Source: Nitrospirota bacterium (GTDB lineage: Bacteria > Nitrospirota > Thermodesulfovibrionia > Thermodesulfovibrionales > UBA6898). From it: a DNA stretch of 64,000 bases. The stretch covers positions 1 to 64,000 of the forward strand of contig QKDO01000042.1 in the NCBI GenBank assembly GCA_003252075.1, in the 5' to 3' direction. The translations under genes were made by a program, and so were the position numbers. The notes beneath the pieces are model-generated. The model worked only from the letters and a program-made list of their open reading frames with translations. It was not told the origin of the DNA and did no database searches. Below are positions 1 through 64,000 of this stretch, one piece after another; within the stretch, counting starts at the first letter, position 1, and every line of letters begins with the position of its first letter.

Positions 1-322
1 AAGCGACCACTTAGAAACAATCTAATGCATTCTCATACCAAGGTATTTAGCTTCTTTTTTTTTGTGTACCTACTTCTTGAAACTGGGACGTTCGTAATAA
101 TTTTCAGAGGTAGAGAGTTCAGATAATAATTAGTGGGGGAGGATAGCAATGACTTCAGCTATGTCCCTGTTGTTGCTTTGTCTTTTGCTGGCACAGGAAT
201 ATGCCCTAGCTTAATGCTATGGAAAAAAGTTGGCTGTGCAGTGGATTAGAGTCATAACTTCTTTGGCTTCCTCTTAATCCGTTCTATTGGTTCAACCCAA
301 ATAGTTTTTTGGGATTCTGACT
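1..322. other. Non-coding stretch; possible signal-peptide remnant
   Basis: No convincing gene. The only ORF-like item is a 21-codon reading frame at 149-214 (+), preceded by a good Shine-Dalgarno (GGGGGAGG). It encodes a hydrophobic peptide ending in a signal-peptidase-like ALA, then TAA. It looks like the leftover signal peptide of a lost exported protein, or a chance peptide. No promoter or terminator is clear here. Confidence 0.3.
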
Positions 323-1522
323 TTATTTATATGCATCCATAAAATTGATCGACATGTCATTAGGGAATTCCCCCGTAGGAATCTTAGCTGCTACTTCCAT
401 TTTTGTTGTGTCTACTGCAAAGACGGCATTTTCAGCATTACTGACCACATAATAGCTTTTACCATCAGTGGAAAAGAAACAACCATGACCAACACCTTCT
501 TTTTCTGCAAACTTAATCTGCTTAACGACCTCCTGCTTAGTTGTGTCTATAACAAATATTCGATTGTCTCCATGCCCTGAAACATAGACATACTTGCCAT
601 CAGGCGTTACCAGTGGATGTCCAGAACCCTTGGGACCCTCAAGTGTTTTGATAACCTTCATGGTCTTTGTATCAAGAAGTGCAATGGTTGACCCCCAAGG
701 TTCTGAAGTGTTCCCCATGTTGGCAAGATACATGATGCCTCCAGCAAAACAGGCATGATGTCCTAAAGGGGGTTCCCCCTCCTTCAAAGGAATAGGCGTA
801 TAGGAGATTTCCTTATCTGTCTTTATATCATAAACGGCTACACCTGGGGGGAGGTGCATCATACGCTTTCCTTGTCCTATGGCATAAAGTTTATCCCCCA
901 AGACATACATCATATGAACAGGTGTTGGCGTTTGAATTGTTGATACAATATCAAACGATTTAGTATCAATCTTAATGATTAAACTTTTGGGTACAATATT
1001 GATATATAGAAAACTGTCATCTTCTGTCCATATGGGATGCGTCATACTTAATCCATGTAGAGGAGTGTTTTGATGAGCTTCTTGAGGCTGAGAGATAGGG
1101 ATTTTTCTGATAACTTCATCTGAGGAAGTGTCAATTATTGCAACTTCTGACGCATCTCTGGCTGTTACCGCAAGCAACCTGCCGTTGTGGGAAACAGCGA
1201 CACAGCTTGGCTTCCACTTTAGTTGAATTGTCTTTATAGCAACAAAATTGAGCATGTCAACTAATGTCAGCGTTTCATCTCCACGGTTAGCAATATAGAG
1301 CTTTTTATTGTCAGGTGTGAATGCCATCGGATGTGGGACTTTTCCTGTCTGCACTGTTTTTACAACAGTATTTGTTTTTATATCAAAGATTGTTGCCTTA
1401 TTATCTTTTTCCGAGGTGGCAACACCATAACGGTTTGGTTCCCATGTACGCTCTGCTGAAAAAGCTGACTGAGCAAATATAATAAAAAACAAGACTAGAA
1501 TTAGGACTTTTTTCATTTGCAA
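323..1522 (-). CDS. Secreted YVTN-type beta-propeller protein
   Basis: A 399-residue protein with an N-terminal signal peptide (positive MKK, hydrophobic core, AFSA cleavage region near residue 22). Successive blades of about 40-45 residues carry the YVTN-repeat pattern (for example [36 protein letters not shown]). These fold as beta-propellers and resemble the heme d1 domain of cytochrome cd1, but no CxxCH motif is present, so there is no sign of a heme c domain. Probably a periplasmic or extracellular binding scaffold; substrate unknown. GAGAGG lies 8-9 nt before the ATG. It stands alone, next to the recombinase stub. Confidence 0.8.
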
Positions 1523-1694
1523 TGCCTCTCTGATAACTCAAAAGATTAATTAAGTGAGCTCCCCCTAACATCTTTGCCTCTGATGACCTGCCCCAAGTAA
1601 TCGTACCACATGCACAGTAGTAAAACGACTGCTGATGGAGATGCACCTGACCTTGCCCCATAGAACCGGTCCAGGGAGAAGTAGTTTTTCTGGG

Positions 1695-1889
1695 GTGAAG
1701 CCCACTGTATAGTTTTTGTATAGTAGGCGTGCCGCTGAAGGTATCATTCAGTAAATCAACTGCCTTTACTTTGTGAGATGGTGCAAGGTGGGCATATCTG
1801 AGGGTCATGGCAAGGGTCTTATGTCCTAAAAGCTCCTTAACCGTGGTTATGTCTACCCCTGCCATGACAAGCTGAGATGCAACTTCCAC
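1695..1889 (-). pseudogene. Tyrosine recombinase (phage-type integrase) C-terminal stub
   Basis: The minus-strand frame encodes the last ~65 residues of an XerC/phage-integrase-type recombinase: [19 protein letters not shown], then [15 protein letters not shown]. It contains the LGH histidine and the catalytic tyrosine of RYAHL. The frame is blocked by TAG just upstream, and the R-H-T-F box that normally precedes ASQL is missing, so the rest of the gene has been deleted. The frame continues past QKLYSGL into unrelated sequence, so the true stop has been lost too. It marks an old mobile element. Confidence 0.8.
1698..1726 (-). repeat. 29-bp repeat, copy 1 (integrase 3' end)
   Basis: AAGCCCACTGTATAG followed by TTTTTGTATAGTAG recurs at 6186-6214 in the same orientation with one mismatch. 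On the minus strand it encodes the QKLYSGL end of the integrase stub. The two copies are about 4.5 kb apart and look like ends of two related integrase genes. Confidence 0.75.
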
Positions 1890-1915
1890 CTCCTAACACG
1901 CAGGTATCAGTGGCC

Positions 1916-2038
1916 GAAACTCTCGTGAATTTCCAGACGAAATATGCATTTAGGCAGCATGCGGCTAACACCTCCGAATCCACAGGCATTGATTCTTGAA
2001 ACTGTTGTGACTTTCCAGGAGAAATATACTTTATGACA
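1916..2038. repeat. Two imperfect ~41-bp direct repeats
   Basis: Segments 1916-1956 and 1998-2038 both begin GAAACT and share TTTCCAG..GAAATAT. They are roughly 75 percent identical with an 82-bp period. They lie directly upstream of the recombinase stub, in a stretch with no gene. Function unknown; they could be arm-type sites or remnants of the lost integrase region. Confidence 0.5.
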
Positions 2039-2096
2039 CAGTGCGATCAATGCCCTGAACAAACGCGTTGCATAGACATGCGACGGGGAAGATTTC

Positions 2097-2134
2097 AAAA
2101 AGAAAAAGGCAGGGCCTAACTAGCCCCTGCCTTT
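2097..2134 (-). terminator. Rho-independent terminator after the metalloprotease gene
   Basis: A perfect 10-bp stem (AAAGGCAGGG pairing with CCCTGCCTTT, loop 2115-2124) is followed on the minus strand by TTTTTCTTTTT. It lies 29 nt beyond the stop of the gene ending at 2163. Confidence 0.85.
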
Positions 2135-2162
2135 ATATAAATAATCTGTTTCTTACTACCGT

Positions 2163-4754
2163 TTATTTCTTCTTTTGATTATTGTGCACAGCCACGGTTG
2201 TATTTCCAACTGAACTGTTACCACACGCGTCAGTACAAGTGACGGTCAGCGTGTAAACCCTTCCGTCGCCTGTGCCAGAGCGCTCAGCCCTGAGATCCAC
2301 AGTGAGGTCGCCAGTGATCATCCAGTCGGGCGACGTGTCGCCGTCACCGAGACCATTCACCGGCTCGTTGCTGCTTACCCCCGTGATGGAACAGACTGGC
2401 GTGGAGTCGCAATTATCTGTGGCAGTCGCTGACACAGCAATCTGTACCATCTTATGGTTTGGTGACCAGAGAATGTTCGGTGCAGCGGCAACGCTCTCGA
2501 TAATAGGTGCTGCGGTGTCGACTACATCAATGATTTGGGTGCTACTGCTCGTATTTCCGCAATCGTCGGAACCGGTCCAGGTTCTTATCAACGTGTAGCT
2601 GTTTGGGCAGCTCCCATCTACCCGAGTTTCGGTAAAACTCGGAGAAACAAGTGTATCGCAATTGTCCGCTGCGGTCACAATAGCTGGCTCCGGAACAGCG
2701 TCGCACTGTACAGTCTCATTGCTTGGGACACCGATAAGTGCCGGAGGCGTGGTATCCACTACATTGATAGTCTGCTGACAAGATGCAGTATTGACGCAAT
2801 TATCACTCGCCTTCCAAGTGCGGAAGATCGTTGATGCCTGCGGACATGAACCGGGAGTTGTGACATCTGTCCAGGTTACAGTCGGTGTCAATACGCAGCT
2901 ATCCGTTGCAGTTGCTATTCCCGTAATCAATGGCGCAGATGATGTATCGCATTCGATAATATGAGCAGCCGGACACAGTATAGTCGGTGGAGTCGTGTCG
3001 CGAATGGTGACGATTGCCGAATCACTATCGCTTATAAGACCCTGATCGTCCGTCACTTTCAGCGATACGGTACAACTAACTACGCATGAGGTCGAAGTAC
3101 TGAGCGTCAAGGTAGGCTGTGCGATCGTGGAGTCATTGAAGGTTCCGTCACAGGATGTGCTCCACGAGTATGTCAAGAGAGAACCTTCGGGATCGCTGGA
3201 TCCTCTGCCATCCAAAGCCACGGTAGTTGTGAGACCCGTGCATTCTTCCGTATAAGGCCCTCCTGCATCAGCTGTGGGAGGGAGGTTTCCATTTGATATT
3301 GTCACTTGAAAGCCGGTGGCAGTGGCAGAATTAACTCTCACCGCAATATGATTTGTAGCATCGACAAATGTCTCTCCTGCAGTAAACCTAACAGCGGCAT
3401 TTGTTGAACTCAGCCCGCCAGGAACCAGAACAGCTGGTATATCTTCCGTCGTATCTACATTGTGAATAATTACTGCTTCGGCAGGCAGTTTTGCATCATA
3501 GCCGGTAAATTGCCGGGCTTCCACAGTATAGAAATTGGTGGCGGAGCCACCTATCGGGATTGTCGCCATTTGATAGTTGCTTGATGCCGGAGCGGCCAGG
3601 TCTTCCAGGGTAATCGTGGAAATGGCTCCGACTGCAACATTAGTTTTTCGTGGTCCGGGGATCCAGCCTAAAAGGTCTTTATGATAGGAGATGGTGTGCT
3701 GCGCCATGCAGCCATACGTGGGGTCAGTGGCGGCAGCACAATTATATCGATCCTGACTCATAACGTCCCAGGCATTATCATACACCGCTGCACGGTTATA
3801 GGAAGAATGTGGCAATCCGAAACCGTGCCCCATTTCATGGGAAATTACTGAAATGTCAGCATATGACCATGGCGGCTCCCAAGTCGTGCTCCACGTTTTG
3901 GTCACACCATCTAACGTAGAAGTCCTTGATCCACCCCAGGCCCAGCCAAAATCATAATCCGCATTAAACATCATATTAATGCCCGAGTAAAGTGAAAAAT
4001 CAACATCAGCATCCGCTGCGGCGGTGCAATCGTTGAATAATGCTGTACGACCAGCTGAACCAGTACCTTTTTCAGTTAAGGTGGGGTTATACGTTGCCAG
4101 GGTATTAATCGTGTACCAACCTGTTCCTACGGTGCTACCGTTAATATTAATAGTATTGAAAGACAGCTCCTTCCAGTAATGATTGAGTCCAGGTTTTGTG
4201 TCGCTATACATCCCCAGAAAATACGCCCGATCATTCGGTTCGGCTGCAATATCAGAGAATTTACACATTAGGGTAACCCACGGCTTTGAGCCGCTGACCA
4301 ACTCCGCTACAGCAACGCCATCAATTGTCGGAGCTCGTAATTGAGGCGATGGAGCAAGAGAAATCGAAAGCACATTCAAAACTGCTGGCTGGCTTGGGGT
4401 AGAATCGGACTTCTGACTGAAAGTCGCACCAGTAGATGACGGGGTGGCCAAAATTCCCTGTACGTTTACATATTTGCCGTTGAACTTCAAGACCCCTCCC
4501 AGCTTCTTGGCCACTGTCTCGTCCAGCTGTAGCATGGTTTCTTGACCTTTTTCATCAGTAAGGGTGTATACGATGCTCGACTCATCCCTGCTATCCCCCC
4601 AAACAATAGAGAGCCAGCCAGACAAAGATACCTGCTCAGCAGTACTTTCTGCCCCGGGGTCCTGTGCGTATGCCATATTTAGAGAGGTGCCGAGCAGTAG
4701 ACTAAAGACAATCATGATGATTGATAAAATACAAAATCTTTTGGCAGCGTTCAT
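2163..4754 (-). CDS. Secreted zinc metalloprotease with PKD and HYR-like repeats
   Basis: An 863-residue exported protein. A signal peptide ends near residue 30 (MAYA). The catalytic domain carries the metzincin-type zinc motif HEMGHGFGLPH at residues 306-316 (ligands H306, H310, H316; base E307), with a Met-turn candidate at M332 (WDVMS). A PKD domain covers about residues 494-585 (AGGPY...DGRGSSDPEG). Three cysteine-containing HYR-like repeats follow, each opening with DTTPP or DTAAP. It probably degrades extracellular protein while the C-terminal repeats mediate surface or matrix binding. The subfamily (M6-like or another gluzincin/metzincin group) is uncertain. Confidence 0.85.
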   Translation of the reverse strand: MNAAKRFCILSIIMIVFSLLLGTSLNMAYAQDPGAESTAEQVSLSGWLSIVWGDSRDESSIVYTLTDEKGQETMLQLDETVAKKLGGVLKFNGKYVNVQGILATPSSTGATFSQKSDSTPSQPAVLNVLSISLAPSPQLRAPTIDGVAVAELVSGSKPWVTLMCKFSDIAAEPNDRAYFLGMYSDTKPGLNHYWKELSFNTININGSTVGTGWYTINTLATYNPTLTEKGTGSAGRTALFNDCTAAADADVDFSLYSGINMMFNADYDFGWAWGGSRTSTLDGVTKTWSTTWEPPWSYADISVISHEMGHGFGLPHSSYNRAAVYDNAWDVMSQDRYNCAAATDPTYGCMAQHTISYHKDLLGWIPGPRKTNVAVGAISTITLEDLAAPASSNYQMATIPIGGSATNFYTVEARQFTGYDAKLPAEAVIIHNVDTTEDIPAVLVPGGLSSTNAAVRFTAGETFVDATNHIAVRVNSATATGFQVTISNGNLPPTADAGGPYTEECTGLTTTVALDGRGSSDPEGSLLTYSWSTSCDGTFNDSTIAQPTLTLSTSTSCVVSCTVSLKVTDDQGLISDSDSAIVTIRDTTPPTILCPAAHIIECDTSSAPLITGIATATDSCVLTPTVTWTDVTTPGSCPQASTIFRTWKASDNCVNTASCQQTINVVDTTPPALIGVPSNETVQCDAVPEPAIVTAADNCDTLVSPSFTETRVDGSCPNSYTLIRTWTGSDDCGNTSSSTQIIDVVDTAAPIIESVAAAPNILWSPNHKMVQIAVSATATDNCDSTPVCSITGVSSNEPVNGLGDGDTSPDWMITGDLTVDLRAERSGTGDGRVYTLTVTCTDACGNSSVGNTTVAVHNNQKKK

Positions 4755-5446
4755 AAAGCCCTCCTTTAATGTGGTTAGTTAATCAGCCGATTAAATCTCT
4801 CGCAAGGAACGTAATCACTCTTCCTCGACTGCCATTTCTCCGACTCTTTTTGTGCTTGACCGCTCCAACCTCTCACAGGAGAAAGGATTATGGAGGAGAT
4901 AGGGCAAACCCCAATATTCAACATGGCAGCTCTCACACGATGGTTGGAGAATGTATTGTATCGGTTTTATAAGGTACGCTCCCATGATCATTCGTCCCAG
5001 GCAAAAAGCAGATTAAGCGACAGCATCGATCATTCTGCAACTCAACAGTGTTGCATATGAAGACCAGCAGCTTTCACCCCCCCTCACGAATGACTTAGCT
5101 CTGTCGAGAATGTAGCAGTTTCCTTAACAAATATCACACTACGCACTGGCTGTCAAAAGTAAATACTTATAAGCCAATAAGTTATATTAATAATTGGTTA
5201 CGCTAAGTTGTTACCTAGGATTCACACACTTATGGTGAGGATAATTTTTCAGATGTTGATGAAAAGAAGAATCTTTCTTGCGTTCAGTGCTGACCGACTA
5301 TGTAGTGACAGAGGTAACGTCGCAGCGCGTTGCCGAGAATGCAAAGTATTAAGGGCACTACTCAGTTATCAAGCACTGCAACTCGCGAGGTGTACAGGAA
5401 AAAATATTTCGGCATGACCGCGCACTGCCATAAGTTTCGCAGACAA
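4755..5446. other. Intergenic stretch without a recognisable gene
   Basis: About 690 bp between two leftward genes. Frames are short and show no recognisable domain, no good Shine-Dalgarno and no terminator-like hairpin with a T-tract. The promoter of the metalloprotease gene should lie at the left end, but no -35/-10 pair is convincing. Confidence 0.5.
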
Positions 5447-5899
5447 CTATCGGGAGGCCCCCGTTTCTACTGAGTATTCAAAAGAGGACACGGAGAAGGG
5501 CCCCGGCTTTTTATAATGGACCTTTTTGCCACTGGGAGAAATAGATACGTCGAAGACCCAACCGAATTTGCCTTCTCCATCTCCTCGGGCCGTAAAATGG
5601 CCCTCATGAATATCATCTTCAAGCCCTCTCTTTGGAAAAATCCAGACGAGCCTTTCCTCACCGAAATAATAGATTGCTATGCCTCTGTGTTGAGTAGATG
5701 CCCGAAAAAGATAGGCTTCGCCTGGATAATCGGACGAGCGAGCACTAAAGTAGTAGCGAAGCTCTGCGAATGGCTTTCCATCATGGAGTATCTTGTCGCC
5801 TTCCACCGTGACGCCAGAAGCAGGTAACGGATGAATAACTGGCGCAGAGCTACACGCCGTTAGCAATAAACCGATCATTACAGCAAATCTAATCAGCAT
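5447..5899 (-). CDS. Putative lipoprotein, unknown function
   Basis: A 150-residue protein starting MLIRFAVMIGLLLTACSS. This is a clear lipoprotein signal peptide with lipobox LTAC; the lipidated Cys would be residue 16. The mature part is beta-rich and polar (GEAYLFRASTQHRGIAIYYF, GKFGWVFDVSISP) with no family I recognise. Probably an outer- or inner-membrane-anchored periplasmic protein. It stands alone between long non-coding stretches, in a region carrying mobile-element scars, so it may be acquired. Confidence 0.7.
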   Translation of the reverse strand: MLIRFAVMIGLLLTACSSAPVIHPLPASGVTVEGDKILHDGKPFAELRYYFSARSSDYPGEAYLFRASTQHRGIAIYYFGEERLVWIFPKRGLEDDIHEGHFTARGDGEGKFGWVFDVSISPSGKKVHYKKPGPFSVSSFEYSVETGASR

Positions 5900-6185
5900 C
5901 GCACTAGCGCGTGAAGAAGAGCTCAGAAATGTTTATTACCACTTATACTCCACACCATGCACACCCACACCAACGTTCACTCTTTCAGGAAGGAGCGGAT
6001 TTTTCTTCTCCTCCCGTTTCCATTGAATACCATCCGTAACACACCTGCCTCAAATTATATCAGGGGTGTTTAGTGCAAGGGGTTCTCCGCATCTGTCAAA
6101 AAACTGAATTCATTGCGGGCTACTGTGAGTTAGTGAGAGCAATAAAAGGAACGTGATTTTTGCGGACTCGAAATGATCTCCCCAA

Positions 6186-6214
6186 AAGCCCACTGTATAG
6201 TTTTTGTACAGTAG
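6186..6214 (-). repeat. 29-bp repeat, copy 2 (integrase 3' end)
   Basis: One mismatch from 1698-1726 and in the same orientation. On the minus strand it can be read as TTVQKLYSGL, the typical end of a phage-type integrase. No further integrase sequence is visible around it. Confidence 0.7.
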
Positions 6215-6329
6215 TCAGGCATAAAGGAATAGAAAAGGGCATAAAAGCTACAAGCCCTTATGCCCCTAAAAACTAACTATTTGTAAAGATTTATAAAGAT
6301 TTGTAAAACCTCAAGCTCTTTATGATAAT

Positions 6330-6376
6330 CCTTGACACGGTAGAGGTCGTCGGTTCGAAACCGCCCGGGCCTACCA
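6330..6376 (+). pseudogene. 3' half of tRNA-Val(GAC), likely att site
   Basis: The segment starts at the anticodon loop (CCTTGACAC, anticodon GAC), continues with GGTAG, a variable region and a T-arm (GTCGG, TTCGAAA, CCGCC; one mismatch). It ends with an acceptor strand CGGGCCT, discriminator A and CCA. There is no D-arm or 5' half upstream (A/T-rich repeats instead), so this is not a functional tRNA. The 3' half of a tRNA gene is the usual identity block left by integrating elements. Confidence 0.75.
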
Positions 6377-6872
6377 TAACCCTTGGTAACATAAGGTTAT
6401 TTTGCCAACAAACAGTTCGTGGACAATTCATGGACAGACGCACTTACAAGGGAGGTTGCGAGTAAGACCTCACAAGTTGTCATTCCCGCACCAGAAGTAG
6501 GCGCCTTAAGCGGGCCGAGCGCGTAGGGAATTCTTCGATCAGCCGCCAGCGCAGGAAAGAGATGGTCAAGTCCGATCATCCCGATCTCAGCATCATTCTC
6601 CGGTGCAAACAGTTTCAGATCAACTGCTCCTCATGGTATTGAGAAGCCTTGGGAAAATCGGTGCTGAAACTCAATCTGATGTGACGCATAGACGAGCAGT
6701 TTCCAGAGATAACTGTTACTTGGTGATTTCAGTCACAGCAATTTCTTCATCCTAGGGCAATTATTTTAATAGAGTCAAAAGAATCCATAGGCATTCTTCT
6801 CTTGCAAATGCCGAAGCAGTCAGAGGAGTTGACACTCTCTCTTGCAGTTGAGGGGAAGAGAATGAAAAACAT

Positions 6873-7343
6873 ATGCTTGACCGGATAGAAGAGATAGACA
6901 GACGTAACGCTCCCGACAGACGGCGAAAACCTACCGGTTTATATTGCGGCTCTATGGCCTCTGGTGGGCGGAGACGGACTGCAAGAAGGAAGGAAGATAA
7001 GCGGAAGCATTTGATCGTAGATGTCTATAGTGGCTGGCTGTGGTTAAAACTCTTATCGTTATACGCTCTTTCAGTGATTGACGCATATTTTACCAGCTTG
7101 CTCATTGACCATGGTATCACTAATGAGGTTAATCCCGTCATGGCTTTTTATCTGGGGTTTGGCCCAAGATCTTTTGTTATTATGAAACTTCTGTTTACAG
7201 CGGTCCCGCTCTTTCTCTTATGTCTGAGCAAGGAATTTTCCATGACAAAGATTGCGCTCAATTTTTCTATAATGATTTATCTCTCAGTCGTAATGTATGA
7301 ATTAAGCATCATACTTGTACATTCTCCTTTTTCTAACTTCTAA
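6873..7343 (+). CDS. DUF5658-type small membrane protein
   Basis: A 156-residue protein. The first ~50 residues are strongly charged and Arg/Lys-rich (RRNAPDRRRK, GRRRTARRKEDKRK). Three to four membrane segments follow, with a motif typical of DUF5658 proteins: SVIDAYFTSLLIDHG then TNEVNPVM, near residues 68-90. Function of the family is unknown. AGGGGAAGAG lies about 13 nt upstream of the ATG. The gene lies between the two tRNA-Val remnants, so it may be cargo of a former island. Confidence 0.65.
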   Translation: MLDRIEEIDRRNAPDRRRKPTGLYCGSMASGGRRRTARRKEDKRKHLIVDVYSGWLWLKLLSLYALSVIDAYFTSLLIDHGITNEVNPVMAFYLGFGPRSFVIMKLLFTAVPLFLLCLSKEFSMTKIALNFSIMIYLSVVMYELSIILVHSPFSNF

Positions 7344-7580
7344 CGCGTGCAGGAATTGATAACCCCTCGGCAGAGAGAAATCTCTAGGGTGAGACTGGAT
7401 TATTGATAATCGGTGAAAATTGACCCACCGTCGGCGTCCAATTCTAACCCACTTGCTCGCAGGCTTACCGCCTCTCCTTAATGGCATAAAATCTCGATAT
7501 CTGGGGCAAGCTTGATGCCGATACCACCCCAGAATAGGCCACATTGACACGCCTATCAACAATCTTACATTTAAAACCTG
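7344..7580. other. Non-coding stretch, possible IS-end remnant
   Basis: No supported gene. GGTGAAAATTGACCCACC at about 7411-7428 resembles terminal sequences seen in IS21-like elements, but no transposase frame or matching opposite end is visible, so this is only a suggestion. Confidence 0.25.
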
Positions 7581-7630
7581 GTTACCTTGACAGGGTAGGG
7601 GCCGGCGGTTCGAAGTCTCCGGGGCCTACC
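7581..7630 (+). pseudogene. Second degenerate 3' part of tRNA-Val(GAC)
   Basis: The anticodon stem-loop is intact (TTACC, TTGACAG, GGTAG), with anticodon GAC. It is followed by a mismatched T-arm around TTCGAAG and an acceptor strand ending GGGCCTACC; the final A of CCA is replaced by T. The D-arm and 5' acceptor strand are absent. It parallels the copy at 6330-6376, about 1.25 kb away, in the same orientation. Confidence 0.65.
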
Positions 7631-7651
7631 TAGAGTTGTCAAGAGCACCCA

Positions 7652-7667
7652 GTAAAACCGGTTTTAC
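7652..7667. promoter_or_regulatory. Perfect 16-bp palindrome upstream of 7700
   Basis: GTAAAACCGGTTTTAC is a perfect palindrome 33 bp upstream of the thioredoxin-fold gene. A TAAAAT box lies at 7685-7690. It could be an operator for that gene; the binding protein is unknown. Confidence 0.35.
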
Positions 7668-7699
7668 CGTGCCTGCATCATAGGGTAAAATACAGATCA

Positions 7700-8065
7700 A
7701 TGATGAAACTGAAATCCCTGACGGACGAGCAGTTGCTGCACGCAATCAGGTCAGGCGAGTTCGGGAGCGATGTCACAGCATCGCGCCGGAAGGTCGCTGT
7801 GGTGATGACCCAGGACTGGTGTTCTGACTGGATAAGGATGGAGCATTGGCTCCGTAACACAGCAGGGTGTGGAGACGACCTTGACATTTATCTCATCGTC
7901 TACAATCAGCTGGACTGCTTTCGGGACTTCCTGCGACTGAAAGAGAACCAATGGCGCAATGACCAGATCCCCTATGTCCGCTATTACGAAAATGGCTCCC
8001 TGTTCCGCGTTTCGAATGCGGTGCATCGTGAGGCTTTTTTCCGTTTCTTCGGCCTCTCGGACTGA
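7700..8065 (+). CDS. Thioredoxin-fold protein with WCSDW motif
   Basis: A 121-residue protein. KVAVVMTQDWCSDW resembles beta-1 plus the active-site turn of thioredoxin-like proteins (WCxxW; only one cysteine in place of CxxC). IPYVRYYENGSLF later matches the cis-Pro strand and following hairpin. No signal peptide, so probably cytoplasmic. With only one cysteine in the motif it may act in thiol handling without classical disulfide exchange, or purely in binding. Start ATG at 7700 (a second ATG follows at 7703); the Shine-Dalgarno is weak. Confidence 0.6.
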   Translation: MMKLKSLTDEQLLHAIRSGEFGSDVTASRRKVAVVMTQDWCSDWIRMEHWLRNTAGCGDDLDIYLIVYNQLDCFRDFLRLKENQWRNDQIPYVRYYENGSLFRVSNAVHREAFFRFFGLSD

Positions 8066-8378
8066 CGTATAGGTGAATACATTCCCGGCAGGCCGCAGAA
8101 GCCCCACCGCTGCTCAGGTTGGTCGACCCATTCGGAATCATCTGCGCCGCATTTTATACCTACGTGCGAAGTATATTCTGCCCATCTCCAGGTCATTCAA
8201 TCCGCAGCAACGCATTTTGCTAAGTTGGCGGAAAGGGCGACGTGACACCATCTTTCTCCTGCTTCAGTTTCATTCAGCATCATTGCTGGTCCCTCCGGTA
8301 CGGGAATGATGAGATGTTGTTCTCGTATGGAGAGTATGTATGGCAGTGCCTGTACGCAACGGCAGTATATGAAACTTA
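8066..8378. other. Intergenic stretch, nothing recognised
   Basis: About 310 bp between the thioredoxin-fold gene and the thrS promoter. No gene, RNA or clear terminator was seen. Confidence 0.4.
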
Positions 8379-8408
8379 TTGAAATAAAAAAATATTATTT
8401 TGTATCAT
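8379..8408 (+). promoter_or_regulatory. Putative thrS-operon promoter
   Basis: TTGAAA (8379-8384), an 18-bp spacer, then TATCAT (8403-8408) in a very A/T-rich stretch. Transcription would start near 8415, inside the palindrome that follows. Confidence 0.5.
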
Positions 8409-8428
8409 ATACGCTGTTACAGCGTATA
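8408..8428. promoter_or_regulatory. Perfect 21-bp inverted repeat at the thrS start region
   Basis: TATACGCTGT, one central T, then ACAGCGTATA. It overlaps the predicted -10/+1 region and ends 11 bp before the thrS Shine-Dalgarno (GGAGG, 8440-8444). It may be a transcriptional operator. If transcription starts further upstream it would form a leader hairpin next to the ribosome site, as in translationally controlled thrS leaders. Confidence 0.5.
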
Positions 8429-8453
8429 ACGTGAAAAGTGGAGGTATGCAGTC

Positions 8454-10349
8454 ATTAAGCTGGTAGCAGAAGATGGAAGCGAGCGGAACATTAGCGAACT
8501 GTCCGACCTGGAAAAGCACCTTGCAAGATCAAAAGCCCTGGCGGTCAAGATCAATGGCCGGCTTTCCGACCTTAAAGCTCTTGAGACGATCAAAGAAAAT
8601 GACGCTGTCGAGGCAGTGACCTTTGATTCGGACGACGGTAAAAACATCTATCGCCACAGCACTTCCCATGTCATGGCCCACGCGGTGAAGAAGCTTTTCC
8701 CCGAAGCGAGGGTTGCCATCGGTCCGGCTATCCAGGACGGTTTCTATTACGACTTCGACATTGATAAAACATTTACCCCCGAAGATCTTGTCTCCATTGA
8801 AAAGGAAATGGAGAAGATCATTAAGAAAGATTCTCCGTTCGTATGCAGGCAGATACCGAGAGCGGAAGCGATCAGCCTGTTTGAATCAGTTGGCGAACAG
8901 TATAAAGTGGAACTGCTCAAGGAAATCCCTGATGAAATAGTGTCGGTGTATGAGGAAGACGGTTTTATTGACCTCTGCAGAGGACCGCATCTTCCCTCAA
9001 CGGGCAAAATCGCGGCTGTCAAGCTCCTGAGCATCGCCGGCGCTTACTGGCGGGGCGATGAAAAGAGAAAGATGCTGCAGAGAATCTACGGCACTTCATT
9101 CAGCAATCCCAAGGAACTGAAAAAGTATCTTGACTTCCTCGAAGAGGTCAAAAAAAGGGACCATAGGAGAATCGGCAAGGAACTTGATCTCTTCAGCATC
9201 AATGACGAGGTCGGCCCCGGCCTTATCCTCTGGCACCCAAATGGTGCACTGATACGAAAGACGATCGAGGATTTCTGGCGGGACGAGCATCTGAAGGCGG
9301 GTTACCAGCTTCTCTACAGTCCTCACATCGCACGACTTGATCTCTGGCGTACCAGCGGACACATTGACTTCTATCATGAGAACATGTATTCACCCATGGA
9401 AGTAGAGGGCACCCCCTATGAGATAAAGCCCATGAACTGTCCCTTCCATATCCATATCTATAAGAGCTCCCTGAAGAGCTACAGGGAATTTCCGGTCCGG
9501 TATGCTGAGTTGGGTACGGTATACCGCTTCGAACGGTCAGGTGTTCTCCACGGCCTGCTCCGGGTCCGCGGTTTTACCCAGGACGATGCCCATATCTTCG
9601 CACGTGAAGACCAGATCGAAGAAGAGATCCTTACGGTCCTTGATTTCATTCTTTTCATACTGCGCACCTTTGGATTCGAACAATTCGATACGTACCTGTC
9701 AACCCGTCCCGAAAAATATGTGGGGACCGACGAGCACTGGGAAAAGGCAACGGCTGCGCTCGAGAGCGCTTTGCGGGCGAAAGATCTTGCATACAGCATC
9801 GACGAGGGCGGAGGAGCTTTTTACGGCCCGAAAATCGATATCAAGGTGAAGGATTCCCTCGGGAGAGCCTGGCAGTGCAGCACGATCCAGGTTGATTTCA
9901 ATCTTCCTGAACGCTTTGACATGACGTACCGGGGCACGGATGGCAGGGAGCACCGTCCTATCATGGTCCACCGGGCACTGATGGGTTCACTCGAGCGGTT
10001 TTTCGGTGTGCTGGTCGAGCATTATGCTGGTGCATTTCCACTCTGGCTCGCACCGGTGCAGGTATCGGTGCTTACGATATCAGAAAAACATGCTCCCTAT
10101 GCCAGGGAAATAGCATCTGCTATGAGACAGAAGGGGATACGCGCTGAGCTTGATGCTGACAGCGAGAAGATCAGCAATAAGATAAGAAAAAGTACGGTGA
10201 AGAAGGTGCCCTATGCGATTGTCATTGGTGACAAGGAGTCGGAGCAGGGCAGCATGAGTCTGAGGAGGCGTAATGGGGAGAATGTCGGCCCTTTTACATG
10301 CGACGAACTCGTATCTTTTCTGCTAGAAGAGATCAATACCAGGAGGTGA
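8454..10349 (+). CDS. thrS: Threonine--tRNA ligase, probable ATT start
   Basis: Charges tRNA-Thr in the cytoplasm. About 631 residues, in order: TGS domain (KLVAEDGSERNISEL), editing domain with HSTSH and the CRGPH zinc-like motif, class II catalytic core with zinc-ligand C in MNCPFH, motif 3 (MGSLERFFGVLVEH), and an anticodon-binding domain. Homology runs up to the first codons after GGAGG (8440-8444). The frame there reads TAA (8427), CGT GAA AAG TGG AGG TAT GCA GTC ATT AAG, with no ATG, GTG or TTG. ATT at 8454, 9 nt from the Shine-Dalgarno, is the best start; the first ATG (8616) would delete the TGS domain. A 6-codon out-of-frame ATG reading frame at 8446 overlaps this start. Confidence 0.93.
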   Translation: MKLVAEDGSERNISELSDLEKHLARSKALAVKINGRLSDLKALETIKENDAVEAVTFDSDDGKNIYRHSTSHVMAHAVKKLFPEARVAIGPAIQDGFYYDFDIDKTFTPEDLVSIEKEMEKIIKKDSPFVCRQIPRAEAISLFESVGEQYKVELLKEIPDEIVSVYEEDGFIDLCRGPHLPSTGKIAAVKLLSIAGAYWRGDEKRKMLQRIYGTSFSNPKELKKYLDFLEEVKKRDHRRIGKELDLFSINDEVGPGLILWHPNGALIRKTIEDFWRDEHLKAGYQLLYSPHIARLDLWRTSGHIDFYHENMYSPMEVEGTPYEIKPMNCPFHIHIYKSSLKSYREFPVRYAELGTVYRFERSGVLHGLLRVRGFTQDDAHIFAREDQIEEEILTVLDFILFILRTFGFEQFDTYLSTRPEKYVGTDEHWEKATAALESALRAKDLAYSIDEGGGAFYGPKIDIKVKDSLGRAWQCSTIQVDFNLPERFDMTYRGTDGREHRPIMVHRALMGSLERFFGVLVEHYAGAFPLWLAPVQVSVLTISEKHAPYAREIASAMRQKGIRAELDADSEKISNKIRKSTVKKVPYAIVIGDKESEQGSMSLRRRNGENVGPFTCDELVSFLLEEINTRR

Positions 10350-10353
10350 AAAC

Positions 10354-10866
10354 ATCAGTAACCGGGACATCGGAAAAAACATCAGAGTAAATGAACAGAT
10401 CAGGGCGAAAGAGATCAGAGTTATCGACAGTGACGGCGGTCAGCTTGGCGTCATGTCGGTGCGCGAGGCCCTGGTTGTTGCGGACAAAAGGGAGCTCGAT
10501 CTTGTTGAAGTATCCCCTACGGCAAACCCGCCGGTATGCAAGATCCTCGATTTCGGCAAATATAAGTATCAGCTCCATAAGAAGCACACGCAGAGAAAGA
10601 CCATCGACGTCAAAGAAGTAAAAGTCAGACCCCAGGTCGGCGAGCATGATCTTCAGCTCAAGATCAGGAATATCAATCGTTTTATCGAAGAAGGCGACAA
10701 GGCCAAGGTTGTGATGTACTTCCGGGGCCGCGAGATCATACGGCCTGAACTCGGCATGAAGGTCTACGAACGGATTATCCAGAACCTCACCGGGAAGTAT
10801 CAGATCGAGCAGCAGCCCCGGCTTGAGGGAAATCACATCACCATGGTCGTTGCTCCAAAATCGTAA
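10354..10866 (+). CDS. infC: Translation initiation factor IF-3, ATC start
   Basis: IF-3 binds the 30S subunit and rejects non-canonical initiation codons. The 170-residue product begins SNRDIGKNIRVNEQIRA, the conserved IF-3 N-terminus, and continues through VKVRPQVGEHDLQLK to the C-terminal domain. The only start matching the homology is ATC at 10354, 7 nt after AGGAGG (10341-10346). No ATG/GTG/TTG occurs in frame before 10453, which would remove a third of the N-terminal domain. Rare starts at infC are known in E. coli (AUU), where they give autoregulation. The start lies 4 nt after the thrS stop. Confidence 0.95.
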   Translation: MSNRDIGKNIRVNEQIRAKEIRVIDSDGGQLGVMSVREALVVADKRELDLVEVSPTANPPVCKILDFGKYKYQLHKKHTQRKTIDVKEVKVRPQVGEHDLQLKIRNINRFIEEGDKAKVVMYFRGREIIRPELGMKVYERIIQNLTGKYQIEQQPRLEGNHITMVVAPKS

Positions 10867-10876
10867 TGCTTTCCCC

Positions 10877-10906
10877 GTGACAAAATAAATAAATTTGCAG
10901 TATAAT
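10877..10906 (+). promoter_or_regulatory. Internal promoter before rpmI
   Basis: GTGACA (10877-10882), an 18-bp spacer and a perfect TATAAT (10901-10906), between infC and rpmI. It would allow separate expression of rpmI-rplT. Confidence 0.65.
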
Positions 10907-10920
10907 ACTCACTCTCGTAC

Positions 10921-10947
10921 AGAAGCAGGCTTTCAGTCACTGCTTCT
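10921..10947 (+). promoter_or_regulatory. Leader hairpin of rpmI-rplT
   Basis: AGAAGCAG (10921-10928) pairs perfectly with CTGCTTCT (10940-10947), 11-nt loop, within the leader downstream of the TATAAT and upstream of the rpmI Shine-Dalgarno GGGAGG. Ribosomal protein L20 autoregulates this operon in several bacteria through leader structures. That this hairpin serves that role is inference. Confidence 0.4.
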
Positions 10948-10976
10948 CTGCAGGAATTTTATTATGGGAGGACAAG

Positions 10977-11174
10977 ATGCCAAAAATGAAGACGCATAGA
11001 GGTGCCGCCAAGCGGTTCAAGGTCACCGGAACCGGCAAGGTCATGAGACACAAAGGCTATAAGAGCCACCTTCTGACCGGAAAACCGGCGAAGCGGACCC
11101 GCAGCCTGCGCCAGTCGGCTATCGTTGCAAAGACCGACGAGAGGAACATCAAGACGCTTTTACCATATAGCTGA
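10977..11174 (+). CDS. rpmI: 50S ribosomal protein L35
   Basis: A 65-residue basic protein starting [20 protein letters not shown] after Met. It contains the [15 protein letters not shown] segment typical of L35 and has the normal family length. GGGAGG lies 8 nt before the ATG. Second part of the infC-rpmI-rplT cluster. Confidence 0.97.
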
Positions 11175-11247
11175 GATTTTGCAGTTGCCGGGCAGGGCAG
11201 CGGTTATCATGCGCTCAGTCCGCTGAAAGAACCAGGAGGATAAGAAG

Positions 11248-11607
11248 ATGCCAAGGGCAAAAAGTGGTGTAAAAAATACCAGGAGCAGGAAGAAACTCCT
11301 TGCGAAGGCAAAAGGATTTTACGGGGGCAGGGGACGACTCGTCAAAGTAGCGAATGAGACTGTAGAGAAGGCGCTCCAGTATTCATATCGCGACCGCAGG
11401 GCAAAGAAGCGCGAGTTCCGCGCACTCTGGATCACGAGGATCAGCGCTGCAGTGCGCGCATTAGGACTCAATTACAGTCAGTTCATGTCAGGGCTCAAAA
11501 AAGCTGAGATCATGCTTGACAGAAAGGCACTCGCAAACATTGCATACCATGATCCCAAGGCATTCAGCCAGATCGCAGAAACGGTAAAGACAAAGCTCGC
11601 ATCATAA
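11248..11607 (+). CDS. rplT: 50S ribosomal protein L20
   Basis: A 119-residue protein: [20 protein letters not shown], then [35 protein letters not shown] and the conserved C-terminal [13 protein letters not shown]...[10 protein letters not shown]. Binds 23S rRNA early in 50S assembly and in several bacteria represses its own operon. AGGAGG lies 9 nt before the ATG. Confidence 0.97.
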
Positions 11608-11614
11608 TGCCGCG

Positions 11615-12628
11615 GTGAATGATCTGCTTTCCCTTAAACAGTCCTTTCTTGACGACCTCAGCGCAGTTTCGGATATAACAGATCTTCAGCAGCTCAAGGC
11701 AAAATACACCGGACGGAAGGGGCTGGTAACGGGACAGCTGAAGGCCCTATCCTCAGTTCCTCCTGAGGAACGGCCGCTCTTCGGCAGGGCTGTCAATGAA
11801 CTGAAGTTTTTTGTCGACCAGACCATAGATCAAAAAGAGGAATCACTGAAGGATATTGAGAAGCAGAAACGCCTTCAGGCAGAAAAGATCGATATAACCC
11901 TCCCCGGCAAGCCAAGCCATGCAGGCAGGTTCCATCCCCTGAACAGGGTCCTTCAGGAGATCAAGGATATTTTTGTATCCATGGGCTTCGGTATAGAAGA
12001 AGGACCCGAAGTCGAGCTTGATTATTACAACTTCGAGGCGCTCAACATTCCCCGGCACCATCCCGCCAGGGACATGCAGGACACATTCTATGTTTCTGAC
12101 GATGTTGTGCTCAGGACCCATACGTCTCCGGTGCAGGTGAGGGTCATGGAAAAGAAACGGCCGCCGCTCAAGATCATAGCTCCGGGAAAAGTCTATCGAT
12201 GCGATGCTGATATCTCGCATACACCCATGTTTCATCAGGTTGAGGGTCTCATGGTGGATGCAGGCATCTCCTTCAGCGACCTGAAAGGGGTGCTGGAGCT
12301 TTTTATACGCAGTTTTTTCGGCAAGGGCACGCCTGTGCGTTTCCGGCCGAGCTATTTCCCTTTTACGGAGCCGAGTGCTGAGGTGGATATCGGCTGCATC
12401 TTCTGTGCAGGGAAGGGGTGCAGGGTATGCAAGACAACCGGGTGGCTTGAGGTTATGGGATGCGGCATGGTCAATCCGAAGGTCTTCGAGATGTCCGGCT
12501 ACGCGTCCGACGAATACACCGGATTTGCCTTTGGCATGGGCGTGGAAAGGCTTACGATGCTGAAGTATGCGATAGATGACATACGCTTGTTCTATGAAAA
12601 TGACCTCAGGTTTTTAAGACAGTTTTAG
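11615..12628 (+). CDS. pheS: Phenylalanine--tRNA ligase alpha subunit
   Basis: 337 residues, normal for PheS. An N-terminal coiled-coil (about 1-85) is followed by the class II core: motif 1 region ([21 protein letters not shown]), motif 2 ([17 protein letters not shown]) and motif 3 ([21 protein letters not shown]). It also has the [16 protein letters not shown] cysteine cluster. Forms an alpha2-beta2 enzyme with PheT. Start GTG at 11615, 7 nt after the rplT stop, with a weak Shine-Dalgarno; coupling to rplT translation is likely. Confidence 0.95.
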
Positions 12629-12638
12629 GGAGACGACA

Positions 12639-14705
12639 ATGCGTATATCGCTCGACTGGATAAAGGAATTCGTTGCTCTCAGCGCAGGACCGGAGGAGAT
12701 TGCCCACCGGCTTACTATGGCAGGGCTGGAGATAGAGGGCATGGAGAGTGTTGGCGGTGATGTTGTTATGGAGGTGAACGTAACGCCCAACAGGCCTGAC
12801 TGCCTAAGCATCCTCGGCATTGCCCGGGAAGTCGCTTCGGTTTTCGGCGTGCCGCTGAGTTTGCCGAAAACGGAGATAGCCGGAAGGCTCGATCCTTCTG
12901 ACGTCCAGGTGGTCATTGATGATCCGGACCTTTGCGCCCGGTATGCCGGAAGGTCGATCCGCGGGGTTTCTGTTGCGCCGTCTCCGGGATGGATGCAGAA
13001 AAAACTTGAAAAGTGCGGCATCAGGGCCATCAATAATGTGGTTGATGTTACGAACTATGTACTTTTGGAGCTTGGACATCCCCTGCATGCATTTGATGCC
13101 GACAGGCTGGCGGGGAAGAAGATTCGGGTGGCAAGGGCAGGAAGGGACAGAAGCATAACAACACTTGACGGTGCGGAGAGAAAGCTCGAAGAGGATACGC
13201 TGCTCATATGGGATGCAGCGACCCCGGTAGCTGTTGCCGGTATTATGGGTGGATCAGGCTCATCCGTAACTGAGGCGACGAACAACATCTTTCTTGAAAG
13301 TGCTTACTTCACCCCGTCATCGATCAGGAAATCTTCCAAAGCGCTCGGCCTGAAGAGCGAGTCATCCTACCGGTTCGAGCGCGGGACAGACCGGGTATTC
13401 CTCGAACATGCCCTGAACAGGGCCGCGCTTCTCATCGCAGAGGTCGGCGGCGGTACGGTCAGGGATATCGTGGACGTCTATCCGGTCAAGTTCAGCCCTG
13501 TTGCGATTACCGTTTCCTACCGGAAGGTAAATGCTCTTATCGGCGTCGACATACCGCATGATTTGATGCGGAGACTGCTCGACAGGATCGGCGTCAGGAC
13601 CGAAGACAGGGGAGAGGAGTTTATTGCGTTTCCTCCTGCATTTAGAGGCGATATCACAGATTCCGTGGACATCGTGGAAGAGGTAGCACGCTGCTATGGA
13701 TACGAGAATATCCCTGCACGGGTACCGCGGACCATGCTTTCTGAAGGAACGTTGAACCTGCGGGAGAGGACCGTACAGAAAATACGGGAATCGATCCGAA
13801 AATCGGGGTTTTATGAAGTGGTCAACTTCAGCTTTATGAACAGTGCTGACCTTGATATCCTTTCTATTGCGGAGCATGTGAATGAACACCGGCGCAGGCA
13901 CATCATGCTGAAAAATCCCCTGAGACAGGAAGAGTGCCTGATGAGGACGACGCTTATGCCGTCCCTGATACGGAGTTTTCTCTATAATCACGCACGGGGA
14001 CTCAAAGACATTCGCCTTTTCGAGTTGTCACGGGTGTTCATTGACTGGGGAAAGCAGCTGCCGAGCGAAGGGCTGAGGCTTGCCGGAATATTTTTCCAGG
14101 ACGCTACGCCGGTCATCTGGAAGGATGCTGTCCCGCCATTCTATCTGGTAAAAGGAGCGATCGAAGCCCTGTTTGAGGAAATACGTCTCAAAGAGTTTTC
14201 TCTGGTGCCATCTCATGAGGCGTTTCTGCATCCCGGCAAGTCTGCTGACATACTGTGTGCAGATGCGAAGATCGGTTATATGGGGGAACTGGGGCCTCAG
14301 GTTATCGAGCGGCTTGATATGAAAGTGCACAAGCCGCAGGTAATGGTATTCGAGATCGATGTCGATACCCTGATGACGCATCTCGACCGGAAGATTGTAT
14401 ACCGGCAGATACCGAGATATCCGGCCATCGAACGGGATATAGCCCTGATCATCGATGATCATATAAGTGCGGCCGATGTGCTGGAGCTCTTCCGTCGTTA
14501 TCATGCGGAGATCATCGAGCAGATCGAGCTTTTTGATTACTACAAGGGAAAGAACATGCCACAGGAGAAGAAAAGCCTTGGGGTCCGGTTGACCTACCGA
14601 AGCAAGGAAAGGACTCTTGCCGAAACCGAGGTTGAGCCGGTCCATGCTGCCCTGGTCGATTTCATCACCGCAGCGACGGGAGCAACGATCAGGGGAGCGG
14701 CCTGA
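12639..14705 (+). CDS. pheT: Phenylalanine--tRNA ligase beta subunit
   Basis: 688 residues, shorter than E. coli PheT (~795) because the N-terminal EMAP/tRNA-binding-like domain is absent. The protein enters almost at once into the B1/B3-B4 editing region (MEVNVTPNRPDCLSILGIAREVA), followed by B5 domains, a class II-like core (RFERGTDR, SSYRFERG) and a C-terminal ferredoxin-like anticodon-binding domain (RYPAIERDIALIID). The shorter type occurs in several bacterial groups. GGAG lies 8 nt before the ATG, 10 nt after pheS. Confidence 0.94.
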   Translation: MRISLDWIKEFVALSAGPEEIAHRLTMAGLEIEGMESVGGDVVMEVNVTPNRPDCLSILGIAREVASVFGVPLSLPKTEIAGRLDPSDVQVVIDDPDLCARYAGRSIRGVSVAPSPGWMQKKLEKCGIRAINNVVDVTNYVLLELGHPLHAFDADRLAGKKIRVARAGRDRSITTLDGAERKLEEDTLLIWDAATPVAVAGIMGGSGSSVTEATNNIFLESAYFTPSSIRKSSKALGLKSESSYRFERGTDRVFLEHALNRAALLIAEVGGGTVRDIVDVYPVKFSPVAITVSYRKVNALIGVDIPHDLMRRLLDRIGVRTEDRGEEFIAFPPAFRGDITDSVDIVEEVARCYGYENIPARVPRTMLSEGTLNLRERTVQKIRESIRKSGFYEVVNFSFMNSADLDILSIAEHVNEHRRRHIMLKNPLRQEECLMRTTLMPSLIRSFLYNHARGLKDIRLFELSRVFIDWGKQLPSEGLRLAGIFFQDATPVIWKDAVPPFYLVKGAIEALFEEIRLKEFSLVPSHEAFLHPGKSADILCADAKIGYMGELGPQVIERLDMKVHKPQVMVFEIDVDTLMTHLDRKIVYRQIPRYPAIERDIALIIDDHISAADVLELFRRYHAEIIEQIELFDYYKGKNMPQEKKSLGVRLTYRSKERTLAETEVEPVHAALVDFITAATGATIRGAA

Positions 14706-14909
14706 TCACCCTTTTATCTTGTAGCCTGCCTTTACAATTGCCGCCTCAATATCCTTCTGAGAGGTTTTGGTATCGTCAAAGCTGACATCTGCCTTACCCA
14801 CTTCAACATTTAGGTTATTGATGCCGGAAAGTGCCTCGATCGCCTTCTTTACTCTCATTACACAGTGCATGCAGGACATGCCGTCAATCATGATGGTTGA
14901 TTCTGACAT
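14706..14909 (-). CDS. Heavy-metal-associated (copper-chaperone-like) protein
   Basis: A 67-residue single HMA domain: IMIDGMSCMHCVMRVKKAI with the metal-binding MxCxxC (residues about 11-15), and a betaalphabetabetaalphabeta pattern ending GYKIKG. Probably a cytoplasmic Cu(I) carrier similar to CopZ. No copper ATPase is adjacent. AAAGGAGA lies 5 nt before the ATG at 14909; an upstream in-frame ATG at 14987 lacks a Shine-Dalgarno. It converges on pheT. Confidence 0.85.
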   Translation of the reverse strand: MSESTIMIDGMSCMHCVMRVKKAIEALSGINNLNVEVGKADVSFDDTKTSQKDIEAAIVKAGYKIKG

Positions 14910-15228
14910 ACATTCTCCTTTGATCTGCCCGTGATGTCGAACGGGGCGTTCATATGTATGGTACGGCAATAATTCATGAAAAAGCAAACAAGGGAGAAGC
15001 AGATACGGGCCGCGGGTTCAGGTGTTACCGGTAGGATCGTGTTCTGAAATCAGCCCGGAACGCCGGTATGAAGTATTCAGTTCCTTACACGGTTCGAGCT
15101 GCTTTCGTTCGAGGAGATTGCCTAAAAGTCTTTTATCCTAAATAGTTGCAGCTTGCATCAAGAGAAAAGGCTGGATAAAGGGGGGAATACTCTGTTAAAA
15201 TTACACCGATTTTTTCCAGGGAGGGTTT
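14910..15228. other. Divergent intergenic region
   Basis: About 320 bp between the leftward HMA gene and rightward fabG. It must hold both promoters, but no strong -35/-10 pair is obvious. The fabG Shine-Dalgarno is AGGGAGGG at about 15218-15225. Confidence 0.4.
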
Positions 15229-15969
15229 ATGGAACTGAAGGGACAGGTTGTCATGGTGACCGGCGGAGCGCGCGGTATCGGTCGGGCAATAGCAGAAAAG
15301 TTTGCAGCAAAAGGGGCTGATCTGGTCATTGCGGACGTATCTCTCCAGAGCGCAGAGGAGACTGCCCGTGAACTGTCACAGACAGGGGTAAGAGCCAAAG
15401 CTGCCAATCTGGACGTCTCGAAGGCAGCTGATGTCATGAGGGTTTTTGAGGAAGTAATGAAGGATTTCGGAAGGCTGGATGTGCTGGTCAACAATGCCGG
15501 AATCACCAGAGATGGTCTTCTGTTACGGATGAAGGAGGAGGACTGGGATCTTGTCCTCAGCATTAACCTGAAAGGGGTTTTCCTCTGTTCAAAGGAGGCG
15601 GTTAAGGTGATGGTGAAGCAGCGGAATGGCAGGATCGTCAATATCGCATCGGTTGTGGCCTTCATGGGCAATCCCGGCCAGGCAAACTACAGCGCTTCAA
15701 AGGCCGGCATCATCGGCCTTACCAAAACAACGGCACGGGAATATGCCAACCGGGGTATTACCGTAAATGCCGTGGCTCCCGGTTTCATCTCCACGGCAAT
15801 GACTGACGCGCTGAGTGAAAATATCAAACAGGAAATGTTAAAATCTATCCCAATCGGAAAGTTCGGTTCCGTTGATGATGTTGCACATGCGGTCGTGTTT
15901 TTTGCAGAACCGGGCAATGGATATATCACGGGTCAGGTGATACATGTGAACGGCGGCATGTATATGTAG
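15229..15969 (+). CDS. fabG: 3-oxoacyl-[acyl-carrier-protein] reductase
   Basis: A 246-residue short-chain dehydrogenase that reduces beta-ketoacyl-ACP with NADPH in fatty acid elongation. Cofactor glycine motif GGARGIGRAIAEKF (about residues 11-24), NNAG (about 87-90), catalytic Ser of IASVVAF and Tyr/Lys of YSASKAG, and the C-terminal GQVIHVNGGMYM expected for FabG. First gene of fabG-acpP-fabF-rnc. Confidence 0.95.
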   Translation: MELKGQVVMVTGGARGIGRAIAEKFAAKGADLVIADVSLQSAEETARELSQTGVRAKAANLDVSKAADVMRVFEEVMKDFGRLDVLVNNAGITRDGLLLRMKEEDWDLVLSINLKGVFLCSKEAVKVMVKQRNGRIVNIASVVAFMGNPGQANYSASKAGIIGLTKTTAREYANRGITVNAVAPGFISTAMTDALSENIKQEMLKSIPIGKFGSVDDVAHAVVFFAEPGNGYITGQVIHVNGGMYM

Positions 15970-16025
15970 GTCCTGTGCAGGTGATGTGGTGAAATTACGA
16001 GTGAAAATCAACTGGAGGTAAGAGA

Positions 16026-16256
16026 ATGGTAGATGAAAAAGTAAAGGAGATTATCGCGAAGCAACTTGGCGTGAATGCTGCTGAGATTACACCGGAGTCC
16101 TCATTTGTAGAAGATCTTGGTGCGGATTCTCTGGATACGGTTGAACTTGTCATGGCATTCGAGGAGGCTTTCAATATCGAGATACCTGACGAAGACGCTG
16201 AAAAGATCCAGAAGGTCAAGGACGCCGTCGAATATATCAAAAACAAACAGGCTTGA
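16026..16256 (+). CDS. acpP: Acyl carrier protein
   Basis: A 76-residue acidic protein carrying growing acyl chains on 4'-phosphopantetheine at Ser35 of the DSL motif ([17 protein letters not shown]). Length and sequence are standard. GGAGG lies about 8 nt before the ATG. Its TGA overlaps the fabF start as TGATG. Confidence 0.97.
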
Positions 16257-17500
16257 TGGATAAAAGACGTGTCGTAGTAACCGGGCTCGGACTTGTCACC
16301 CCTCTCGGCATCGGTGTTGAGAAGAGCTGGGAGGGTCTTATCCAGGGAAGATCGGGCATCCGGAAAATCACCCATTTCGATGCAGCAGCGTTTCCCACCC
16401 AGATCGCAGGTGAGGTCCATGGTTTCAACCCTGAAGAGTTTATCGAGATCAAGGAGATAAAGAAGATGGATAGGTTTATCCACTTCGGTATTGCTGCCTC
16501 GGCCATGGCTATGGAAGATTCCGGCCTTAAGATCGACAAGACCAATGCACCCCGTGTGGGTGTCTATGTCGGCGCCGGTATGGGGGGGCTTCCGGCCATT
16601 GAGCATTACCATAAGGTTCTTCTGGAAAAAGGCCCGAGGAAGATAACACCGTTCTTTATCCCCATGCTCATCATCAATCTTGCTGCAGGGCAGATATCCA
16701 TTCGGTTTGGCGCCAAAGGCCCTAATTCGGCGCCGGCCACTGCGTGCGCGACCGGCAGCCACGCAATTGGCGACGCCTTCAAGGTAATCCAGCGGGGAGA
16801 TGCCGAGGCCATGATAGCCGGAGGAACCGAGTCCGTGATCACTGCCATGGGTATTGGCGGATTCAATGCCATGAAGGCCCTTTCCACGCGTAATAACGAG
16901 CCGGAAAAGGCGAGCAGGCCCTTTGACAGGGACAGGGATGGTTTTGTCATGGGAGAGGGAGCGGGTATTGTTATTCTTGAAGAGCTCGCCCATGCACAAC
17001 AGCGTGGTGCGCAGATCTATGCCGAGCTCATCGGCTACGGACTGACGGGTGATGCATACCATATCACCTCTCCGGCGCCGGGAGGCGAGGGGGCTGCCCG
17101 TTGTATGGCCATGGCAATTCATGATGCGGGCATTTCTCCGTCTGAGGTTGGCTATATCAATGCCCATGGTACCTCGACCAAGCATGGTGATGAGCTTGAA
17201 ACGCTTGCGATCAAGAATGTTTTCGGAGATCATGCCTATAAACTGTCAGTGAGCTCAACGAAGTCGATGACCGGCCATCTGCTCGGCGCAGCCGGAGGCG
17301 TTGAAGCGGTGATCAGCGTTCTGAGCATCCATCACAATATGATGCCGCCTACCATAAATCTTGACAACCCTGACGAGGGTTGCGACCTCGATTATGTGGC
17401 CCACAAGGCAAGACCTGCCACGGTCGGTTGCGCGTTGTCGAACTCTTTCGGTTTTGGTGGGACGAATGCCTGTCTTCTGTTTAAGAAATTCGATCATTGA
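16256..17500 (+). CDS. fabF: 3-oxoacyl-[acyl-carrier-protein] synthase II
   Basis: 414 residues; condenses malonyl-ACP with acyl-ACP. Thiolase-fold catalytic triad: Cys in [15 protein letters not shown], His in [11 protein letters not shown], His in [15 protein letters not shown]-terminal [10 protein letters not shown]. The ATG at 16256 overlaps the acpP stop; a TTG one codon upstream is in frame but less likely. Its stop overlaps the rnc start. Confidence 0.96.
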
Positions 17501-18210
17501 GCCGTAAGAGTGCCAGCCAGTTTCTCCCTCTCATTGAACAACGGCTGGGATATGCATTTACAAACCGGCAGTTGCTCCTTGAAGCGCTGACGCACAAGTC
17601 ATACTACCACGAGAACAAAGAAGGAGCATCTCAGCCTAATGAGCGCCTTGAGTTTCTTGGCGATTCGGTCATCGGCCTTGTCGTCGTGGAATATCTCTTT
17701 CTCCATAAATCAGCATATACGGAGTCTGTGCTCGCAAAAATAAAATCCTATATCGTCAGCGAACCGGTCTTCGCTGAGATTGCGGCTTCACTTTCCCTCG
17801 GTGAATACCTTCTTCTCGGGAAAGGGGAGACGTCGACCGGGGGAAGGACGAAAAAGTCCATCCTGGCGAATGCTTTTGAGGCAGTTGCAGGAGCTGTTTA
17901 CCTGGATGGGGGATTCGAGCGGGCACGGGATATCATCTGCCGGCTGTTCAGCGAGCGTATGGAGACCGCACTTGACAGCGGGCAGTTTTTCGATTACAAG
18001 ACAGAACTTCAGGAACGTACGCAGCTGGCATACGGGAAACTGCCGGAATACCGGGTAATCAGCCAGCTGGGAGAGGAGCACCAGCGGATATTCACTGTAT
18101 CGGTATCCCTCAACGGAAGGCTTCTCGGCACCGCCTCCGGACGGCGGAAAAAAGAGGCTGAGACGCTCGCCGCAAAAGAAGCGCTGGAGAAACTGCAGGA
18201 TCAGCGATAA
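17497..18210 (+). CDS. rnc: Ribonuclease III
   Basis: 237 residues. The RNase III signature [16 protein letters not shown] (about residues 43-58) contains the metal-binding acidic residues. A second acidic cluster ([16 protein letters not shown]) and a C-terminal dsRNA-binding domain (TELQERTQ...[15 protein letters not shown]) follow. Cleaves double-stranded RNA, including rRNA precursors. TTG start at 17497 overlapping the fabF stop by 4 nt; no better start exists. Its 3' end overlaps that of convergent yajQ by 10 bp. Confidence 0.95.
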
Positions 18211-18698
18211 TTGATAAAGTCGATGTGGACCCCGAAATCCTTTTCGCGCAGCAAGGCTATCAATGCCTGGAGATCATCTATCTTCTTGGCCTTTACCCGG
18301 ACCTGATCCTTCTGGATCTCGGACTGGACCTTCATCTTCGTCTCTTTTATCAGCTTTACGATCTCCTTCGCCTTATCGAGCGGTATCCCCTGTTGGAGGG
18401 TGACGAGTTGGCGCACGGTGTTGCCGGCTGCCGGATCGACCTTGCCGTACTGGAGGGCCTTTAAGGAGACCCCCCGCTTGACCAGCTTTGTCTGGAGAAT
18501 ATCCACAACAGTCTTCAATTTGAGCTCGTCGTCCGAGACAAGGGTTATCTCATGCTTGTCCTTGTTCAGGTCTATTGAGCTCTTGCTTGCCTTGAAGTCG
18601 AACCTCTGTGATATCTCCTTCGTTGCCTGCTGAACTGCGTTCAATACTTCCTGAAGATCAACCTTGCTTGCTATATCAAAAGAATGTTCATCTGCCAT
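18201..18698 (-). CDS. yajQ: YajQ-family nucleotide-binding protein
   Basis: 165 residues: [32 protein letters not shown] and a C-terminal [13 protein letters not shown]. Two ferredoxin-like folds are expected. Family members bind c-di-GMP or nucleotides/tRNA and influence transcription; the role here is unknown. The ATG at 18698 is preceded by AAGGAGA and overlaps by one base (TGATG) the stop of the zinc-ribbon frame upstream, which points to translational coupling with it. Confidence 0.93.
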
Positions 18699-18892
18699 CA
18701 AAGCTCTCCTTTCCTGTTTTTTTCGTCATAGCGAGGCGTGTCAGGTATTTCCCTTATGCCATTTCTTTTGGTCGGTTCGGGCCTGCAGACCGGACAGAAC
18801 AATTCCCCCAGATCCAGGAGGCAGACATGCCCTCATTCAGGGCAACAGGTGCAGTTGTCCGGCAGGTTGCCGCATATGTGACATGTTTCCAT
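18698..18892 (-). CDS. Small zinc-ribbon protein with in-frame TGA (Sec candidate)
   Basis: A 65-codon frame from ATG at 18892 to TGA at 18698-18700, interrupted only by TGA at codon 20 (18833-18835). Cysteine pattern: [15 protein letters not shown], then the TGA, then GHVC and LFCPVC. The TGA sits exactly where CPxC-G of a zinc ribbon needs its second cysteine. After the TGA an 11-nt spacer precedes a 5-bp stem (CCTCC/GGGGG, one G-U) with a 7-nt loop TGGATCT, the geometry of a bacterial SECIS upper stem-loop. The final stop overlaps the yajQ ATG. Either a selenoprotein or a gene with a recent TGC/TGT-to-TGA nonsense change. Confidence 0.55.
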
Positions 18893-18899
18893 AATCGGG

Positions 18900-18929
18900 A
18901 TTATACCTTTTCAAAAAAGCGTTCTTCAA
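18900..18929 (-). promoter_or_regulatory. Promoter for zinc-ribbon-yajQ, possibly leaderless
   Basis: TTGAAG (18924-18929), 18-bp spacer, perfect TATAAT (18900-18905) on the minus strand. Only 7 bp separate the -10 box from the ATG at 18892, so the transcript would start at or next to the A of ATG, giving a leaderless mRNA. Confidence 0.6.
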
Positions 18930-18947
18930 GAAAAAGAAGATCGAGCA

Positions 18948-18956
18948 TGATATAAT
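18948..18956 (+). promoter_or_regulatory. Extended -10 promoter for dcd
   Basis: TGATATAAT, an extended -10 element with perfect TATAAT (18951-18956), 24 bp upstream of the dcd ATG. It is divergent from the zinc-ribbon-yajQ promoter. Confidence 0.6.
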
Positions 18957-18980
18957 AACGACGCAAAAGAGCGTGGAGAC

Positions 18981-19529
18981 ATGGTAAAGAACGACCGATG
19001 GATCATCGAGATGGGGAAGAAGGGCATGATAGCGCCGTTCGAGACTTCCCAGGTAAGGAAAGAGGTCATTTCCTTCGGGGTGAGTGCCTATGGATATGAC
19101 CTCAGGATTTTTCATGATTTCAGGGTCCCCATGCCACAAACCGGAACGATCATAGACCCCAAGAACTTTAATGAGGAAAATTTTGAACACTATACGGGAG
19201 ATGTCTGTGAGATACCGGCGAATTCCTACATCATCTGCCGGTCTCTCGAATACTTCAGGATTCCCCGCGACGTACTGGTGATCTGTTTCGGGAAATCTAC
19301 CTATGCCCGGTGCGGCATTGTTGTCAATGTCACTCCGCTTGAGCCTGAATGGGAAGGATATATAACCATTTCGGTATCCAATACCTCACCACTTCCAGTC
19401 AGGCTGTATGCGAACGAGGGACTTGCCCAGCTTATATTCCTGGCAGCGGAGGAGGAGTGTGTAACGTCCTATGCTGATAAAAAAGGCAAGTACCAGGCAC
19501 AGAAAGATATCGTACTCCCGAAGGTATAG
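18981..19529 (+). CDS. dcd: dCTP deaminase
   Basis: 182 residues. Converts dCTP to dUTP (or to dUMP in bifunctional forms). Diagnostic segments: VSAYGYDLRI, GKSTYARCGIVVNVTPLEPEWEG (Ser/Arg and catalytic Glu region), and the C-terminal GLAQLIFL. Trimeric dUTPase fold. GGAG lies 4 nt before the ATG. First of a run dcd-pyrF-pabB joining nucleotide and chorismate metabolism. Confidence 0.93.
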   Translation: MVKNDRWIIEMGKKGMIAPFETSQVRKEVISFGVSAYGYDLRIFHDFRVPMPQTGTIIDPKNFNEENFEHYTGDVCEIPANSYIICRSLEYFRIPRDVLVICFGKSTYARCGIVVNVTPLEPEWEGYITISVSNTSPLPVRLYANEGLAQLIFLAAEEECVTSYADKKGKYQAQKDIVLPKV

Positions 19530-19540
19530 GAGTTCTTTGA

Positions 19541-20260
19541 TTGACAACAGAGGAAAAACTGATCCTTGCTCTTGATGTGGCTGACTGTGATTATGCGGTC
19601 GAGCTGGTAGAGAGATTTTCTTCGCATATAGAGATATTTAAGGTCGGTCTCGAGCTGCACACCCGTGCCGGTTCAAAGATCATTGACGAGATCCATAAAC
19701 GAGGGAAGAAGGTCTTTCTGGACCTCAAGTTCCATGATATTCCTACCACGGTCGCGAAAGCCGGGATAGCAGCTGTCCGTCGAGGGGTTTATATGTTCAA
19801 TGTTCATGCATCCGGCGGGCTGGACATGATGATGAAATGCAGGGACGAGGTGGTGAATGTCTGCCTCAGGGAAAACATAGCTAAGCCGAGGATCATAGCT
19901 GTTACCGTCCTGACCAGCATGTCACAGGATGTCCTCAGGCACGAGGTCGGCATCCTGCATAGTCTGAAAACACACGTGAGACATCTGGCCGGACTTGCCC
20001 TGAAAGCCGGACTTGACGGTGTCGTTGCGTCTGCGCAGGAGGCAGCCATGATCCGCGGACACTGTGGCAGAGGCTTCCTCATCGTAGCTCCAGGTATCCG
20101 ACCCTCGTGGTCATCTGCTGATGATCAGCACCGCATGTCGACACCGAAGCATGCTCTCAGGGAGGGTGCTGACTACCTCGTCATGGGGAGGGCCATACTC
20201 AACAGCGACAATCCTCTCAGGGCTATAGAACTTATCCGTGCTGAGATCGCTCAGGCCTGA
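19541..20260 (+). CDS. pyrF: Orotidine 5'-phosphate decarboxylase
   Basis: 239 residues; decarboxylates OMP to UMP. TIM barrel with LALDVAD, KVGLELHTRAG and the active-site motif FLDLKFHDIPTTV (Asp-x-Lys-x-x-Asp). Phosphate-binding IVAPGIRP and YLVMGRAI near the end. TTG start with AGGAG 8 nt upstream, 11 nt after dcd. Confidence 0.95.
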   Translation: MTTEEKLILALDVADCDYAVELVERFSSHIEIFKVGLELHTRAGSKIIDEIHKRGKKVFLDLKFHDIPTTVAKAGIAAVRRGVYMFNVHASGGLDMMMKCRDEVVNVCLRENIAKPRIIAVTVLTSMSQDVLRHEVGILHSLKTHVRHLAGLALKAGLDGVVASAQEAAMIRGHCGRGFLIVAPGIRPSWSSADDQHRMSTPKHALREGADYLVMGRAILNSDNPLRAIELIRAEIAQA

Positions 20261-20301
20261 ACCCGTCATGGGCAGGGTTTTCTTATCCGGGATCATCCGT
20301 C

Positions 20302-21735
20302 ATGCCTTTTGACCCTCTCTATAGGGAGATGCCCTATCAGGATCCGTTCGCTGTGTATCGGAAAGTATGTTCCCGTCACAGTATTCTGCTGGAGAGCCTG
20401 AAAGGTCCTGCGCATATCTCACGTTATTCTTTCATCGGCATTGATCCCTACCTGACCTTTACCGTAAAGAACGGAATTGTAGAGATCGACTGCGGGGGGA
20501 AAAAAACGCTTTCCACCCGGAAACCCCTTCATCGGCTGCGCGAGCTGGTAGCCGCCTATCCGCAGCATGCAGTGGAGGGGCTTCCGCCGTTTCAGGGCGG
20601 TGCCGCAGGTATGTTCAGCTACGACTTTGTTCGGTATCTGGAAAGACTGCCCGCTAGTGCAGTTGACGATCTGAGCGTCCCTGATGCGCATTTTTTCATG
20701 TTCGACCGAGTGATAGCCTTTGACCACCAGGAAGGAAAATGCTGGGCGGTCATATGTCCCGGCGTGCGGGATACGGTGCTTGGCTTCAGCGAGGTGGATG
20801 GTGTAACGATCGACCACGTTCGTGATGCGGAAAGAACGCTTGAAACGCTGATAGCGACGGTAACGGCAGATAAGCCTGCTGTAGCGGATATTCCGGCATT
20901 GCAGGGAACTGCAGGCATCGAGCACCAGACAGAGAAAGCGCAGTATATCGCTATGGTAAGAAAGGCCAAGGAGTACATTGCCGCCGGTGATATCTTCCAG
21001 GCCAACCTTTCGCTCAGGATCTCGGCAGACATCGGCAGTACATCCCCGCTGAACGTATACCGTATTCTCCGTGAGATCAATCCTTCTCCTTTTGCAGCCT
21101 TTATTGACTTCGGCGATTATGCTCTTGTTAGTTCATCTCCCGAGAGACTGGTTCGGGTAACGGGGGGATCGGTTGACACGCGGCCGATCGCCGGTACGCG
21201 TCCGCGGGGCAGGGACCGGAGAGAGGACAGCGAGATGTCAGCGGAACTGCTTCTCAATGAAAAAGAACGTGCAGAGCATATCATGCTTATTGATCTGGAA
21301 CGGAACGATCTGGGAAGAGTATCCGACTACGGGAGCGTTGTTGTGGATGAATTGATGATCACGGAGCAGTATTCTCATGTCATCCATATCGTATCGAATG
21401 TAAAAGGCGTGCTTGCACCGGGCAAGGATTGCTTTGACGTTATCAGTGCAGCCTTTCCGGGAGGGACAATAACCGGCGTGCCCAAGGTACGCTGCATGGA
21501 GATCATAGAGGAGCTTGAGGGGAGACGGCGGGGGCCGTATACCGGCTCACTTGGCTACATCGGCTACAATGGGAACATGGACCTGAATATCATCATCAGG
21601 ACCTTTCTGGTGAAGAGCGGGAAGGCATATGTGCAGGCTGGCGCAGGCATTGTGGCTGACTCCGATCCGGAGCGGGAATATTACGAAAGCCTCAAAAAAG
21701 CCGAGGCGCTACTCAACACGCTGACGAGACTGTAA
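20302..21735 (+). CDS. pabB: Chorismate-binding synthase component I, PabB-like
   Basis: 477 residues with an N-terminal TrpE/PabB domain (ILLESLKG, SRYSFIG) and the chorismate-binding core (DIFQANLS, TRPIAGTRPRG, LIDLERNDLGRV). FPGGTITGVPKVRCMEIIEE and GSLGYIGYNGNMDLNIIIRT fit PabB (aminodeoxychorismate synthase) better than TrpE, which usually has PAGTxSGAPK. Anthranilate synthase is the alternative. No glutaminase partner (PabA/TrpG) is adjacent. Catalyses the first step toward p-aminobenzoate and folate. Confidence 0.8.
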   Translation: MPFDPLYREMPYQDPFAVYRKVCSRHSILLESLKGPAHISRYSFIGIDPYLTFTVKNGIVEIDCGGKKTLSTRKPLHRLRELVAAYPQHAVEGLPPFQGGAAGMFSYDFVRYLERLPASAVDDLSVPDAHFFMFDRVIAFDHQEGKCWAVICPGVRDTVLGFSEVDGVTIDHVRDAERTLETLIATVTADKPAVADIPALQGTAGIEHQTEKAQYIAMVRKAKEYIAAGDIFQANLSLRISADIGSTSPLNVYRILREINPSPFAAFIDFGDYALVSSSPERLVRVTGGSVDTRPIAGTRPRGRDRREDSEMSAELLLNEKERAEHIMLIDLERNDLGRVSDYGSVVVDELMITEQYSHVIHIVSNVKGVLAPGKDCFDVISAAFPGGTITGVPKVRCMEIIEELEGRRRGPYTGSLGYIGYNGNMDLNIIIRTFLVKSGKAYVQAGAGIVADSDPEREYYESLKKAEALLNTLTRL

Positions 21736-21759
21736 GGAAGAGGAAAAGGGCTCCCTCAG

Positions 21760-22488
21760 CTAATACTTGAAATATTCCTTCGGCGTATTCTCAATAACAT
21801 ACTTGACGGCCTCGTAGATGCATACGCGGATCGCTTTCTCCATGGGGGTCTTCGAGTACGTGCTGAGGCCCCCTGCCAGACCAACCGTGCCGATAATTCC
21901 TCCGCCGAAGCCGCCCAGATTGAAATCTGTTGCCTCGCCCTCCACGCGCGTCGCCGCAAGCACTTCAGAGGTTTCGGTATCGAAGATCCGGATATCCATC
22001 GCCATGCTGGATTTTTTTATTCCGCCCAGAATGCCGCCGAACCCTTTCCAGTTGCCGATCCCGATCCCACCTCCCGTCCCCGAGGTTCCCGGGTCCCAAC
22101 CGGTGACTGCAGCAACAATGAGAAGGTCAGCTCCCTTGACCTTGCCTCGTTTCTTGGCGGTCTGTTGTTCCGTATACCCTTCTTCGGAAAGGCCTATCTC
22201 GTCTTTTATGGCGTTAAATTCCTGTCGTTCGAGAACCCTGAACCTCTTGCTCTGGACGAGGACTGTGGAAAGCATGTCCCTCAACCCTCCAGGCTCTCCA
22301 TGGTGATAGTCGTAGCCAGCCTTCCAATCGAATTTGGCTACCGCTGTCGAGGCCTTTGCTCCTGCATAGGGGGGGAGCTGACCTTCTAAACCGGTATCTA
22401 CACTGGCGGTTGGCTCAACAGCGTCGGCGCTAACGGCGAAGAGGAAAATGAAGAAGTACAGTATCAGGAATATGCGTCGCTGTGTCAT
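21760..22488 (-). CDS. CsgG-family periplasmic/outer-membrane protein
   Basis: 242 residues with a signal peptide (FLILYFFIFLFAVSADA). The mature part matches the CsgG/HfaB type: LRDMLSTVLVQSKRFRVLER, KKRGKVKGADLLIVAAVTGW, MDIRIFDTETSEVLAATRVEG. A glycine-rich loop (GGGIGIGNWKGFGGILGG) interrupts it. CsgG itself forms the curli secretion pore and is a lipoprotein. No lipobox is visible here and no curli genes are nearby, so a generic envelope role is more likely. Confidence 0.75.
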   Translation of the reverse strand: MTQRRIFLILYFFIFLFAVSADAVEPTASVDTGLEGQLPPYAGAKASTAVAKFDWKAGYDYHHGEPGGLRDMLSTVLVQSKRFRVLERQEFNAIKDEIGLSEEGYTEQQTAKKRGKVKGADLLIVAAVTGWDPGTSGTGGGIGIGNWKGFGGILGGIKKSSMAMDIRIFDTETSEVLAATRVEGEATDFNLGGFGGGIIGTVGLAGGLSTYSKTPMEKAIRVCIYEAVKYVIENTPKEYFKY

Positions 22489-22881
22489 GCCGGCCTCCGG
22501 TAAAAAAGATAATCATTACCGTACCACAAATCCCGGAAGAATGGAAACGATTTGTATGGCCGAACACGAAAGCGATCTATAACCTCCTGAGGAGCCTCGG
22601 CAGTTTCGACGTTACATTCGGAACCACAATGCTCGCCAAGGAGTGCACAGTTCCATCAAACACACCTCGTGGCCAACCTGTCCCCGATACCCCGAAGTTT
22701 CACACGGTGCGGCAATCCATGGAGTAAGCCATGCATTTCAAAGGTGCGGGAACCGAGGCGCAGGTTGCTGCTGATACGTCAGTCTAGGGTCAGCTGATCA
22801 AACAGGCTGCGATGATGTCGTTTAACGACGCCTTAGATCGTCTTCCTGGCGCTGATGCGTTGGTGCAGGGGATGCCGGGAG
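22489..22881. other. Intergenic stretch without a gene
   Basis: About 390 bp upstream of the CsgG-like gene and downstream of ubiB. No reading frame with a ribosome site or recognisable protein, and no clear hairpin terminator. Confidence 0.45.
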
Positions 22882-24576
22882 CTACAGTCTCCCCGACCGG
22901 ATGATCGATATGATGAGCCACACACCCAGGAGCAGGGCGAAGAAGAAGGCTGACATGCCAAGGAGTGAAAAGCCCAGTACGGTGGGTCCGGCCCCGGTAG
23001 AGTGCATGATCGCGGAGCTAAGAAGGATTGCGCTGATGATCATGCCGAAGGCAATGCGGTTGCTCGAGCGGTCCATATCCCGGATCAGTCGGTCCAGTCC
23101 TATATGGGTCATCTTTATGTGAAAGTCGTCTTTCAACACCTTCTGGACAATCTGCCGCAATTGTCGGGGAAAGAGGACGGCGAAATCTGTAATCTCCATA
23201 ACGTTCTTACGGGCTTTTTCAAAGAGCCTTCCGGGCCTCAGGCGCTCCCTGACGATCTTTGATGCGTACGGCTCTGCAACGGAAATGAAATCGAAGTTAG
23301 GGTCTAGCTCGCGGCCAATGTTCTCGAGAATCAGCATTGCTTTATTGATGAGCAGAAGGTCAGAGGGTATTTTCATCTTATGCTTTATGGCGAGATGCGT
23401 TACGGTGTCAAGGTATTCGGCAAAATTGATCTCTTTGATGGTCATGCCGTAAAGGGGTTCCAGGAACTCCCATAGGTCCGCCTTGAACTCTCTCCTGAAC
23501 GCATCCAGATCAACATGTTCCGGCACCAGTCCGAGTTCGATATACTGATCAACGAGGCTGTCAAAGTCCTTGTTGATGAGCGCAAGAAACGTATTCGCCA
23601 TAGTTTCCCTCAGCTCAAGGGAAACCCGTCCCACAATGCCGAAGTCCATAAACCCTATTTTGCCTGAGGGCATCGCAAAGATGTTCCCTGCATGGGGATC
23701 TGCATGAAAAAACCCGTCTTCAAGGGTCATCTTGAAATAGGCGTTTACTCCAGCCTTTGCCAGTCTGGGCCTGTCAAGGTTAAGCCGCACAATGCCCTCG
23801 ATGTCATCGATCCTTACGCCTTCGATCCGTTCCATGACGATAATCTTATTGGTTGTGAACCTGTCGAAAATAGCCGGTATGTAAACATCGGGGACGTTTT
23901 CGAAATTCTTTCTGAACCGCATGCAATTACGGGACTCTTCAAGGAAGTCAAGCTCTTTTCTCACAGTCCTTGAAAACTCCTCGACGATACCGGTGGGGTT
24001 AAAGAAATTGCTTTCTGGAAGATATTTCTCAAGCAGACTGGCAGCATACATAAGGATGCCGATATCGGTATCGATCTGTTCACGGATACGCGGACGCTGC
24101 ACTTTGATGATGACGTCGTTGCCGTCGAGGAGTTTTCCCTGGAAAACCTGGGCTATGGAAGCGGCCGCAACGGGGATTCTGTCAAAGACAGAGAAAATCT
24201 CCTCGATCTTCTTTCCCGTCTCATCTTCGATGATCCTGAAGGCTTCTTCTGCAGGGAAGGGCGGCACCCGGTCCTGGAGCTTCTTAAACTCGTCAGCGAA
24301 CCGCGTCGTGATCAGATCGGGACGGGACGACAGGATCTGGGCAAGCTTGATAAAACTGGGCCCGAGTTCGGCAAAGGCCATTCTGAGCTGTTCCGGAGCT
24401 GAAGGGCTCTTAACCGGCGGCCATTGCCCAAAGGTCTTGATCCTTTTTCTGAAGGGGATAAACCTTCCGAGATGGATCTGGTCGATTACCTTGCCGAAAC
24501 CGTACTTGAGAAAGACATTGATAATCTGCCTTATCCTGTTCGCGCTTTTGCGGAATCTCAGAAAACTGAAGGGCAT
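22882..24576 (-). CDS. ubiB: UbiB/ABC1-family atypical kinase
   Basis: 564 residues. Protein-kinase-like ATPase with KxGQ-like GPSFIKLAQILSSRPDL, AAASIAQVF (the family's Ala-rich nucleotide loop), VIIKVQRP (Lys), HADPHAGNIF and FMDFGIVGRV (DFG). Two C-terminal transmembrane segments (about 500-520 and 535-560). Members support ubiquinone synthesis or lipid-linked functions at the inner membrane. Ten bp separate it from the phasin-like gene upstream, so the two are probably cotranscribed. Confidence 0.9.
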   Translation of the reverse strand: MPFSFLRFRKSANRIRQIINVFLKYGFGKVIDQIHLGRFIPFRKRIKTFGQWPPVKSPSAPEQLRMAFAELGPSFIKLAQILSSRPDLITTRFADEFKKLQDRVPPFPAEEAFRIIEDETGKKIEEIFSVFDRIPVAAASIAQVFQGKLLDGNDVIIKVQRPRIREQIDTDIGILMYAASLLEKYLPESNFFNPTGIVEEFSRTVRKELDFLEESRNCMRFRKNFENVPDVYIPAIFDRFTTNKIIVMERIEGVRIDDIEGIVRLNLDRPRLAKAGVNAYFKMTLEDGFFHADPHAGNIFAMPSGKIGFMDFGIVGRVSLELRETMANTFLALINKDFDSLVDQYIELGLVPEHVDLDAFRREFKADLWEFLEPLYGMTIKEINFAEYLDTVTHLAIKHKMKIPSDLLLINKAMLILENIGRELDPNFDFISVAEPYASKIVRERLRPGRLFEKARKNVMEITDFAVLFPRQLRQIVQKVLKDDFHIKMTHIGLDRLIRDMDRSSNRIAFGMIISAILLSSAIMHSTGAGPTVLGFSLLGMSAFFFALLLGVWLIISIIRSGRL

Positions 24577-24585
24577 GTATGGGCC

Positions 24586-24903
24586 TTACGGATTTTGCCT
24601 GCCACTTTCCTCAAGCTTCTTTATTCTTTCGGAGAGGACGTTGACCTGTTCGGTCAGTTTATCCATATCCTCTTTTGAAGGAAGCTTCATTTTATCGACC
24701 GTCTTTTTGAGAAGATCATTGAGGCTGTTGGTAATATCCTCGGTGTTTTTTTCGGCCTTGTCAGCCCACTCCTTCACGAGCTTTGCGCCCTGTGATTCGT
24801 TCAGTTCTCCTTTTTTGACCAGATCGTCCACAAATTCCTTAACCTTTTCCTGCATGCCGAAACCTGCGAGCATAGCATTTCTTAAGATATCAACCAGTGC
24901 CAT
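24586..24903 (-). CDS. Phasin-like / coiled-coil protein
   Basis: 105 residues, highly charged, mostly helical. An N-terminal amphipathic segment (MALVDILRNAMLAGFGMQEK) is followed by KVKEFVDDLVKKGELNESQG and a C-terminal coiled coil (MDKLTEQVNVLSERIKKLEE). This matches small phasin or PhaF/PhaI-like proteins that often accompany UbiB. Membrane or lipid-droplet association is inferred from the family. AGGAGG lies about 6 nt before the ATG. Confidence 0.75.
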   Translation of the reverse strand: MALVDILRNAMLAGFGMQEKVKEFVDDLVKKGELNESQGAKLVKEWADKAEKNTEDITNSLNDLLKKTVDKMKLPSKEDMDKLTEQVNVLSERIKKLEESGRQNP

Positions 24904-25003
24904 ACATCCTCCTTGTGTAATGGTTCATGAATAATCATTCGTGATCAGCGAGAGAGACAAAACGCACTCCACTCTGGTACGGAGAGACAATCACTGACCA
25001 CGA

Positions 25004-27637
25004 CTACCGCCGTTTGACTATATCGTATAACGATTCCAGGGCTTTGTCCAGCTTGGCAATATCTTTCGTGCCGCCCTGGGCAGTGTCGGGCTTCCCGCCC
25101 CCTTTGCCCCCAGCCGCAGCAGCGATGTCGCGGAGGATAGTTCCCGCACTATAGGTGCTGGTGAGATCTTTGGTAACCATGGCTACCAGAGCTGCCTGGT
25201 CGTCCGTGACCGAAGCAAGGACCAGGATGCCCGAACCCAGGGCATCTCTGACGTTATCTGCAAGAACTCTGAGGTCCCTGGCATCGATGCCGTCAATCCG
25301 ATAGGAGACCGTGGCAATGCCGTCTATTTTCCGGGCTGCCTTCGCGATCTTTCCGGAACTCTCGGCTGCGCTCCTGCCTTTCAGGGAATCGAGCTGCTTT
25401 TCAAGATCCTTCATCTCGCTCATAAGCCGTGATACTTTCTCCGCTGCTCTTTCGGTGACCTTGAGGGTCTCACATACATTTCTGAGTTCGGTTTCCTCAC
25501 TTCTGAAAAAATCGATCGCAGCTTTGCCGGTAACAGCTTCGATCCTTCTGATGCCTGCAGCAACGCTGCCCTCGGACAGGATCTTGAAGAGACCGATATC
25601 TCCCGTGGCATGCGCATGCGTTCCGCCGCAGAGTTCCGAGCTCACGCCGGGAACCGAGATGACGCGCACCACATCTCCATACTTTTCGCCGAAGAGGGCG
25701 GTGACCCCGGACTCGATCGCTTTTGCCGTTTCCATGGTTGTTATGGCGACGGGGATATTGTTCAGGATGCTGGCATTCACCTCGTCCTCCACGGAAATGA
25801 TCATGTTCGGGTCTAGGGACTGAAAATGAGTGAAGTCGAAGCGAAGACGTTCGTCGGAGACATACGATCCTGCCTGTTTTACGTGCTCGCCCACGATGTT
25901 CCTCAGCGACGCATGAAGAAGATGCGTTGCCGTATGGTTTCTCATGGTCGAAAGACGCCGTTCTCTGTCGACTGAGGCCGTGACCTCTGCAGAAGCTCTG
26001 AGTGAGCCCTCGAGCACCCTGACCCTATGCAGGTGGATCCCTTCGACGGGCTTCCGCGTATCGAGCACGAGAGCTCGAACATTATCAGCCCTCAGCCTGC
26101 CCTGGTCTCCGACCTGACCGCCCGATTCCGCATAACACGGTGTCCTGTCGAGGAGTACCTCTCCCTCTACGCCTGCGGACAGTTCTTCGACCGGCTTCCC
26201 GTCCTTGACTATCGCGAGCACCACAGCGTTGGTCTCGAAAGAATCATATCCAATAAATTCTGTTGCCGCATACTTCTGCAGAAGATCTCTATAGACAGCA
26301 GATGCAGCGGGAGACTCTTCGCCTACCCAGGAGGCGCGTGCCTTTGTTCTCTGCTGCTCCATCTCGCGGTGAAATCCCGGTTCATCAATGGCAAGGTCCT
26401 GTTCCGAGGCCACGTCACGGGCAATATCGAGCGGAAAACCGTAGGTATCGTACAGCCGGAAGAGTTCGCTCCCCGGAATGCTGTTCAGCCCCCCCTTCTT
26501 CGTCCGCGCGATCACATCGTTCAGGATGACAAGTCCCTGCTCCAGTGTCTTCATGAAGCGTTCTTCCTCAAGCTGAAGCACCTTCTGGACTCTGGTCTTT
26601 TCTTCAACAAGCTCGGGGTAAACGTTTCCCAGACCTTCAGCAACGGCGTCACAGAGCTTGTATAGGATGGGATCGCTGATGTCCAGGCTTTTTGCATAGC
26701 GGGAGGCCCTCCGGATGATCCTTCTCAATACATACCCCCTCCCTTCATTTGAGGGTACGCAGCCTTCAGAAAGCAGGAACGTGATAGAGCGAATATGGTC
26801 GGCGATGACCCTGATGGCAATGTCCGTGAGCCTGTCCGTATGATAGGTCTTTCCTGAATGGCTGCAGATAGCAGAAATGATCCCGGCAAAGAGGTCGGTA
26901 TCGAAATTATTATGCTTCCCCTGAAGAACCGAAGAAAGCCGTTCGAGACCCATGCCGGTGTCGATGCTCGGTTTGGGAAGCGGTGTCAGGGTGCCTTCCC
27001 TGCTGCGGTCGAACTGCATGAAGACCAGGTTCCATATCTCAAGGTAGCGGTCACAGTCACAGCCAACAGCGCAGTCAGGTTTTCCACATCCCACTGCTTC
27101 GCCCTGGTCGATGAGAATCTCAGAGCAGGGACCACAGGGACCGGTGTCCCCCATCTGCCAGAAGTTGTCCTTAGCGCCGAGACGCACGACCCTGTCCGAA
27201 GGGATTCCGGTAAGGTCTTTCCAGAGCTGCTCAGCCTCGTCATCTTCCTCGTAAACCGTTGCCCAGAGCCTTTCTTTCGGGAGGTTATAGCGGTCAGTCA
27301 GCAGCTCCCACGCAAATATGATGGCGTCCTTCTTGAAATAGTCCCCGAAAGAAAAATTGCCGAGCATCTCGAAGAACGTATGATGACGTGCCGTATGACC
27401 GACGTTCTCCAGATCGTTGTGTTTGCCTCCGGCACGCATGCACTTCTGGCTTGAGGCAGCGCGGCGGTACGGTTTTTTTTCTTCGCCCTGGAATACGGAC
27501 TTGAACTGCACCATACCCGCATTGGTAAACAGCAGAGTGGGATCATTGCCCGGTATGAGAGAGGAGCTGCGCACCAGCTCATGGTCCTTGGACCTGAAAT
27601 ATTCGAGAAATGTTTTTCTGATCTCTGCGCTGTTCAT
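25004..27637 (-). CDS. alaS: Alanine--tRNA ligase
   Basis: 877 residues, standard AlaS length. Begins NSAEIRKTFLEYFRSKDH. Class II core (TLLFTNAGMVQFK, GDTGPCGPCSEI, GYVLRRIIRRA), editing domain with HTATHLLH and CGGTHAHATGDIG (zinc ligands), and C-terminal oligomerisation domain (GGKGGGKPDTAQGG). I chose the ATG at 27637, directly after the upstream gene's stop (TAA-G-ATG). A longer frame to 27805 overlaps that gene and has no homology. Confidence 0.96.
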   Translation of the reverse strand: MNSAEIRKTFLEYFRSKDHELVRSSSLIPGNDPTLLFTNAGMVQFKSVFQGEEKKPYRRAASSQKCMRAGGKHNDLENVGHTARHHTFFEMLGNFSFGDYFKKDAIIFAWELLTDRYNLPKERLWATVYEEDDEAEQLWKDLTGIPSDRVVRLGAKDNFWQMGDTGPCGPCSEILIDQGEAVGCGKPDCAVGCDCDRYLEIWNLVFMQFDRSREGTLTPLPKPSIDTGMGLERLSSVLQGKHNNFDTDLFAGIISAICSHSGKTYHTDRLTDIAIRVIADHIRSITFLLSEGCVPSNEGRGYVLRRIIRRASRYAKSLDISDPILYKLCDAVAEGLGNVYPELVEEKTRVQKVLQLEEERFMKTLEQGLVILNDVIARTKKGGLNSIPGSELFRLYDTYGFPLDIARDVASEQDLAIDEPGFHREMEQQRTKARASWVGEESPAASAVYRDLLQKYAATEFIGYDSFETNAVVLAIVKDGKPVEELSAGVEGEVLLDRTPCYAESGGQVGDQGRLRADNVRALVLDTRKPVEGIHLHRVRVLEGSLRASAEVTASVDRERRLSTMRNHTATHLLHASLRNIVGEHVKQAGSYVSDERLRFDFTHFQSLDPNMIISVEDEVNASILNNIPVAITTMETAKAIESGVTALFGEKYGDVVRVISVPGVSSELCGGTHAHATGDIGLFKILSEGSVAAGIRRIEAVTGKAAIDFFRSEETELRNVCETLKVTERAAEKVSRLMSEMKDLEKQLDSLKGRSAAESSGKIAKAARKIDGIATVSYRIDGIDARDLRVLADNVRDALGSGILVLASVTDDQAALVAMVTKDLTSTYSAGTILRDIAAAAGGKGGGKPDTAQGGTKDIAKLDKALESLYDIVKRR

Positions 27638-27638
27638 C

Positions 27639-27974
27639 TTACTTTGCAAACCCCGGCTCGTCACTGACGATCTCGGCGAGCTTGTCATCAGTGAAGATAA
27701 GGCGGGACGTGTAGAAGCCCATCTTCGTATAGACCCATTCGACGCGTTCCCGGCCGTCCTCGCTGGGAGCCAGCACAACGATCGAATGTGGGCCTCCCCA
27801 CGCAAGCCTCACCTGCTGTTTCGTCATGCCGACGGCCACCTGGCTGTTCCTGATATAGTCCTGGATTTGCGGCGGAAAGTCTTTTATCTCGTCCTGGGAA
27901 TAGCGCACCGATTTGGAGCAGCCGAACACCATAAAAAGGCTCAAGAGGACCAACCACAAGAACGACTTTTTCAT
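27639..27974 (-). CDS. SmpA/OmlA-like small lipoprotein
   Basis: 111 residues starting MKKSFLWLVLLSLFMVFGCS; lipobox VFGC with the lipidated Cys at 19. The mature part has a BamE/SmpA-like pattern (VAVGMTKQQVRLAWGGPHSI, VEWVYTK...RLIFTDDKLAEI). BamE assists outer-membrane beta-barrel assembly; whether this one does is uncertain. It overlaps recX by 4 nt and abuts alaS. Confidence 0.75.
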   Translation of the reverse strand: MKKSFLWLVLLSLFMVFGCSKSVRYSQDEIKDFPPQIQDYIRNSQVAVGMTKQQVRLAWGGPHSIVVLAPSEDGRERVEWVYTKMGFYTSRLIFTDDKLAEIVSDEPGFAK

Positions 27975-28447
27975 GCTTCCATCTCCTCGTTTGCAATTCG
28001 CTTAGTCAGTACCTTCCTGATAAGCTGCAGAGAATAGCCCTTTCTCATAAGAAGACCGATAAGGCTTCTCGTACGTTTCGGTTCAGGATATTTTTCAACA
28101 GTTCTGCGCTTTTTGTCTATTAACTTTTTGAGCGTGGCAAGTTCCCTCCCAGCATCGTACCCCATCACCTCGTCGATGATATCGCGGGGAAGGCCCCGCT
28201 GCTGCATGAAGCGCCTGGTCCCCTGAAAGCCGAGAAGCTTGCTTGCCATAGCCTGGTGTTTCAGGTTTTCCGCAAGGGCCCTGTCATCAAGAAATCCGTA
28301 TTCCTTGAGATACAGGACCACGGCCTCGATATCTTCCCGCTGATATCCTTTTTTCGTGAGGCGGTCCCTCATCTCTTTTTCGCTTCTGCCACGGTAACGC
28401 AGGAGCGTCACGGCATATGCGCGCGCCTTAGCTGCCGAACCGGTCAA
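27971..28447 (-). CDS. recX: Regulatory protein RecX
   Basis: 158 residues of RecX three-helix repeats: AYAVTLLRYRGRSEKEMRDRL, YLKEYGFLDDRALAEN, and MRKGYSLQLIRKVL at the end. RecX inhibits or tunes RecA filaments. TTG start at 28447 overlaps the pilT 3' end by 20 nt. recA lies two genes upstream in the same direction, with pilT inserted between. Confidence 0.9.
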   Translation of the reverse strand: MTGSAAKARAYAVTLLRYRGRSEKEMRDRLTKKGYQREDIEAVVLYLKEYGFLDDRALAENLKHQAMASKLLGFQGTRRFMQQRGLPRDIIDEVMGYDAGRELATLKKLIDKKRRTVEKYPEPKRTRSLIGLLMRKGYSLQLIRKVLTKRIANEEMEA

Positions 28448-29570
28448 TCTTCATCTCATCCTTGTTCTTGTGCTGCTGGTCGCCATACACATCACTTGTC
28501 GACTGGATGCCCTTCACCTTGAGTGCAAAGTCATCGGGGTTTGAGGCCCTGCGCAACGCCTCATCATAGGATATGAGGCCGGACTTGTAAAGGCTGAAGA
28601 TTGACTGGTCAAAGGTCTGCATGCCGTAGTGGATCGTGCCCTGGGCTATCACGTCAGCGATGGATTTTGTCTTGTCAGGGTCAAGAATGCAGTCTTTGAC
28701 TGTCGCGGTAGCGATCAGAACTTCAACGGCAGGGACCCTGCCTTTTCCGTCAATCTTGGGTACGAGCCGCATGGAGATGATCCCCCGGAGCACGGAAGCA
28801 AGCTGTATCCGCACCTGCTTATGCTGGTAGGGCGGAAATACCGAGATGATCCGGTTGATCGTCTCGGTTGCGTCGATGGTATGGAGCGTGCTCAGGACGA
28901 GATGGCCCGTCTCAGCGGCGGTCAGTGCCGTCTGTATCGTCTCGAAGTCTCGCATCTCACCGACCAGTATGACGTCCGGGTCCTGTCTCATCGCCGCGCG
29001 CAGAGCCTTGCTGAAGGACTCGGTGTCGCTGCCGATCTCTCTCTGGTTCACGATAGAGCGTTTATCCCGGTGCAGATACTCTATCGGGTCCTCTATCGTC
29101 ATGATGTGGTCTGTCTTGTTCGCGTTGATATGATCGATCATTGCGGCAAGGGTCGTGGATTTTCCGCTTCCGGTCGTTCCGGTGACCAGAATGAGTCCGC
29201 GTGTTTCATTTGCTACCTTCTTGATAATGTCGGGAAGCAGCAGCTCCTCTGTCGTGGGTATCCGCATGGGGATGACGCGGAAGACAAGCCCCACCGTGCC
29301 CCTCTGGATGAATATATTGCAGCGAAAACGGCCAAGTCCGGGCACGCTGTAAGCGAGGTCTATATCGTTTCTTTTCTTGAATATTTCCCGTTGTCCGGGG
29401 CTCATAACGGCAAAGGCGATTTTTACGGTTTCCTCCTGGCTGAGGCGTTTCTCTTCCGAGAGGGGGTGCAGTTCACCGTTGATCCTTAGGATCGGTGGCG
29501 AGCCGACCTTGATATGAAGGTCAGAGGCACCCTGGGAATGAGCTGTTTGTAATAATTCATTGACATCCAT
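28428..29570 (-). CDS. pilT: Type IV pilus twitching motility ATPase PilT
   Basis: 380 residues. PilT retracts type IV pili. Walker A GTTGSGKSTTLA, Asp box (IMTIEDPIEYLH), Walker B (DPDVILVGEMRD), His box (LSTLHTIDATETINRI) and the C-terminal AIRNLI-like region. Begins MDVNELLQTAHSQGASDLHI; the start at 29570 is supported by AGGAGATCAGAG just upstream. No other pilus gene lies in the window. The insertion of pilT between recA and recX is unusual. Confidence 0.93.
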   Translation of the reverse strand: MDVNELLQTAHSQGASDLHIKVGSPPILRINGELHPLSEEKRLSQEETVKIAFAVMSPGQREIFKKRNDIDLAYSVPGLGRFRCNIFIQRGTVGLVFRVIPMRIPTTEELLLPDIIKKVANETRGLILVTGTTGSGKSTTLAAMIDHINANKTDHIMTIEDPIEYLHRDKRSIVNQREIGSDTESFSKALRAAMRQDPDVILVGEMRDFETIQTALTAAETGHLVLSTLHTIDATETINRIISVFPPYQHKQVRIQLASVLRGIISMRLVPKIDGKGRVPAVEVLIATATVKDCILDPDKTKSIADVIAQGTIHYGMQTFDQSIFSLYKSGLISYDEALRRASNPDDFALKVKGIQSTSDVYGDQQHKNKDEMKIDRFGS

Positions 29571-29584
29571 CTCTGATCTCCTTG

Positions 29585-30604
29585 TTATTTTTTCTGGACA
29601 GCCGCTATGATCTTCTCCTCGATCTCCTGAGCAGTATCCGGGTTGTTCTTCAGATATTCCTTTACGTTTTCCCTTCCCTGGCCTATCCGGGTACCTCCGT
29701 AGCTGTACCACGCGCCTGACTTTTCGATGATGCCCTTTTCTACGCCGAGATCTACGACTTCGCCGGTATGTGAGATGCCTTCATTGAAAAAGATGTCGAA
29801 CTCAGCCTGCCGGAAAGGCGGTGCCATCTTGTTCTTTACGATCTTGACCCGTACCCTTCCTCCAATGATCTCCTGGTTGTCCTTCAGGTTCTCAATTTTT
29901 CTGATGTCGAGCCTCATAGAGGCATAGAACTTGAGGGCATTGCCTCCCGTGGTCGTCTCCGGATTGCCGAACATCACGCCTATCTTCATCCTGATCTGGT
30001 TTATGAAAACAACCGTTGTATTCGATTTTGAGATCGAGGCGGTAAGTTTTCTCAGTGCCTGACTCATGAGGCGGGCCTGGAGGCCTGGAAGGGAATCCCC
30101 CATATCGCCTTCGATCTCCGCCTTCGGCACAAGCGCTGCAACCGAGTCGATTACCACGATGTCGAGTGCGCCGCTTCGCACCAGGGCCTCTGCCACCTCA
30201 AGCGCCTGTTCGCCCGTGTCAGGCTGGGATACGAGCAGGTCATCGATTTGTACACCAAGCTTCTTGGCGTAAGTGATGTCAAGCGCGTGCTCTGCGTCGA
30301 TAAAGGCTGCGGTGCCCCCGGCAGCCTGGGCCCGGGCCACCGTGCCGAGGGCGAGGGTCGTTTTGCCTGAGGACTCCGGCCCATAGATCTCAACCACCCT
30401 GCCTCGGGGCAGGCCGCCGATGCCGGTTGCTATGTCGAGGGTGAGCGATCCTGTAGATATCGCTTGGATGCCTTCAGCAACGGTACCTTCTCCCAAGCGC
30501 ATGATCGAACCTTTGCCGAAATTCTTCTCGATCTGGGATATGGCCATTTCGAGGGCCTTGGTCTTTTCTTTGTTCGTTTCCTTGGTCACATCTTTACCGG
30601 ACAT
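29585..30604 (-). CDS. recA: Recombinase RecA
   Basis: 339 residues. Strand exchange and LexA-cleavage co-protease. Walker [17 protein letters not shown]1-L2 segments ([28 protein letters not shown]), Walker B ([12 protein letters not shown]). ATG at 30604 overlaps the thpR stop (TAATG). Preceded by GGAGG. Confidence 0.98.
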
Positions 30605-31176
30605 TATTCCTCCCTGTTTTCCAAAGGTATCCGGCCAAGGCTGCAGTATTCCGCCCCTGCCGGTTTTAGCTCACTTTTCATGATATGTATGGCCGACACC
30701 TCGATCCTTCCGAAGTCCGACCTTTTAAAGTCTGCAAAATGCTTCATCAGTTCAGCAACCTTTTTCATCGATCTCACCCTGCCGATCGTCAGATGGGGAG
30801 AAAAGAACCGCGCCTCGGGCGCAAATGCAAAACCTGTCAATACCGTGTCAACATCCTTCTGTATATTCGAGAGTACCTCAGAGTCTTTTATGCCTACCCA
30901 TATCACCCTCGGCCGTTTTTCCGAGGGAAAGCAGCCAATGTCAGCTATTGTAATATAAAAAGCATTGTAATGTGAGAGTTTTTTGCTGAGAGCGTCTGTC
31001 ATCGCCGGTATCTGTGAAACGGCAGTATTGCCGAGAAACTTCAGCGTAAGATGTATGTTCCCAGCATTCACCCACTTTACATCAGCTTCCGTTTTTTTCA
31101 GCTCTGAGATGACGTTCTCCAAGGTTTTCTTCATCTCATCGGGCAGATTAACCGCTATAAAACAGCGAACATCCAT
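30604..31176 (-). CDS. thpR: RNA 2',3'-cyclic phosphodiesterase (2'-5' RNA ligase family)
   Basis: 190 residues of the 2H phosphoesterase superfamily, with two H-x-T/S-x motifs: IHLTLKFLG (about residues 42-50) and HLTIGRV (about 125-131). Begins [15 protein letters not shown]. Located directly upstream of recA. A 12-bp palindrome lies just upstream of its ATG. Confidence 0.92.
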
Positions 31177-31179
31177 CGG

Positions 31180-31191
31180 AGTACTTGTACT
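31180..31191. promoter_or_regulatory. Palindrome AGTACTTGTACT upstream of thpR-recA
   Basis: Five-base arms AGTAC/GTACT around TT, 4 bp upstream of the thpR ATG, between a GGAGG and the start codon. It could be an SOS operator for the thpR-recA unit. It does not match the E. coli or Gram-positive LexA boxes, so this is speculative. Confidence 0.25.
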
Positions 31192-31274
31192 ACCTCCTCA
31201 ACACAGGGGATAATTTTGTGCTGGCAGACTTCATTGTCAAGCCCTTGTTTTTCAGTCGACGAAGCGATATCCAT

Positions 31275-31727
31275 TCATAGTACAGTTACCTGCAGGTACA
31301 CTTGAACGACCATGTTTGCATATATCCCCGCCAGGATATCGTCAGCCATTACCCCGATGCCATGACTTAAAGTTTTTTCTAGCTTACGTATCATAAGTGG
31401 CTTTAATATATCAAATAATCTAAATAAAATAAAGGCTGCTATCAACAGGGGGAGTCTGTGTGGTATATAGAGTGTGGCCATATAAAAACCGGCAAATTCG
31501 TCGATGATAATTTTGCTGCTGTCCGTCTGGGCAAAGGCTTTTTCTGCGGATGTTGCGGCGAATGATCCCACAATCGCTAATGCAATAAAAAAAATGAAGT
31601 GTTCCTGAAAAGATAGGGGGAAGGCCAAGATGCAGAGAAGAGCAGTAAGTGTTCCGAATGTACCGGATGCGAAAGGTATGTACCCTATCGGCCCGAGCGT
31701 TGCGATATGCTTTAACAGTCCCTGCAT
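31275..31727 (-). CDS. pgpA: Phosphatidylglycerophosphatase A
   Basis: 150 residues, four hydrophobic segments. Motifs GPIGYIPFASGTFGTL, IIIDEFAGFYMA and HGIGVMADDILAGIYAN are those of PgpA, which dephosphorylates phosphatidylglycerophosphate at the inner membrane. Lies upstream of thpR-recA in the same orientation with a 98-bp gap. Confidence 0.93.
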   Translation of the reverse strand: MQGLLKHIATLGPIGYIPFASGTFGTLTALLCILAFPLSFQEHFIFFIALAIVGSFAATSAEKAFAQTDSSKIIIDEFAGFYMATLYIPHRLPLLIAAFILFRLFDILKPLMIRKLEKTLSHGIGVMADDILAGIYANMVVQVYLQVTVL

Positions 31728-31882
31728 AACCGCTCGTATTGTAACACTTACCGAGAATGCGTTGCAGTGGATATTATTGATCCTGAAGGATACATTGCTT
31801 TATGAAAGGGCTGGCGGGACAGGGATACGCAGTTCCGGCGGGAGTGTGTGGGAATCGAACCATACCACTGAGGCCATAACTC

Positions 31883-31910
31883 AAAAAAAGAGCGGAGGTA
31901 TGATCCGCTC
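31883..31910 (-). terminator. Terminator after the glycine-zipper lipoprotein gene
   Basis: GAGCGGA/TCCGCTC stem (arms 31890-31896 and 31904-31910, 7-nt loop) followed on the minus strand by seven T. It lies 28 nt downstream of the gene ending at 31938. Confidence 0.8.
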
Positions 31911-31937
31911 CTTATTGCAAATGTTTTCAAGCCCCGG

Positions 31938-32432
31938 TCAGTACCGGGGCGGTGGCGGTGGATAGTAAGAGCGAGGCGGGCTCGTGGATCTTCTGTATCC
32001 GGGGATCTGGTTTCCCGTTGCGTACATGCACTGCATATACGCGTTGTCATAACGCCGCTGCGCCTCATAGTAGGAGCCAGACGCATAGCCGGTACCCGCG
32101 GCGCTCCCAAGAAGCAGTCCGCTGCCTGCGCCGATTGCTGCTCCGGCGCCCATATCCCCTGAGGCGCTGCCAATAGCCGCACCCGCGGCGGCACCAATGA
32201 TCGTGCCGACGACAGCGCTTGTCACTGCCGAGTTCTGGGCAGCCTGCTGACCGCTCACGCCTCCTATCTGTTCAAAAGCAAACTGGCGGCATGTGGCGTC
32301 GTCTACCCGGAACTGCTCGAAGCTCTTGCCCTCTCCGGGAAGTACCATGACACTGGGACCGTTCGGGATTGACGCACACCCTGTGAATAACACAACCATG
32401 ATGAGAGGTGACAAGATCAGTAAACGATGCAT
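31938..32432 (-). CDS. Glycine-zipper lipoprotein
   Basis: 164 residues. MHRLLILSPLIMVVLFTGCAS gives a lipobox FTGC. The middle has a long Gly/Ala zipper (AVVGTIIGAAAGAAIGSA, GAAIGAGSGLLLGSAAGTG), usual in proteins inserting into or spanning the outer membrane. The tail is Pro/Tyr-rich (PPRSYYPPPPPRY). Start ATG at 32432 with AGGGAGG about 9 nt upstream, 4 nt after the previous gene's stop. A longer frame upstream to 32819 is antisense-like repeat sequence of the neighbour and was not used. Confidence 0.85.
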   Translation of the reverse strand: MHRLLILSPLIMVVLFTGCASIPNGPSVMVLPGEGKSFEQFRVDDATCRQFAFEQIGGVSGQQAAQNSAVTSAVVGTIIGAAAGAAIGSASGDMGAGAAIGAGSGLLLGSAAGTGYASGSYYEAQRRYDNAYMQCMYATGNQIPGYRRSTSPPRSYYPPPPPRY

Positions 32433-32436
32433 GATA

Positions 32437-33024
32437 TTACCTCCCTGGATTGGCAGACGGTTGCGCAGGAACTGTCTGCCATCCGCCCGGACATTCCTTG
32501 ACATACGGGTAATAAGATTTCGAGTCAGGGCAGTAATACCATACGTCCGATGGCGTGGACGAGTCACCACGCTGGGACCGCTCGATGTACTCCTGCGGCT
32601 CTGAGGGTACACTGACTGTGGGCGGGTAGTAATAAGGAGAATAGGGGTAGTAATAAGGATAGTAGGGGTAGTAATAAGGATAGTAGGGGTAGTACCAGCC
32701 AGGCCAGCCGAACCAGATGCCGCGGCCACTACCGTAGTGCCTGCCATAGTAACCCCTGCCACCGTAATAGCCTCTGCCTCCATAGTAACGCCTGCCACCG
32801 TAATAGCCTCTGCCTCCATAGTAACCGCCTTTATACCCTCCGCCTCTCGAGTAGCCGCCCTGATGACTTCCGCCTCTCGAGTAGCCGCCCTGATGACTTC
32901 CGCCTCTCGAGTAGCCGCCCTGATGACTTCCGCCTCCGGAAGAACGGTCTGCGAATACGGTGCCGCCTACCAAAAGGGCCATCGAAAAAATAACCACCAT
33001 CAATATCAGCTTGAGCGATCTCAT
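32437..33024 (-). CDS. Secreted glycine/tyrosine-rich repeat protein
   Basis: 195 residues with a signal peptide (MRSLKLILMVVIFSMALLVG...VFA). The mature protein has GGSHQGGYSR repeats (three identical), GGRGYYGG repeats, a YYPYYPYYYP tract, then a polar C-terminus with two Cys (DVWYYCPDSKSYYPYVKECPGG). The C-terminus resembles the CPDSxxYYPxVxxCPxGW motif common in small envelope proteins. No catalytic domain. Probably surface or envelope structural. Forms a two-gene unit with the lipoprotein. Confidence 0.75.
   Translation of the reverse strand: MRSLKLILMVVIFSMALLVGGTVFADRSSGGGSHQGGYSRGGSHQGGYSRGGSHQGGYSRGGGYKGGYYGGRGYYGGRRYYGGRGYYGGRGYYGRHYGSGRGIWFGWPGWYYPYYPYYYPYYPYYYPYSPYYYPPTVSVPSEPQEYIERSQRGDSSTPSDVWYYCPDSKSYYPYVKECPGGWQTVPAQPSANPGR
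32632..32930. repeat. In-gene tandem DNA repeats
   Basis: Three perfect 30-bp repeats at 32841-32930 (unit starts CGCCTCTCGAGTAGCCGCC). Imperfect 42-bp repeats lie at about 32737-32822 and 21-bp repeats at about 32632-32695. They encode the Gly/Tyr repeat tracts and are a likely site of length variation by slippage. Confidence 0.85.
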
Positions 33025-33308
33025 CTTATTTCTCCTCACTCTGCAGGATAAATCGATTACTGATATGAATCCCGGCAAGTTTATGCATCATCTGAGCCCT
33101 CGGTATTTCATTTACCAACGTATTGCTGTAACTGACCCTCTAATCATATGCTATTGCAATAACATGCCAATGTCAAATGTATGGTTGAGATGAGAGACTC
33201 ATTGGGATCAGTCAGACAAATTTTTACTTGTTACTGCCGGGATAGTCACTCTGAACTTTGCGGGCTGTGAAGATAGGTTTGCGGATCGGGATGCGGCTTT
33301 TGCACCCG

Positions 33309-33704
33309 TCAAAGGCATCGAACAGCGCGGCACTGGATCATTTTTGCAGGCGTTGGCGAGGCAGGAAAGCGTTTTTCAGCATTTTTGAGTATTTCTTCGT
33401 TGAGCGGGGTGAGATCATGCCTGAACTTATCGTTCTTCCGCAGTACCTCAGACAGAGCGTCAAACCTATCGATGGCCGTCTCTTGCCAGATCTCCCTATT
33501 TCGGCTCACCTGTTGGTCGATAAAGGCTAGGGTCTTGATAGCGGTCTCAAAAGCCTGTTCATCTGATTTCTCGTGACGGCCTCTTCTCATTGACCGACTC
33601 GAGTATCATGATCAGCTGATCGAGCCTGCCGTCGGCATCACGGGTTCCGACAAACCAAACCGGCTCACTGTAGTAAGCGTTTTCGGACCGAATGGCTTTT
33701 TCAT
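33309..33704 (-). pseudogene. Frameshifted hypothetical gene
   Basis: Starts ATG at 33704 behind GGAGAATAGG. One more A in the following A5 run gives a clean frame reading KAIRSENAYYSEPVWFVG, TRDADGRLDQLIMILESVNEK. The protein-like sequence then continues in another frame as KSDEQAFETAIKTLAFIDQQ, EIWQETAIDRFDALSEVL to 33309. Together this would be about 130 residues of one helical protein split by two frameshifts. As it stands the ATG at 33704 opens a frame that ends at 33612. No family recognised. Decay, sequencing error or recoding cannot be told apart here. Confidence 0.5.
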
Positions 33705-33856
33705 CCTATTCTCCTCATTATGAACACTATGCACGAAGTCAGATTGCGCTTCCTTTATGGTATCAGATGCCGGAAAAGAAAACGGAAGCACGTGTCCACA
33801 GTGCCCCCGAGTCATTTTCCGGAAGAGCACATGTAAAGATATGGTACAATGAAGCC

Positions 33857-34090
33857 ATGAAAAACACGGCAATCTTTATTATCTTTGTCCTTGCAGTCCT
33901 GGGTTTCCTTTTCAGTATTTCCGGGAAAAAATATCCGCAGATGCCTGCTAATGCCGATCACATCGGTATTACAGATACAGCGATCTGTCTGGGATGCCAT
34001 GACGCGGGAAAGGTATATCCGAGAAAGGCAACGCATCCCCCCAAGTTCGAATGCCTGAAGTGTCACAAGCAGAAGAGAAAGAAGACATAA
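33857..34090 (+). CDS. Small di-heme c-type cytochrome
   Basis: 77 residues. An N-terminal hydrophobic signal/anchor (AIFIIFVLAVLGFLFSI) is followed by two CxxCH heme c sites: CLGCH (about residue 44) and CLKCH (about residue 67), with a basic tail KQKRKKT. An electron carrier anchored on the outer face of the inner membrane is likely. Its partner is unknown; the PhoB/PhoR genes follow in the same direction after a 125-bp gap. Confidence 0.8.
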   Translation: MKNTAIFIIFVLAVLGFLFSISGKKYPQMPANADHIGITDTAICLGCHDAGKVYPRKATHPPKFECLKCHKQKRKKT

Positions 34091-34215
34091 GATCACCTGT
34101 TGCCCGCCGGGACTGATTTTACGAAAGGATCTGGAGCTTTCGGAGTAATGATTCCTTACACTTCAGGAATAGTGGATATGATTTTTTTAGCGCTGCTTGC
34201 GGTAATATATACCCT

Positions 34216-34914
34216 ATGAGCAGTCTGAAAATGCTGGTTGTCGATGACGAACCTGACATTGTTGAACTCGTCTCATACAATCTCAAAAAAGAGGGGTTCG
34301 ACGTTGCATCAGCTTCTGATGGCGAAGAGGCTCTTGCCATGCTCAGAAAGGGAGCTTTCGATTTTCTTGTTCTGGATTTGATGCTCCCGGGTATCCAGGG
34401 TATGGAACTCTGCCGCATTCTCAGAAACGACCCCAAGACAGCCCGCCTGCCGATCATCATGCTTACGGCAAAAAGTGAAGAGATCGACCGGATACTCGGC
34501 CTTGAGACAGGGGCTGACGATTATATGACGAAACCCTTCAGCGCGCGAGAATTGATTGCCCGCGTGAAGGCTGTTCTGAGAAGGCTCAGCGAGAAGGCTG
34601 AGAAACCGCAGGTGATACGGATCGGCGATATGCTCATCAATAAGGAGACCTATTCCGTAGCAAAGAAAACGGTCCCCATAACGTTGAGTTCAACGGAGTT
34701 CAAGCTCCTGTTATATCTTGCAGAGAGGAAGGGAAAGATATTCAGCCGTGACCAGCTGCTCGATGCCGTTTGGAAGGACGAGGCGTTTGTAGAGCCCAGG
34801 ACCGTGGATGTGCATATCCGCAGGCTGCGCACCCAGGTGGAGGACGACCCTTCTGATCCGAAATACATAAAAACAAGAAGAGGCATCGGCTACTACGTGG
34901 ATACCGATATATGA
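34216..34914 (+). CDS. phoB: PhoB-type response regulator
   Basis: 232 residues. Receiver domain (LVVDDEPDIVEL; phospho-acceptor Asp in FLVLDLMLPG; LTAKSEEIDRILGLETGADDYMTKPF) and OmpR/PhoB winged helix (TEFKLLLYLAERKGKIFSR, PRTVDVHIRRLRTQVEDD, KTRRGIGYYVD). Overlaps phoR by 4 nt. With pst and pit genes downstream it is most likely the phosphate regulator. Confidence 0.9.
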   Translation: MSSLKMLVVDDEPDIVELVSYNLKKEGFDVASASDGEEALAMLRKGAFDFLVLDLMLPGIQGMELCRILRNDPKTARLPIIMLTAKSEEIDRILGLETGADDYMTKPFSARELIARVKAVLRRLSEKAEKPQVIRIGDMLINKETYSVAKKTVPITLSSTEFKLLLYLAERKGKIFSRDQLLDAVWKDEAFVEPRTVDVHIRRLRTQVEDDPSDPKYIKTRRGIGYYVDTDI

Positions 34915-36644
34915 AACCGGACATTTTTAAACGCATCTTCATACTCTATGCGGTGTTGATGATAGTGGCATTAATCGCTGTTGAACTGTATGTAACGGCT
35001 GCTGTAAGGAATTACTATATCGATAACCTCAGAAAGGACCTTGCAATACAGATCAGTCTCTTAGCAAAAGGATTATCCTTTAAACAGATAAATGCCGACA
35101 GTCTCTGCAGGGAGATAAAAAAGGATACTGGTGCCCGGGTCACCCTTATAGCGGAAGACGGCAGGGTCATTGGAGACTCTGACAAAGATTCCTCACAGAT
35201 GGACAATCACCTGCACCGGACCGAGATAGAGCAGGCGACCCTTTTTGATACCGGCATGACCATACGTTTCAGCGATACCCTCAACTATGACTTTCTTTAC
35301 GTAGCCAAGAAGATCCGGCAAGAAGGTGAGTCAGGATTCATTCGTCTCGCCGTGCCGCTCAGGGAGATCGACGAGGCGGTTAATCTGCTCAGGATCAAGA
35401 TCATGCTCAGTGTTGGAGTCGTTTTACTGTTGACGTGGATGGTTTCATTCTGGCAGACCAATCATCTGAGGAGGCTTCTCCACCAGATCACGGAATTTTC
35501 CCAGCTGCTTTCCCGGGGAGAAATTGAAAAGAGGCTCTTTTTGAGTAATGCCGGCGAGTTTAACGAGATTGCACACAATCTGACGGCAATGTCATCGAAG
35601 CTCCAGGAGATGATAGCTCGGACCGAGGAGGAAAAGAGCCGTCTGAATGTTATCCTCAAGAGCGTTCCCGATGCCCTGCTGATAATCGATGCCAGGGGAG
35701 TTGTCACCCTCTCCAGTTCATCAGCAAAGGAATTCTTCGGTGATGCTCCCATGGCAGGCATGCAGTTCATCGATGTTGTCCGCAACCACGAATTTTCTGA
35801 TCTCGTGAGCGAGGTGAGGAAGACGCTGTTACCGGGGATGACTGAGTTCAGAATTGATTATCCTGCAGAGAAATATCTCAGCGTGCGGGTATCCCCGCTG
35901 TTTTACAAGGGACAGGAGCTTTCGGGCTTTGTCGCGATTTTTCATGATGTCACCCAGATCGAGAAGCTCGAGCAGGTCAGAAAGGACTTTGTTGCGAACG
36001 TTTCCCATGAGTTAAAGACCCCCATTACGGCGATCAAAGGTTTTGCTGATACGCTCCTTGAAGGTGCTATCAACGAAAAAGAAAATGCCCTCAGGTTCAT
36101 CCAGACCATTAAGTCCAACAGCGAGCGCATCAACAGCCTGGTGGACGATCTCATGACTATCTCGAAGATAGAGCTTGGCGTGATAAAGGTCGAGAAGTCT
36201 CTCATCGATGTTACCGATGTTTTCGAAACGGTCACGGAGCTCTTCCAGGATAAGGCGAAAGCCAAGAACCTGTTTCTGCAGCCATCACCTGATCCTGATA
36301 TCCTCCAGATCCCCGCAGATAAGAACCGGCTTATCCAGATATTGACCAACCTCGTGGACAATGCCATCAAGTTTACGGAAAAAGGCGGCGTGACCTTCGG
36401 TACGGAAAGGGATGGCGGCAGGGCGGTCATATTTGTTGAAGACACCGGTATGGGAGTCCCGGGTAAGTACCTGCAGAGGCTGGGGGAACGATTCTTCCGT
36501 GTAGATCCTGCCCGTTCACGGAAGATGGGGGGGACGGGCCTCGGGCTCGCGATCGTCAAGCATCTGATAAAGGCCCATGGATGGACCATGCAGATTGAAA
36601 GTGTCCACGGGCAGGGAACAAAGGTCAGCATTTTCATTTCCTGA
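34911..36644 (+). CDS. phoR: PhoR-type sensor histidine kinase
   Basis: 577 residues. TM1 (about 7-29), periplasmic sensor domain, TM2 (about 163-183), HAMP (RRLLHQITEFSQLLSRGE), PAS domain (about 245-345), HisKA with FVANVSHELKTPITAIKGFADTL, HATPase_c (NLVDNAIKFTEKGG, DTGMGVP, GTGLGLAIVKHL). Cytoplasmic kinase output to PhoB. The large periplasmic domain is unlike minimal E. coli PhoR and like the Gram-positive and delta-type enzymes. Confidence 0.9.
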   Translation: MKPDIFKRIFILYAVLMIVALIAVELYVTAAVRNYYIDNLRKDLAIQISLLAKGLSFKQINADSLCREIKKDTGARVTLIAEDGRVIGDSDKDSSQMDNHLHRTEIEQATLFDTGMTIRFSDTLNYDFLYVAKKIRQEGESGFIRLAVPLREIDEAVNLLRIKIMLSVGVVLLLTWMVSFWQTNHLRRLLHQITEFSQLLSRGEIEKRLFLSNAGEFNEIAHNLTAMSSKLQEMIARTEEEKSRLNVILKSVPDALLIIDARGVVTLSSSSAKEFFGDAPMAGMQFIDVVRNHEFSDLVSEVRKTLLPGMTEFRIDYPAEKYLSVRVSPLFYKGQELSGFVAIFHDVTQIEKLEQVRKDFVANVSHELKTPITAIKGFADTLLEGAINEKENALRFIQTIKSNSERINSLVDDLMTISKIELGVIKVEKSLIDVTDVFETVTELFQDKAKAKNLFLQPSPDPDILQIPADKNRLIQILTNLVDNAIKFTEKGGVTFGTERDGGRAVIFVEDTGMGVPGKYLQRLGERFFRVDPARSRKMGGTGLGLAIVKHLIKAHGWTMQIESVHGQGTKVSIFIS

Positions 36645-36671
36645 TTTTTTCTCAAACGACCCATCCTTTTA

Positions 36672-36700
36672 TTGACAGCGAGATACTCTTTCTATATATT
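36672..36700 (+). promoter_or_regulatory. Strong promoter for DUF47-pit
   Basis: TTGACA (36672-36677), 17-bp spacer, TATATT (36695-36700). A near-perfect housekeeping promoter 22 bp upstream of the DUF47 gene, with no Pho-box-like repeats around it. Low-affinity phosphate uptake may therefore be constitutive. Confidence 0.75.
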
Positions 36701-36721
36701 ACTTTGTAGGTAGGTAATGGT

Positions 36722-37339
36722 ATGGGACTTTTTCCAAAAGAAATAGACTTCTTCGAGATCTTCGACAGAGCAGCCCTCAACCTCACGAAGGCCGGTGTGC
36801 TTCTTGTTGCACTTATGGAGAAGTTTGACCGTCTTGAAGAGCGGTCAAAAGAGATCTACGAGGTGGAACAGGAAGGGGACATTCTGACTCACGAGATTAT
36901 GAAGAAGCTGAACAAGACCTTCATAACGCCCATCGACAGGGAGGATCTCTACGCGCTTGCATCGCGGCTCGACGATATCCTCGACCTTATTTGGGGGGCA
37001 GTTGATCGTCTGGTGGTCTTTAAGCTCACAGAAGCCACGAACGAGGCAATTGCGATGTCAAAGGATGTTCTTGCGACAACTGAGGTCCTCCATAAGGCGA
37101 TCCATAAGCTGAAGGAAAAACAGTATACGCATGTGCAGGAATACTGCATCGAAATCAACCGCCTCGAAAACCGCATTGACCGTGACTTCCGGGACGCCCT
37201 CGGTAAACTCTTCGAAGAGATAAAGGACCCGATCCTCATCATCAAGTGGAAAGAAATTTATGAGCATCTTGAAGACGCCTCCGACAAATGTGAAGACGTG
37301 GCGAACATCCTCGAAGCCATTGTCCTGAAGCATGCATGA
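36722..37339 (+). CDS. DUF47 (PhoU-like) phosphate-transport regulator
   Basis: 205 residues, all-helical PhoU-like: FFEIFDRAALNLTKAGVLLVAL, ALASRLDDILDLIWGAVDRL, EHLEDASDKCEDVANILE. DUF47 proteins pair with Pit permeases and probably gate them. Its last 8 nt overlap pit. Confidence 0.92.
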   Translation: MGLFPKEIDFFEIFDRAALNLTKAGVLLVALMEKFDRLEERSKEIYEVEQEGDILTHEIMKKLNKTFITPIDREDLYALASRLDDILDLIWGAVDRLVVFKLTEATNEAIAMSKDVLATTEVLHKAIHKLKEKQYTHVQEYCIEINRLENRIDRDFRDALGKLFEEIKDPILIIKWKEIYEHLEDASDKCEDVANILEAIVLKHA

Positions 37340-38324
37340 AATAGTTATCTTCACCGTTCTTCTTGCGGTCCTCTTTGATATCAGTAACGGCTGGAACGAT
37401 TCGGCCAATGCTATTGCAACTGTCGTTTCCACCCGCGTTCTCTCTCCGTTACAGGCAGTCATGCTCGCCGCAGGCATGAATATCCTGGGCGCCTTTCTGA
37501 CAACGGCAGTGGCCAAGACTATCGGCAAAGGGGTTGTAGATCCCAAGGCGGTGACGGAAATCGTTGTTGCCGCAGCGCTCTTGGCGGGTTTTGCCTGGAA
37601 CTGGGCCATGACGTGGCTGGGTCTTCCCGTCAGTGCTTCCCACGCGCTTGTTGGCGGATTGATCGGTTCAGCCTATGCGCACGGCGGAAGCGCGATTTTG
37701 AACACTGCGGGTATCATCAAGATATTCTCCTCGCTGATCACCTCTCCCATCATCGGACTTATCTTCGGATTTTTCTTCATGAAACTTATCCTCGGGTTCT
37801 TCGGCACCCTTTCGGTGGGCATGATCAACCGGTACTTTGGAAGACTCCAGATTTTTTCCTCGGCGTTCATGGCCTTGAGCCACGGCTCTAACGACGCCCA
37901 GAAGGTCATGGGGATCATAACACTGTCACTCGTCAGCGGCGGTTATCTCCAAAGCGTAGAAGTCCCTTTCTGGGTCATCCTCATCTGCGCTCTTGCCATG
38001 GGGCTCGGTACAGCCTTGGGAGGCTGGAAGGTGATCAAAACAATGGGTGTGAGCATGCTGAAGCTGGAGCCGATTCATGGATTTGCAGCAGAAACGTCGG
38101 CAACGGCGATCATCCTCGGGGCGAGCCAGATGGGTCTTCCGGTAAGCACGACGCATGTCATCTCGACCTGCATTATGGGTGTTGGAGCAACGCAGCGTCT
38201 TTCTGCTGTCCGATGGGGTGTAGCCGGGAAGATCGTGCTCGCCTGGATATTTACCCTCCCGACCTGTGCAGCATTTGCCTGGGGACTCTGCAAGCTCTTG
38301 GCTTTCCTGAACATCGGAACCTGA
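37332..38324 (+). CDS. pit: Inorganic phosphate transporter, PiT family
   Basis: 330 residues, about ten membrane segments, with two inverted PiT signature halves: DISNGWNDSANAIATVVSTRVL at the start and GSNDAQKVMGIITLSL in the middle. VSASHALVGGL and VSTTHVISTCIMGVG are the family loops. Low-affinity, ion-coupled phosphate uptake through the inner membrane. Cotranscribed with DUF47. Confidence 0.95.
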   Translation: MHEIVIFTVLLAVLFDISNGWNDSANAIATVVSTRVLSPLQAVMLAAGMNILGAFLTTAVAKTIGKGVVDPKAVTEIVVAAALLAGFAWNWAMTWLGLPVSASHALVGGLIGSAYAHGGSAILNTAGIIKIFSSLITSPIIGLIFGFFFMKLILGFFGTLSVGMINRYFGRLQIFSSAFMALSHGSNDAQKVMGIITLSLVSGGYLQSVEVPFWVILICALAMGLGTALGGWKVIKTMGVSMLKLEPIHGFAAETSATAIILGASQMGLPVSTTHVISTCIMGVGATQRLSAVRWGVAGKIVLAWIFTLPTCAAFAWGLCKLLAFLNIGT

Positions 38325-38398
38325 ATAGCCTGGCCCTTCGGTTCCGGTAACGTTGCTTCATGCTGTCCCGGCAAACCGCACAGCAGGTTACTGCGCCA

Positions 38399-38884
38399 TC
38401 ACCGCAGCTTCCTGAGCACGGCCTTCAAAATGTCGGCCCGCGATATGATACCAACGAGTTTTTTCTTATCATCGACCACCGGCAGCCTCCGGATCTTCTT
38501 TTCGTCCATAATGCGAACGATTTCGGCAATGTTCGTCTGCGGGCTTGTGGTCAGCACCCGGGAGGTCATGACGTCACCCACAATATCGCCCATCCTGCGC
38601 TCGAGAAACGGCTCCCCCAGCATATGCTTCAGAAGATCCTTGAAGGTATGTTCCTTCCTGACACCAACCACGGAGAGGATGTCTGCCTGGGTAATGATAC
38701 CGACCACCTTCCCCTGCTTGTCCACGACAGGGATTCCGCTGATATTTCTAGTCGCGAGCATATCCGCCACTGCCATGACGCTCTCAAATTTCTGGACAGT
38801 GATGACGTCTTTCGTCATCACATCGTTGACCACCATATCGAACCCCACAGTAGAACGTGCCTGATTGCTGCTCTTTGAACCCAT
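38399..38884 (-). CDS. Tandem CBS-domain protein
   Basis: 161 residues with two CBS motifs: VVNDVMTKDVITVQKFESV, ISGIPVVDKQGKVVGIITQ; then VGDVMTSRVLTTSPQ, IRRLPVVDDKKKLVGIISRADIL. A Bateman module for adenosyl-ligand sensing, stand-alone. Located leftward between the pit and pst units; a phosphate- or energy-sensing role is plausible but unproven. AAAGGAG lies 6 nt before the ATG. Confidence 0.85.
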   Translation of the reverse strand: MGSKSSNQARSTVGFDMVVNDVMTKDVITVQKFESVMAVADMLATRNISGIPVVDKQGKVVGIITQADILSVVGVRKEHTFKDLLKHMLGEPFLERRMGDIVGDVMTSRVLTTSPQTNIAEIVRIMDEKKIRRLPVVDDKKKLVGIISRADILKAVLRKLR

Positions 38885-39353
38885 AATAACTCCTTTACCG
38901 GCGTGATTATTGGTTCTTAGTATAATTGAGCATACAGGACTGATGCAAAACATTTATGCGGCGTCTCGCTGCCCTCAATCAGGCGATAAACTCACCTTAC
39001 GCCCGGACCGCCAGAACAGAAATCTATGCGTGAAAAAGAGAAATTCTCACGTGGCAGCGACAAATAAGGCGAGCACTTCACAGAAATATAACAATCCCGT
39101 AATACGGTAGTAACATAACTGAATGCAGAACATCCTCAGGACTAGTATATGAGAAAGAATAAAGAACCATGATTGATAGCCAGCGTATTATCGTTATTGA
39201 TGACGAACCGGACAACAAAACCAGTATTATTTTTTCGGCTTGAAGAAAAAATAATCGGCTCCACGAAGTTCTGGAGGAAGTTGTTCCCGCAGAGTCCATG
39301 ATACAAAAGGGCTTAATAGCACTCATGGGCAGGAGGTGATACAATTACCATTA
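38885..39353. other. Intergenic stretch with a receiver-domain remnant and hairpin
   Basis: No intact gene. At 39169-39243 (+) an ATG opens a 24-codon frame beginning MIDSQRIIVIDDEPDN, the start of a response-regulator receiver domain, cut off by TGA. Within and after it lies a perfect inverted repeat, ATTATTTTTTC at 39226-39236 and GAAAAAATAAT at 39245-39255. Probably a decayed regulator gene. Confidence 0.5.
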
Positions 39354-39393
39354 TGTAACGAAAGCTTAATTCCGCTGTAACATAGATGTAACA
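39354..39393 (+). promoter_or_regulatory. Phased Pho-box array before pstS
   Basis: TGTAACG at 39354, TGTAACA at 39376 and TGTAACA at 39387, with a weaker CTTAATT at 39365: four 7-bp units each starting 11 bp after the previous one. This matches PhoB half-site spacing. The array ends 7 bp before a TATATT -10 box and would replace the -35 element. Confidence 0.75.
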
Positions 39394-39400
39394 TTCAGGG

Positions 39401-39406
39401 TATATT
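39401..39406 (+). promoter_or_regulatory. -10 box of the pst operon
   Basis: TATATT, 7 bp after the last Pho half-site; no -35 consensus, as expected for a PhoB-activated promoter. Confidence 0.6.
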
Positions 39407-39434
39407 CTAAACAATGTATAACAAAGGAGGGAGT

Positions 39435-40445
39435 ATGAAAACGATTTTCAGATTAGCGTTAGTTGCAGCTTTAGTATTTTCGTTTGGCCAAGCGGGGGCT
39501 GCTCAGATGTTGAACGGCGCAGGCGCAACGTTCCCCTATCCGGTGTATTCAGCGTGGGCGTATGATTATAACAAAGTTACCGGCGTGCAACTGAACTATC
39601 AGTCCATCGGCTCCGGCGGCGGCGTGAAGCAGATCACTGCCAGGACCGTTGATTTTGGGGCTTCTGATGACCCGATGAAGCCGGAAGATCAGGCAAAGGA
39701 AAAACTGCTTCAGTTCCCTGCGGTCATCGGTGGGGTTGTGCCCGTTGCCAACCTGGAGAACGTTAAGCCCGGACAGCTCAAACTTGATGCAGATACGCTC
39801 TGCAAGATCTTTCTCGGTGATATCAAGAAATGGTCTGATGCCAGGGTAACAAAGTTGAATGCGGGGTTAAAACTCCCTGACGGCGAGATCACGGTCGTTT
39901 ATCGCTCTGACGGATCAGGGACTACCGCAATATTTACGAATTATCTTGCTGAGACCTGCCCGGCCTGGAAGGAAAAAGTTGGCGCAGGCAAGGCAGTGAA
40001 GTTTCCTGTGGGCATAGGCGGCAAGGGGAATGAGGGAGTTGCCAATTATGTAAAAAGAACTGCTAATTCAATAGGTTATGTAGAATTTGCCTATGCCAAA
40101 CAGAACAAACTTGACTACACGCAGCTCAAGAACAAGGCGGGGAACTTCGTGGAGCCGGGATTCGCAAGTTTTGAAGATGCCGCCGAAACAGGGGATTTTG
40201 ATGCAAAGAAAGGGTTTTATCTCTGGCTCACCAATGCTCCCGGCAAGCAGTCATGGCCGATAGCCGGCGCGACCTTTATCCTTCTTGCAAGAGAGAAGAC
40301 GGATACCAACAAGCAGACCGTAAAATTCTTTGACTGGGCATTTAATAATGGCGACAATAAGGCAAAAGAGCTTGTCTACGTGCCGCTGCCGAAATCCCTC
40401 AAGGACAAGGTCAGGGCGTACTGGAAGGCAAGCGGCATTCAGTAA
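39435..40445 (+). CDS. pstS: Phosphate-binding protein PstS
   Basis: 336 residues with a signal peptide (FRLALVAALVFSFGQAGAAQ). Mature start MLNGAGATFPYPVYSAW and phosphate-ligand loops (SIGSGGGVKQI, FGASDDPM, YRSDGSGTTAIFTNYL) are PstS hallmarks. Periplasmic high-affinity phosphate capture for PstCAB. ATG at 39435 follows AAAGGAGGG; an ATG at 39414 is in frame but lies too close to the promoter to be likely. Confidence 0.96.
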   Translation: MKTIFRLALVAALVFSFGQAGAAQMLNGAGATFPYPVYSAWAYDYNKVTGVQLNYQSIGSGGGVKQITARTVDFGASDDPMKPEDQAKEKLLQFPAVIGGVVPVANLENVKPGQLKLDADTLCKIFLGDIKKWSDARVTKLNAGLKLPDGEITVVYRSDGSGTTAIFTNYLAETCPAWKEKVGAGKAVKFPVGIGGKGNEGVANYVKRTANSIGYVEFAYAKQNKLDYTQLKNKAGNFVEPGFASFEDAAETGDFDAKKGFYLWLTNAPGKQSWPIAGATFILLAREKTDTNKQTVKFFDWAFNNGDNKAKELVYVPLPKSLKDKVRAYWKASGIQ

Positions 40446-40458
40446 TTATCTGGAAAAA

Positions 40459-40487
40459 GGTCAGGCGAGATGCCTGCCCTTTTTTTG
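40459..40487 (+). terminator. Terminator/attenuator between pstS and pstC
   Basis: GG-T-CAGGC pairs with GCCTG-CC (one bulged T, loop 40467-40471), followed by CT7. Partial termination here would give excess PstS over the membrane complex. Confidence 0.7.
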
Positions 40488-40520
40488 TAAAGGAAACTGA
40501 GAATATAATATGAACGTACT

Positions 40521-41465
40521 ATGGCGATAACCCTGAAAAGAAAGAATCCGGTCGACCTGGTCTTCTCTTTTATCACAGCTCTTGCTTCTGTTACGGTCAT
40601 CATTTTTATCATCGGCATTATCTATGTTCTCATCTCAGAGTCTTCCCTTGCCATCGAAAAATTCGGGATCGTTAAATTTCTCTCTTCAACAGAGTGGAAC
40701 CCGGTGAAGGAAGATTTTGGCGCGCTGACCAACATCTACGGGACGGTTCTCACAACATTTCTTTCGCTGCTCTTCGCCATACCCGTGGCCATCGGGATTG
40801 CGATATTTGTCACAGAGATAGCCCCCAATTTCCTGAAGGGACCGATCGGGGTTGCCATTGAGCTGCTGGCTGCCATTCCGAGCATCATTTACGGCATGTG
40901 GGGGCTTTTCACGCTTTCACCTATCATGAGCAGCTATGTAGAGCCATTCCTGAAAAAAATCACGTCCGGCATACCTCTGGTCAATATACTTTTTCAGGGT
41001 ATGCCTATGGGTATAGACATCCTGACAGCCAGCGTTATCCTGAGCATCATGATCATCCCGTTCACGGCCAGCATAGCGCGGGACTCCTTTAATCTCACTC
41101 CCGATGTTGTCAAGGAATCTGCCTATTCCGTTGGTGCAACTCAGTGGGAGGTCGTGAAAAATGTCATTCTTCCCTACTCGAAGCTCGGCGTCTTCGGGGG
41201 CGTGGTGCTTTCCCTGGGCAGGGCCCTTGGTGAGACCATGGCCGTTGCCTTTGTCCTTGGAAATAACCACAGGATCACGATGTCGCTTCTCGATGCAGCA
41301 GCGACCATAACGGTTACTCTTGCGAATGAATTTGCCGAGGCGGATAATGATGTATACCTGTCCTCGCTGTTCTATCTTGCTCTGGTGCTCTTTGTGATGA
41401 GTTTCATCACCCTCGCCATAGCGAAATTCTTTCTGCTTAAGGCAGAAAGGAAATACTCTCGATGA
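40521..41465 (+). CDS. pstC: Phosphate ABC transporter permease PstC
   Basis: 314 residues, six membrane segments. ABC-permease EAA loop: KESAYSVGATQWEVVKNVILPYS...GRALGETMAVAFVLGN. Forms the inner-membrane channel with PstA. Stop overlaps pstA as ATGA. Confidence 0.95.
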   Translation: MAITLKRKNPVDLVFSFITALASVTVIIFIIGIIYVLISESSLAIEKFGIVKFLSSTEWNPVKEDFGALTNIYGTVLTTFLSLLFAIPVAIGIAIFVTEIAPNFLKGPIGVAIELLAAIPSIIYGMWGLFTLSPIMSSYVEPFLKKITSGIPLVNILFQGMPMGIDILTASVILSIMIIPFTASIARDSFNLTPDVVKESAYSVGATQWEVVKNVILPYSKLGVFGGVVLSLGRALGETMAVAFVLGNNHRITMSLLDAAATITVTLANEFAEADNDVYLSSLFYLALVLFVMSFITLAIAKFFLLKAERKYSR

Positions 41466-42301
41466 CAGCGGTTCAGAAGAGAAAGATAGAAGGCACGATC
41501 GCCCTGACGTTCAGCACCCTTGCAGCATTTATGGGTCTGTTCTGGCTGGTCTTTATCCTGGGGGACGTGATCGTACACGGAATAAAAGCCCTGAATCTGA
41601 GCCTTTTTATCCATGATCCCGCACCTCCGGGAGTTGAGGGAGGAGGGCTGAGAAACGCCTTTGTCGGCCAATTGCTCATAACGATCTGCGCTACGCTGAT
41701 CGGCGTTCCCATTGGCGTGCTCGGCGGCACCTTCCTTGCCGAATATGCACGCGGCAAGAAGATAGCGCGGATTATCAGCATTCTTGCAGATATCATGGTG
41801 AGTGTACCGTCAATCGTCATCGGAACCTTCATCTATGCAGTGCTCGTATTGCCATTGGGGCACTTCAACGGCTGGGCGGGATCCGTTGCCCTGTCCATCA
41901 TCATGATCCCTGTTGTTCTCAGGACGACCGAAGACATGCTCTCACTTGTGCCATGGACATTGCGAGAAGCTGCTTTTGCGCTTGGCGCACCCTATTACAA
42001 GGTCATAACGCAGGTCGTTTACCGCGGGGCTGCGACCGGTATCCTTACCGGCATATTGCTTTCCATAGCCCGGGTGGCAGGAGAGACGGCACCGCTGCTC
42101 TTCACCTCGTTCAATAACTCATTCTTTTCGCTCAATATGAACCAGCCCATATCATCGTTGACCGTGACCATATTTCAATATGCCATGGGCCCCTATGACA
42201 GCTGGCATGAACAGGCATGGGCAGCCGCTTTTGTGATAACGATTTTTATCCTTATCATTACAATACTCGGCAGGCTCATCATCAGGTGGAGGTACCGGTA
42301 G
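41462..42301 (+). CDS. pstA: Phosphate ABC transporter permease PstA
   Basis: 279 residues. EAA loop [19 protein letters not shown] and [17 protein letters not shown] are PstA-typical. Six membrane segments. ATGA overlap with pstC; TAGTG overlap with pstB. Confidence 0.95.
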
Positions 42302-43065
42302 TGAACGGAACGACAGAGATCGAAGTCAGGGGCCTCAATTTTTACTATTCCGGCAATATCCACGCATTGAAACAGATAAATCTGACCGTGCAGAAGAATT
42401 CGGTCACCGCGCTGATCGGCCCGTCGGGATGCGGCAAGACCACTTTGCTGAGATGCTTTAACCGCATGCATGATCTCTATCCCCGGAACAGATATGAGGG
42501 TGAGATACTGTTTCAGGGGAACAATATCCTTTTAAAAGACGTGGATGTAATAGATCTCAGGAGCCGGGTCGGCATGGTCTTCCAGAAGCCGACACCCTTT
42601 CCCATGAGCATCTTTGATAATATTGCCTACGGGGTTAAGTTAAAAGGCATTAAGAAGAGATCCGATCTTTCCGAGCGGGTAGAAAGGGCTCTGGTCCATG
42701 CTGTCCTGTGGGATGAAGTTAAGGATAAGCTCAATGCAAGCGCCTATGATCTTTCCGGCGGTCAGCAGCAGCGGCTCGTCATTGCCCGAGCGCTTGCGGT
42801 CAACCCTGAGGTGCTGCTCTTTGACGAGCCGACATCCGCACTTGATCCCATATCAACGGCGAAGATAGAGGAACTTACGGCAACGCTAAAAAAAGAGGTT
42901 ACGATCATCATCGTAACGCACAATATGCAGCAGGCGGCGAGGATTTCAGACTGGACAGGATTCATGATGCTGGGAGAATTGATCGAATTTGACAGCACCG
43001 ATAAGATCTTTACTGCGCCGTCGGAGAAACTCACTGAAGACTATGTAACCGGGAGGTTTGGCTGA
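42301..43065 (+). CDS. pstB: Phosphate ABC transporter ATPase PstB
   Basis: 254 residues. Walker [22 protein letters not shown]-loop [13 protein letters not shown] (PstB-specific PTPFPMS), signature [16 protein letters not shown], Walker [15 protein letters not shown]-loop [11 protein letters not shown] start at 42301 overlaps the pstA stop; GTGGAGG lies about 12 nt upstream. Overlaps phoU (TGATG). Confidence 0.96.
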
Positions 43066-43733
43066 TGACGGTTTTTGATGATGAACTGCAGCATTTGAAG
43101 GAGAAACTGCTCAGGATGGGATCACTGGTCGAGGATGCGGTCAAGAACTCGATCATTGCACTTGTTGACAGGGATAATACGCTTGCGCAGGTGGTCATCG
43201 ACAACGACCGGCTGGTCAATACCCTCGACGTTGAGATCGACGAGGAGTCCATCCGTCTTATTGCATTGAGACAGCCCATGGCTACGAACCTCCGCTTCAT
43301 CACGATGGCCATGAAGATCACGACTGACATGGAGAGGGTGGGCGACCTTGCAGTCAATATTGCCGAAAGGGCGCTGGAGCTGAATACCGAGCCCATGCTC
43401 AAGCCCTATATCGATATTCCGAAGATGCGGGATATCGCCCAGGGGATGATCCGGGATGCCCTGAACGCTTTTGTGAAGAAAGACAAGAAGCTCGCCATGG
43501 ATGTCATCATGAGAGATGATGAGGTCGATGACCTGAAACACGATGTCCTTCAGGAACTGGCGGTCTTCATGGCGCAGGATCCGACAACTGTTTCGCGTGC
43601 CATGAAGATAAGTTTTGTGGCCCAGTACCTGGAACGCATTGCCGACCACGCTACGAATATAGCCGAGATGGTGATCTATTTTGTCGACGGGAAGATCATC
43701 AGGCATATGGCACCGCCTACCGAAGAGAAATAA
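43065..43733 (+). CDS. phoU: Phosphate-signalling protein PhoU
   Basis: 222 residues, two PhoU three-helix repeats: LLRMGSLVEDAVKNSIIAL, RFITMAMKITTDMERVGDLAVNIAERA; then KKLAMDVIMRDDEVDDL, ISFVAQYLERIADHATNIAEMV with the metal-binding acidic/His cluster. Couples PstSCAB state to PhoR. Last gene of the pst operon. Confidence 0.96.
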   Translation: MTVFDDELQHLKEKLLRMGSLVEDAVKNSIIALVDRDNTLAQVVIDNDRLVNTLDVEIDEESIRLIALRQPMATNLRFITMAMKITTDMERVGDLAVNIAERALELNTEPMLKPYIDIPKMRDIAQGMIRDALNAFVKKDKKLAMDVIMRDDEVDDLKHDVLQELAVFMAQDPTTVSRAMKISFVAQYLERIADHATNIAEMVIYFVDGKIIRHMAPPTEEK

Positions 43734-43937
43734 GGGTTGGACTGTTCAGTGGCTGTCAGTGCAAGTCCGCTGTTTTTTACTGCGCGTTCCGCAGTCAGCC
43801 GTGCCGAAGCATGGGACTTTTAGAATGACTGCTCACCAGGTTGCGGACACAACACCTGCTGAGTAATAAAGCGGGATGTACACTCCGTCATAGGTTTTTT
43901 TGAATGTTATTTGACATGAAGCGATATGGCAAAAGGA

Positions 43938-44798
43938 CTAATTACGTGCCTTAACGACCAGTACCGGGCAGGGGGCATATCCGATGACCTTTTCCGCGAC
44001 ACTGCCCATGAGAAGCCGTTTCAGACCTGTCTTTCCATGGGAGCCGATCACAATGGTATCGGCTTTCCCGGTCTCTGCTACGTCTATGATCGCCTGCCAG
44101 GTCTCGGCCTCTTTGACCATGGTGCTGCAAGCGATTCCTGAACTCTCTGCCTGCTGTTTTGCCTTCTTCAGATGGTCTTGTGCCTTTTCAACCAGTCTAT
44201 CCCAAGCCTCAGGAGCTTCGCCGTAAAATTCGGCCGGCACATCGACCACGGATATGATGATCAGCTCTCCGCCATAGGACGAGGCGAAGTCTATGGCCTT
44301 TTCAACTGCTGCCTGGCTGAATCTCGACCCGTCGGTTGCTACAAGGATTTTCTTCCATCCGACTGTTGTTTCGTTCGGAACAACGAGGACGTCCGTGTGG
44401 CTATATCCTATCACGCGGGCTGTTGAGCTGCCGACCAGCGCACGTTCGATCCTGTTCTGTCCCCGCCGTCCCATGACGATCAGATCGAAGTTCTCACCAT
44501 CTGCCAGGTCAACAATCCGTTCGTGAATCTCTCCTTCTTCGCATACTGTTCGCATGATGACCTTAGCCTCTGCAGCAAGGTTTTTTGCCTCGTCAAGTGC
44601 ATCCTCACAGGGTTTGCGCATTGAGGCCATCACATTGCCGACAGAGGTTGAATCAAGGTCTCCAAGATAAGGTGGGATGACCGATACCACGGTCATCCAG
44701 CACTTTTCATATTCTGCCAACTTGAAGGACTCTTTCAGTGCATGCATGCTTGACAGGGAACCATCGATCGCTGCAAGGATCTTCCGGTATCTGCCCAT
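43938..44798 (-). CDS. Universal stress protein, two UspA domains
   Basis: 286 residues, tandem UspA. Each half has the ATP-binding G-x2-G-x9-G-S motif: GRRGQNRIERALVGSS in the first and GSHGKTGLKRLLMGSV in the second. Cytoplasmic, ATP-binding type. Last gene of the leftward operon that begins with the sigma-54 promoter at 46867, 4 nt after the TauE gene. Confidence 0.9.
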   Translation of the reverse strand: MGRYRKILAAIDGSLSSMHALKESFKLAEYEKCWMTVVSVIPPYLGDLDSTSVGNVMASMRKPCEDALDEAKNLAAEAKVIMRTVCEEGEIHERIVDLADGENFDLIVMGRRGQNRIERALVGSSTARVIGYSHTDVLVVPNETTVGWKKILVATDGSRFSQAAVEKAIDFASSYGGELIIISVVDVPAEFYGEAPEAWDRLVEKAQDHLKKAKQQAESSGIACSTMVKEAETWQAIIDVAETGKADTIVIGSHGKTGLKRLLMGSVAEKVIGYAPCPVLVVKARN

Positions 44799-44802
44799 GC
44801 AT

Positions 44803-45891
44803 TTATGCCTTTGAATGAGCCAGTGACTCCTGCCGTGAGAGCTTTTCTTCCCTCCGCCCCTGCCAGATCGCCTTCAGGATAATAAATGCACCGACTCCGA
44901 GCGCGAATGCCATGATACCGAAGCTGACGTTCTTGAGTATTTTAACGGTCATCTCTGTCATCTCGGGTATCACGCCTAGCTGCGAAAGGTATACCGGCAC
45001 CATCAGTCCCCTGCTGAACAGGACGATTACCATGATCACGCCCATAACCATCTTGATCATGAAGGGCTTCACATAGGTTGTACCCATCGCGCCGAGCTGG
45101 ATGCCAAAGAGCGATCCGCCGAGTATGATCATGGCGAGGCGGATATCTACCAGGCCGCTCATGGCATACTTGAACGATCCGCCGAGACCCATGACGAATG
45201 CGATGACCAGCTCTGTAGCAGATGCCATCAGGCTGGGCGCACCCAACACATAGATCATTGCCGGCACGCCGATGAAACCGCCAACCGCAATCGTTGCCGC
45301 GAGCATTCCGGTCGCGAAGCCGAGCGGGATAGTAAAGAGTATGGAGATCCGTGCATTGAGGCTCTTGAAGTACATCATGGTGCCGGGAATGTGGATCGAC
45401 TGTATCCAGCGCGCGAGCTTCGGGACCTGCTCATCATCGTTTGTAGTGCCCGATTTATGTGTCTTCCATGCGTCGCGGAGAACGAAGCCGCCGACAACGC
45501 TCAGGATGATGACAAATGCAATGCTTACGTAGAGGTTGGATCCCGCGTTGCCGAAGTTCTTCTTGATCAATTCCTGGATATGTGCGCCGTACAGAACGCC
45601 CGCCTCCGCCGAAATGCCAATGATGATACCGAGTTTTACATCGACCTGGCCATACTTTGCCCGCTTAAGGGACCCGACGAGGGCCTTGGGGAATTTGTGG
45701 CACATATTGCTGGCGACCGCCATGAGGCCGGGGACGCCGAGAACCATCATGCCCGGGGTCAGAACGAACGCGCCGCCCGAACCGATGAACCCGCTGACAA
45801 GTCCGCCGACAAAGCCGACGAGGAAAAGATAGGTGACGTTAGCGACGTCGAGATGGATAAAACTGGTTACCTGCGCTACTACATCGTGCAT
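44803..45891 (-). CDS. TauE/SafE-family permease
   Basis: 362 residues, eight or nine membrane segments with the internal repeat of sulfite-exporter-type TauE/SafE proteins: FVGGLVSGFIGSGGAFVLTPG and ATIAVGGFIGVPAMIYVLGAP. C-terminal tail charged. Substrate is probably a sulfur-containing or other organic anion; not determined. A paralogue lies at 62330-63259 in a similar gene context. Confidence 0.88.
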   Translation of the reverse strand: MHDVVAQVTSFIHLDVANVTYLFLVGFVGGLVSGFIGSGGAFVLTPGMMVLGVPGLMAVASNMCHKFPKALVGSLKRAKYGQVDVKLGIIIGISAEAGVLYGAHIQELIKKNFGNAGSNLYVSIAFVIILSVVGGFVLRDAWKTHKSGTTNDDEQVPKLARWIQSIHIPGTMMYFKSLNARISILFTIPLGFATGMLAATIAVGGFIGVPAMIYVLGAPSLMASATELVIAFVMGLGGSFKYAMSGLVDIRLAMIILGGSLFGIQLGAMGTTYVKPFMIKMVMGVIMVIVLFSRGLMVPVYLSQLGVIPEMTEMTVKILKNVSFGIMAFALGVGAFIILKAIWQGRREEKLSRQESLAHSKA

Positions 45892-45892
45892 C

Positions 45893-46150
45893 TTACTTTA
45901 CCTCCTTTTTCTTTTTGGATGCCTCGACGCCGAGAACCGTCCAGAAATGACCGGTGAACGAGCCGTGGATGAATGAAAAGATAAATGCCGTCGCGATCGG
46001 GAGGAACGCGTAAAGTCCTCCTTTTGCGAATGTGTTGTTAATAAAGTCCTGGTTGGTCATGAGCGCTACATAGAGCGCGATAGACACTGCCCCTGCCAGA
46101 AGCATCGGCACTACCGGCTTTTTCCGTGCATGCTGTTCCTGTGCTGCCAT
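45893..46150 (-). CDS. Small two-TM membrane protein
   Basis: 85 residues. Two membrane segments (VVPMLLAGAVSIALYVALM and AFLPIATAFIFSFIHGSF) and a lysine-rich tail (EASKKKKEVK). One base separates its stop from the TauE gene start, so it is probably a partner subunit of that permease. No family recognised. AAGGAGG lies before the ATG. Confidence 0.7.
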   Translation of the reverse strand: MAAQEQHARKKPVVPMLLAGAVSIALYVALMTNQDFINNTFAKGGLYAFLPIATAFIFSFIHGSFTGHFWTVLGVEASKKKKEVK

Positions 46151-46171
46151 GAATTCCTCCTTGGTATGATA

Positions 46172-46345
46172 TTAATGGGATTTTCTCAAAGACTTCTTTA
46201 CCGCCATTTCCGGCCTGTTTGCTGCCCGCTTGCCGGTTCGGTCGTCCTCACGCAGGAATTCCCTGGCTGTTTCGAATTCGCCTTCTTCCGCGAAGGCAAC
46301 TGCCGCCATGATCCTGTCGAATTTTGTAAGTAACGCCTTTTTCAT
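46172..46345 (-). CDS. 57-residue AFAEEGE-motif protein
   Basis: A short gene: MKKALLTKFDRIMAAVAFAE followed by EGEFETAREFLRE, ending in a basic tail. AAGGAGA precedes the ATG at 46345 by 6 nt. The IMAAVAFAEEGE...AR segment recurs in the Usp-like proteins at 46360-46833 (DMLSAAAFAEEGDVKSARD) and 63281-63754 (DIMSAVAFAEENEAAMAQQ). It looks like a stand-alone copy of that helical module. Function unknown. Confidence 0.7.
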   Translation of the reverse strand: MKKALLTKFDRIMAAVAFAEEGEFETAREFLREDDRTGKRAANRPEMAVKKSLRKSH

Positions 46346-46359
46346 TGCAGTCTCCTTTC

Positions 46360-46833
46360 TTATATCTCCGAAGCCGCCGGCTTCGAGATATGAACAATCG
46401 GTTTAGATATATTCTTCAGCATACGTTTGATATCGAGTGATTTTTTGCTTTCCGAAAGTGCCGGGCTCAGAAGGACCATATCGACGTAGGGTCTCGTCTT
46501 GAGGAAGGCCTTGACCGTATTCGTGACATCGCCTTCAGCCATATGGCAGATGAGGTCAACCTCCGTTTTACGCGAACCCTGCATGAAGGACCTGATCTTT
46601 TCCTCAAGGACGGCACTGCATGCATGAGGCTTCCCGGTAAGCATGTCCCTTGCCGATTTCACATCCCCCTCTTCGGCAAAGGCAGCTGCTGAAAGCATAT
46701 CCTCGAGAGGGGCCGGCTGCATGATCAGGACTTCGATACCTGCATTGAGGGTCTTGGCGAGTTCGAGTACATAGGAAAAACCGTCATCGCAATGTTCCCC
46801 CCCTTTGGTAACGAAAAGTATTTTATCCTTCAT
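46360..46833 (-). CDS. Usp-like protein with AFAEEG module, paralogue A
   Basis: 157 residues. Rossmann-like halves ILFVTKGGEHCDDGFSYVLE and VDMVLLSPALSESKKSLDIK...KPIVHISK resemble UspA strands but without the ATP-loop glycines. The AFAEEG helix (DMLSAAAFAEEGDVKSARD) is inserted between them. First gene of the operon after the sigma-54 promoter. ATG at 46833 with AAAGGAGG 8 nt upstream. Paralogue B is at 63281-63754. Confidence 0.75.
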   Translation of the reverse strand: MKDKILFVTKGGEHCDDGFSYVLELAKTLNAGIEVLIMQPAPLEDMLSAAAFAEEGDVKSARDMLTGKPHACSAVLEEKIRSFMQGSRKTEVDLICHMAEGDVTNTVKAFLKTRPYVDMVLLSPALSESKKSLDIKRMLKNISKPIVHISKPAASEI

Positions 46834-46866
46834 CTCTGAACCTCCTTTGAACCGTAACTTCTTATA

Positions 46867-46882
46867 TACAAGCTGCGTGCCA
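46867..46882 (-). promoter_or_regulatory. Sigma-54 promoter, operon A
   Basis: TGGCACGCAGCTTGTA on the minus strand: matches the TGGCAC(G)-N4-TTGC(A/T) consensus except T for C at the -12 GC. 34 bp upstream of the Usp-like ATG at 46833. Confidence 0.75.
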
Positions 46883-47023
46883 TAACTAAACCTATTGAAT
46901 TTAAATAAAAATAATAAAGGAATCATGCGGCAGATCGTTTCATATTGAAACTATAGTGAAACGTATGGCTCTGTCGCAGAGTTCCATAAGATGCAGGTAT
47001 AATGATCATGGAGGTATGGGAAG

Positions 47024-47440
47024 ATGAATCAGGAGCAGATAAGTGGACCGTTGAGGAACCGTCGCGTGCATATGGCGAATGAAAGAACTTTTCTTGCCTG
47101 GATACGTACGAGCATTGCTATCATGGCATTCGGGTTTGTTGTAGAAAAGTTCGCTCTCTTTATCCGGGAGTTTTCGGTCTACATCATGCGAGATCGTAGT
47201 CTTCAGCCATCTCCGGATGCCGTACCGGCCGGAGCCGGGGGGCTATCAGGCTTGCTCGGTATGATACTGGTAGGGCTGGGTGCTCTTATGAGTCTTCTTG
47301 CGTTCATCAGGTACAAGAGGGTAGAGCGTCAGATAGATAATGACAGCTTTCAGCCATCGGTCATCCTTGACCTGCTTCTCGTGATGTCCATCCTGGCTGT
47401 TGCAACATTGCTTGTGCTATACCTCATTCACCGAGTTTGA
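47024..47440 (+). CDS. Single-module DUF202 (YidH-type) membrane protein
   Basis: 138 residues. The N-terminal motif NERTFLAWIRTSIAIMAFGFVVEKF is the DUF202 hallmark. Two more membrane segments at about 78-100 and 112-136. GGAGG lies 9 nt upstream of the ATG, TATAAT at 46997-47002. Function of the family is unknown. It gives the reference for the multi-module DUF202 proteins at 57218-60068. Cotranscribed with the DedA gene (3 nt gap). Confidence 0.88.
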   Translation: MNQEQISGPLRNRRVHMANERTFLAWIRTSIAIMAFGFVVEKFALFIREFSVYIMRDRSLQPSPDAVPAGAGGLSGLLGMILVGLGALMSLLAFIRYKRVERQIDNDSFQPSVILDLLLVMSILAVATLLVLYLIHRV

Positions 47441-47443
47441 GCC

Positions 47444-48052
47444 ATGCCCGACGTATCAGCATTGATAGCGCATTTCCCCTATTTCGGCCTCTTTGTGCTA
47501 CTTGTCCTTGGCGGAATCGGGTTGCCTTTTCCTGAGGATACCACGCTCATTCTGACAGGATTTCTGATCTCCCATCGCGTTATTCGGGTGTTTCCAGCCA
47601 TTATTGTTGTCTATATAGGTGCATTGATCGCTGATGTCCTCATTTTTGCCGTTGGAAGGAAATATGGCAGAAGAATTGTTGATCATCCAAGATTTCAAAG
47701 GTTGCTGACCAGGGAACGGCTTTTCTCGTTGGAAGAGCGTTTTAAAAAACAGGGTATAATCCTGATACTCGCAGGCCGACACCTAATCGGGTTGCGGGCG
47801 CAGATATTTCTCGCTGCCGGCGTTATGAAAATGCCGGTTGCAAAGTTTATTCTGGCTGACGCCTGTTCTCTGACCCTGACGATCGCGCTCATGGTCGGTG
47901 TTGGTATCCTGGGGGGCAACAGCCTTCAGATAATTGAAAAAGATGTGAGACATATCGAGCACGTGGCAATATTCCTGGCATTCCTCGTCTTTGTAGCGTA
48001 TCTGGTCAGGAGATATTTCAGCTCATGGAGGGGCAGGAAGCCCGCGAAGTGA
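47444..48052 (+). CDS. DedA-family membrane protein
   Basis: 202 residues. Family motif GLPFPEDTTLILTGFL near the start and GRHLIGLRAQIFLAAGVMKM in the middle; about five hydrophobic segments. DedA proteins are proposed phospholipid scramblase/flippases for undecaprenyl phosphate and other lipids. Convergent with the regulator gene at 48059. Confidence 0.9.
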   Translation: MPDVSALIAHFPYFGLFVLLVLGGIGLPFPEDTTLILTGFLISHRVIRVFPAIIVVYIGALIADVLIFAVGRKYGRRIVDHPRFQRLLTRERLFSLEERFKKQGIILILAGRHLIGLRAQIFLAAGVMKMPVAKFILADACSLTLTIALMVGVGILGGNSLQIIEKDVRHIEHVAIFLAFLVFVAYLVRRYFSSWRGRKPAK

Positions 48053-48058
48053 CTCCGG

Positions 48059-49387
48059 CTAGCGTTTCAGAATGCGCCAGAGGCTGGTACGCGATATGCC
48101 GAGAAGTTCCGCAGCTTTTGAGCGGTTATGGTCGACAAAGTCAAGGATCTTTTCGGCATATTCCCTGTTCAGTTCCTCGATCGTTCTGACCTTGTTGGGG
48201 GAGATGGTCTCAACATCAAACAGCTTGATGGTCTGGGGCAGGCTTTCGGCATGTATTGTTGTGCTCTTCTCGAGGATTACTGCACGCTCAATGATATTTT
48301 CCAGCTCTCTGACGTTGCCCGGAAAACCGTAGGACATCAGCGTGTCCATGGCCTCTTTGGTGAAGGCCGTTATTTTCTTGTTCTCCTTCTTCGTATACTT
48401 TTGCAGGAAATGTTGGGTGAGCGGGACAATATCTCCTCGGCGTTCCCTGAGGGGCGGGATATATATGTCCATGACATTGAGACGGTAGTACAGATCTTCC
48501 CTGAATTTACCCTCCTTGATGATGGCAGATAGGTTCTGGTTGGTGGCAGCTATGAACCTGACATCGACCCGTATGGCCCGTGTACCGCCTACGCGAATAA
48601 ACTCACGGTCCTCAATGACCTTCAGAAGCTTTGCCTGGATCGTCGGTGACATTTCCGCTATCTCATCAAGGAAGAGGGTCCCGGTATCTGCTATCTCAAG
48701 AAGACCTTTCTTCGCGCTGACGGCGCCGGTAAACGCTCCTTTTTCATGCCCAAAGAGTTCACTGGCTAGGAGTTCCTCGGTGAAGATGGCACAGTTCAGC
48801 GCAAGGAACGGCCTTTCTTTTCTGGCACTGCTGTGATGGATGATCTTTGCGACCAGTCCTTTACCGACCCCGCTTTCCCCCGTAAGAAGAACATTACAAT
48901 CTGAACCGGTGATGCTCCTGATCACCTCGACAACGCGCTGCATGGTGCGGCTCTTTGCGATAAAGGGAAATTCCCGATCAATGCCGAGCGTGGCCTTAAG
49001 GGCCGTGTTCTCTTTCTCTATCCTTTTTTTTTCCAGGACCTTTGCTATCTTGATATGAAGTTCGTCCAGGTTGAAAGGTTTGGTGACATATTCAGAGGCA
49101 CCTTTCTTCATGGCCTCAACCGCCGATTCTATGCTGCCGAACCCCGTTATGATAATGATGTCCATATCAGGGTCCTTTTCCTTGATCTTTTCGAGCAGGG
49201 TGAGGCCGTCTATGCCGGGCATCTTGATATCTGCGACGACAATGTCGTAGTCATTCTTCTCATACAGCGAGAACGCTTCAATACCGTCCTTTGCGCCGGT
49301 GACTGCGTAGCCTTCTTTTTCCAGCGCATAGGTGAGGTGTTTTAAGGAAATTGCTTCATCCTCTGCTATCAGGATCCTCTGGCTCAT
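48059..49387 (-). CDS. NtrC-family sigma-54 response regulator
   Basis: 442 residues. Receiver (ILIAEDEAISLKHL; Asp in IVVADIKMPG), AAA+ domain with Walker A GESGVGKG, GAFTGA loop (HEKGAFTGAVSAKKG), Walker B (GTLFLDEIAEM), and a Fis-type HTH (SKAAELLGISRTSLWRIL). Activates sigma-54 RNA polymerase. Overlaps the kinase gene by 4 nt. The two sigma-54 promoters in the window are its natural candidate targets. Confidence 0.94.
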   Translation of the reverse strand: MSQRILIAEDEAISLKHLTYALEKEGYAVTGAKDGIEAFSLYEKNDYDIVVADIKMPGIDGLTLLEKIKEKDPDMDIIIITGFGSIESAVEAMKKGASEYVTKPFNLDELHIKIAKVLEKKRIEKENTALKATLGIDREFPFIAKSRTMQRVVEVIRSITGSDCNVLLTGESGVGKGLVAKIIHHSSARKERPFLALNCAIFTEELLASELFGHEKGAFTGAVSAKKGLLEIADTGTLFLDEIAEMSPTIQAKLLKVIEDREFIRVGGTRAIRVDVRFIAATNQNLSAIIKEGKFREDLYYRLNVMDIYIPPLRERRGDIVPLTQHFLQKYTKKENKKITAFTKEAMDTLMSYGFPGNVRELENIIERAVILEKSTTIHAESLPQTIKLFDVETISPNKVRTIEELNREYAEKILDFVDHNRSKAAELLGISRTSLWRILKR

Positions 49388-50940
49388 GCTCCTCCCGGCA
49401 GCGATATGATAAATGTACTGCCCTTCCCATCTTCGCTGGCAACCTCGATCTTGCCTTTATGCTTTTCTATTATACTGTAAACAATGGCAAGCCCCAACCC
49501 TGTACCCTTGTCTTTTGTTGTAAAAAAAGGATCGAAGATCCGCGGTATCTTGTCCTTGGGAATCCCTTTGCCGGTGTCCCTAATGGCGATCTTCACCCAT
49601 CGGTCCTCATAATTTCCTTTCAGATGGATCTCGCCTTTGCCATCCATGGCATCTACGGCATTCGTGAAAAGGTTGATGAAGACCTGCTCCATCATATGCC
49701 TGTCCGCAAGGACCAGAAGATTATCAGGCGTCTCAAGCGTATAGCGGACATTCTGCAGGTCTCCCGATATGTTCATCTGGCTGAGAAGATCCCTGATGAG
49801 GTCAGTTATGTTCACCGCGGCAAGCTCGGGAGGTTTTTCACGGGCGAATGCCAGCAAATCGCTTACGATGCGCTTGACACGCAGGGTCTGCGAATAGATA
49901 TCACCGACCGTCTCTTTGATGATGCCGGGGCAGGTCTGCGTATCGATCTCCTTCGTGAGGATCTGCGCTGCGAGGTAGATATTGTTCAACGGGTTATTCA
50001 GTTCATGAGCGACGCCTGACGCCAAAGTGCCGAGCGATGCGAGTTTCCGACTTTGCAGCAGCTCCTCGTTCTTCCGGGCGATTTCGCTGTCCCGGGTGAT
50101 AAGGCCGTTTTCCATTTCATTGAAGGCATTGATCAGCATGCCGACTTCGTCAAGTTTTGCCGGGACCGGCAAGGAGGAAAACGTTCCCTTTCCCGTCATT
50201 TCGATCGCACGAGCGAGTATTTTCAGCTGTCTGACCGTACTGCGGATGATCACAAAAAGGGCTGCAATGCCGACCAGCAGGAAGAGCGGGAAGAGTATGA
50301 GCATGGCAGTTTGCGAAATGCTGATCGTAAGGTCCACTTTTTCCCGGGCTGCCCGGTCAAGTTCTTTTGAGAGTGAGAGTATCTCCTCGCCGTTCTTTCT
50401 CAGAGCAGAGATTTCCGTGTCGATGGCCCTCAGCGTCCTTACAACATCCGCATCTGGACCGAGCCGGAACAGACGTTCGATAAGATTTGCATTGACGAGG
50501 GGGCTTTCCAGGAATGTCGATTCCATGACGGGAAAGAATACTGCATACCCCGGTTGGAGTGATTTCAGTTTAGCGATCGCATCGAGAAACTTCCATGTGT
50601 ACGACTCGATCCTGCTGAACCGCTGATGATATTCCGTGACTTTATCCTGAAGATGTTTCAGTTGTCCTGAAGTGGCTGACTTTGTGTTCTCCGCGAGGAT
50701 CGATTGGATGTCGCTGATATAGGTATAAACGTTTTGCAGTTCCTTTACATCACGATAAAGCAGAAAGTTTTTTTCATGGCGTCTGAGCTGGAGTGTCTTG
50801 CTGCGGAGCGTGTCAGAGAGCTCGAGAGAATGAATCTCCTTTCTGATCTCGATGAAGTTCACATAGGCGAAGATGGCAAGGACGGCAATGAGCGCTGAAC
50901 TGATAAGAAAGCTGAGAATGATCTTCTTCTGGAGCGACAT
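49384..50940 (-). CDS. Sensor histidine kinase, partner of the NtrC-type regulator
   Basis: 518 residues. TM1 (about 8-30), periplasmic helical sensor with LRRHEKNFLLYRDVKEL, TM2 (about 210-230), HAMP, HisKA (ASGVAHELNNPLNNI), HATPase_c (NAVDAMDGKGEI, DTGKGIP, GTGLGLAIVYSI). Start ATG at 50940 (MSLQKKIIL); the upstream extension to 51150 is not homologous. The periplasmic domain resembles the helical bimodular type and that of the kinase at 55792. Confidence 0.92.
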   Translation of the reverse strand: MSLQKKIILSFLISSALIAVLAIFAYVNFIEIRKEIHSLELSDTLRSKTLQLRRHEKNFLLYRDVKELQNVYTYISDIQSILAENTKSATSGQLKHLQDKVTEYHQRFSRIESYTWKFLDAIAKLKSLQPGYAVFFPVMESTFLESPLVNANLIERLFRLGPDADVVRTLRAIDTEISALRKNGEEILSLSKELDRAAREKVDLTISISQTAMLILFPLFLLVGIAALFVIIRSTVRQLKILARAIEMTGKGTFSSLPVPAKLDEVGMLINAFNEMENGLITRDSEIARKNEELLQSRKLASLGTLASGVAHELNNPLNNIYLAAQILTKEIDTQTCPGIIKETVGDIYSQTLRVKRIVSDLLAFAREKPPELAAVNITDLIRDLLSQMNISGDLQNVRYTLETPDNLLVLADRHMMEQVFINLFTNAVDAMDGKGEIHLKGNYEDRWVKIAIRDTGKGIPKDKIPRIFDPFFTTKDKGTGLGLAIVYSIIEKHKGKIEVASEDGKGSTFIISLPGGA

Positions 50941-51031
50941 AACGATGGTATTATAAACGATACCAAAGAAAGAAGCATGCCGGACGTATGAGCGGACTGT
51001 CAGGGAGAGCAAGGGGTGCGCAGCATGCTGC

Positions 51032-52798
51032 TCAGGCTCCCGGCATATCGGCACACTCATGGAAAATGCGTACCCTGCAATGACGACAACGCTCAGGGTC
51101 GAGTCTGGGCACGATGGACTTGAGCGCATCAAGCTTTGAACGGAAGACATTTTCCCGGCCTATGCTTTTCTGGCATCCTCCGCGCTTCATGACGTCAATG
51201 ACGGTACTCTTGAGGGAGCAAAGATATACCTGTCTGCCATTTACCTTGAGGCGGTGAGACTCCTGAGAGAGCATCTGACATCCTGCGACATCGATGAAAT
51301 TGATCCCGCTTCCTACGATCAGGATATGCGCCTGCTCCGGGCTTTCCCGGGTAATCTGCTCCAGTCCCTCAGCAACATGATTTACCGCGCCGAAGAAAAT
51401 GGAGCCGTCGATACGGACTATCTTCATCTGGGGGCATTCCGGTAGCGGTTTTTTCTGAATGTTGATAAAGCTCCTTCTCCGGGCATCGGGATCCGGTACG
51501 ATAGTAACAAAATTCGGGTGGGAGGTGCGGTTGAGATAGAGGATCAGGGAGAGGATCACGCCGACGTAGATAGCGAATTCAAGTTCAACGAAAAGCGTCG
51601 AAAAAAAGGTCACTGCCAATACCCCGGCCTCGGGTTTGCTGGCGCTGATAATTGCCCTGATATGATGGGTATCGATCAGGCTGTATGCCACCAGAAGAAG
51701 TATGCCGGCCATGGAAGCAATGGGCAGGTATGCCGTGAGCGGCGCAATGAGGAGGAGAATACCGGTCAGCGTCAGGGCCGCAAAGACCGCGGCCATAGGA
51801 GTCCTTGCCCCGGCATTATAATTGACTCCGGTTCTCGTGAAAGACCCTGATGAAGCGTAACTGGAGAAGAAACTACCAATGATGTTTGAGAGGCCCTGCG
51901 CGACGAACTCCTGATTGCTGTCGATCCTCTGCTCAGACCGGGTAGCTATGGATCGGGCAATAGAGACGGCTTCCGTAAGACCGAGCATGGCAATGGCAAG
52001 AGCAGTGGGTGCCAGCTGGCGCAGCGAAGCCGTAGTCAGATCCGGCAGGGAAAGAGGCGGAAGGTGTGCGGGAAGTGAACCCACGAGACGAACACCATGC
52101 TCACTGCCGTTCAGCAGGAGAGACGCGGCACTTCCTCCTATCATGGCGATCAACATTCCCGGCCATCGCGGAAGGAAGATCTTGAACAGGATGGCTGTTG
52201 ACAGGGTAAGCAGGGCTATACCGAGCACATAAAAGTTGGTTTCCGGCAGGCGCATAACAATATCGGCCCATATATGAATGAAGGAATGCTTTTTTATGGC
52301 TGTTACGCCGATCACATTGCTTAATTGGCTTGTTGCGATAAGAATGGCCGCGCCGGCAGTGAAACCGACAACGACCGAGTGGGAGACAAAATTGACCATG
52401 GCGCCGAGACGTGCGAGGCCGAGCGCGAGTTGAAATAACCCTGCCAGACATGTCAGTGTCAAGGCCAACCGGATATACTCCGGAGTCGAAGGGGATGCAA
52501 GAGGGCTGAGCGACGTGAATACGACGATAGATATCGCAGTCGTCGGGCCGGATATGAGATGGAACGACGAACCGAAGAGCGCCGCAATGATTGCCGGGAC
52601 AATAGCAGAATAGAGGCCATACTCCGGCGGGAGCCCAGCAATAATGGCGAATGCGACTCCCTGAGGCAGGACAATGACGGCACCGGTGATGCCTGCAAGA
52701 AGATCTGCGCGGAGCGTCCTTCGTGTAACGAGTGGTCGCCACCGGAGAAACGGGAGCAGCTTTTCAGTTAATGGAGCAATGCCCGGTATGTCCTGCAT
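51032..52798 (-). CDS. SulP-family anion transporter with STAS domain
   Basis: 588 residues. About ten to twelve membrane segments with SulP motifs (AGITGAVIVLPQGVAFAIIAGLPPEYGLYSAI, SGPTTAISIVVF). The C-terminal STAS domain begins near residue 465 (IVRIDGSIFFGAVNHVAEGL, SGINFIDVAGCQML). Moves sulfate, bicarbonate or related anions; substrate not deducible. It ends in a C-rich tail (RCRHCRVRIFHECAD). 80 bp from the gene upstream. Confidence 0.92.
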   Translation of the reverse strand: MQDIPGIAPLTEKLLPFLRWRPLVTRRTLRADLLAGITGAVIVLPQGVAFAIIAGLPPEYGLYSAIVPAIIAALFGSSFHLISGPTTAISIVVFTSLSPLASPSTPEYIRLALTLTCLAGLFQLALGLARLGAMVNFVSHSVVVGFTAGAAILIATSQLSNVIGVTAIKKHSFIHIWADIVMRLPETNFYVLGIALLTLSTAILFKIFLPRWPGMLIAMIGGSAASLLLNGSEHGVRLVGSLPAHLPPLSLPDLTTASLRQLAPTALAIAMLGLTEAVSIARSIATRSEQRIDSNQEFVAQGLSNIIGSFFSSYASSGSFTRTGVNYNAGARTPMAAVFAALTLTGILLLIAPLTAYLPIASMAGILLLVAYSLIDTHHIRAIISASKPEAGVLAVTFFSTLFVELEFAIYVGVILSLILYLNRTSHPNFVTIVPDPDARRRSFINIQKKPLPECPQMKIVRIDGSIFFGAVNHVAEGLEQITRESPEQAHILIVGSGINFIDVAGCQMLSQESHRLKVNGRQVYLCSLKSTVIDVMKRGGCQKSIGRENVFRSKLDALKSIVPRLDPERCRHCRVRIFHECADMPGA

Positions 52799-52878
52799 AA
52801 TTCTGCTTACATCATACCGCTGTACCTTTGATTTGTATAGCTCTGTTTCACAACTGTCGTGGTGCTGCTCCGGAATGA

Positions 52879-55437
52879 TTACAGGCGATAATCGCCGCGC
52901 AGGAAGTTGCCGGTATAGCGTTCTACGGACTCGTCGTTGTGCAGAACTGCATCCAACTGGCGGGTATAAGCGAGGAGCCTGCCAATACTGTTGAGTATTG
53001 CAATCATTTCGTCCTCGTCTCTATTGGATATGCGGGCGGTTATTACTGCCCCCTGGATCTGGCAGACAAAGCCGAATGTAGTGAGGATGGACTCGATGAG
53101 TCTTACCCTACGCGAGCGCTTTGTAAGATCCGTCGCACCACCGGAAAAACGGAAATAGACGTGATTGTTTGTTCTGTTCGGTGAACAGTAGCAGTCAAGC
53201 AAGGTGAAATGGTAGCCGAACTTCAGGCTCAGATTCAGATATTCACGCGATACTACTGCCAGGTTTGTCATTGGCATGCTTGCAGAGGGAGCAGTGATGT
53301 CGGCGAGCTTCATCATGCCGGCAAGGAGGTCACCGGCATGCAGGGCGACCACTTCCGTATGCCACGCACCGGGATGGGTCATGCCGGCGAGAACCGCCCG
53401 CAACGGCACCGAGGATACGCTGTCCATGGTCGCGGTCTTCGCATGTTCGGGAAGGGAGAGCCCGCCGCCGAGATCTATGGCGACGATGCCGGCCGGGACC
53501 GGAAGGTCGAGGTGGACGGCGGTGCGGTCCGTCAGTCCCTGCTCGGCCGCACTGACAAGCTTCATTACCATCTTTTCATGGATGAAGCGCAGGATGTCGT
53601 GCAGGGTACTGCAGCCATTGGGCGTGAAGTCGTCCCGGAACGGATCAACGAGATGCAGAGGCAGGATATATCGCAGGAGGAATTTTTTCTTCCGAAACTC
53701 ATACAGTTCCTCGATAGCCTCATTGTTTCCGCCATCGACAAGGTCGCGGAGGATCCCTTCATAGACCTGAGCTTCTTTTTCCTTTATCATGACCGTGATC
53801 TCCTGTCCGTTGCGAAGAACGGTTGTGGCGGAGCCGCAGTTGACGAGTGTAGGCACCCTGAACTCACGGCAGAGAGAGGCCATGTGGCTGGTGGGAGTGC
53901 CCTGGTCCGTCAGGATGGCGGATGCATATGGCATGACCCGTATGAAGTGCGACGAGTCGTGTCGTGATACGAGCACGCCGCCTTTTGGGAAGCGGTCGAG
54001 GTCATCCGGTGAAGCAGCAATAAAGACCGTGCCCGCGCCGGCGCCTCGTCTGACGGATATGCCCGAGAAGGTCTGAAAAACGGGTAGGCCGGCAGGGGCT
54101 GCTCCTGTCGCACCTGTTTCAGCTGCTGGTCGGAGCGGGAGCGGCCGCGTCTGGAGAATGGTGATAGCGCCGCTCCGGTCGATCGCCCATTCAATGTCCT
54201 GTGGCCGATGGAAAAGTCCTTCTATGCTGAGCGCCTGGGTTGCCAGGGTTGTCAGCGCACGGTCATCGAGAACTGCTTTATTGACAATGGCATCAGGCGT
54301 CTTCATGACTGTTGTCCCGCCATGCAGTGCCGGCACGACCATGGTTTCCTTTGCACCAATCCTGCGTTCGCACATGACAGCCTGGGGAGAACGAGCAATA
54401 CGGTAGGAGTCTGCATCCACCTGTCCCTCAACCACAGAAGTTCCGAGGCCCCAGGTCGCGTTGATCAGCATCTGTCCTTCAGTTCCCCCAGGGTCGGAAG
54501 AGTATGCAACACCGCTGGCAGCGGCATCGATCATGCGGATGACGCCAACGGCCATCCGTATTCCTGTGGGATTGCAGCCGATTGTTTTGCAATAGTGGAA
54601 CGCCCGATCCGAAAAAAGGCTGGCGATCACTGTCTTGTAGGCCTCTGCAAGGGAGGCCGCATCGGCCGGTACATTCAGCACCGTTTCGAACTGTCCGGCG
54701 AATGAGTATTCTCCGTCTTCGCCGACCGCACTGCTTCTGACGGCGAGCAGCTGGTGTGATGTGCCGTCCACCATCCCGGCGAGTGCACCGGTGACAGCAT
54801 CACGGACCCCCGGGGGGAGTGCGCCGGAACAGACGGCCGATCGCAACGCTGCGAGTGTAGCGGGGTCGATTTCCCCTGGCACGGACAGATCTGCGATCTT
54901 ATCGGTCAGTCTGTTGAGGCTCATGAACTCGTCAAAGGAACGCGTAGTGATTACGAAGCCCTGCGGAATCGTGATCTCAGGAAGGCTTCCCAGTTCGCCA
55001 AGGTTCGCCATCTTTCCGCCGACATCCCGCAGACGGTTCATCCGTGCATCAACAAGCGGTACGACAAGGTCGTCCGAAGGCGTTTCATCTTCATTGATCA
55101 GCTGCCGTACGTCATGGTCGATCCGCTCAAGTCTGCTGCCGAGTTCCGCATAACAATTATCGGTCAAAACCGAGAAGCGCTCAAGAAACGCGGAAAAGGT
55201 TCGGTATAGCTCCTCGTAGGCCTGCCGGATATAGACGATGTCGAAGATATACTCGCCGCTCAGCTTCTCGCCGATGTCGGCGATGCGGTCGGCTGCGGTA
55301 TTGTGCAGTTCGAGTACCTCGCGGAACCGTTCGAACAGGACCTTAAAATCTCTGCGTTGCCTGCCGGCAGTACCGCCGAAAAGGCGCCTGCGCAGATCGC
55401 GGATGCCCGAACGGATCTGTGGGGTAAAGATATTCAT
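52879..55437 (-). CDS. PEP synthase/pyruvate-phosphate dikinase-like protein
   Basis: 852 residues. An N-terminal helical region (1-130) is followed by an ATP-grasp PEP/pyruvate-binding domain (GGKMANLGELGSLP...LAVRSSAVGEDGEYSFAGQFE...ILQTRPL) and the swivelling His domain (TQGTPTSHMASLCREFRVPTLV; the phosphohistidine). The C-terminal PEP-binding TIM barrel is replaced by another domain (SLKFGYHFTLLDCYCSP, HVYFRFSGGA). So classical PpsA activity is doubtful; an ATP-dependent phosphotransfer to another acceptor is possible. Overlaps the receiver gene by 4 nt. Confidence 0.85.
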   Translation of the reverse strand: MNIFTPQIRSGIRDLRRRLFGGTAGRQRRDFKVLFERFREVLELHNTAADRIADIGEKLSGEYIFDIVYIRQAYEELYRTFSAFLERFSVLTDNCYAELGSRLERIDHDVRQLINEDETPSDDLVVPLVDARMNRLRDVGGKMANLGELGSLPEITIPQGFVITTRSFDEFMSLNRLTDKIADLSVPGEIDPATLAALRSAVCSGALPPGVRDAVTGALAGMVDGTSHQLLAVRSSAVGEDGEYSFAGQFETVLNVPADAASLAEAYKTVIASLFSDRAFHYCKTIGCNPTGIRMAVGVIRMIDAAASGVAYSSDPGGTEGQMLINATWGLGTSVVEGQVDADSYRIARSPQAVMCERRIGAKETMVVPALHGGTTVMKTPDAIVNKAVLDDRALTTLATQALSIEGLFHRPQDIEWAIDRSGAITILQTRPLPLRPAAETGATGAAPAGLPVFQTFSGISVRRGAGAGTVFIAASPDDLDRFPKGGVLVSRHDSSHFIRVMPYASAILTDQGTPTSHMASLCREFRVPTLVNCGSATTVLRNGQEITVMIKEKEAQVYEGILRDLVDGGNNEAIEELYEFRKKKFLLRYILPLHLVDPFRDDFTPNGCSTLHDILRFIHEKMVMKLVSAAEQGLTDRTAVHLDLPVPAGIVAIDLGGGLSLPEHAKTATMDSVSSVPLRAVLAGMTHPGAWHTEVVALHAGDLLAGMMKLADITAPSASMPMTNLAVVSREYLNLSLKFGYHFTLLDCYCSPNRTNNHVYFRFSGGATDLTKRSRRVRLIESILTTFGFVCQIQGAVITARISNRDEDEMIAILNSIGRLLAYTRQLDAVLHNDESVERYTGNFLRGDYRL

Positions 55438-55808
55438 GCCGGTATGTTCAGTGCCTTCCGGATCGAAGCCTTCAGCTCCTTGATCTTCACGGGCTTGGGA
55501 AAGAAATCATGTACGTCGCCACGCAGCGCCTCGATGGCTGTATCAAGATTGGCGAAGGCCGTTATCATGATCACCTTGATCTGCGGATAAAGGCGCTTCA
55601 CCGTGGTCAGCACCTCCATGCCGTCGATGCCCTTCATTTTATAGTCTGTGACGACCACGTCGAATGGCAGCGTCTGCAGGCGCTCGAGCGCAGGAGCTGC
55701 GTTCAGGAAGGTCTCGACCTCGTATCCCTCCTGCTCCAGTGACAATTTTGCCATGTCCCCGACGATTTTTTCGTCGTCGATGATCATGATCCTATACGGT
55801 GTGTTCAT
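55434..55808 (-). CDS. Single-domain response regulator
   Basis: 124-residue receiver only: IMIIDDEKIVGDMAKLSLE, Asp in DVVVTDYKMKGIDGM, ITAFANLDTAIEAL and Lys in FFPKPVKIKEL. No output domain. Lies between the kinase (17-nt overlap) and the PEP-synthase-like gene (4-nt overlap). AAGGAG precedes the ATG at 55808. Confidence 0.92.
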   Translation of the reverse strand: MNTPYRIMIIDDEKIVGDMAKLSLEQEGYEVETFLNAAPALERLQTLPFDVVVTDYKMKGIDGMEVLTTVKRLYPQIKVIMITAFANLDTAIEALRGDVHDFFPKPVKIKELKASIRKALNIPA

Positions 55809-57213
55809 CTGTCTGCTCCTTTCCCTGATATGTCGGCAATTCAATGGTGAAGGTGGTGCCGACACCCACCTTGCTTTCGACCCGAATTTCCCCCTGGTGG
55901 TTTTTTACAATACCATAACTTACCGAGAGACCGAGACCGGTACCTCCCTCACCCTTGGTACTGAAAAAGGGATCGAAGATGTGCGGGACATATTCCGGGG
56001 GGATGCCCTTGCCGTTGTCCTTGATGGTTACCTCGACAAACCCGGGCTCCTTGCCGAGGCGGGTGCCCACGAAGAGGACGCCGCCATGGGTCATTGCCTG
56101 GATCGCGTTTGTGATGAGATTCACGAGCACTTGCTGGATCTGGCGACGATCGATGAATACCGGCGGCAACCCGGCCGTCATATTCTGGTTCAGTTCCACG
56201 TTAGATATTTCTATCATGTTCTGCAGGAACTTCAGCGCGGTCTGCACGGTATCGTTAATCCCGGCCGGCTTGCGGTCGGCCTTCTGCGGTTTCGCAAAGT
56301 CGAGGAGGTTCTTCACGATCTCCCGGATCCGTTCGGTTTCTGACTCGATCGTATTCATGAACCCGATGCGCTGTTCCGCGTCGAGACGCTCGTAAAGCTC
56401 TGCATAGGTCTGCGCGATCATCGATATGTTGTTCAGCGGATTTGTCAGTTCGTGTGCAACGCCGGCGGTCAGGATGCCGAGTGAGGCGAGTTTTTTTGAC
56501 TGGATAAGCTGGTCCTCCCGATGACCGAGCTCCTCGGACATGGTATTGATGGCATCGATCAGCGCGCCCATCTCGTCAGTCGAGCGGACATCCTCGATCC
56601 GGTGGAAATTCCCCTTTGAGATGGATTTTGCGAGGTTTTCGATCTTCCTGAGTGAACGAAGGATTCGCTGTGAGATGAAGTGGCTCACGGCTCCCGCAAG
56701 GAACAGGACCGCAAAGAAGGAATAGGCGAGAATGTTCTTGGAGCCGGTAATGATGTCGTTCACGCGCTTCTGTTCCATCCTGGTGATGGTTTCGGAAAAT
56801 TCCTTCAGCTTCTTCCCTTTGGCCCGGAGACGGGAAGCTGCCTGCGGGCCGGTCGCCTGTTCCTTCCGTATCTCCCCGACCGTTGTGGCGTACTCGGCCA
56901 GATAGTCTTCCAGTCTGCCGAGGTCAGCGTCGCCGATTGCGCGGGTGATATCGCTACGGACCGCGTTGATCTTAATGCTGGTCGATGCGATCATCTCCTG
57001 GATCTCTTCGAGAGCGACGACATCCTTATAGAGGAAGAAGTTTTTTTCCGAGAGCCGCATCTCAAGAAATGAGGCGTTCAGGTCGTCGGCTATCTCCATG
57101 AACCGGAGCTTGGCAAGGACATTATTGAGGTTTTGAAAGGCGAAAAATCCGATCAGCACGATCAGCGCGACATTGATCGTGTTTGACAGGATGATCTTCT
57201 GCTCGATTTTCAT
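55792..57213 (-). CDS. Sensor histidine kinase
   Basis: 473 residues. TM1 (8-26), periplasmic helical sensor with RLSEKNFFLYKDVVALEEI, TM2 (about 163-183), HAMP, HisKA (TAGVAHELTNPLNNISMI), HATPase_c (NAIQAMTHGGVLF, DNGKGIPPEY, GGTGLGLSVSYGIV). Paralogous to the kinase at 49384 in both the sensor (E-K-N-F-x-L-Y) and kinase parts. Output is the single receiver just downstream. Only 4 nt separate it from the DUF202 gene. Confidence 0.93.
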   Translation of the reverse strand: MKIEQKIILSNTINVALIVLIGFFAFQNLNNVLAKLRFMEIADDLNASFLEMRLSEKNFFLYKDVVALEEIQEMIASTSIKINAVRSDITRAIGDADLGRLEDYLAEYATTVGEIRKEQATGPQAASRLRAKGKKLKEFSETITRMEQKRVNDIITGSKNILAYSFFAVLFLAGAVSHFISQRILRSLRKIENLAKSISKGNFHRIEDVRSTDEMGALIDAINTMSEELGHREDQLIQSKKLASLGILTAGVAHELTNPLNNISMIAQTYAELYERLDAEQRIGFMNTIESETERIREIVKNLLDFAKPQKADRKPAGINDTVQTALKFLQNMIEISNVELNQNMTAGLPPVFIDRRQIQQVLVNLITNAIQAMTHGGVLFVGTRLGKEPGFVEVTIKDNGKGIPPEYVPHIFDPFFSTKGEGGTGLGLSVSYGIVKNHQGEIRVESKVGVGTTFTIELPTYQGKEQTDEHTV

Positions 57214-57217
57214 GGTG

Positions 57218-58408
57218 TCACTCCTGCGGCACGGGGCAGCGGGGCACCTCTGCCTGTTCCTTCCGGACCGGCAGGTACCAGATGAGCCCGTCGGTTATCA
57301 TCAGCATGCCGGCAACGAAGAGGAGCGAATCGAACATGCTCATGACGCCGAAGGAGAAGAACGACAGCAGGCCGAGCCCGAGGCTGGCGAACGAGACACC
57401 TGTCCTGATAAAGGCGAGGCCGGTGCGGGCGCGCGCGTAGATCGTGCGGTAACAGGCAGCAACGCTCCGCTGAGCAGCGAGGACGTTTCTTTCCCGGGCG
57501 AGATGCGTCCGCTCCCTGCTTGACGGTGCCGGGTAGAGTATGGTGCAATGGTTCGCCAGAAAATCACCGAGCCGTGCGAGCATTGTCTGACGCGCCGGTA
57601 CCGTGATTCCCGGTGTATCAATGAAATGGTACTGTTCGAGAAACTGCAGGGATGCGGCCGTAACTTCTATCAGTGTTTGGTGACGGGGAGGGCTCATCCG
57701 GGATCTGCGAACCCGCAGGTATCCGGTCAACCCGTAGATTGAGAGGCAGAAACCCGCGAAGAGCATGGTCCAATAAACAATCACGCCGGGCCCGGGGCCC
57801 CGCATGCGCAAGAGGGTGTTCGACAGGGCGATAACACCCAGCCCCCAGCGGAGGAATGCGAGGTTTGTGCGCGCTGTAGCAAGATCAGTTCGGTAGCATG
57901 CCATTCGGGTTCTCCAGTGGGCCATGGTATTGCGCCAGAAGGCCAGTCCAGTCCGTTCTGTGCCGATAAGGTGACCGGGCTTCGCATGCAGAAAGTCCTG
58001 GATGAACCACTGCAGGTCTTCGCCGAGGGCGACCCAGTATTCATAGCGCTCTGCAGGCAGAAGACGTTCCACTTCAGCCCGCAGGGATGCGTCTGCGGGA
58101 TCGTTCGCAGCGATGACCACAGTGGCTCCTTCCCTGATGAGCGGGAACCACTGGCTCAACGAGAGCCGCTCTCCATCCAGGCCGTCAAGCAGTTCCGCGG
58201 GCACCGGAAACCGTTCATCGTATTCCACAAACGGACACCGGTAAAAATCCGAGAGGGCCTCAAGAACGAGACGTTTCGGAACGTGGAACTCAGCGGTCAG
58301 GATCCGCTCGATATCCTGCCCCCGTGCAGCAGCGGAAAATTTGGCCTGTCGCAGCTCCTCGGGGGAGATGGCGCCGCGGTTCACCAGCAGTTGGTATCTG
58401 TTTTCCAC
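57218..58408 (-). CDS. MshEN-like domain fused to two DUF202-like modules
   Basis: About 396 residues. Residues 5-140 resemble the MshEN/GspE-N fold (LVNRGAISPEELRQAKFSAA, VLEALSDFYRCPFVEYDE, VVIAANDPADAS). Two DUF202-like modules follow at about 150-235 and 297-382, each a run of R-T/S-x-L-A heptads (ERTGLAFWRNTMAHWRTRM; ERTHLARERNVLAAQR) followed by membrane helices; the second ends GLIWYLPVRK. Start uncertain: GTG at 58408, 11 nt after GGAGG, is preferred over ATG at 58432, which overlaps the upstream gene. Function unknown; a c-di-GMP-responsive membrane scaffold is possible. Confidence 0.8.
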   Translation of the reverse strand: MENRYQLLVNRGAISPEELRQAKFSAAARGQDIERILTAEFHVPKRLVLEALSDFYRCPFVEYDERFPVPAELLDGLDGERLSLSQWFPLIREGATVVIAANDPADASLRAEVERLLPAERYEYWVALGEDLQWFIQDFLHAKPGHLIGTERTGLAFWRNTMAHWRTRMACYRTDLATARTNLAFLRWGLGVIALSNTLLRMRGPGPGVIVYWTMLFAGFCLSIYGLTGYLRVRRSRMSPPRHQTLIEVTAASLQFLEQYHFIDTPGITVPARQTMLARLGDFLANHCTILYPAPSSRERTHLARERNVLAAQRSVAACYRTIYARARTGLAFIRTGVSFASLGLGLLSFFSFGVMSMFDSLLFVAGMLMITDGLIWYLPVRKEQAEVPRCPVPQE

Positions 58409-58424
58409 TTGGTGCACTTCCTCC

Positions 58425-60068
58425 TTATGCATCGATATCACTATTGAATACCGCCTTTTTCCACGTACGTGCAGGCCTGCCGTAGTCCGGGATCGTAATC
58501 TCCATCTCGCCGTAGCAATAGGGGTACTGTTTCCGGATCTTGTCGGCAGGCAGATGCCAGTATAGACCGTCAGCGACGAGTACCAGACCGGCCGTGACCA
58601 GCAGCAGATTGAGGATTGTCCAGGGTTTGCTTGCCAATCCGAAATAGGCGAGCAGCCCCATGCCGACCGCTGCTATGCTCATGCCAGTCCTTATAAAGGC
58701 CAGCCCTGTGCGTGAACGCGCCATAACAGTCCTGAGTCGCGCCATGACATTGCGCCTGTCTGCAAGTACGGTCCGCTCGAGCGCCAGACCGGTAGTTGCC
58801 CATATGCCAGGAGCATGGCCGGGTCTGACATGGGGAGGTGGGACCTGACCGGCAGGAGGCTCTTGTATGGCGGGCGGGAAGGCAAGGTCCCATATGGTCT
58901 TCCCTTGCTGGCTCCTGCTAACCGATTCCTGACCCTCTCTGCCTGCGCGTCTGCCCGGAAGGTACCAGTTAAAGCCTTCGCCAGCCATCAGCACGCCGAG
59001 GATTATGAGCGATGCATCAAAGACGGTCCAGGGTCCCGCGTGGAACTGACGAAGCATGGCTATCCCGAGTCCGGCAAAGGCGATACCTGTGCGTGTGAAT
59101 GCAAGACCGGTCCGCGCCCGGGCCATCTTTGTCCGGAGACAGGCAAGGACGGTACGTTCTTCTGCGAAATCCGTTCTGTCGCTCGCAAGAAACCTGCGAC
59201 GCATGACCGGCGACAGGCTGCTCCATCCTGACCGGATTCCTGATGCTTTCTGCACGGCTTCTGTGCGGATGAAGGAAGGGTTATCCCCGGGATGTCTGAC
59301 CTGCAGGACAGTCGTTCCCCAGGTTGGTTCTGTAGATGCGCAGTTGAGAGCGGCCTTGCCCTGTCTGCGTGCGCGGATGTACCAGACCAGCCCGTCCACG
59401 GTCATGACCATACCGGCAGCCAGCAGCAGACATTCCAAAATGACAGACAAGCCAAGACCGAAAAAGCGGAACAACACCACTGAAATGGCAATGAACGATA
59501 TGCCGGTGCGGAGAAATGCGAGGCCGGTGCGTCCCTTTGCCAGGGATGTCCGCGAGCAGGCCATGAGACTTCTCCGGTCCGCGAGGAATGTCCTCACCTT
59601 GGCGAGCGGTGTGCGACCGGCTGCGCGGGGGAACCCAGGGTTGACATCGAAATTGTGTTCGATTATCCGTATAAGGTCCGAAGGTAACGCAACGATGAGA
59701 TCGATAGAATCGACCTTGAGCGTTGCGCGGATGTCACTGGTTACGGCAGGAGACTCAGGATCGGCAACGATTACCTCTGCGCGGTCTTCGCCGATTGACA
59801 GCGGAAGCCAGAGAGAACGTTTGAGCTGATCCATGTCCAACCGCATCGTAATAAAATACGAGACCAGAACGCCTTCGTCGAATTCCGCATAGGGTAGGCC
59901 GTAATATTCTGAAAGGCTGAAGAGGATCTCGTGTTTTGGGATGCCGCCGCTCAGCAGCAGGTCTTCCGGGAATTCTCCGGACGCTTTTGCGGTCCTGACC
60001 GTGGAAGCAAGCTCTTCGTCCGTAATAAGGCGCCGCTCTATCAGGCGGGAAAATTTGTGCGTTATCAT
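58425..60068 (-). CDS. MshEN-like domain fused to three DUF202-like modules
   Basis: 547 residues. Residues 5-145 are MshEN-like (LIERRLITDEELASTV, LLLSGGIPKHEILFSLSEYYGLPYAEFDE, EVIVADPESPAVTSDIRATLK). Three DUF202-like modules at about 152-235, 292-372 and 425-508 each contain R-T/S-x-L-A heptads (RTFLADRRSLMACSRTSLAK; ERTVLACLRTKMARARTGLA; ERTVLADRRNVMARLRTVMA), the core RTGLAFxRTGxxF, and a closing GxxWYxxxR/D. Linkers are Pro-rich. GGGAG lies 10 nt before the ATG at 60068. Cotranscribed with the next gene (58408). Function unknown. Confidence 0.82.
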   Translation of the reverse strand: MITHKFSRLIERRLITDEELASTVRTAKASGEFPEDLLLSGGIPKHEILFSLSEYYGLPYAEFDEGVLVSYFITMRLDMDQLKRSLWLPLSIGEDRAEVIVADPESPAVTSDIRATLKVDSIDLIVALPSDLIRIIEHNFDVNPGFPRAAGRTPLAKVRTFLADRRSLMACSRTSLAKGRTGLAFLRTGISFIAISVVLFRFFGLGLSVILECLLLAAGMVMTVDGLVWYIRARRQGKAALNCASTEPTWGTTVLQVRHPGDNPSFIRTEAVQKASGIRSGWSSLSPVMRRRFLASDRTDFAEERTVLACLRTKMARARTGLAFTRTGIAFAGLGIAMLRQFHAGPWTVFDASLIILGVLMAGEGFNWYLPGRRAGREGQESVSRSQQGKTIWDLAFPPAIQEPPAGQVPPPHVRPGHAPGIWATTGLALERTVLADRRNVMARLRTVMARSRTGLAFIRTGMSIAAVGMGLLAYFGLASKPWTILNLLLVTAGLVLVADGLYWHLPADKIRKQYPYCYGEMEITIPDYGRPARTWKKAVFNSDIDA

Positions 60069-60212
60069 GGTGTAATCACTCCCTAGATGGGCGAAGGCCG
60101 ATTTCGCCGGGAGCCCCGTCCCCGGCCATATTGTCATCTGTTGGTTCTCGATTCACTGTGCGTGTCATATTATACTGAAACTGCCGGTGCGGGTGGACCG
60201 CATGAGGGGAAA

Positions 60213-60240
60213 AAGGGACGGGGGCTCGTTGAGCCCCCGT
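60213..60240 (-). terminator. Terminator after operon B
   Basis: Perfect 10-bp stem ACGGGGGCTC/GAGCCCCCGT (arms 60218-60227 and 60231-60240, 3-nt loop) followed on the minus strand by CCCTTTTTCCCC. It closes the operon ending at 60251 and separates it from the DUF202 fusion genes. Confidence 0.8.
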
Positions 60241-60250
60241 ACAGAGGAAT

Positions 60251-60670
60251 TCAGGCACTCACAACAAAAACGGGACAGGGGGACTGATGTATCACTTTTC
60301 CGACAGTGTTGTCGCCGAATATCCTTCTCAGCCAATTTCGCTTCTGTGCTCCCATGACGATCACGTCGCAACGCTCTTCCTCGGCAACCTCAAGGATCTT
60401 TTCGGAAGCATCGCCTTCCTCGATCCTCGTCTTGACCAGCACTCCTTCCGTGTCGGCAAGACGTCTGATCTCTGCGGTTTCAAGCCGGGAGCCGTTGTCG
60501 AGCACATCTTCGATGTTCTTTATCCCGACGAGATTCAGATCGCCTTCGTTCGGCGGAAGCACTTTGACGACCGTGATCCAGCACTTCTCGTCGCAGGCGA
60601 GGTTGATCCCCTTCGAGAGCACCTCTTTCGATCCGTTCACGGCAATAAGTACCTTGCGATATCCTTTCAT
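60251..60670 (-). CDS. Single-domain universal stress protein, degenerate ATP motif
   Basis: 139 residues. UspA fold (KVLIAVNGSKEVLSKGINLA, CDVIVMGAQKRNWLRRIFGD), but the G-x2-G-x9-G-S/T ATP loop is broken (GAQKRNW, GDN), so ATP binding is doubtful. Begins with SD-supported ATG at 60670, 6 nt after the tandem Usp gene. Last gene of operon B. Confidence 0.85.
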   Translation of the reverse strand: MKGYRKVLIAVNGSKEVLSKGINLACDEKCWITVVKVLPPNEGDLNLVGIKNIEDVLDNGSRLETAEIRRLADTEGVLVKTRIEEGDASEKILEVAEEERCDVIVMGAQKRNWLRRIFGDNTVGKVIHQSPCPVFVVSA

Positions 60671-60676
60671 GTTTCT

Positions 60677-61534
60677 TTACCTCACTATGAGTATCGGACA
60701 GCCGGCGTTCAGAATGACCCGTTCGGTCGTGCTGCCCATGATTGCCTTGTTCATGCCGCGGTATCCGTGGCTGCCTATTACGATCAGATCGTGGCTGCGT
60801 TCTTTAGCGATCTCCGCAATCCGGTCGGGCGCATAGCCTTCGGTCACCTCCGTCTTCACCGCTATTCCCTGGATGGCTGCAAACTCCCTGGCCGTTTCCA
60901 TAATCTTATCGGCCTCCTGCATCAGGCTCTTCTGTATCGATTCGGTCTTGAAAAAGTTGACCATTTCCTCGTAACGGGGGATAACGTAGAGTACGGTGAC
61001 TGAACTGCTGTCCTGCTTCGCGATCTGGCAGGCCCGGTTCAGGGCTCGCTTGCTGAAGTCAGAGCCGTCGAAGGGGACAAGCACCGAGGCATACTCTCCG
61101 GTGCATTCGGTGCAGGGCTTTTTCACAACAAGCACATCGGCCGGTGAATCCAGGATGATGCGGGAGGTGACACTTCCCATAAGAAGCCGATTCAGGCCGC
61201 GCCTGCCGTAAGTGCCGAGCACGATGAGATCCGCCTTCTTCCCCTGGGCAACGTCGAGGATCACATCAGGGGGATCACCTTCGCAGAGCAGTGACTGCAC
61301 CTCTATGCCGAATTCCGAGGTTATCTTCTCCTTAGATTCAATACAGGCCTTTTCGCCTATCTTCATGCGTTTGTCAAGCTGTTCGGGGGCAATGCCGAAC
61401 TCTTCGTTGTCAAAGAAGACCGCATGGACCATGATTACTTTCCCGCCGTGTTTGCGGGCCCTATTGGAGGCCTCGATAAGCGCTGCCTTGCTCGAGAGTG
61501 AATCATCGAAGCCGACAACCATTGTTTTATACAT
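60677..61534 (-). CDS. Universal stress protein, two UspA domains
   Basis: 285 residues. Tandem UspA domains with intact ATP motifs GTYGRRGLNRLLMGSV (about 131-146) and GSHGYRGMNKAIMGST (near the C-terminus). Operon B counterpart of the protein at 43938. The preceding gene starts 3 nt away, and the next gene follows after 6 nt. Confidence 0.92.
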   Translation of the reverse strand: MYKTMVVGFDDSLSSKAALIEASNRARKHGGKVIMVHAVFFDNEEFGIAPEQLDKRMKIGEKACIESKEKITSEFGIEVQSLLCEGDPPDVILDVAQGKKADLIVLGTYGRRGLNRLLMGSVTSRIILDSPADVLVVKKPCTECTGEYASVLVPFDGSDFSKRALNRACQIAKQDSSSVTVLYVIPRYEEMVNFFKTESIQKSLMQEADKIMETAREFAAIQGIAVKTEVTEGYAPDRIAEIAKERSHDLIVIGSHGYRGMNKAIMGSTTERVILNAGCPILIVR

Positions 61535-61536
61535 GA

Positions 61537-62328
61537 TTAATGTGCACCTCCGCCCTTTCTGAAGACCAGACCTACACCGAACCCGGCACCCAGCGCAGAG
61601 ACGATCGAGATCAGTCCGTAGAGGGCTGCTTTGTTCTTTGCCATGCCTGCCAGCGTCTTGACGATGCCTGCCTGCTCGACCAGCACTCTTGATTCTGCCT
61701 GGTCAACAACCTTGCCGTCCTTCACCGCGTAGACCGTCACGAGATAGTCGCCAGGAGGGGCCTGGTACGGCCACTGCGTCAGGATATAGTAGGACTGCTC
61801 GCCATCTTTCTCCTTCGTCTCGATGTTGCCGATCGAAGAGGCATACAGCTTGGACTTTTCCTTGAACCTGATGAACTCGCTGAACCACTTGGCCTTTTCC
61901 TCATCGTTCTGGACGGGGTCGAGCACTGCCTGCTTCTCGACTGCTTTGTATCCGATGCCGTACTTGGCCATCTCCTCAGGGGTGAGCAGTTCGTCCAGTT
62001 TCTTTGTGCTGTGGATGGAGTAGAGGTTCGACACGTGTTCGAACTTCATGGTGCCGACGTTCATCCAGAGCAGTCCGCCGACTTTGCCTTTTTCTTTGAG
62101 CGCCTCGTGGCTTTCCGGTGATGCTATCTTGATGACGAGGTCGGTCCCCGGGTCCGAGATGCCGCTGACGCTCACTGTGTTGCCGTGGTAGAAGAAGTCG
62201 ATCTTGATATGGTCGTGGTTTGCTTTCGCCGTGAGCTTGGCCGAAGCCGTACCTGAGACCAGCAGCACTGCCATGCATATCAGCAGGATGAAGAGAGTGG
62301 ATAACTTTGAACCTTGAACATTGAACAT
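61537..62328 (-). CDS. TIGR02186-type transmembrane protein
   Basis: 263 residues with a signal peptide or anchor (LFILLICMAVLLVSGTASA), an Ig-like periplasmic domain (LTAKANHDHIKIDFFYHGNTVSVSGISDPGTDLVIK), and a C-terminal membrane segment (LYGLISIVSALGAGFGVGLVF). Matches proteins that accompany TauE/SafE permeases in alpha- and deltaproteobacteria. Role in that transport is inferred from neighbourhood: the TauE gene lies immediately upstream. Confidence 0.8.
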   Translation of the reverse strand: MFNVQGSKLSTLFILLICMAVLLVSGTASAKLTAKANHDHIKIDFFYHGNTVSVSGISDPGTDLVIKIASPESHEALKEKGKVGGLLWMNVGTMKFEHVSNLYSIHSTKKLDELLTPEEMAKYGIGYKAVEKQAVLDPVQNDEEKAKWFSEFIRFKEKSKLYASSIGNIETKEKDGEQSYYILTQWPYQAPPGDYLVTVYAVKDGKVVDQAESRVLVEQAGIVKTLAGMAKNKAALYGLISIVSALGAGFGVGLVFRKGGGAH

Positions 62329-62329
62329 A

Positions 62330-63259
62330 TTAGTGTCCTCCTGCCTGCGCCAAAAGTAGTGATGGGGTGAGTGTCAGATCGAAAACGATCTTTACCGTGA
62401 CCACGAGAACGATCACGGCGAGTATGATCTTGAGCTGCTCGCCCTTGAGCTTCCGTCCGAAGACCGTGCCGATCTGTGCGCCAACCGTGGAGCCGAGCAG
62501 GAGCAGCACCGCAAGGATGAAGTCGACGTTGTGGTTAGTGTATGCCTGCAGGAACGTCACCTCGATGCAGTTGAAGAGAATCTGAAAGAGGCTTGTTCCG
62601 ACGACCACATGCATCGGCATCCTGAGGATGTAGACCATAACCGGGACCATGAGGAATCCGCCGCCAACGCCCATGAGCGCTGCGAGGATGCCGACAAATC
62701 CCCCGAAGACGATCGGCAGGAGCATCGAGTGCGTCACACCGGACTTCTCGTACCTGGTCTGGAGGGGCAGGGACTTAAGAAAACGCGTGAAGGCATTGTC
62801 CTTCGTCTCCGCCGGCTTTACTGCTTCGCCCTTGTTCTTGCTCTTGCGGATTGCATTCAGACTCTCGATGAACATGTAGGAGCCAACCACGCCGAGCATG
62901 ATCACGTAGGTCATTTTTATCACGAAGTCAGCGTTGCCCATTGCCTTGAGTATTTTGATCGCCTGTACGCCGACAAGACCGCCGACGAACCCGCCGATAA
63001 GCAGATGAAATCCCATCTTGAAATCAACGTTTCCGACCCTCCAGTGGGCGTACGTTCCCGAGGTCGATGCTGCCACGATCTGGTTTGAATCGGTTGCCGC
63101 GGCTACCGTGGCTGGTATGCCGAACATGATAAGAAGTGGCGTCATCAGAAAGCCGCCGCCGACCCCGAAAAGGCCTGAAAGCAGGCCGACTGCCAATCCC
63201 AATCCTACCGGGATCAGGATATTGATGCTGGTGAGTGCTACCGGTAAATACAGATACAT
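62330..63259 (-). CDS. TauE/SafE-family permease
   Basis: 309 residues, about eight membrane segments with the two family repeats (GLLSGLFGVGGGFLMTPLLIM and GILAALMGVGGGFLMVPVMV). Substrate unknown; sulfite/organosulfonate-type anions are common for the family. Central in operon B between the Usp-like gene and TIGR02186. Paralogue of 44803-45891. Confidence 0.9.
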   Translation of the reverse strand: MYLYLPVALTSINILIPVGLGLAVGLLSGLFGVGGGFLMTPLLIMFGIPATVAAATDSNQIVAASTSGTYAHWRVGNVDFKMGFHLLIGGFVGGLVGVQAIKILKAMGNADFVIKMTYVIMLGVVGSYMFIESLNAIRKSKNKGEAVKPAETKDNAFTRFLKSLPLQTRYEKSGVTHSMLLPIVFGGFVGILAALMGVGGGFLMVPVMVYILRMPMHVVVGTSLFQILFNCIEVTFLQAYTNHNVDFILAVLLLLGSTVGAQIGTVFGRKLKGEQLKIILAVIVLVVTVKIVFDLTLTPSLLLAQAGGH

Positions 63260-63280
63260 CTAATTCCTCCTTGCGTGTAG

Positions 63281-63754
63281 TTATGCCGTATGCGGCTGCT
63301 TTGCCATGGTTACGATCGGCCGGGATGCTGTCTTTACGAGTTTACTCAGTTCCCGGGAAGAGATATTGCCATTCTCCGTTATGGTGGGACTGAGCAAAAC
63401 CATGTCTATGCTGTTGTTCTGCTTGAGAAAATCCTTCAGAGAAGTGGCAGCGTCCTGAAAGGCTGTATGTACTGCTGCTGCTATCCCCGAGGTCTTGCAC
63501 TTTGCCTCGATTGCTGTCTGTACGTCTTCCTGTCTTTCCGATTCCCGCATGATCTGCTGCGCCATTGCCGCTTCGTTCTCTTCCGCAAAGGCCACGGCCG
63601 ACATGATATCCTCCAGTTTCCTGGACAGCTTCTTCTTGTTTACCAGAAGAACGGCCATCCCCTTGTCAGTCATCTTGGCCAGATCAAGGGCGTAATTTAG
63701 CCCTTCGTCGATCTCGCCATCCTTGTACGTCACAAACAATAGGTTCCGCTTCAT
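63281..63754 (-). CDS. Usp-like protein with AFAEEN module, paralogue B
   Basis: 157 residues, same length and layout as 46360-46833: NLLFVTYKDGEIDEGLNYALD, then DIMSAVAFAEENEAAMAQQ, then IDMVLLSPTITENGNISSRE...RPIVTMAKQ. First gene of operon B after the sigma-54 promoter. ATG at 63754 preceded by AGGAGGAAAG. No ATP-loop glycines. Confidence 0.75.
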   Translation of the reverse strand: MKRNLLFVTYKDGEIDEGLNYALDLAKMTDKGMAVLLVNKKKLSRKLEDIMSAVAFAEENEAAMAQQIMRESERQEDVQTAIEAKCKTSGIAAAVHTAFQDAATSLKDFLKQNNSIDMVLLSPTITENGNISSRELSKLVKTASRPIVTMAKQPHTA

Positions 63755-63793
63755 TTCTTTCCTCCTACCTGCAAAATCAATCACTTCTTATAG

Positions 63794-63809
63794 AGCATGT
63801 TAGATGCCA
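63794..63809 (-). promoter_or_regulatory. Sigma-54 promoter, operon B
   Basis: TGGCATCTAACATGCT on the minus strand: conserved GG and GC exactly 10 bp apart and 14 of the key positions in register with TGGCAYR-N4-TTGCW (A for T at position 12). 40 bp upstream of the ATG at 63754, next to a Shine-Dalgarno. Confidence 0.75.
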
Positions 63810-64000
63810 ACTTGTAACATATTGAAATTAAGCTAAATATTATATTCAAGGGAAATTGCGTTTAGAATATGAACAGTTGGGCTTGGCTGTTATTCTGATC
63901 GTTTATTTGCTGAACATCAGACATAACAGATTGAAAAAGAAGAATAATTATCTCTGTCGGTGATGGGATAGTTGAAGAAAAAAGATAGTGTTTAAAATAT

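Follow-up and report, generated by a model that had tools for sequence, protein, structure and literature searches.

What do two overlapping genes, each joining an MshEN domain to a row of DUF202 modules, encode, and what might their products do in the membrane? The question is raised by a 64,000-nucleotide stretch of a Nitrospirota contig, hereafter the window, in which such genes, here termed M3 and M2 after their three and two modules, form a pair. DUF202 is widespread and, to our knowledge, has no assigned function outside the eukaryotic VTC complex.

Results

Searches with Pfam profiles placed both domain types above the cut-off in each of the two reading frames, as the initial annotation had proposed, with M3 upstream and M2 downstream, overlapping the end of M3 by 17 bp (Table 1). 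MshEN (PF05157) was found with E 1.6e-9 in M3 and 6.1e-9 in M2, and DUF202 (PF02656) with E 2.3e-16 over three stretches of M3 and E 2.3e-7 over two stretches of M2, the latter profile scoring 60.4 and 31.6 bits, respectively, against a cut-off of 23.4. When the whole genome was searched with PF02656, the same five sites were returned together with the canonical DUF202 gene of the window, which had been described as having one unit and does consist of a single module; we take its product to be of the YidH/YidG type. Neither M3 nor M2 has the C-terminal ATPase domain of type II secretion or type IV pilus proteins in the Pfam search, and the TTM/CYTH polyphosphate polymerase domain (PF09359) is likewise absent from both. 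No match was obtained in PHROGs or PADLOC, nor in a plasmid search with the three-module protein. None of the papers searched names both MshEN and DUF202, in keeping with the earlier remark that the multi-module arrangement is unusual; the architecture is real, conserved and undescribed in the searchable literature.

Table 1. Location of the gene pair, its domains and neighbours, and comparison loci. Positions without a prefix refer to the window; L numbers denote other loci.
Feature	Position	Strand	Description
M3 gene	58425-60068	-	547 aa; MshEN and three DUF202 modules; six predicted TM helices
M2 gene	57218-58441	-	407 aa; MshEN and two DUF202 modules; four predicted TM helices
MshEN domain of M3 (aa 1-141)	59646-60068	-	fold confirmed; c-di-GMP residues degenerate
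MshEN domain of M2 (aa 1-153)	57983-58441	-	fold confirmed; c-di-GMP residues degenerate
Module B1 (M3 aa 152-241)	59346-59615	-	ladder R152, 159, 166, 173, 180, 187, then TM1, TM2
Module B2 (M3 aa 291-380)	58929-59198	-	ladder R291, 298, 305, 312, 319, 326, then TM1, TM2
Module B3 (M3 aa 425-516)	58521-58796	-	T425, ladder R432, 439, 446, 453, 460, then TM1, TM2
Module A1 (M2 aa 163-252)	57686-57955	-	ladder R163, 170, 177, 184, 191, 198, then TM1, TM2
Module A2 (M2 aa 311-400)	57242-57511	-	ladder R311, 318, 325, 332, 339, 346, then TM1, TM2
Sensor histidine kinase (HAMP, HisKA, HATPase)	55792-57213	-	directly downstream of M2; most constant neighbour
Single-domain response regulator (receiver)	55434-55808	-	ATG start chosen within longer ORF 55434-55865
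PEP-synthase-like protein	52879-55437	-	ATP-grasp PPDK_N and phosphohistidine swivelling domain, conserved His (TSHMAS)
Two universal stress protein (Usp) genes	60251-61534 (60251-60670, 60677-61534)	-	upstream, same run
Alph_Pro_TM membrane protein	61537-62328	-	upstream neighbour in many Nitrospirota loci
TauE/SafE permease	62330-63259	-	upstream neighbour in many Nitrospirota loci
Canonical single-module DUF202	47024-47440	+	three TM helices, three Arg rungs; comparison standard, outside the pair
Second Usp/TauE set and sigma-54 response regulator	43941-49387		near the canonical DUF202 gene
Frameshifted two-module gene resembling a kinase fusion	L110:7526-10141 (= L067:283-2898)		
Tandem of two three-module genes and one two-module gene	L083:4244-8896		
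Single-module DUF202 with ladder	L211:13171-13890	+	240 aa
Four DUF202 genes in a row	L217:2419-5455		Leptolyngbya sp. BL0902 plasmid NZ_CP046157.1
Last of these, fused to SBF-family domain	L217:4013-5455		
Single-module DUF202 with ladder	L218:3998-4645		Neorhizobium petrolearium plasmid NZ_CP123001.1

An assembly error as the origin of the fusion is excluded by the recurrence of the gene pair in dozens of independent genomes: among named records it is found, with the genes overlapping, in Nitrospirota, Thermodesulfobacteriota (also Ca. Electronema), Myxococcota and Actinomycetota. A hand count gives the pair in 41 of about 396 genomes of the window's phylum, and outside this phylum it is sporadic: two samples of about 396 genomes each, on the Thermodesulfobacteriota side and on the Actinomycetota side, yielded 8 and 5 genomes with the pair, respectively. 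Counting with a module profile over the home-phylum loci, 80 named loci of the genome collection and seven further loci of other phyla returned three plus two modules at every intact locus, the sole departures being contig ends, an extra copy of the three-module gene (L083, where the three genes stand in tandem) and one frameshift (L067, the same as L110). The frameshifted gene had the appearance of a two-module protein fused to a histidine kinase (872 aa), a candidate that we rejected, the frame of the last module reading through nonsense (GAGIYEIFRLEPRHAPG...) into the kinase.

A search of all loci for a single protein with the five modules fused gave none. The scan of the collection used two peptide patterns, one of them taken from the start of module B3, so that architectures lacking B3 would escape it; the search of the phylum, which is free of this limit, revealed no intermediate forms. 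When 100 modules were placed in a tree, they grouped by position into five clades (five changes, the minimum possible), so that the five positions were distinct before the copies of the various lineages split; the constant number of modules could be plain inheritance. The total of five modules had gone unnoticed in the initial annotation, as had the agreement between the ladder and the residues that line the VTC pore and the drop from three TM helices per module to two, both described below.

Taking the core arginine of RTGLAF as position 0, four modules carry arginine at positions -28, -21, -14, -7, 0 and +7, and module B3 carries it only at the last five of these (-21 to +7), which gives 29 arginine rungs per M3 and M2 pair. 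This exact spacing of seven residues in all five modules bears out the R-T/S-x-L-A heptads first read from the translations. In 86 non-redundant loci, a set selected for the presence of both genes with three and two modules and hence not the basis of the 3 + 2 constancy, each of the 29 rungs is 94-100% arginine, versus 3-8% at other positions of the same helices, which is well above what chance would give. Mean entropies at the conserved heptad positions are 0.07 (R), 0.37 (T), 0.70 (L/M) and 0.42 bits (A), the three remaining positions being variable (0.91-1.23 bits); conservation of the former with variability of the latter is the pattern of helices buried on one face. By hydropathy, rungs -28 to 0 lie outside the membrane and rung +7 at its edge.

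Heptads alone are not unique to the pair, because RT-heptad ladders are also carried by DUF202 proteins with a single module elsewhere. One of them, encoded about 1.5 kb from a 3 + 2 pair (L211), has at least 12 unbroken RT heptads (about 16 with mismatches) on a helix of more than 100 residues that runs into TM1. In the product of the last of the four Leptolyngbya genes, an SBF-family transporter domain is joined to a DUF202 with about ten RT heptads; this gene adjoins that for a formylglycine-generating enzyme. The Neorhizobium protein, with about nine RT heptads, is encoded next to two arylsulfatase genes and a DUF1622 gene. These proteins share with the pair a long run of RT heptads into TM1 but differ in having one module, up to 12 unbroken rungs and no MshEN domain; their position beside arylsulfatases, or their fusion to an SBF domain, points to anions in general. 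A search of viral contigs with the long-ladder protein gave no relative.

AlphaFold models of the M3 and M2 monomers, built from 70-row alignments (mean pLDDT 85 and 83, pTM 0.76 and 0.63), give each module a long first helix of about 50-56 residues and a shorter second one; ladder and TM1 form a single continuous helix, after which comes the second TM helix, a correction to an earlier note. Six hydrophobic segments are found in M3, four in M2 and three in the canonical DUF202 protein, the third TM helix of the canonical/VTC1 form being missing here, with two TM helices per module versus three. Since the number of TM helices per module is even, every ladder of a tandem starts on the same side, the cytoplasm, along with MshEN; from this we infer that all ladders are cytoplasmic, as three TM helices per module would make them alternate.

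Structure prediction also gives the MshEN fold in both proteins, with TM-scores of 0.71-0.72 to 5htl in Foldseek and with MshE (5htl) and PilF GSPII as the best matches, so that the lack of this fold, one way in which the proposed architecture might have failed, was not encountered. The suggestion that the N-terminal domain binds c-di-GMP fared otherwise. The binding motif is RLGxx(LVI)(LVI)xxG(LVI)(LVI)xxxxLxxxLxxQ, present twice (PMC5013675), with the first residue later relaxed to R/K/L, and PilF GSPII-A, one of whose motifs is degenerate, does not bind c-di-GMP (PMC11731258). Neither MshEN domain of the pair has two RLGxx..Q motifs, and nearly all of 70 family members have other residues in place of the RLG glycines and of the c-di-GMP-contacting glutamines. 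In M3, motif I has F/Y/L in place of the glycine and motif II has E (G in 2 of 53), and the glutamines have become S/A in motif I and mostly Y/H/R/F in motif II, motif I being wholly missing in about 20 of 70 proteins; in M2 the glycine has become F/Y (motif I) or R/K/T (motif II) and the glutamines A (motif I) or Y/H (motif II). Because of these replacements, binding of c-di-GMP by either domain appears unlikely despite the 18 GGDEF matches in the window genome. The domains resemble those of MshE, PilF and PilB in fold and in the order of helices and strands but differ from them in that no ATPase follows and the c-di-GMP contacts are lost.

The modules of the pair contain the RT-x-L-A-x-x-RT core entering TM1, followed by TM2, and match canonical DUF202 proteins with an hhalign probability of 96% (E 1.5e-9); the link between canonical DUF202 and the pair is well supported. 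Canonical bacterial proteins have the same core, with arginines at -7, 0 and +7, but are single modules with three TM helices, a ladder of at most three rungs and no MshEN domain. The further link from canonical DUF202 to VTC is weak in sequence, and the relation of the pair to VTC would run through it. In a search of the PDB up to E 1, the canonical profile matched VTC subunits and nothing else (best E 0.013); the module profile alone reached no VTC there by sequence, and VTC was not among the best 50 Foldseek matches of either whole model. Pairwise alignment of the motif is gapless (ANERTFLAWIR in the canonical protein versus ANERTFLSWLN in Vtc1) and pairs R14, R21 and R28 with Vtc1 K24, R31 and N38, so that ladder rungs -7 and 0 fall in line with two proven pore residues, Vtc1 K24 and R31.

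VTC is a 3:1:1 pentamer whose five TM1 helices form a channel lined by Vtc1 K24/R31, Vtc4 K622/R629 and Vtc3 K694/K698/R705/R709, and mutation of the channel residues abolishes the vacuolar polyphosphate store (Guan et al. 2023, PMC9911596); Vtc1 has been annotated as DUF202 in a diatom study (PMC7283521). The TM region of VTC and the pair share the DUF202 type of module, a spacing of seven between basic residues where TM1 begins and a total of five modules, and two chains of the VTC complex bear N-terminal cytoplasmic domains, as M3 and M2 do. The pair differs in having two TM helices per module instead of three and up to six rungs instead of two, and in being bacterial and fused in tandem as 3 + 2, with MshEN in place of SPX-TTM and no polymerase domain. 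It is a variant of the DUF202/VTC-type membrane module and not a separate kind.

The order of transcription in the window is TauE, Alph_Pro_TM, Usp, Usp, M3, M2, histidine kinase, receiver and PEP-synthase-like protein. The initial annotation had named the kinase, receiver, PEP-synthase-like and stress genes correctly but had the order wrong: the pair follows the Usp genes and precedes the other three. Among non-redundant loci with enough sequence, 58 of 77 have a kinase directly downstream, 62 of 70 a same-strand receiver, 49 of 69 a PPDK-like gene no more than 6 kb away and 26 of 63 TauE/SafE upstream; the pair genes themselves overlap and keep a constant strand. In Actinomycetota loci the pair is retained but not directly followed by a kinase, and in the window a SulP permease gene lies downstream. 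The PPDK-like proteins retain the phosphohistidine motif (S/T)HMA, and many Desulfobacterota have two extra paralogues upstream of the pair. The protein in the window has no known acceptor domain and lacks the PEP/pyruvate barrel; its C-terminal third is conserved and unknown. Elsewhere in the window, the canonical DUF202 gene is followed by a VTT-domain gene, and in several other genomes too a canonical gene is found within about 10-20 kb of the pair.

Family searches, through which gene co-occurrence was assessed, found no PPK1, PPK2 or VTC polymerase domain in the window genome, which is 96% complete; a polyphosphate cargo is therefore unsupported, being possible only by way of another enzyme or of uptake. 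PPK1 occurs in 81 of 396 genomes of the phylum, in three families only, and in none of the 41 that bear the pair. Mutual exclusion of PPK1 and the pair was considered and rejected, as the two sets of genomes belong to different families and the pattern is one of clade structure; outside the phylum sample, PPK1 is present in 4 of 20 pair genomes.

Discussion

The reading that we favor, with a probability of roughly 45%, is that the pair constitutes a pseudo-pentameric pore or antenna for anions or polyanions. Counting of modules and analogy with VTC suggest that M3 and M2 are subunits of one membrane complex, whose three and two modules would close into a pseudo-pentameric ring in the manner of the five separate TM modules of yeast VTC. 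The first helix of each module would then start in the cytoplasm and enter the membrane, and the five together would enclose a tube with as many as six rings of arginines facing its lumen; such a tube might attract and conduct, or simply hold, an anionic polymer or many small anions. The cytoplasmic MshEN domains, their c-di-GMP binding presumably lost, may act in docking or gating, and the adjacent kinase and receiver may set the expression or activity of the complex.

The constancy of the kinase and receiver genes would also suit a rather unlikely alternative, namely that the pair is a signalling scaffold in which a membrane-anchored helical bundle senses something and relays its state to these two proteins, the arginines holding anionic lipid headgroups or a phosphorylated partner and nothing being conducted. 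MshEN domains of the pilus type are protein-protein modules as well (7lko and 7lkm, the PilB N-domain with PilZ, by Foldseek), which speaks for such a role; however, the pair persists in Actinomycetota without a kinase directly downstream, and lipid binding accounts neither for the rungs, as many as five, that lie outside the membrane nor for a module number of exactly five. Unlikely too, and overlapping with the pore reading, is the handling of small oxyanions, whereby the ladder would concentrate or conduct sulfate, sulfite, phosphate or another small anion, and not a polymer, together with the TauE/SafE and SulP permeases. The occurrence of these permeases near the pair, the arylsulfatase and SBF associations of the ladder relatives and the missing PPK1 and PPK2 fit this idea, but TauE and SulP are not constant neighbors and up to 29 stacked arginines exceed what a small-anion channel needs.

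The most far-reaching version of the VTC analogy would make the operon a bacterial VTC counterpart, in which the PPDK-like enzyme makes or extends an anionic phosphate polymer that the 3 + 2 tube threads through the membrane, the whole replacing polyphosphate kinase where an organism lacks it; we regard this as highly improbable. The least probable of the readings weighed here is a membrane protein gated by c-di-GMP, the MshEN domains binding the nucleotide and thereby opening or closing the assembly: the fold of both models and the GGDEF matches of the genome would accommodate it, but the motif glycines and glutamines are replaced, a considerable share of M3 proteins lack motif I altogether, and in PilF GSPII-A a single degenerate motif already goes with the loss of binding.

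The pair has several merits for the study of DUF202. Its two chains fix the number of modules at five, each position having a sequence of its own, and since the genes thereby specify the stoichiometry, the oligomeric state can be put to the test. Mutation of the ladder arginines offers a direct way to probe what is bound or conducted by DUF202 proteins, and the ladder, being of extreme length, is a naturally occurring example of a polybasic helical tube. If the parallel with VTC is true, the translocation of polyanions would be a general bacterial trade that extends beyond vacuoles.
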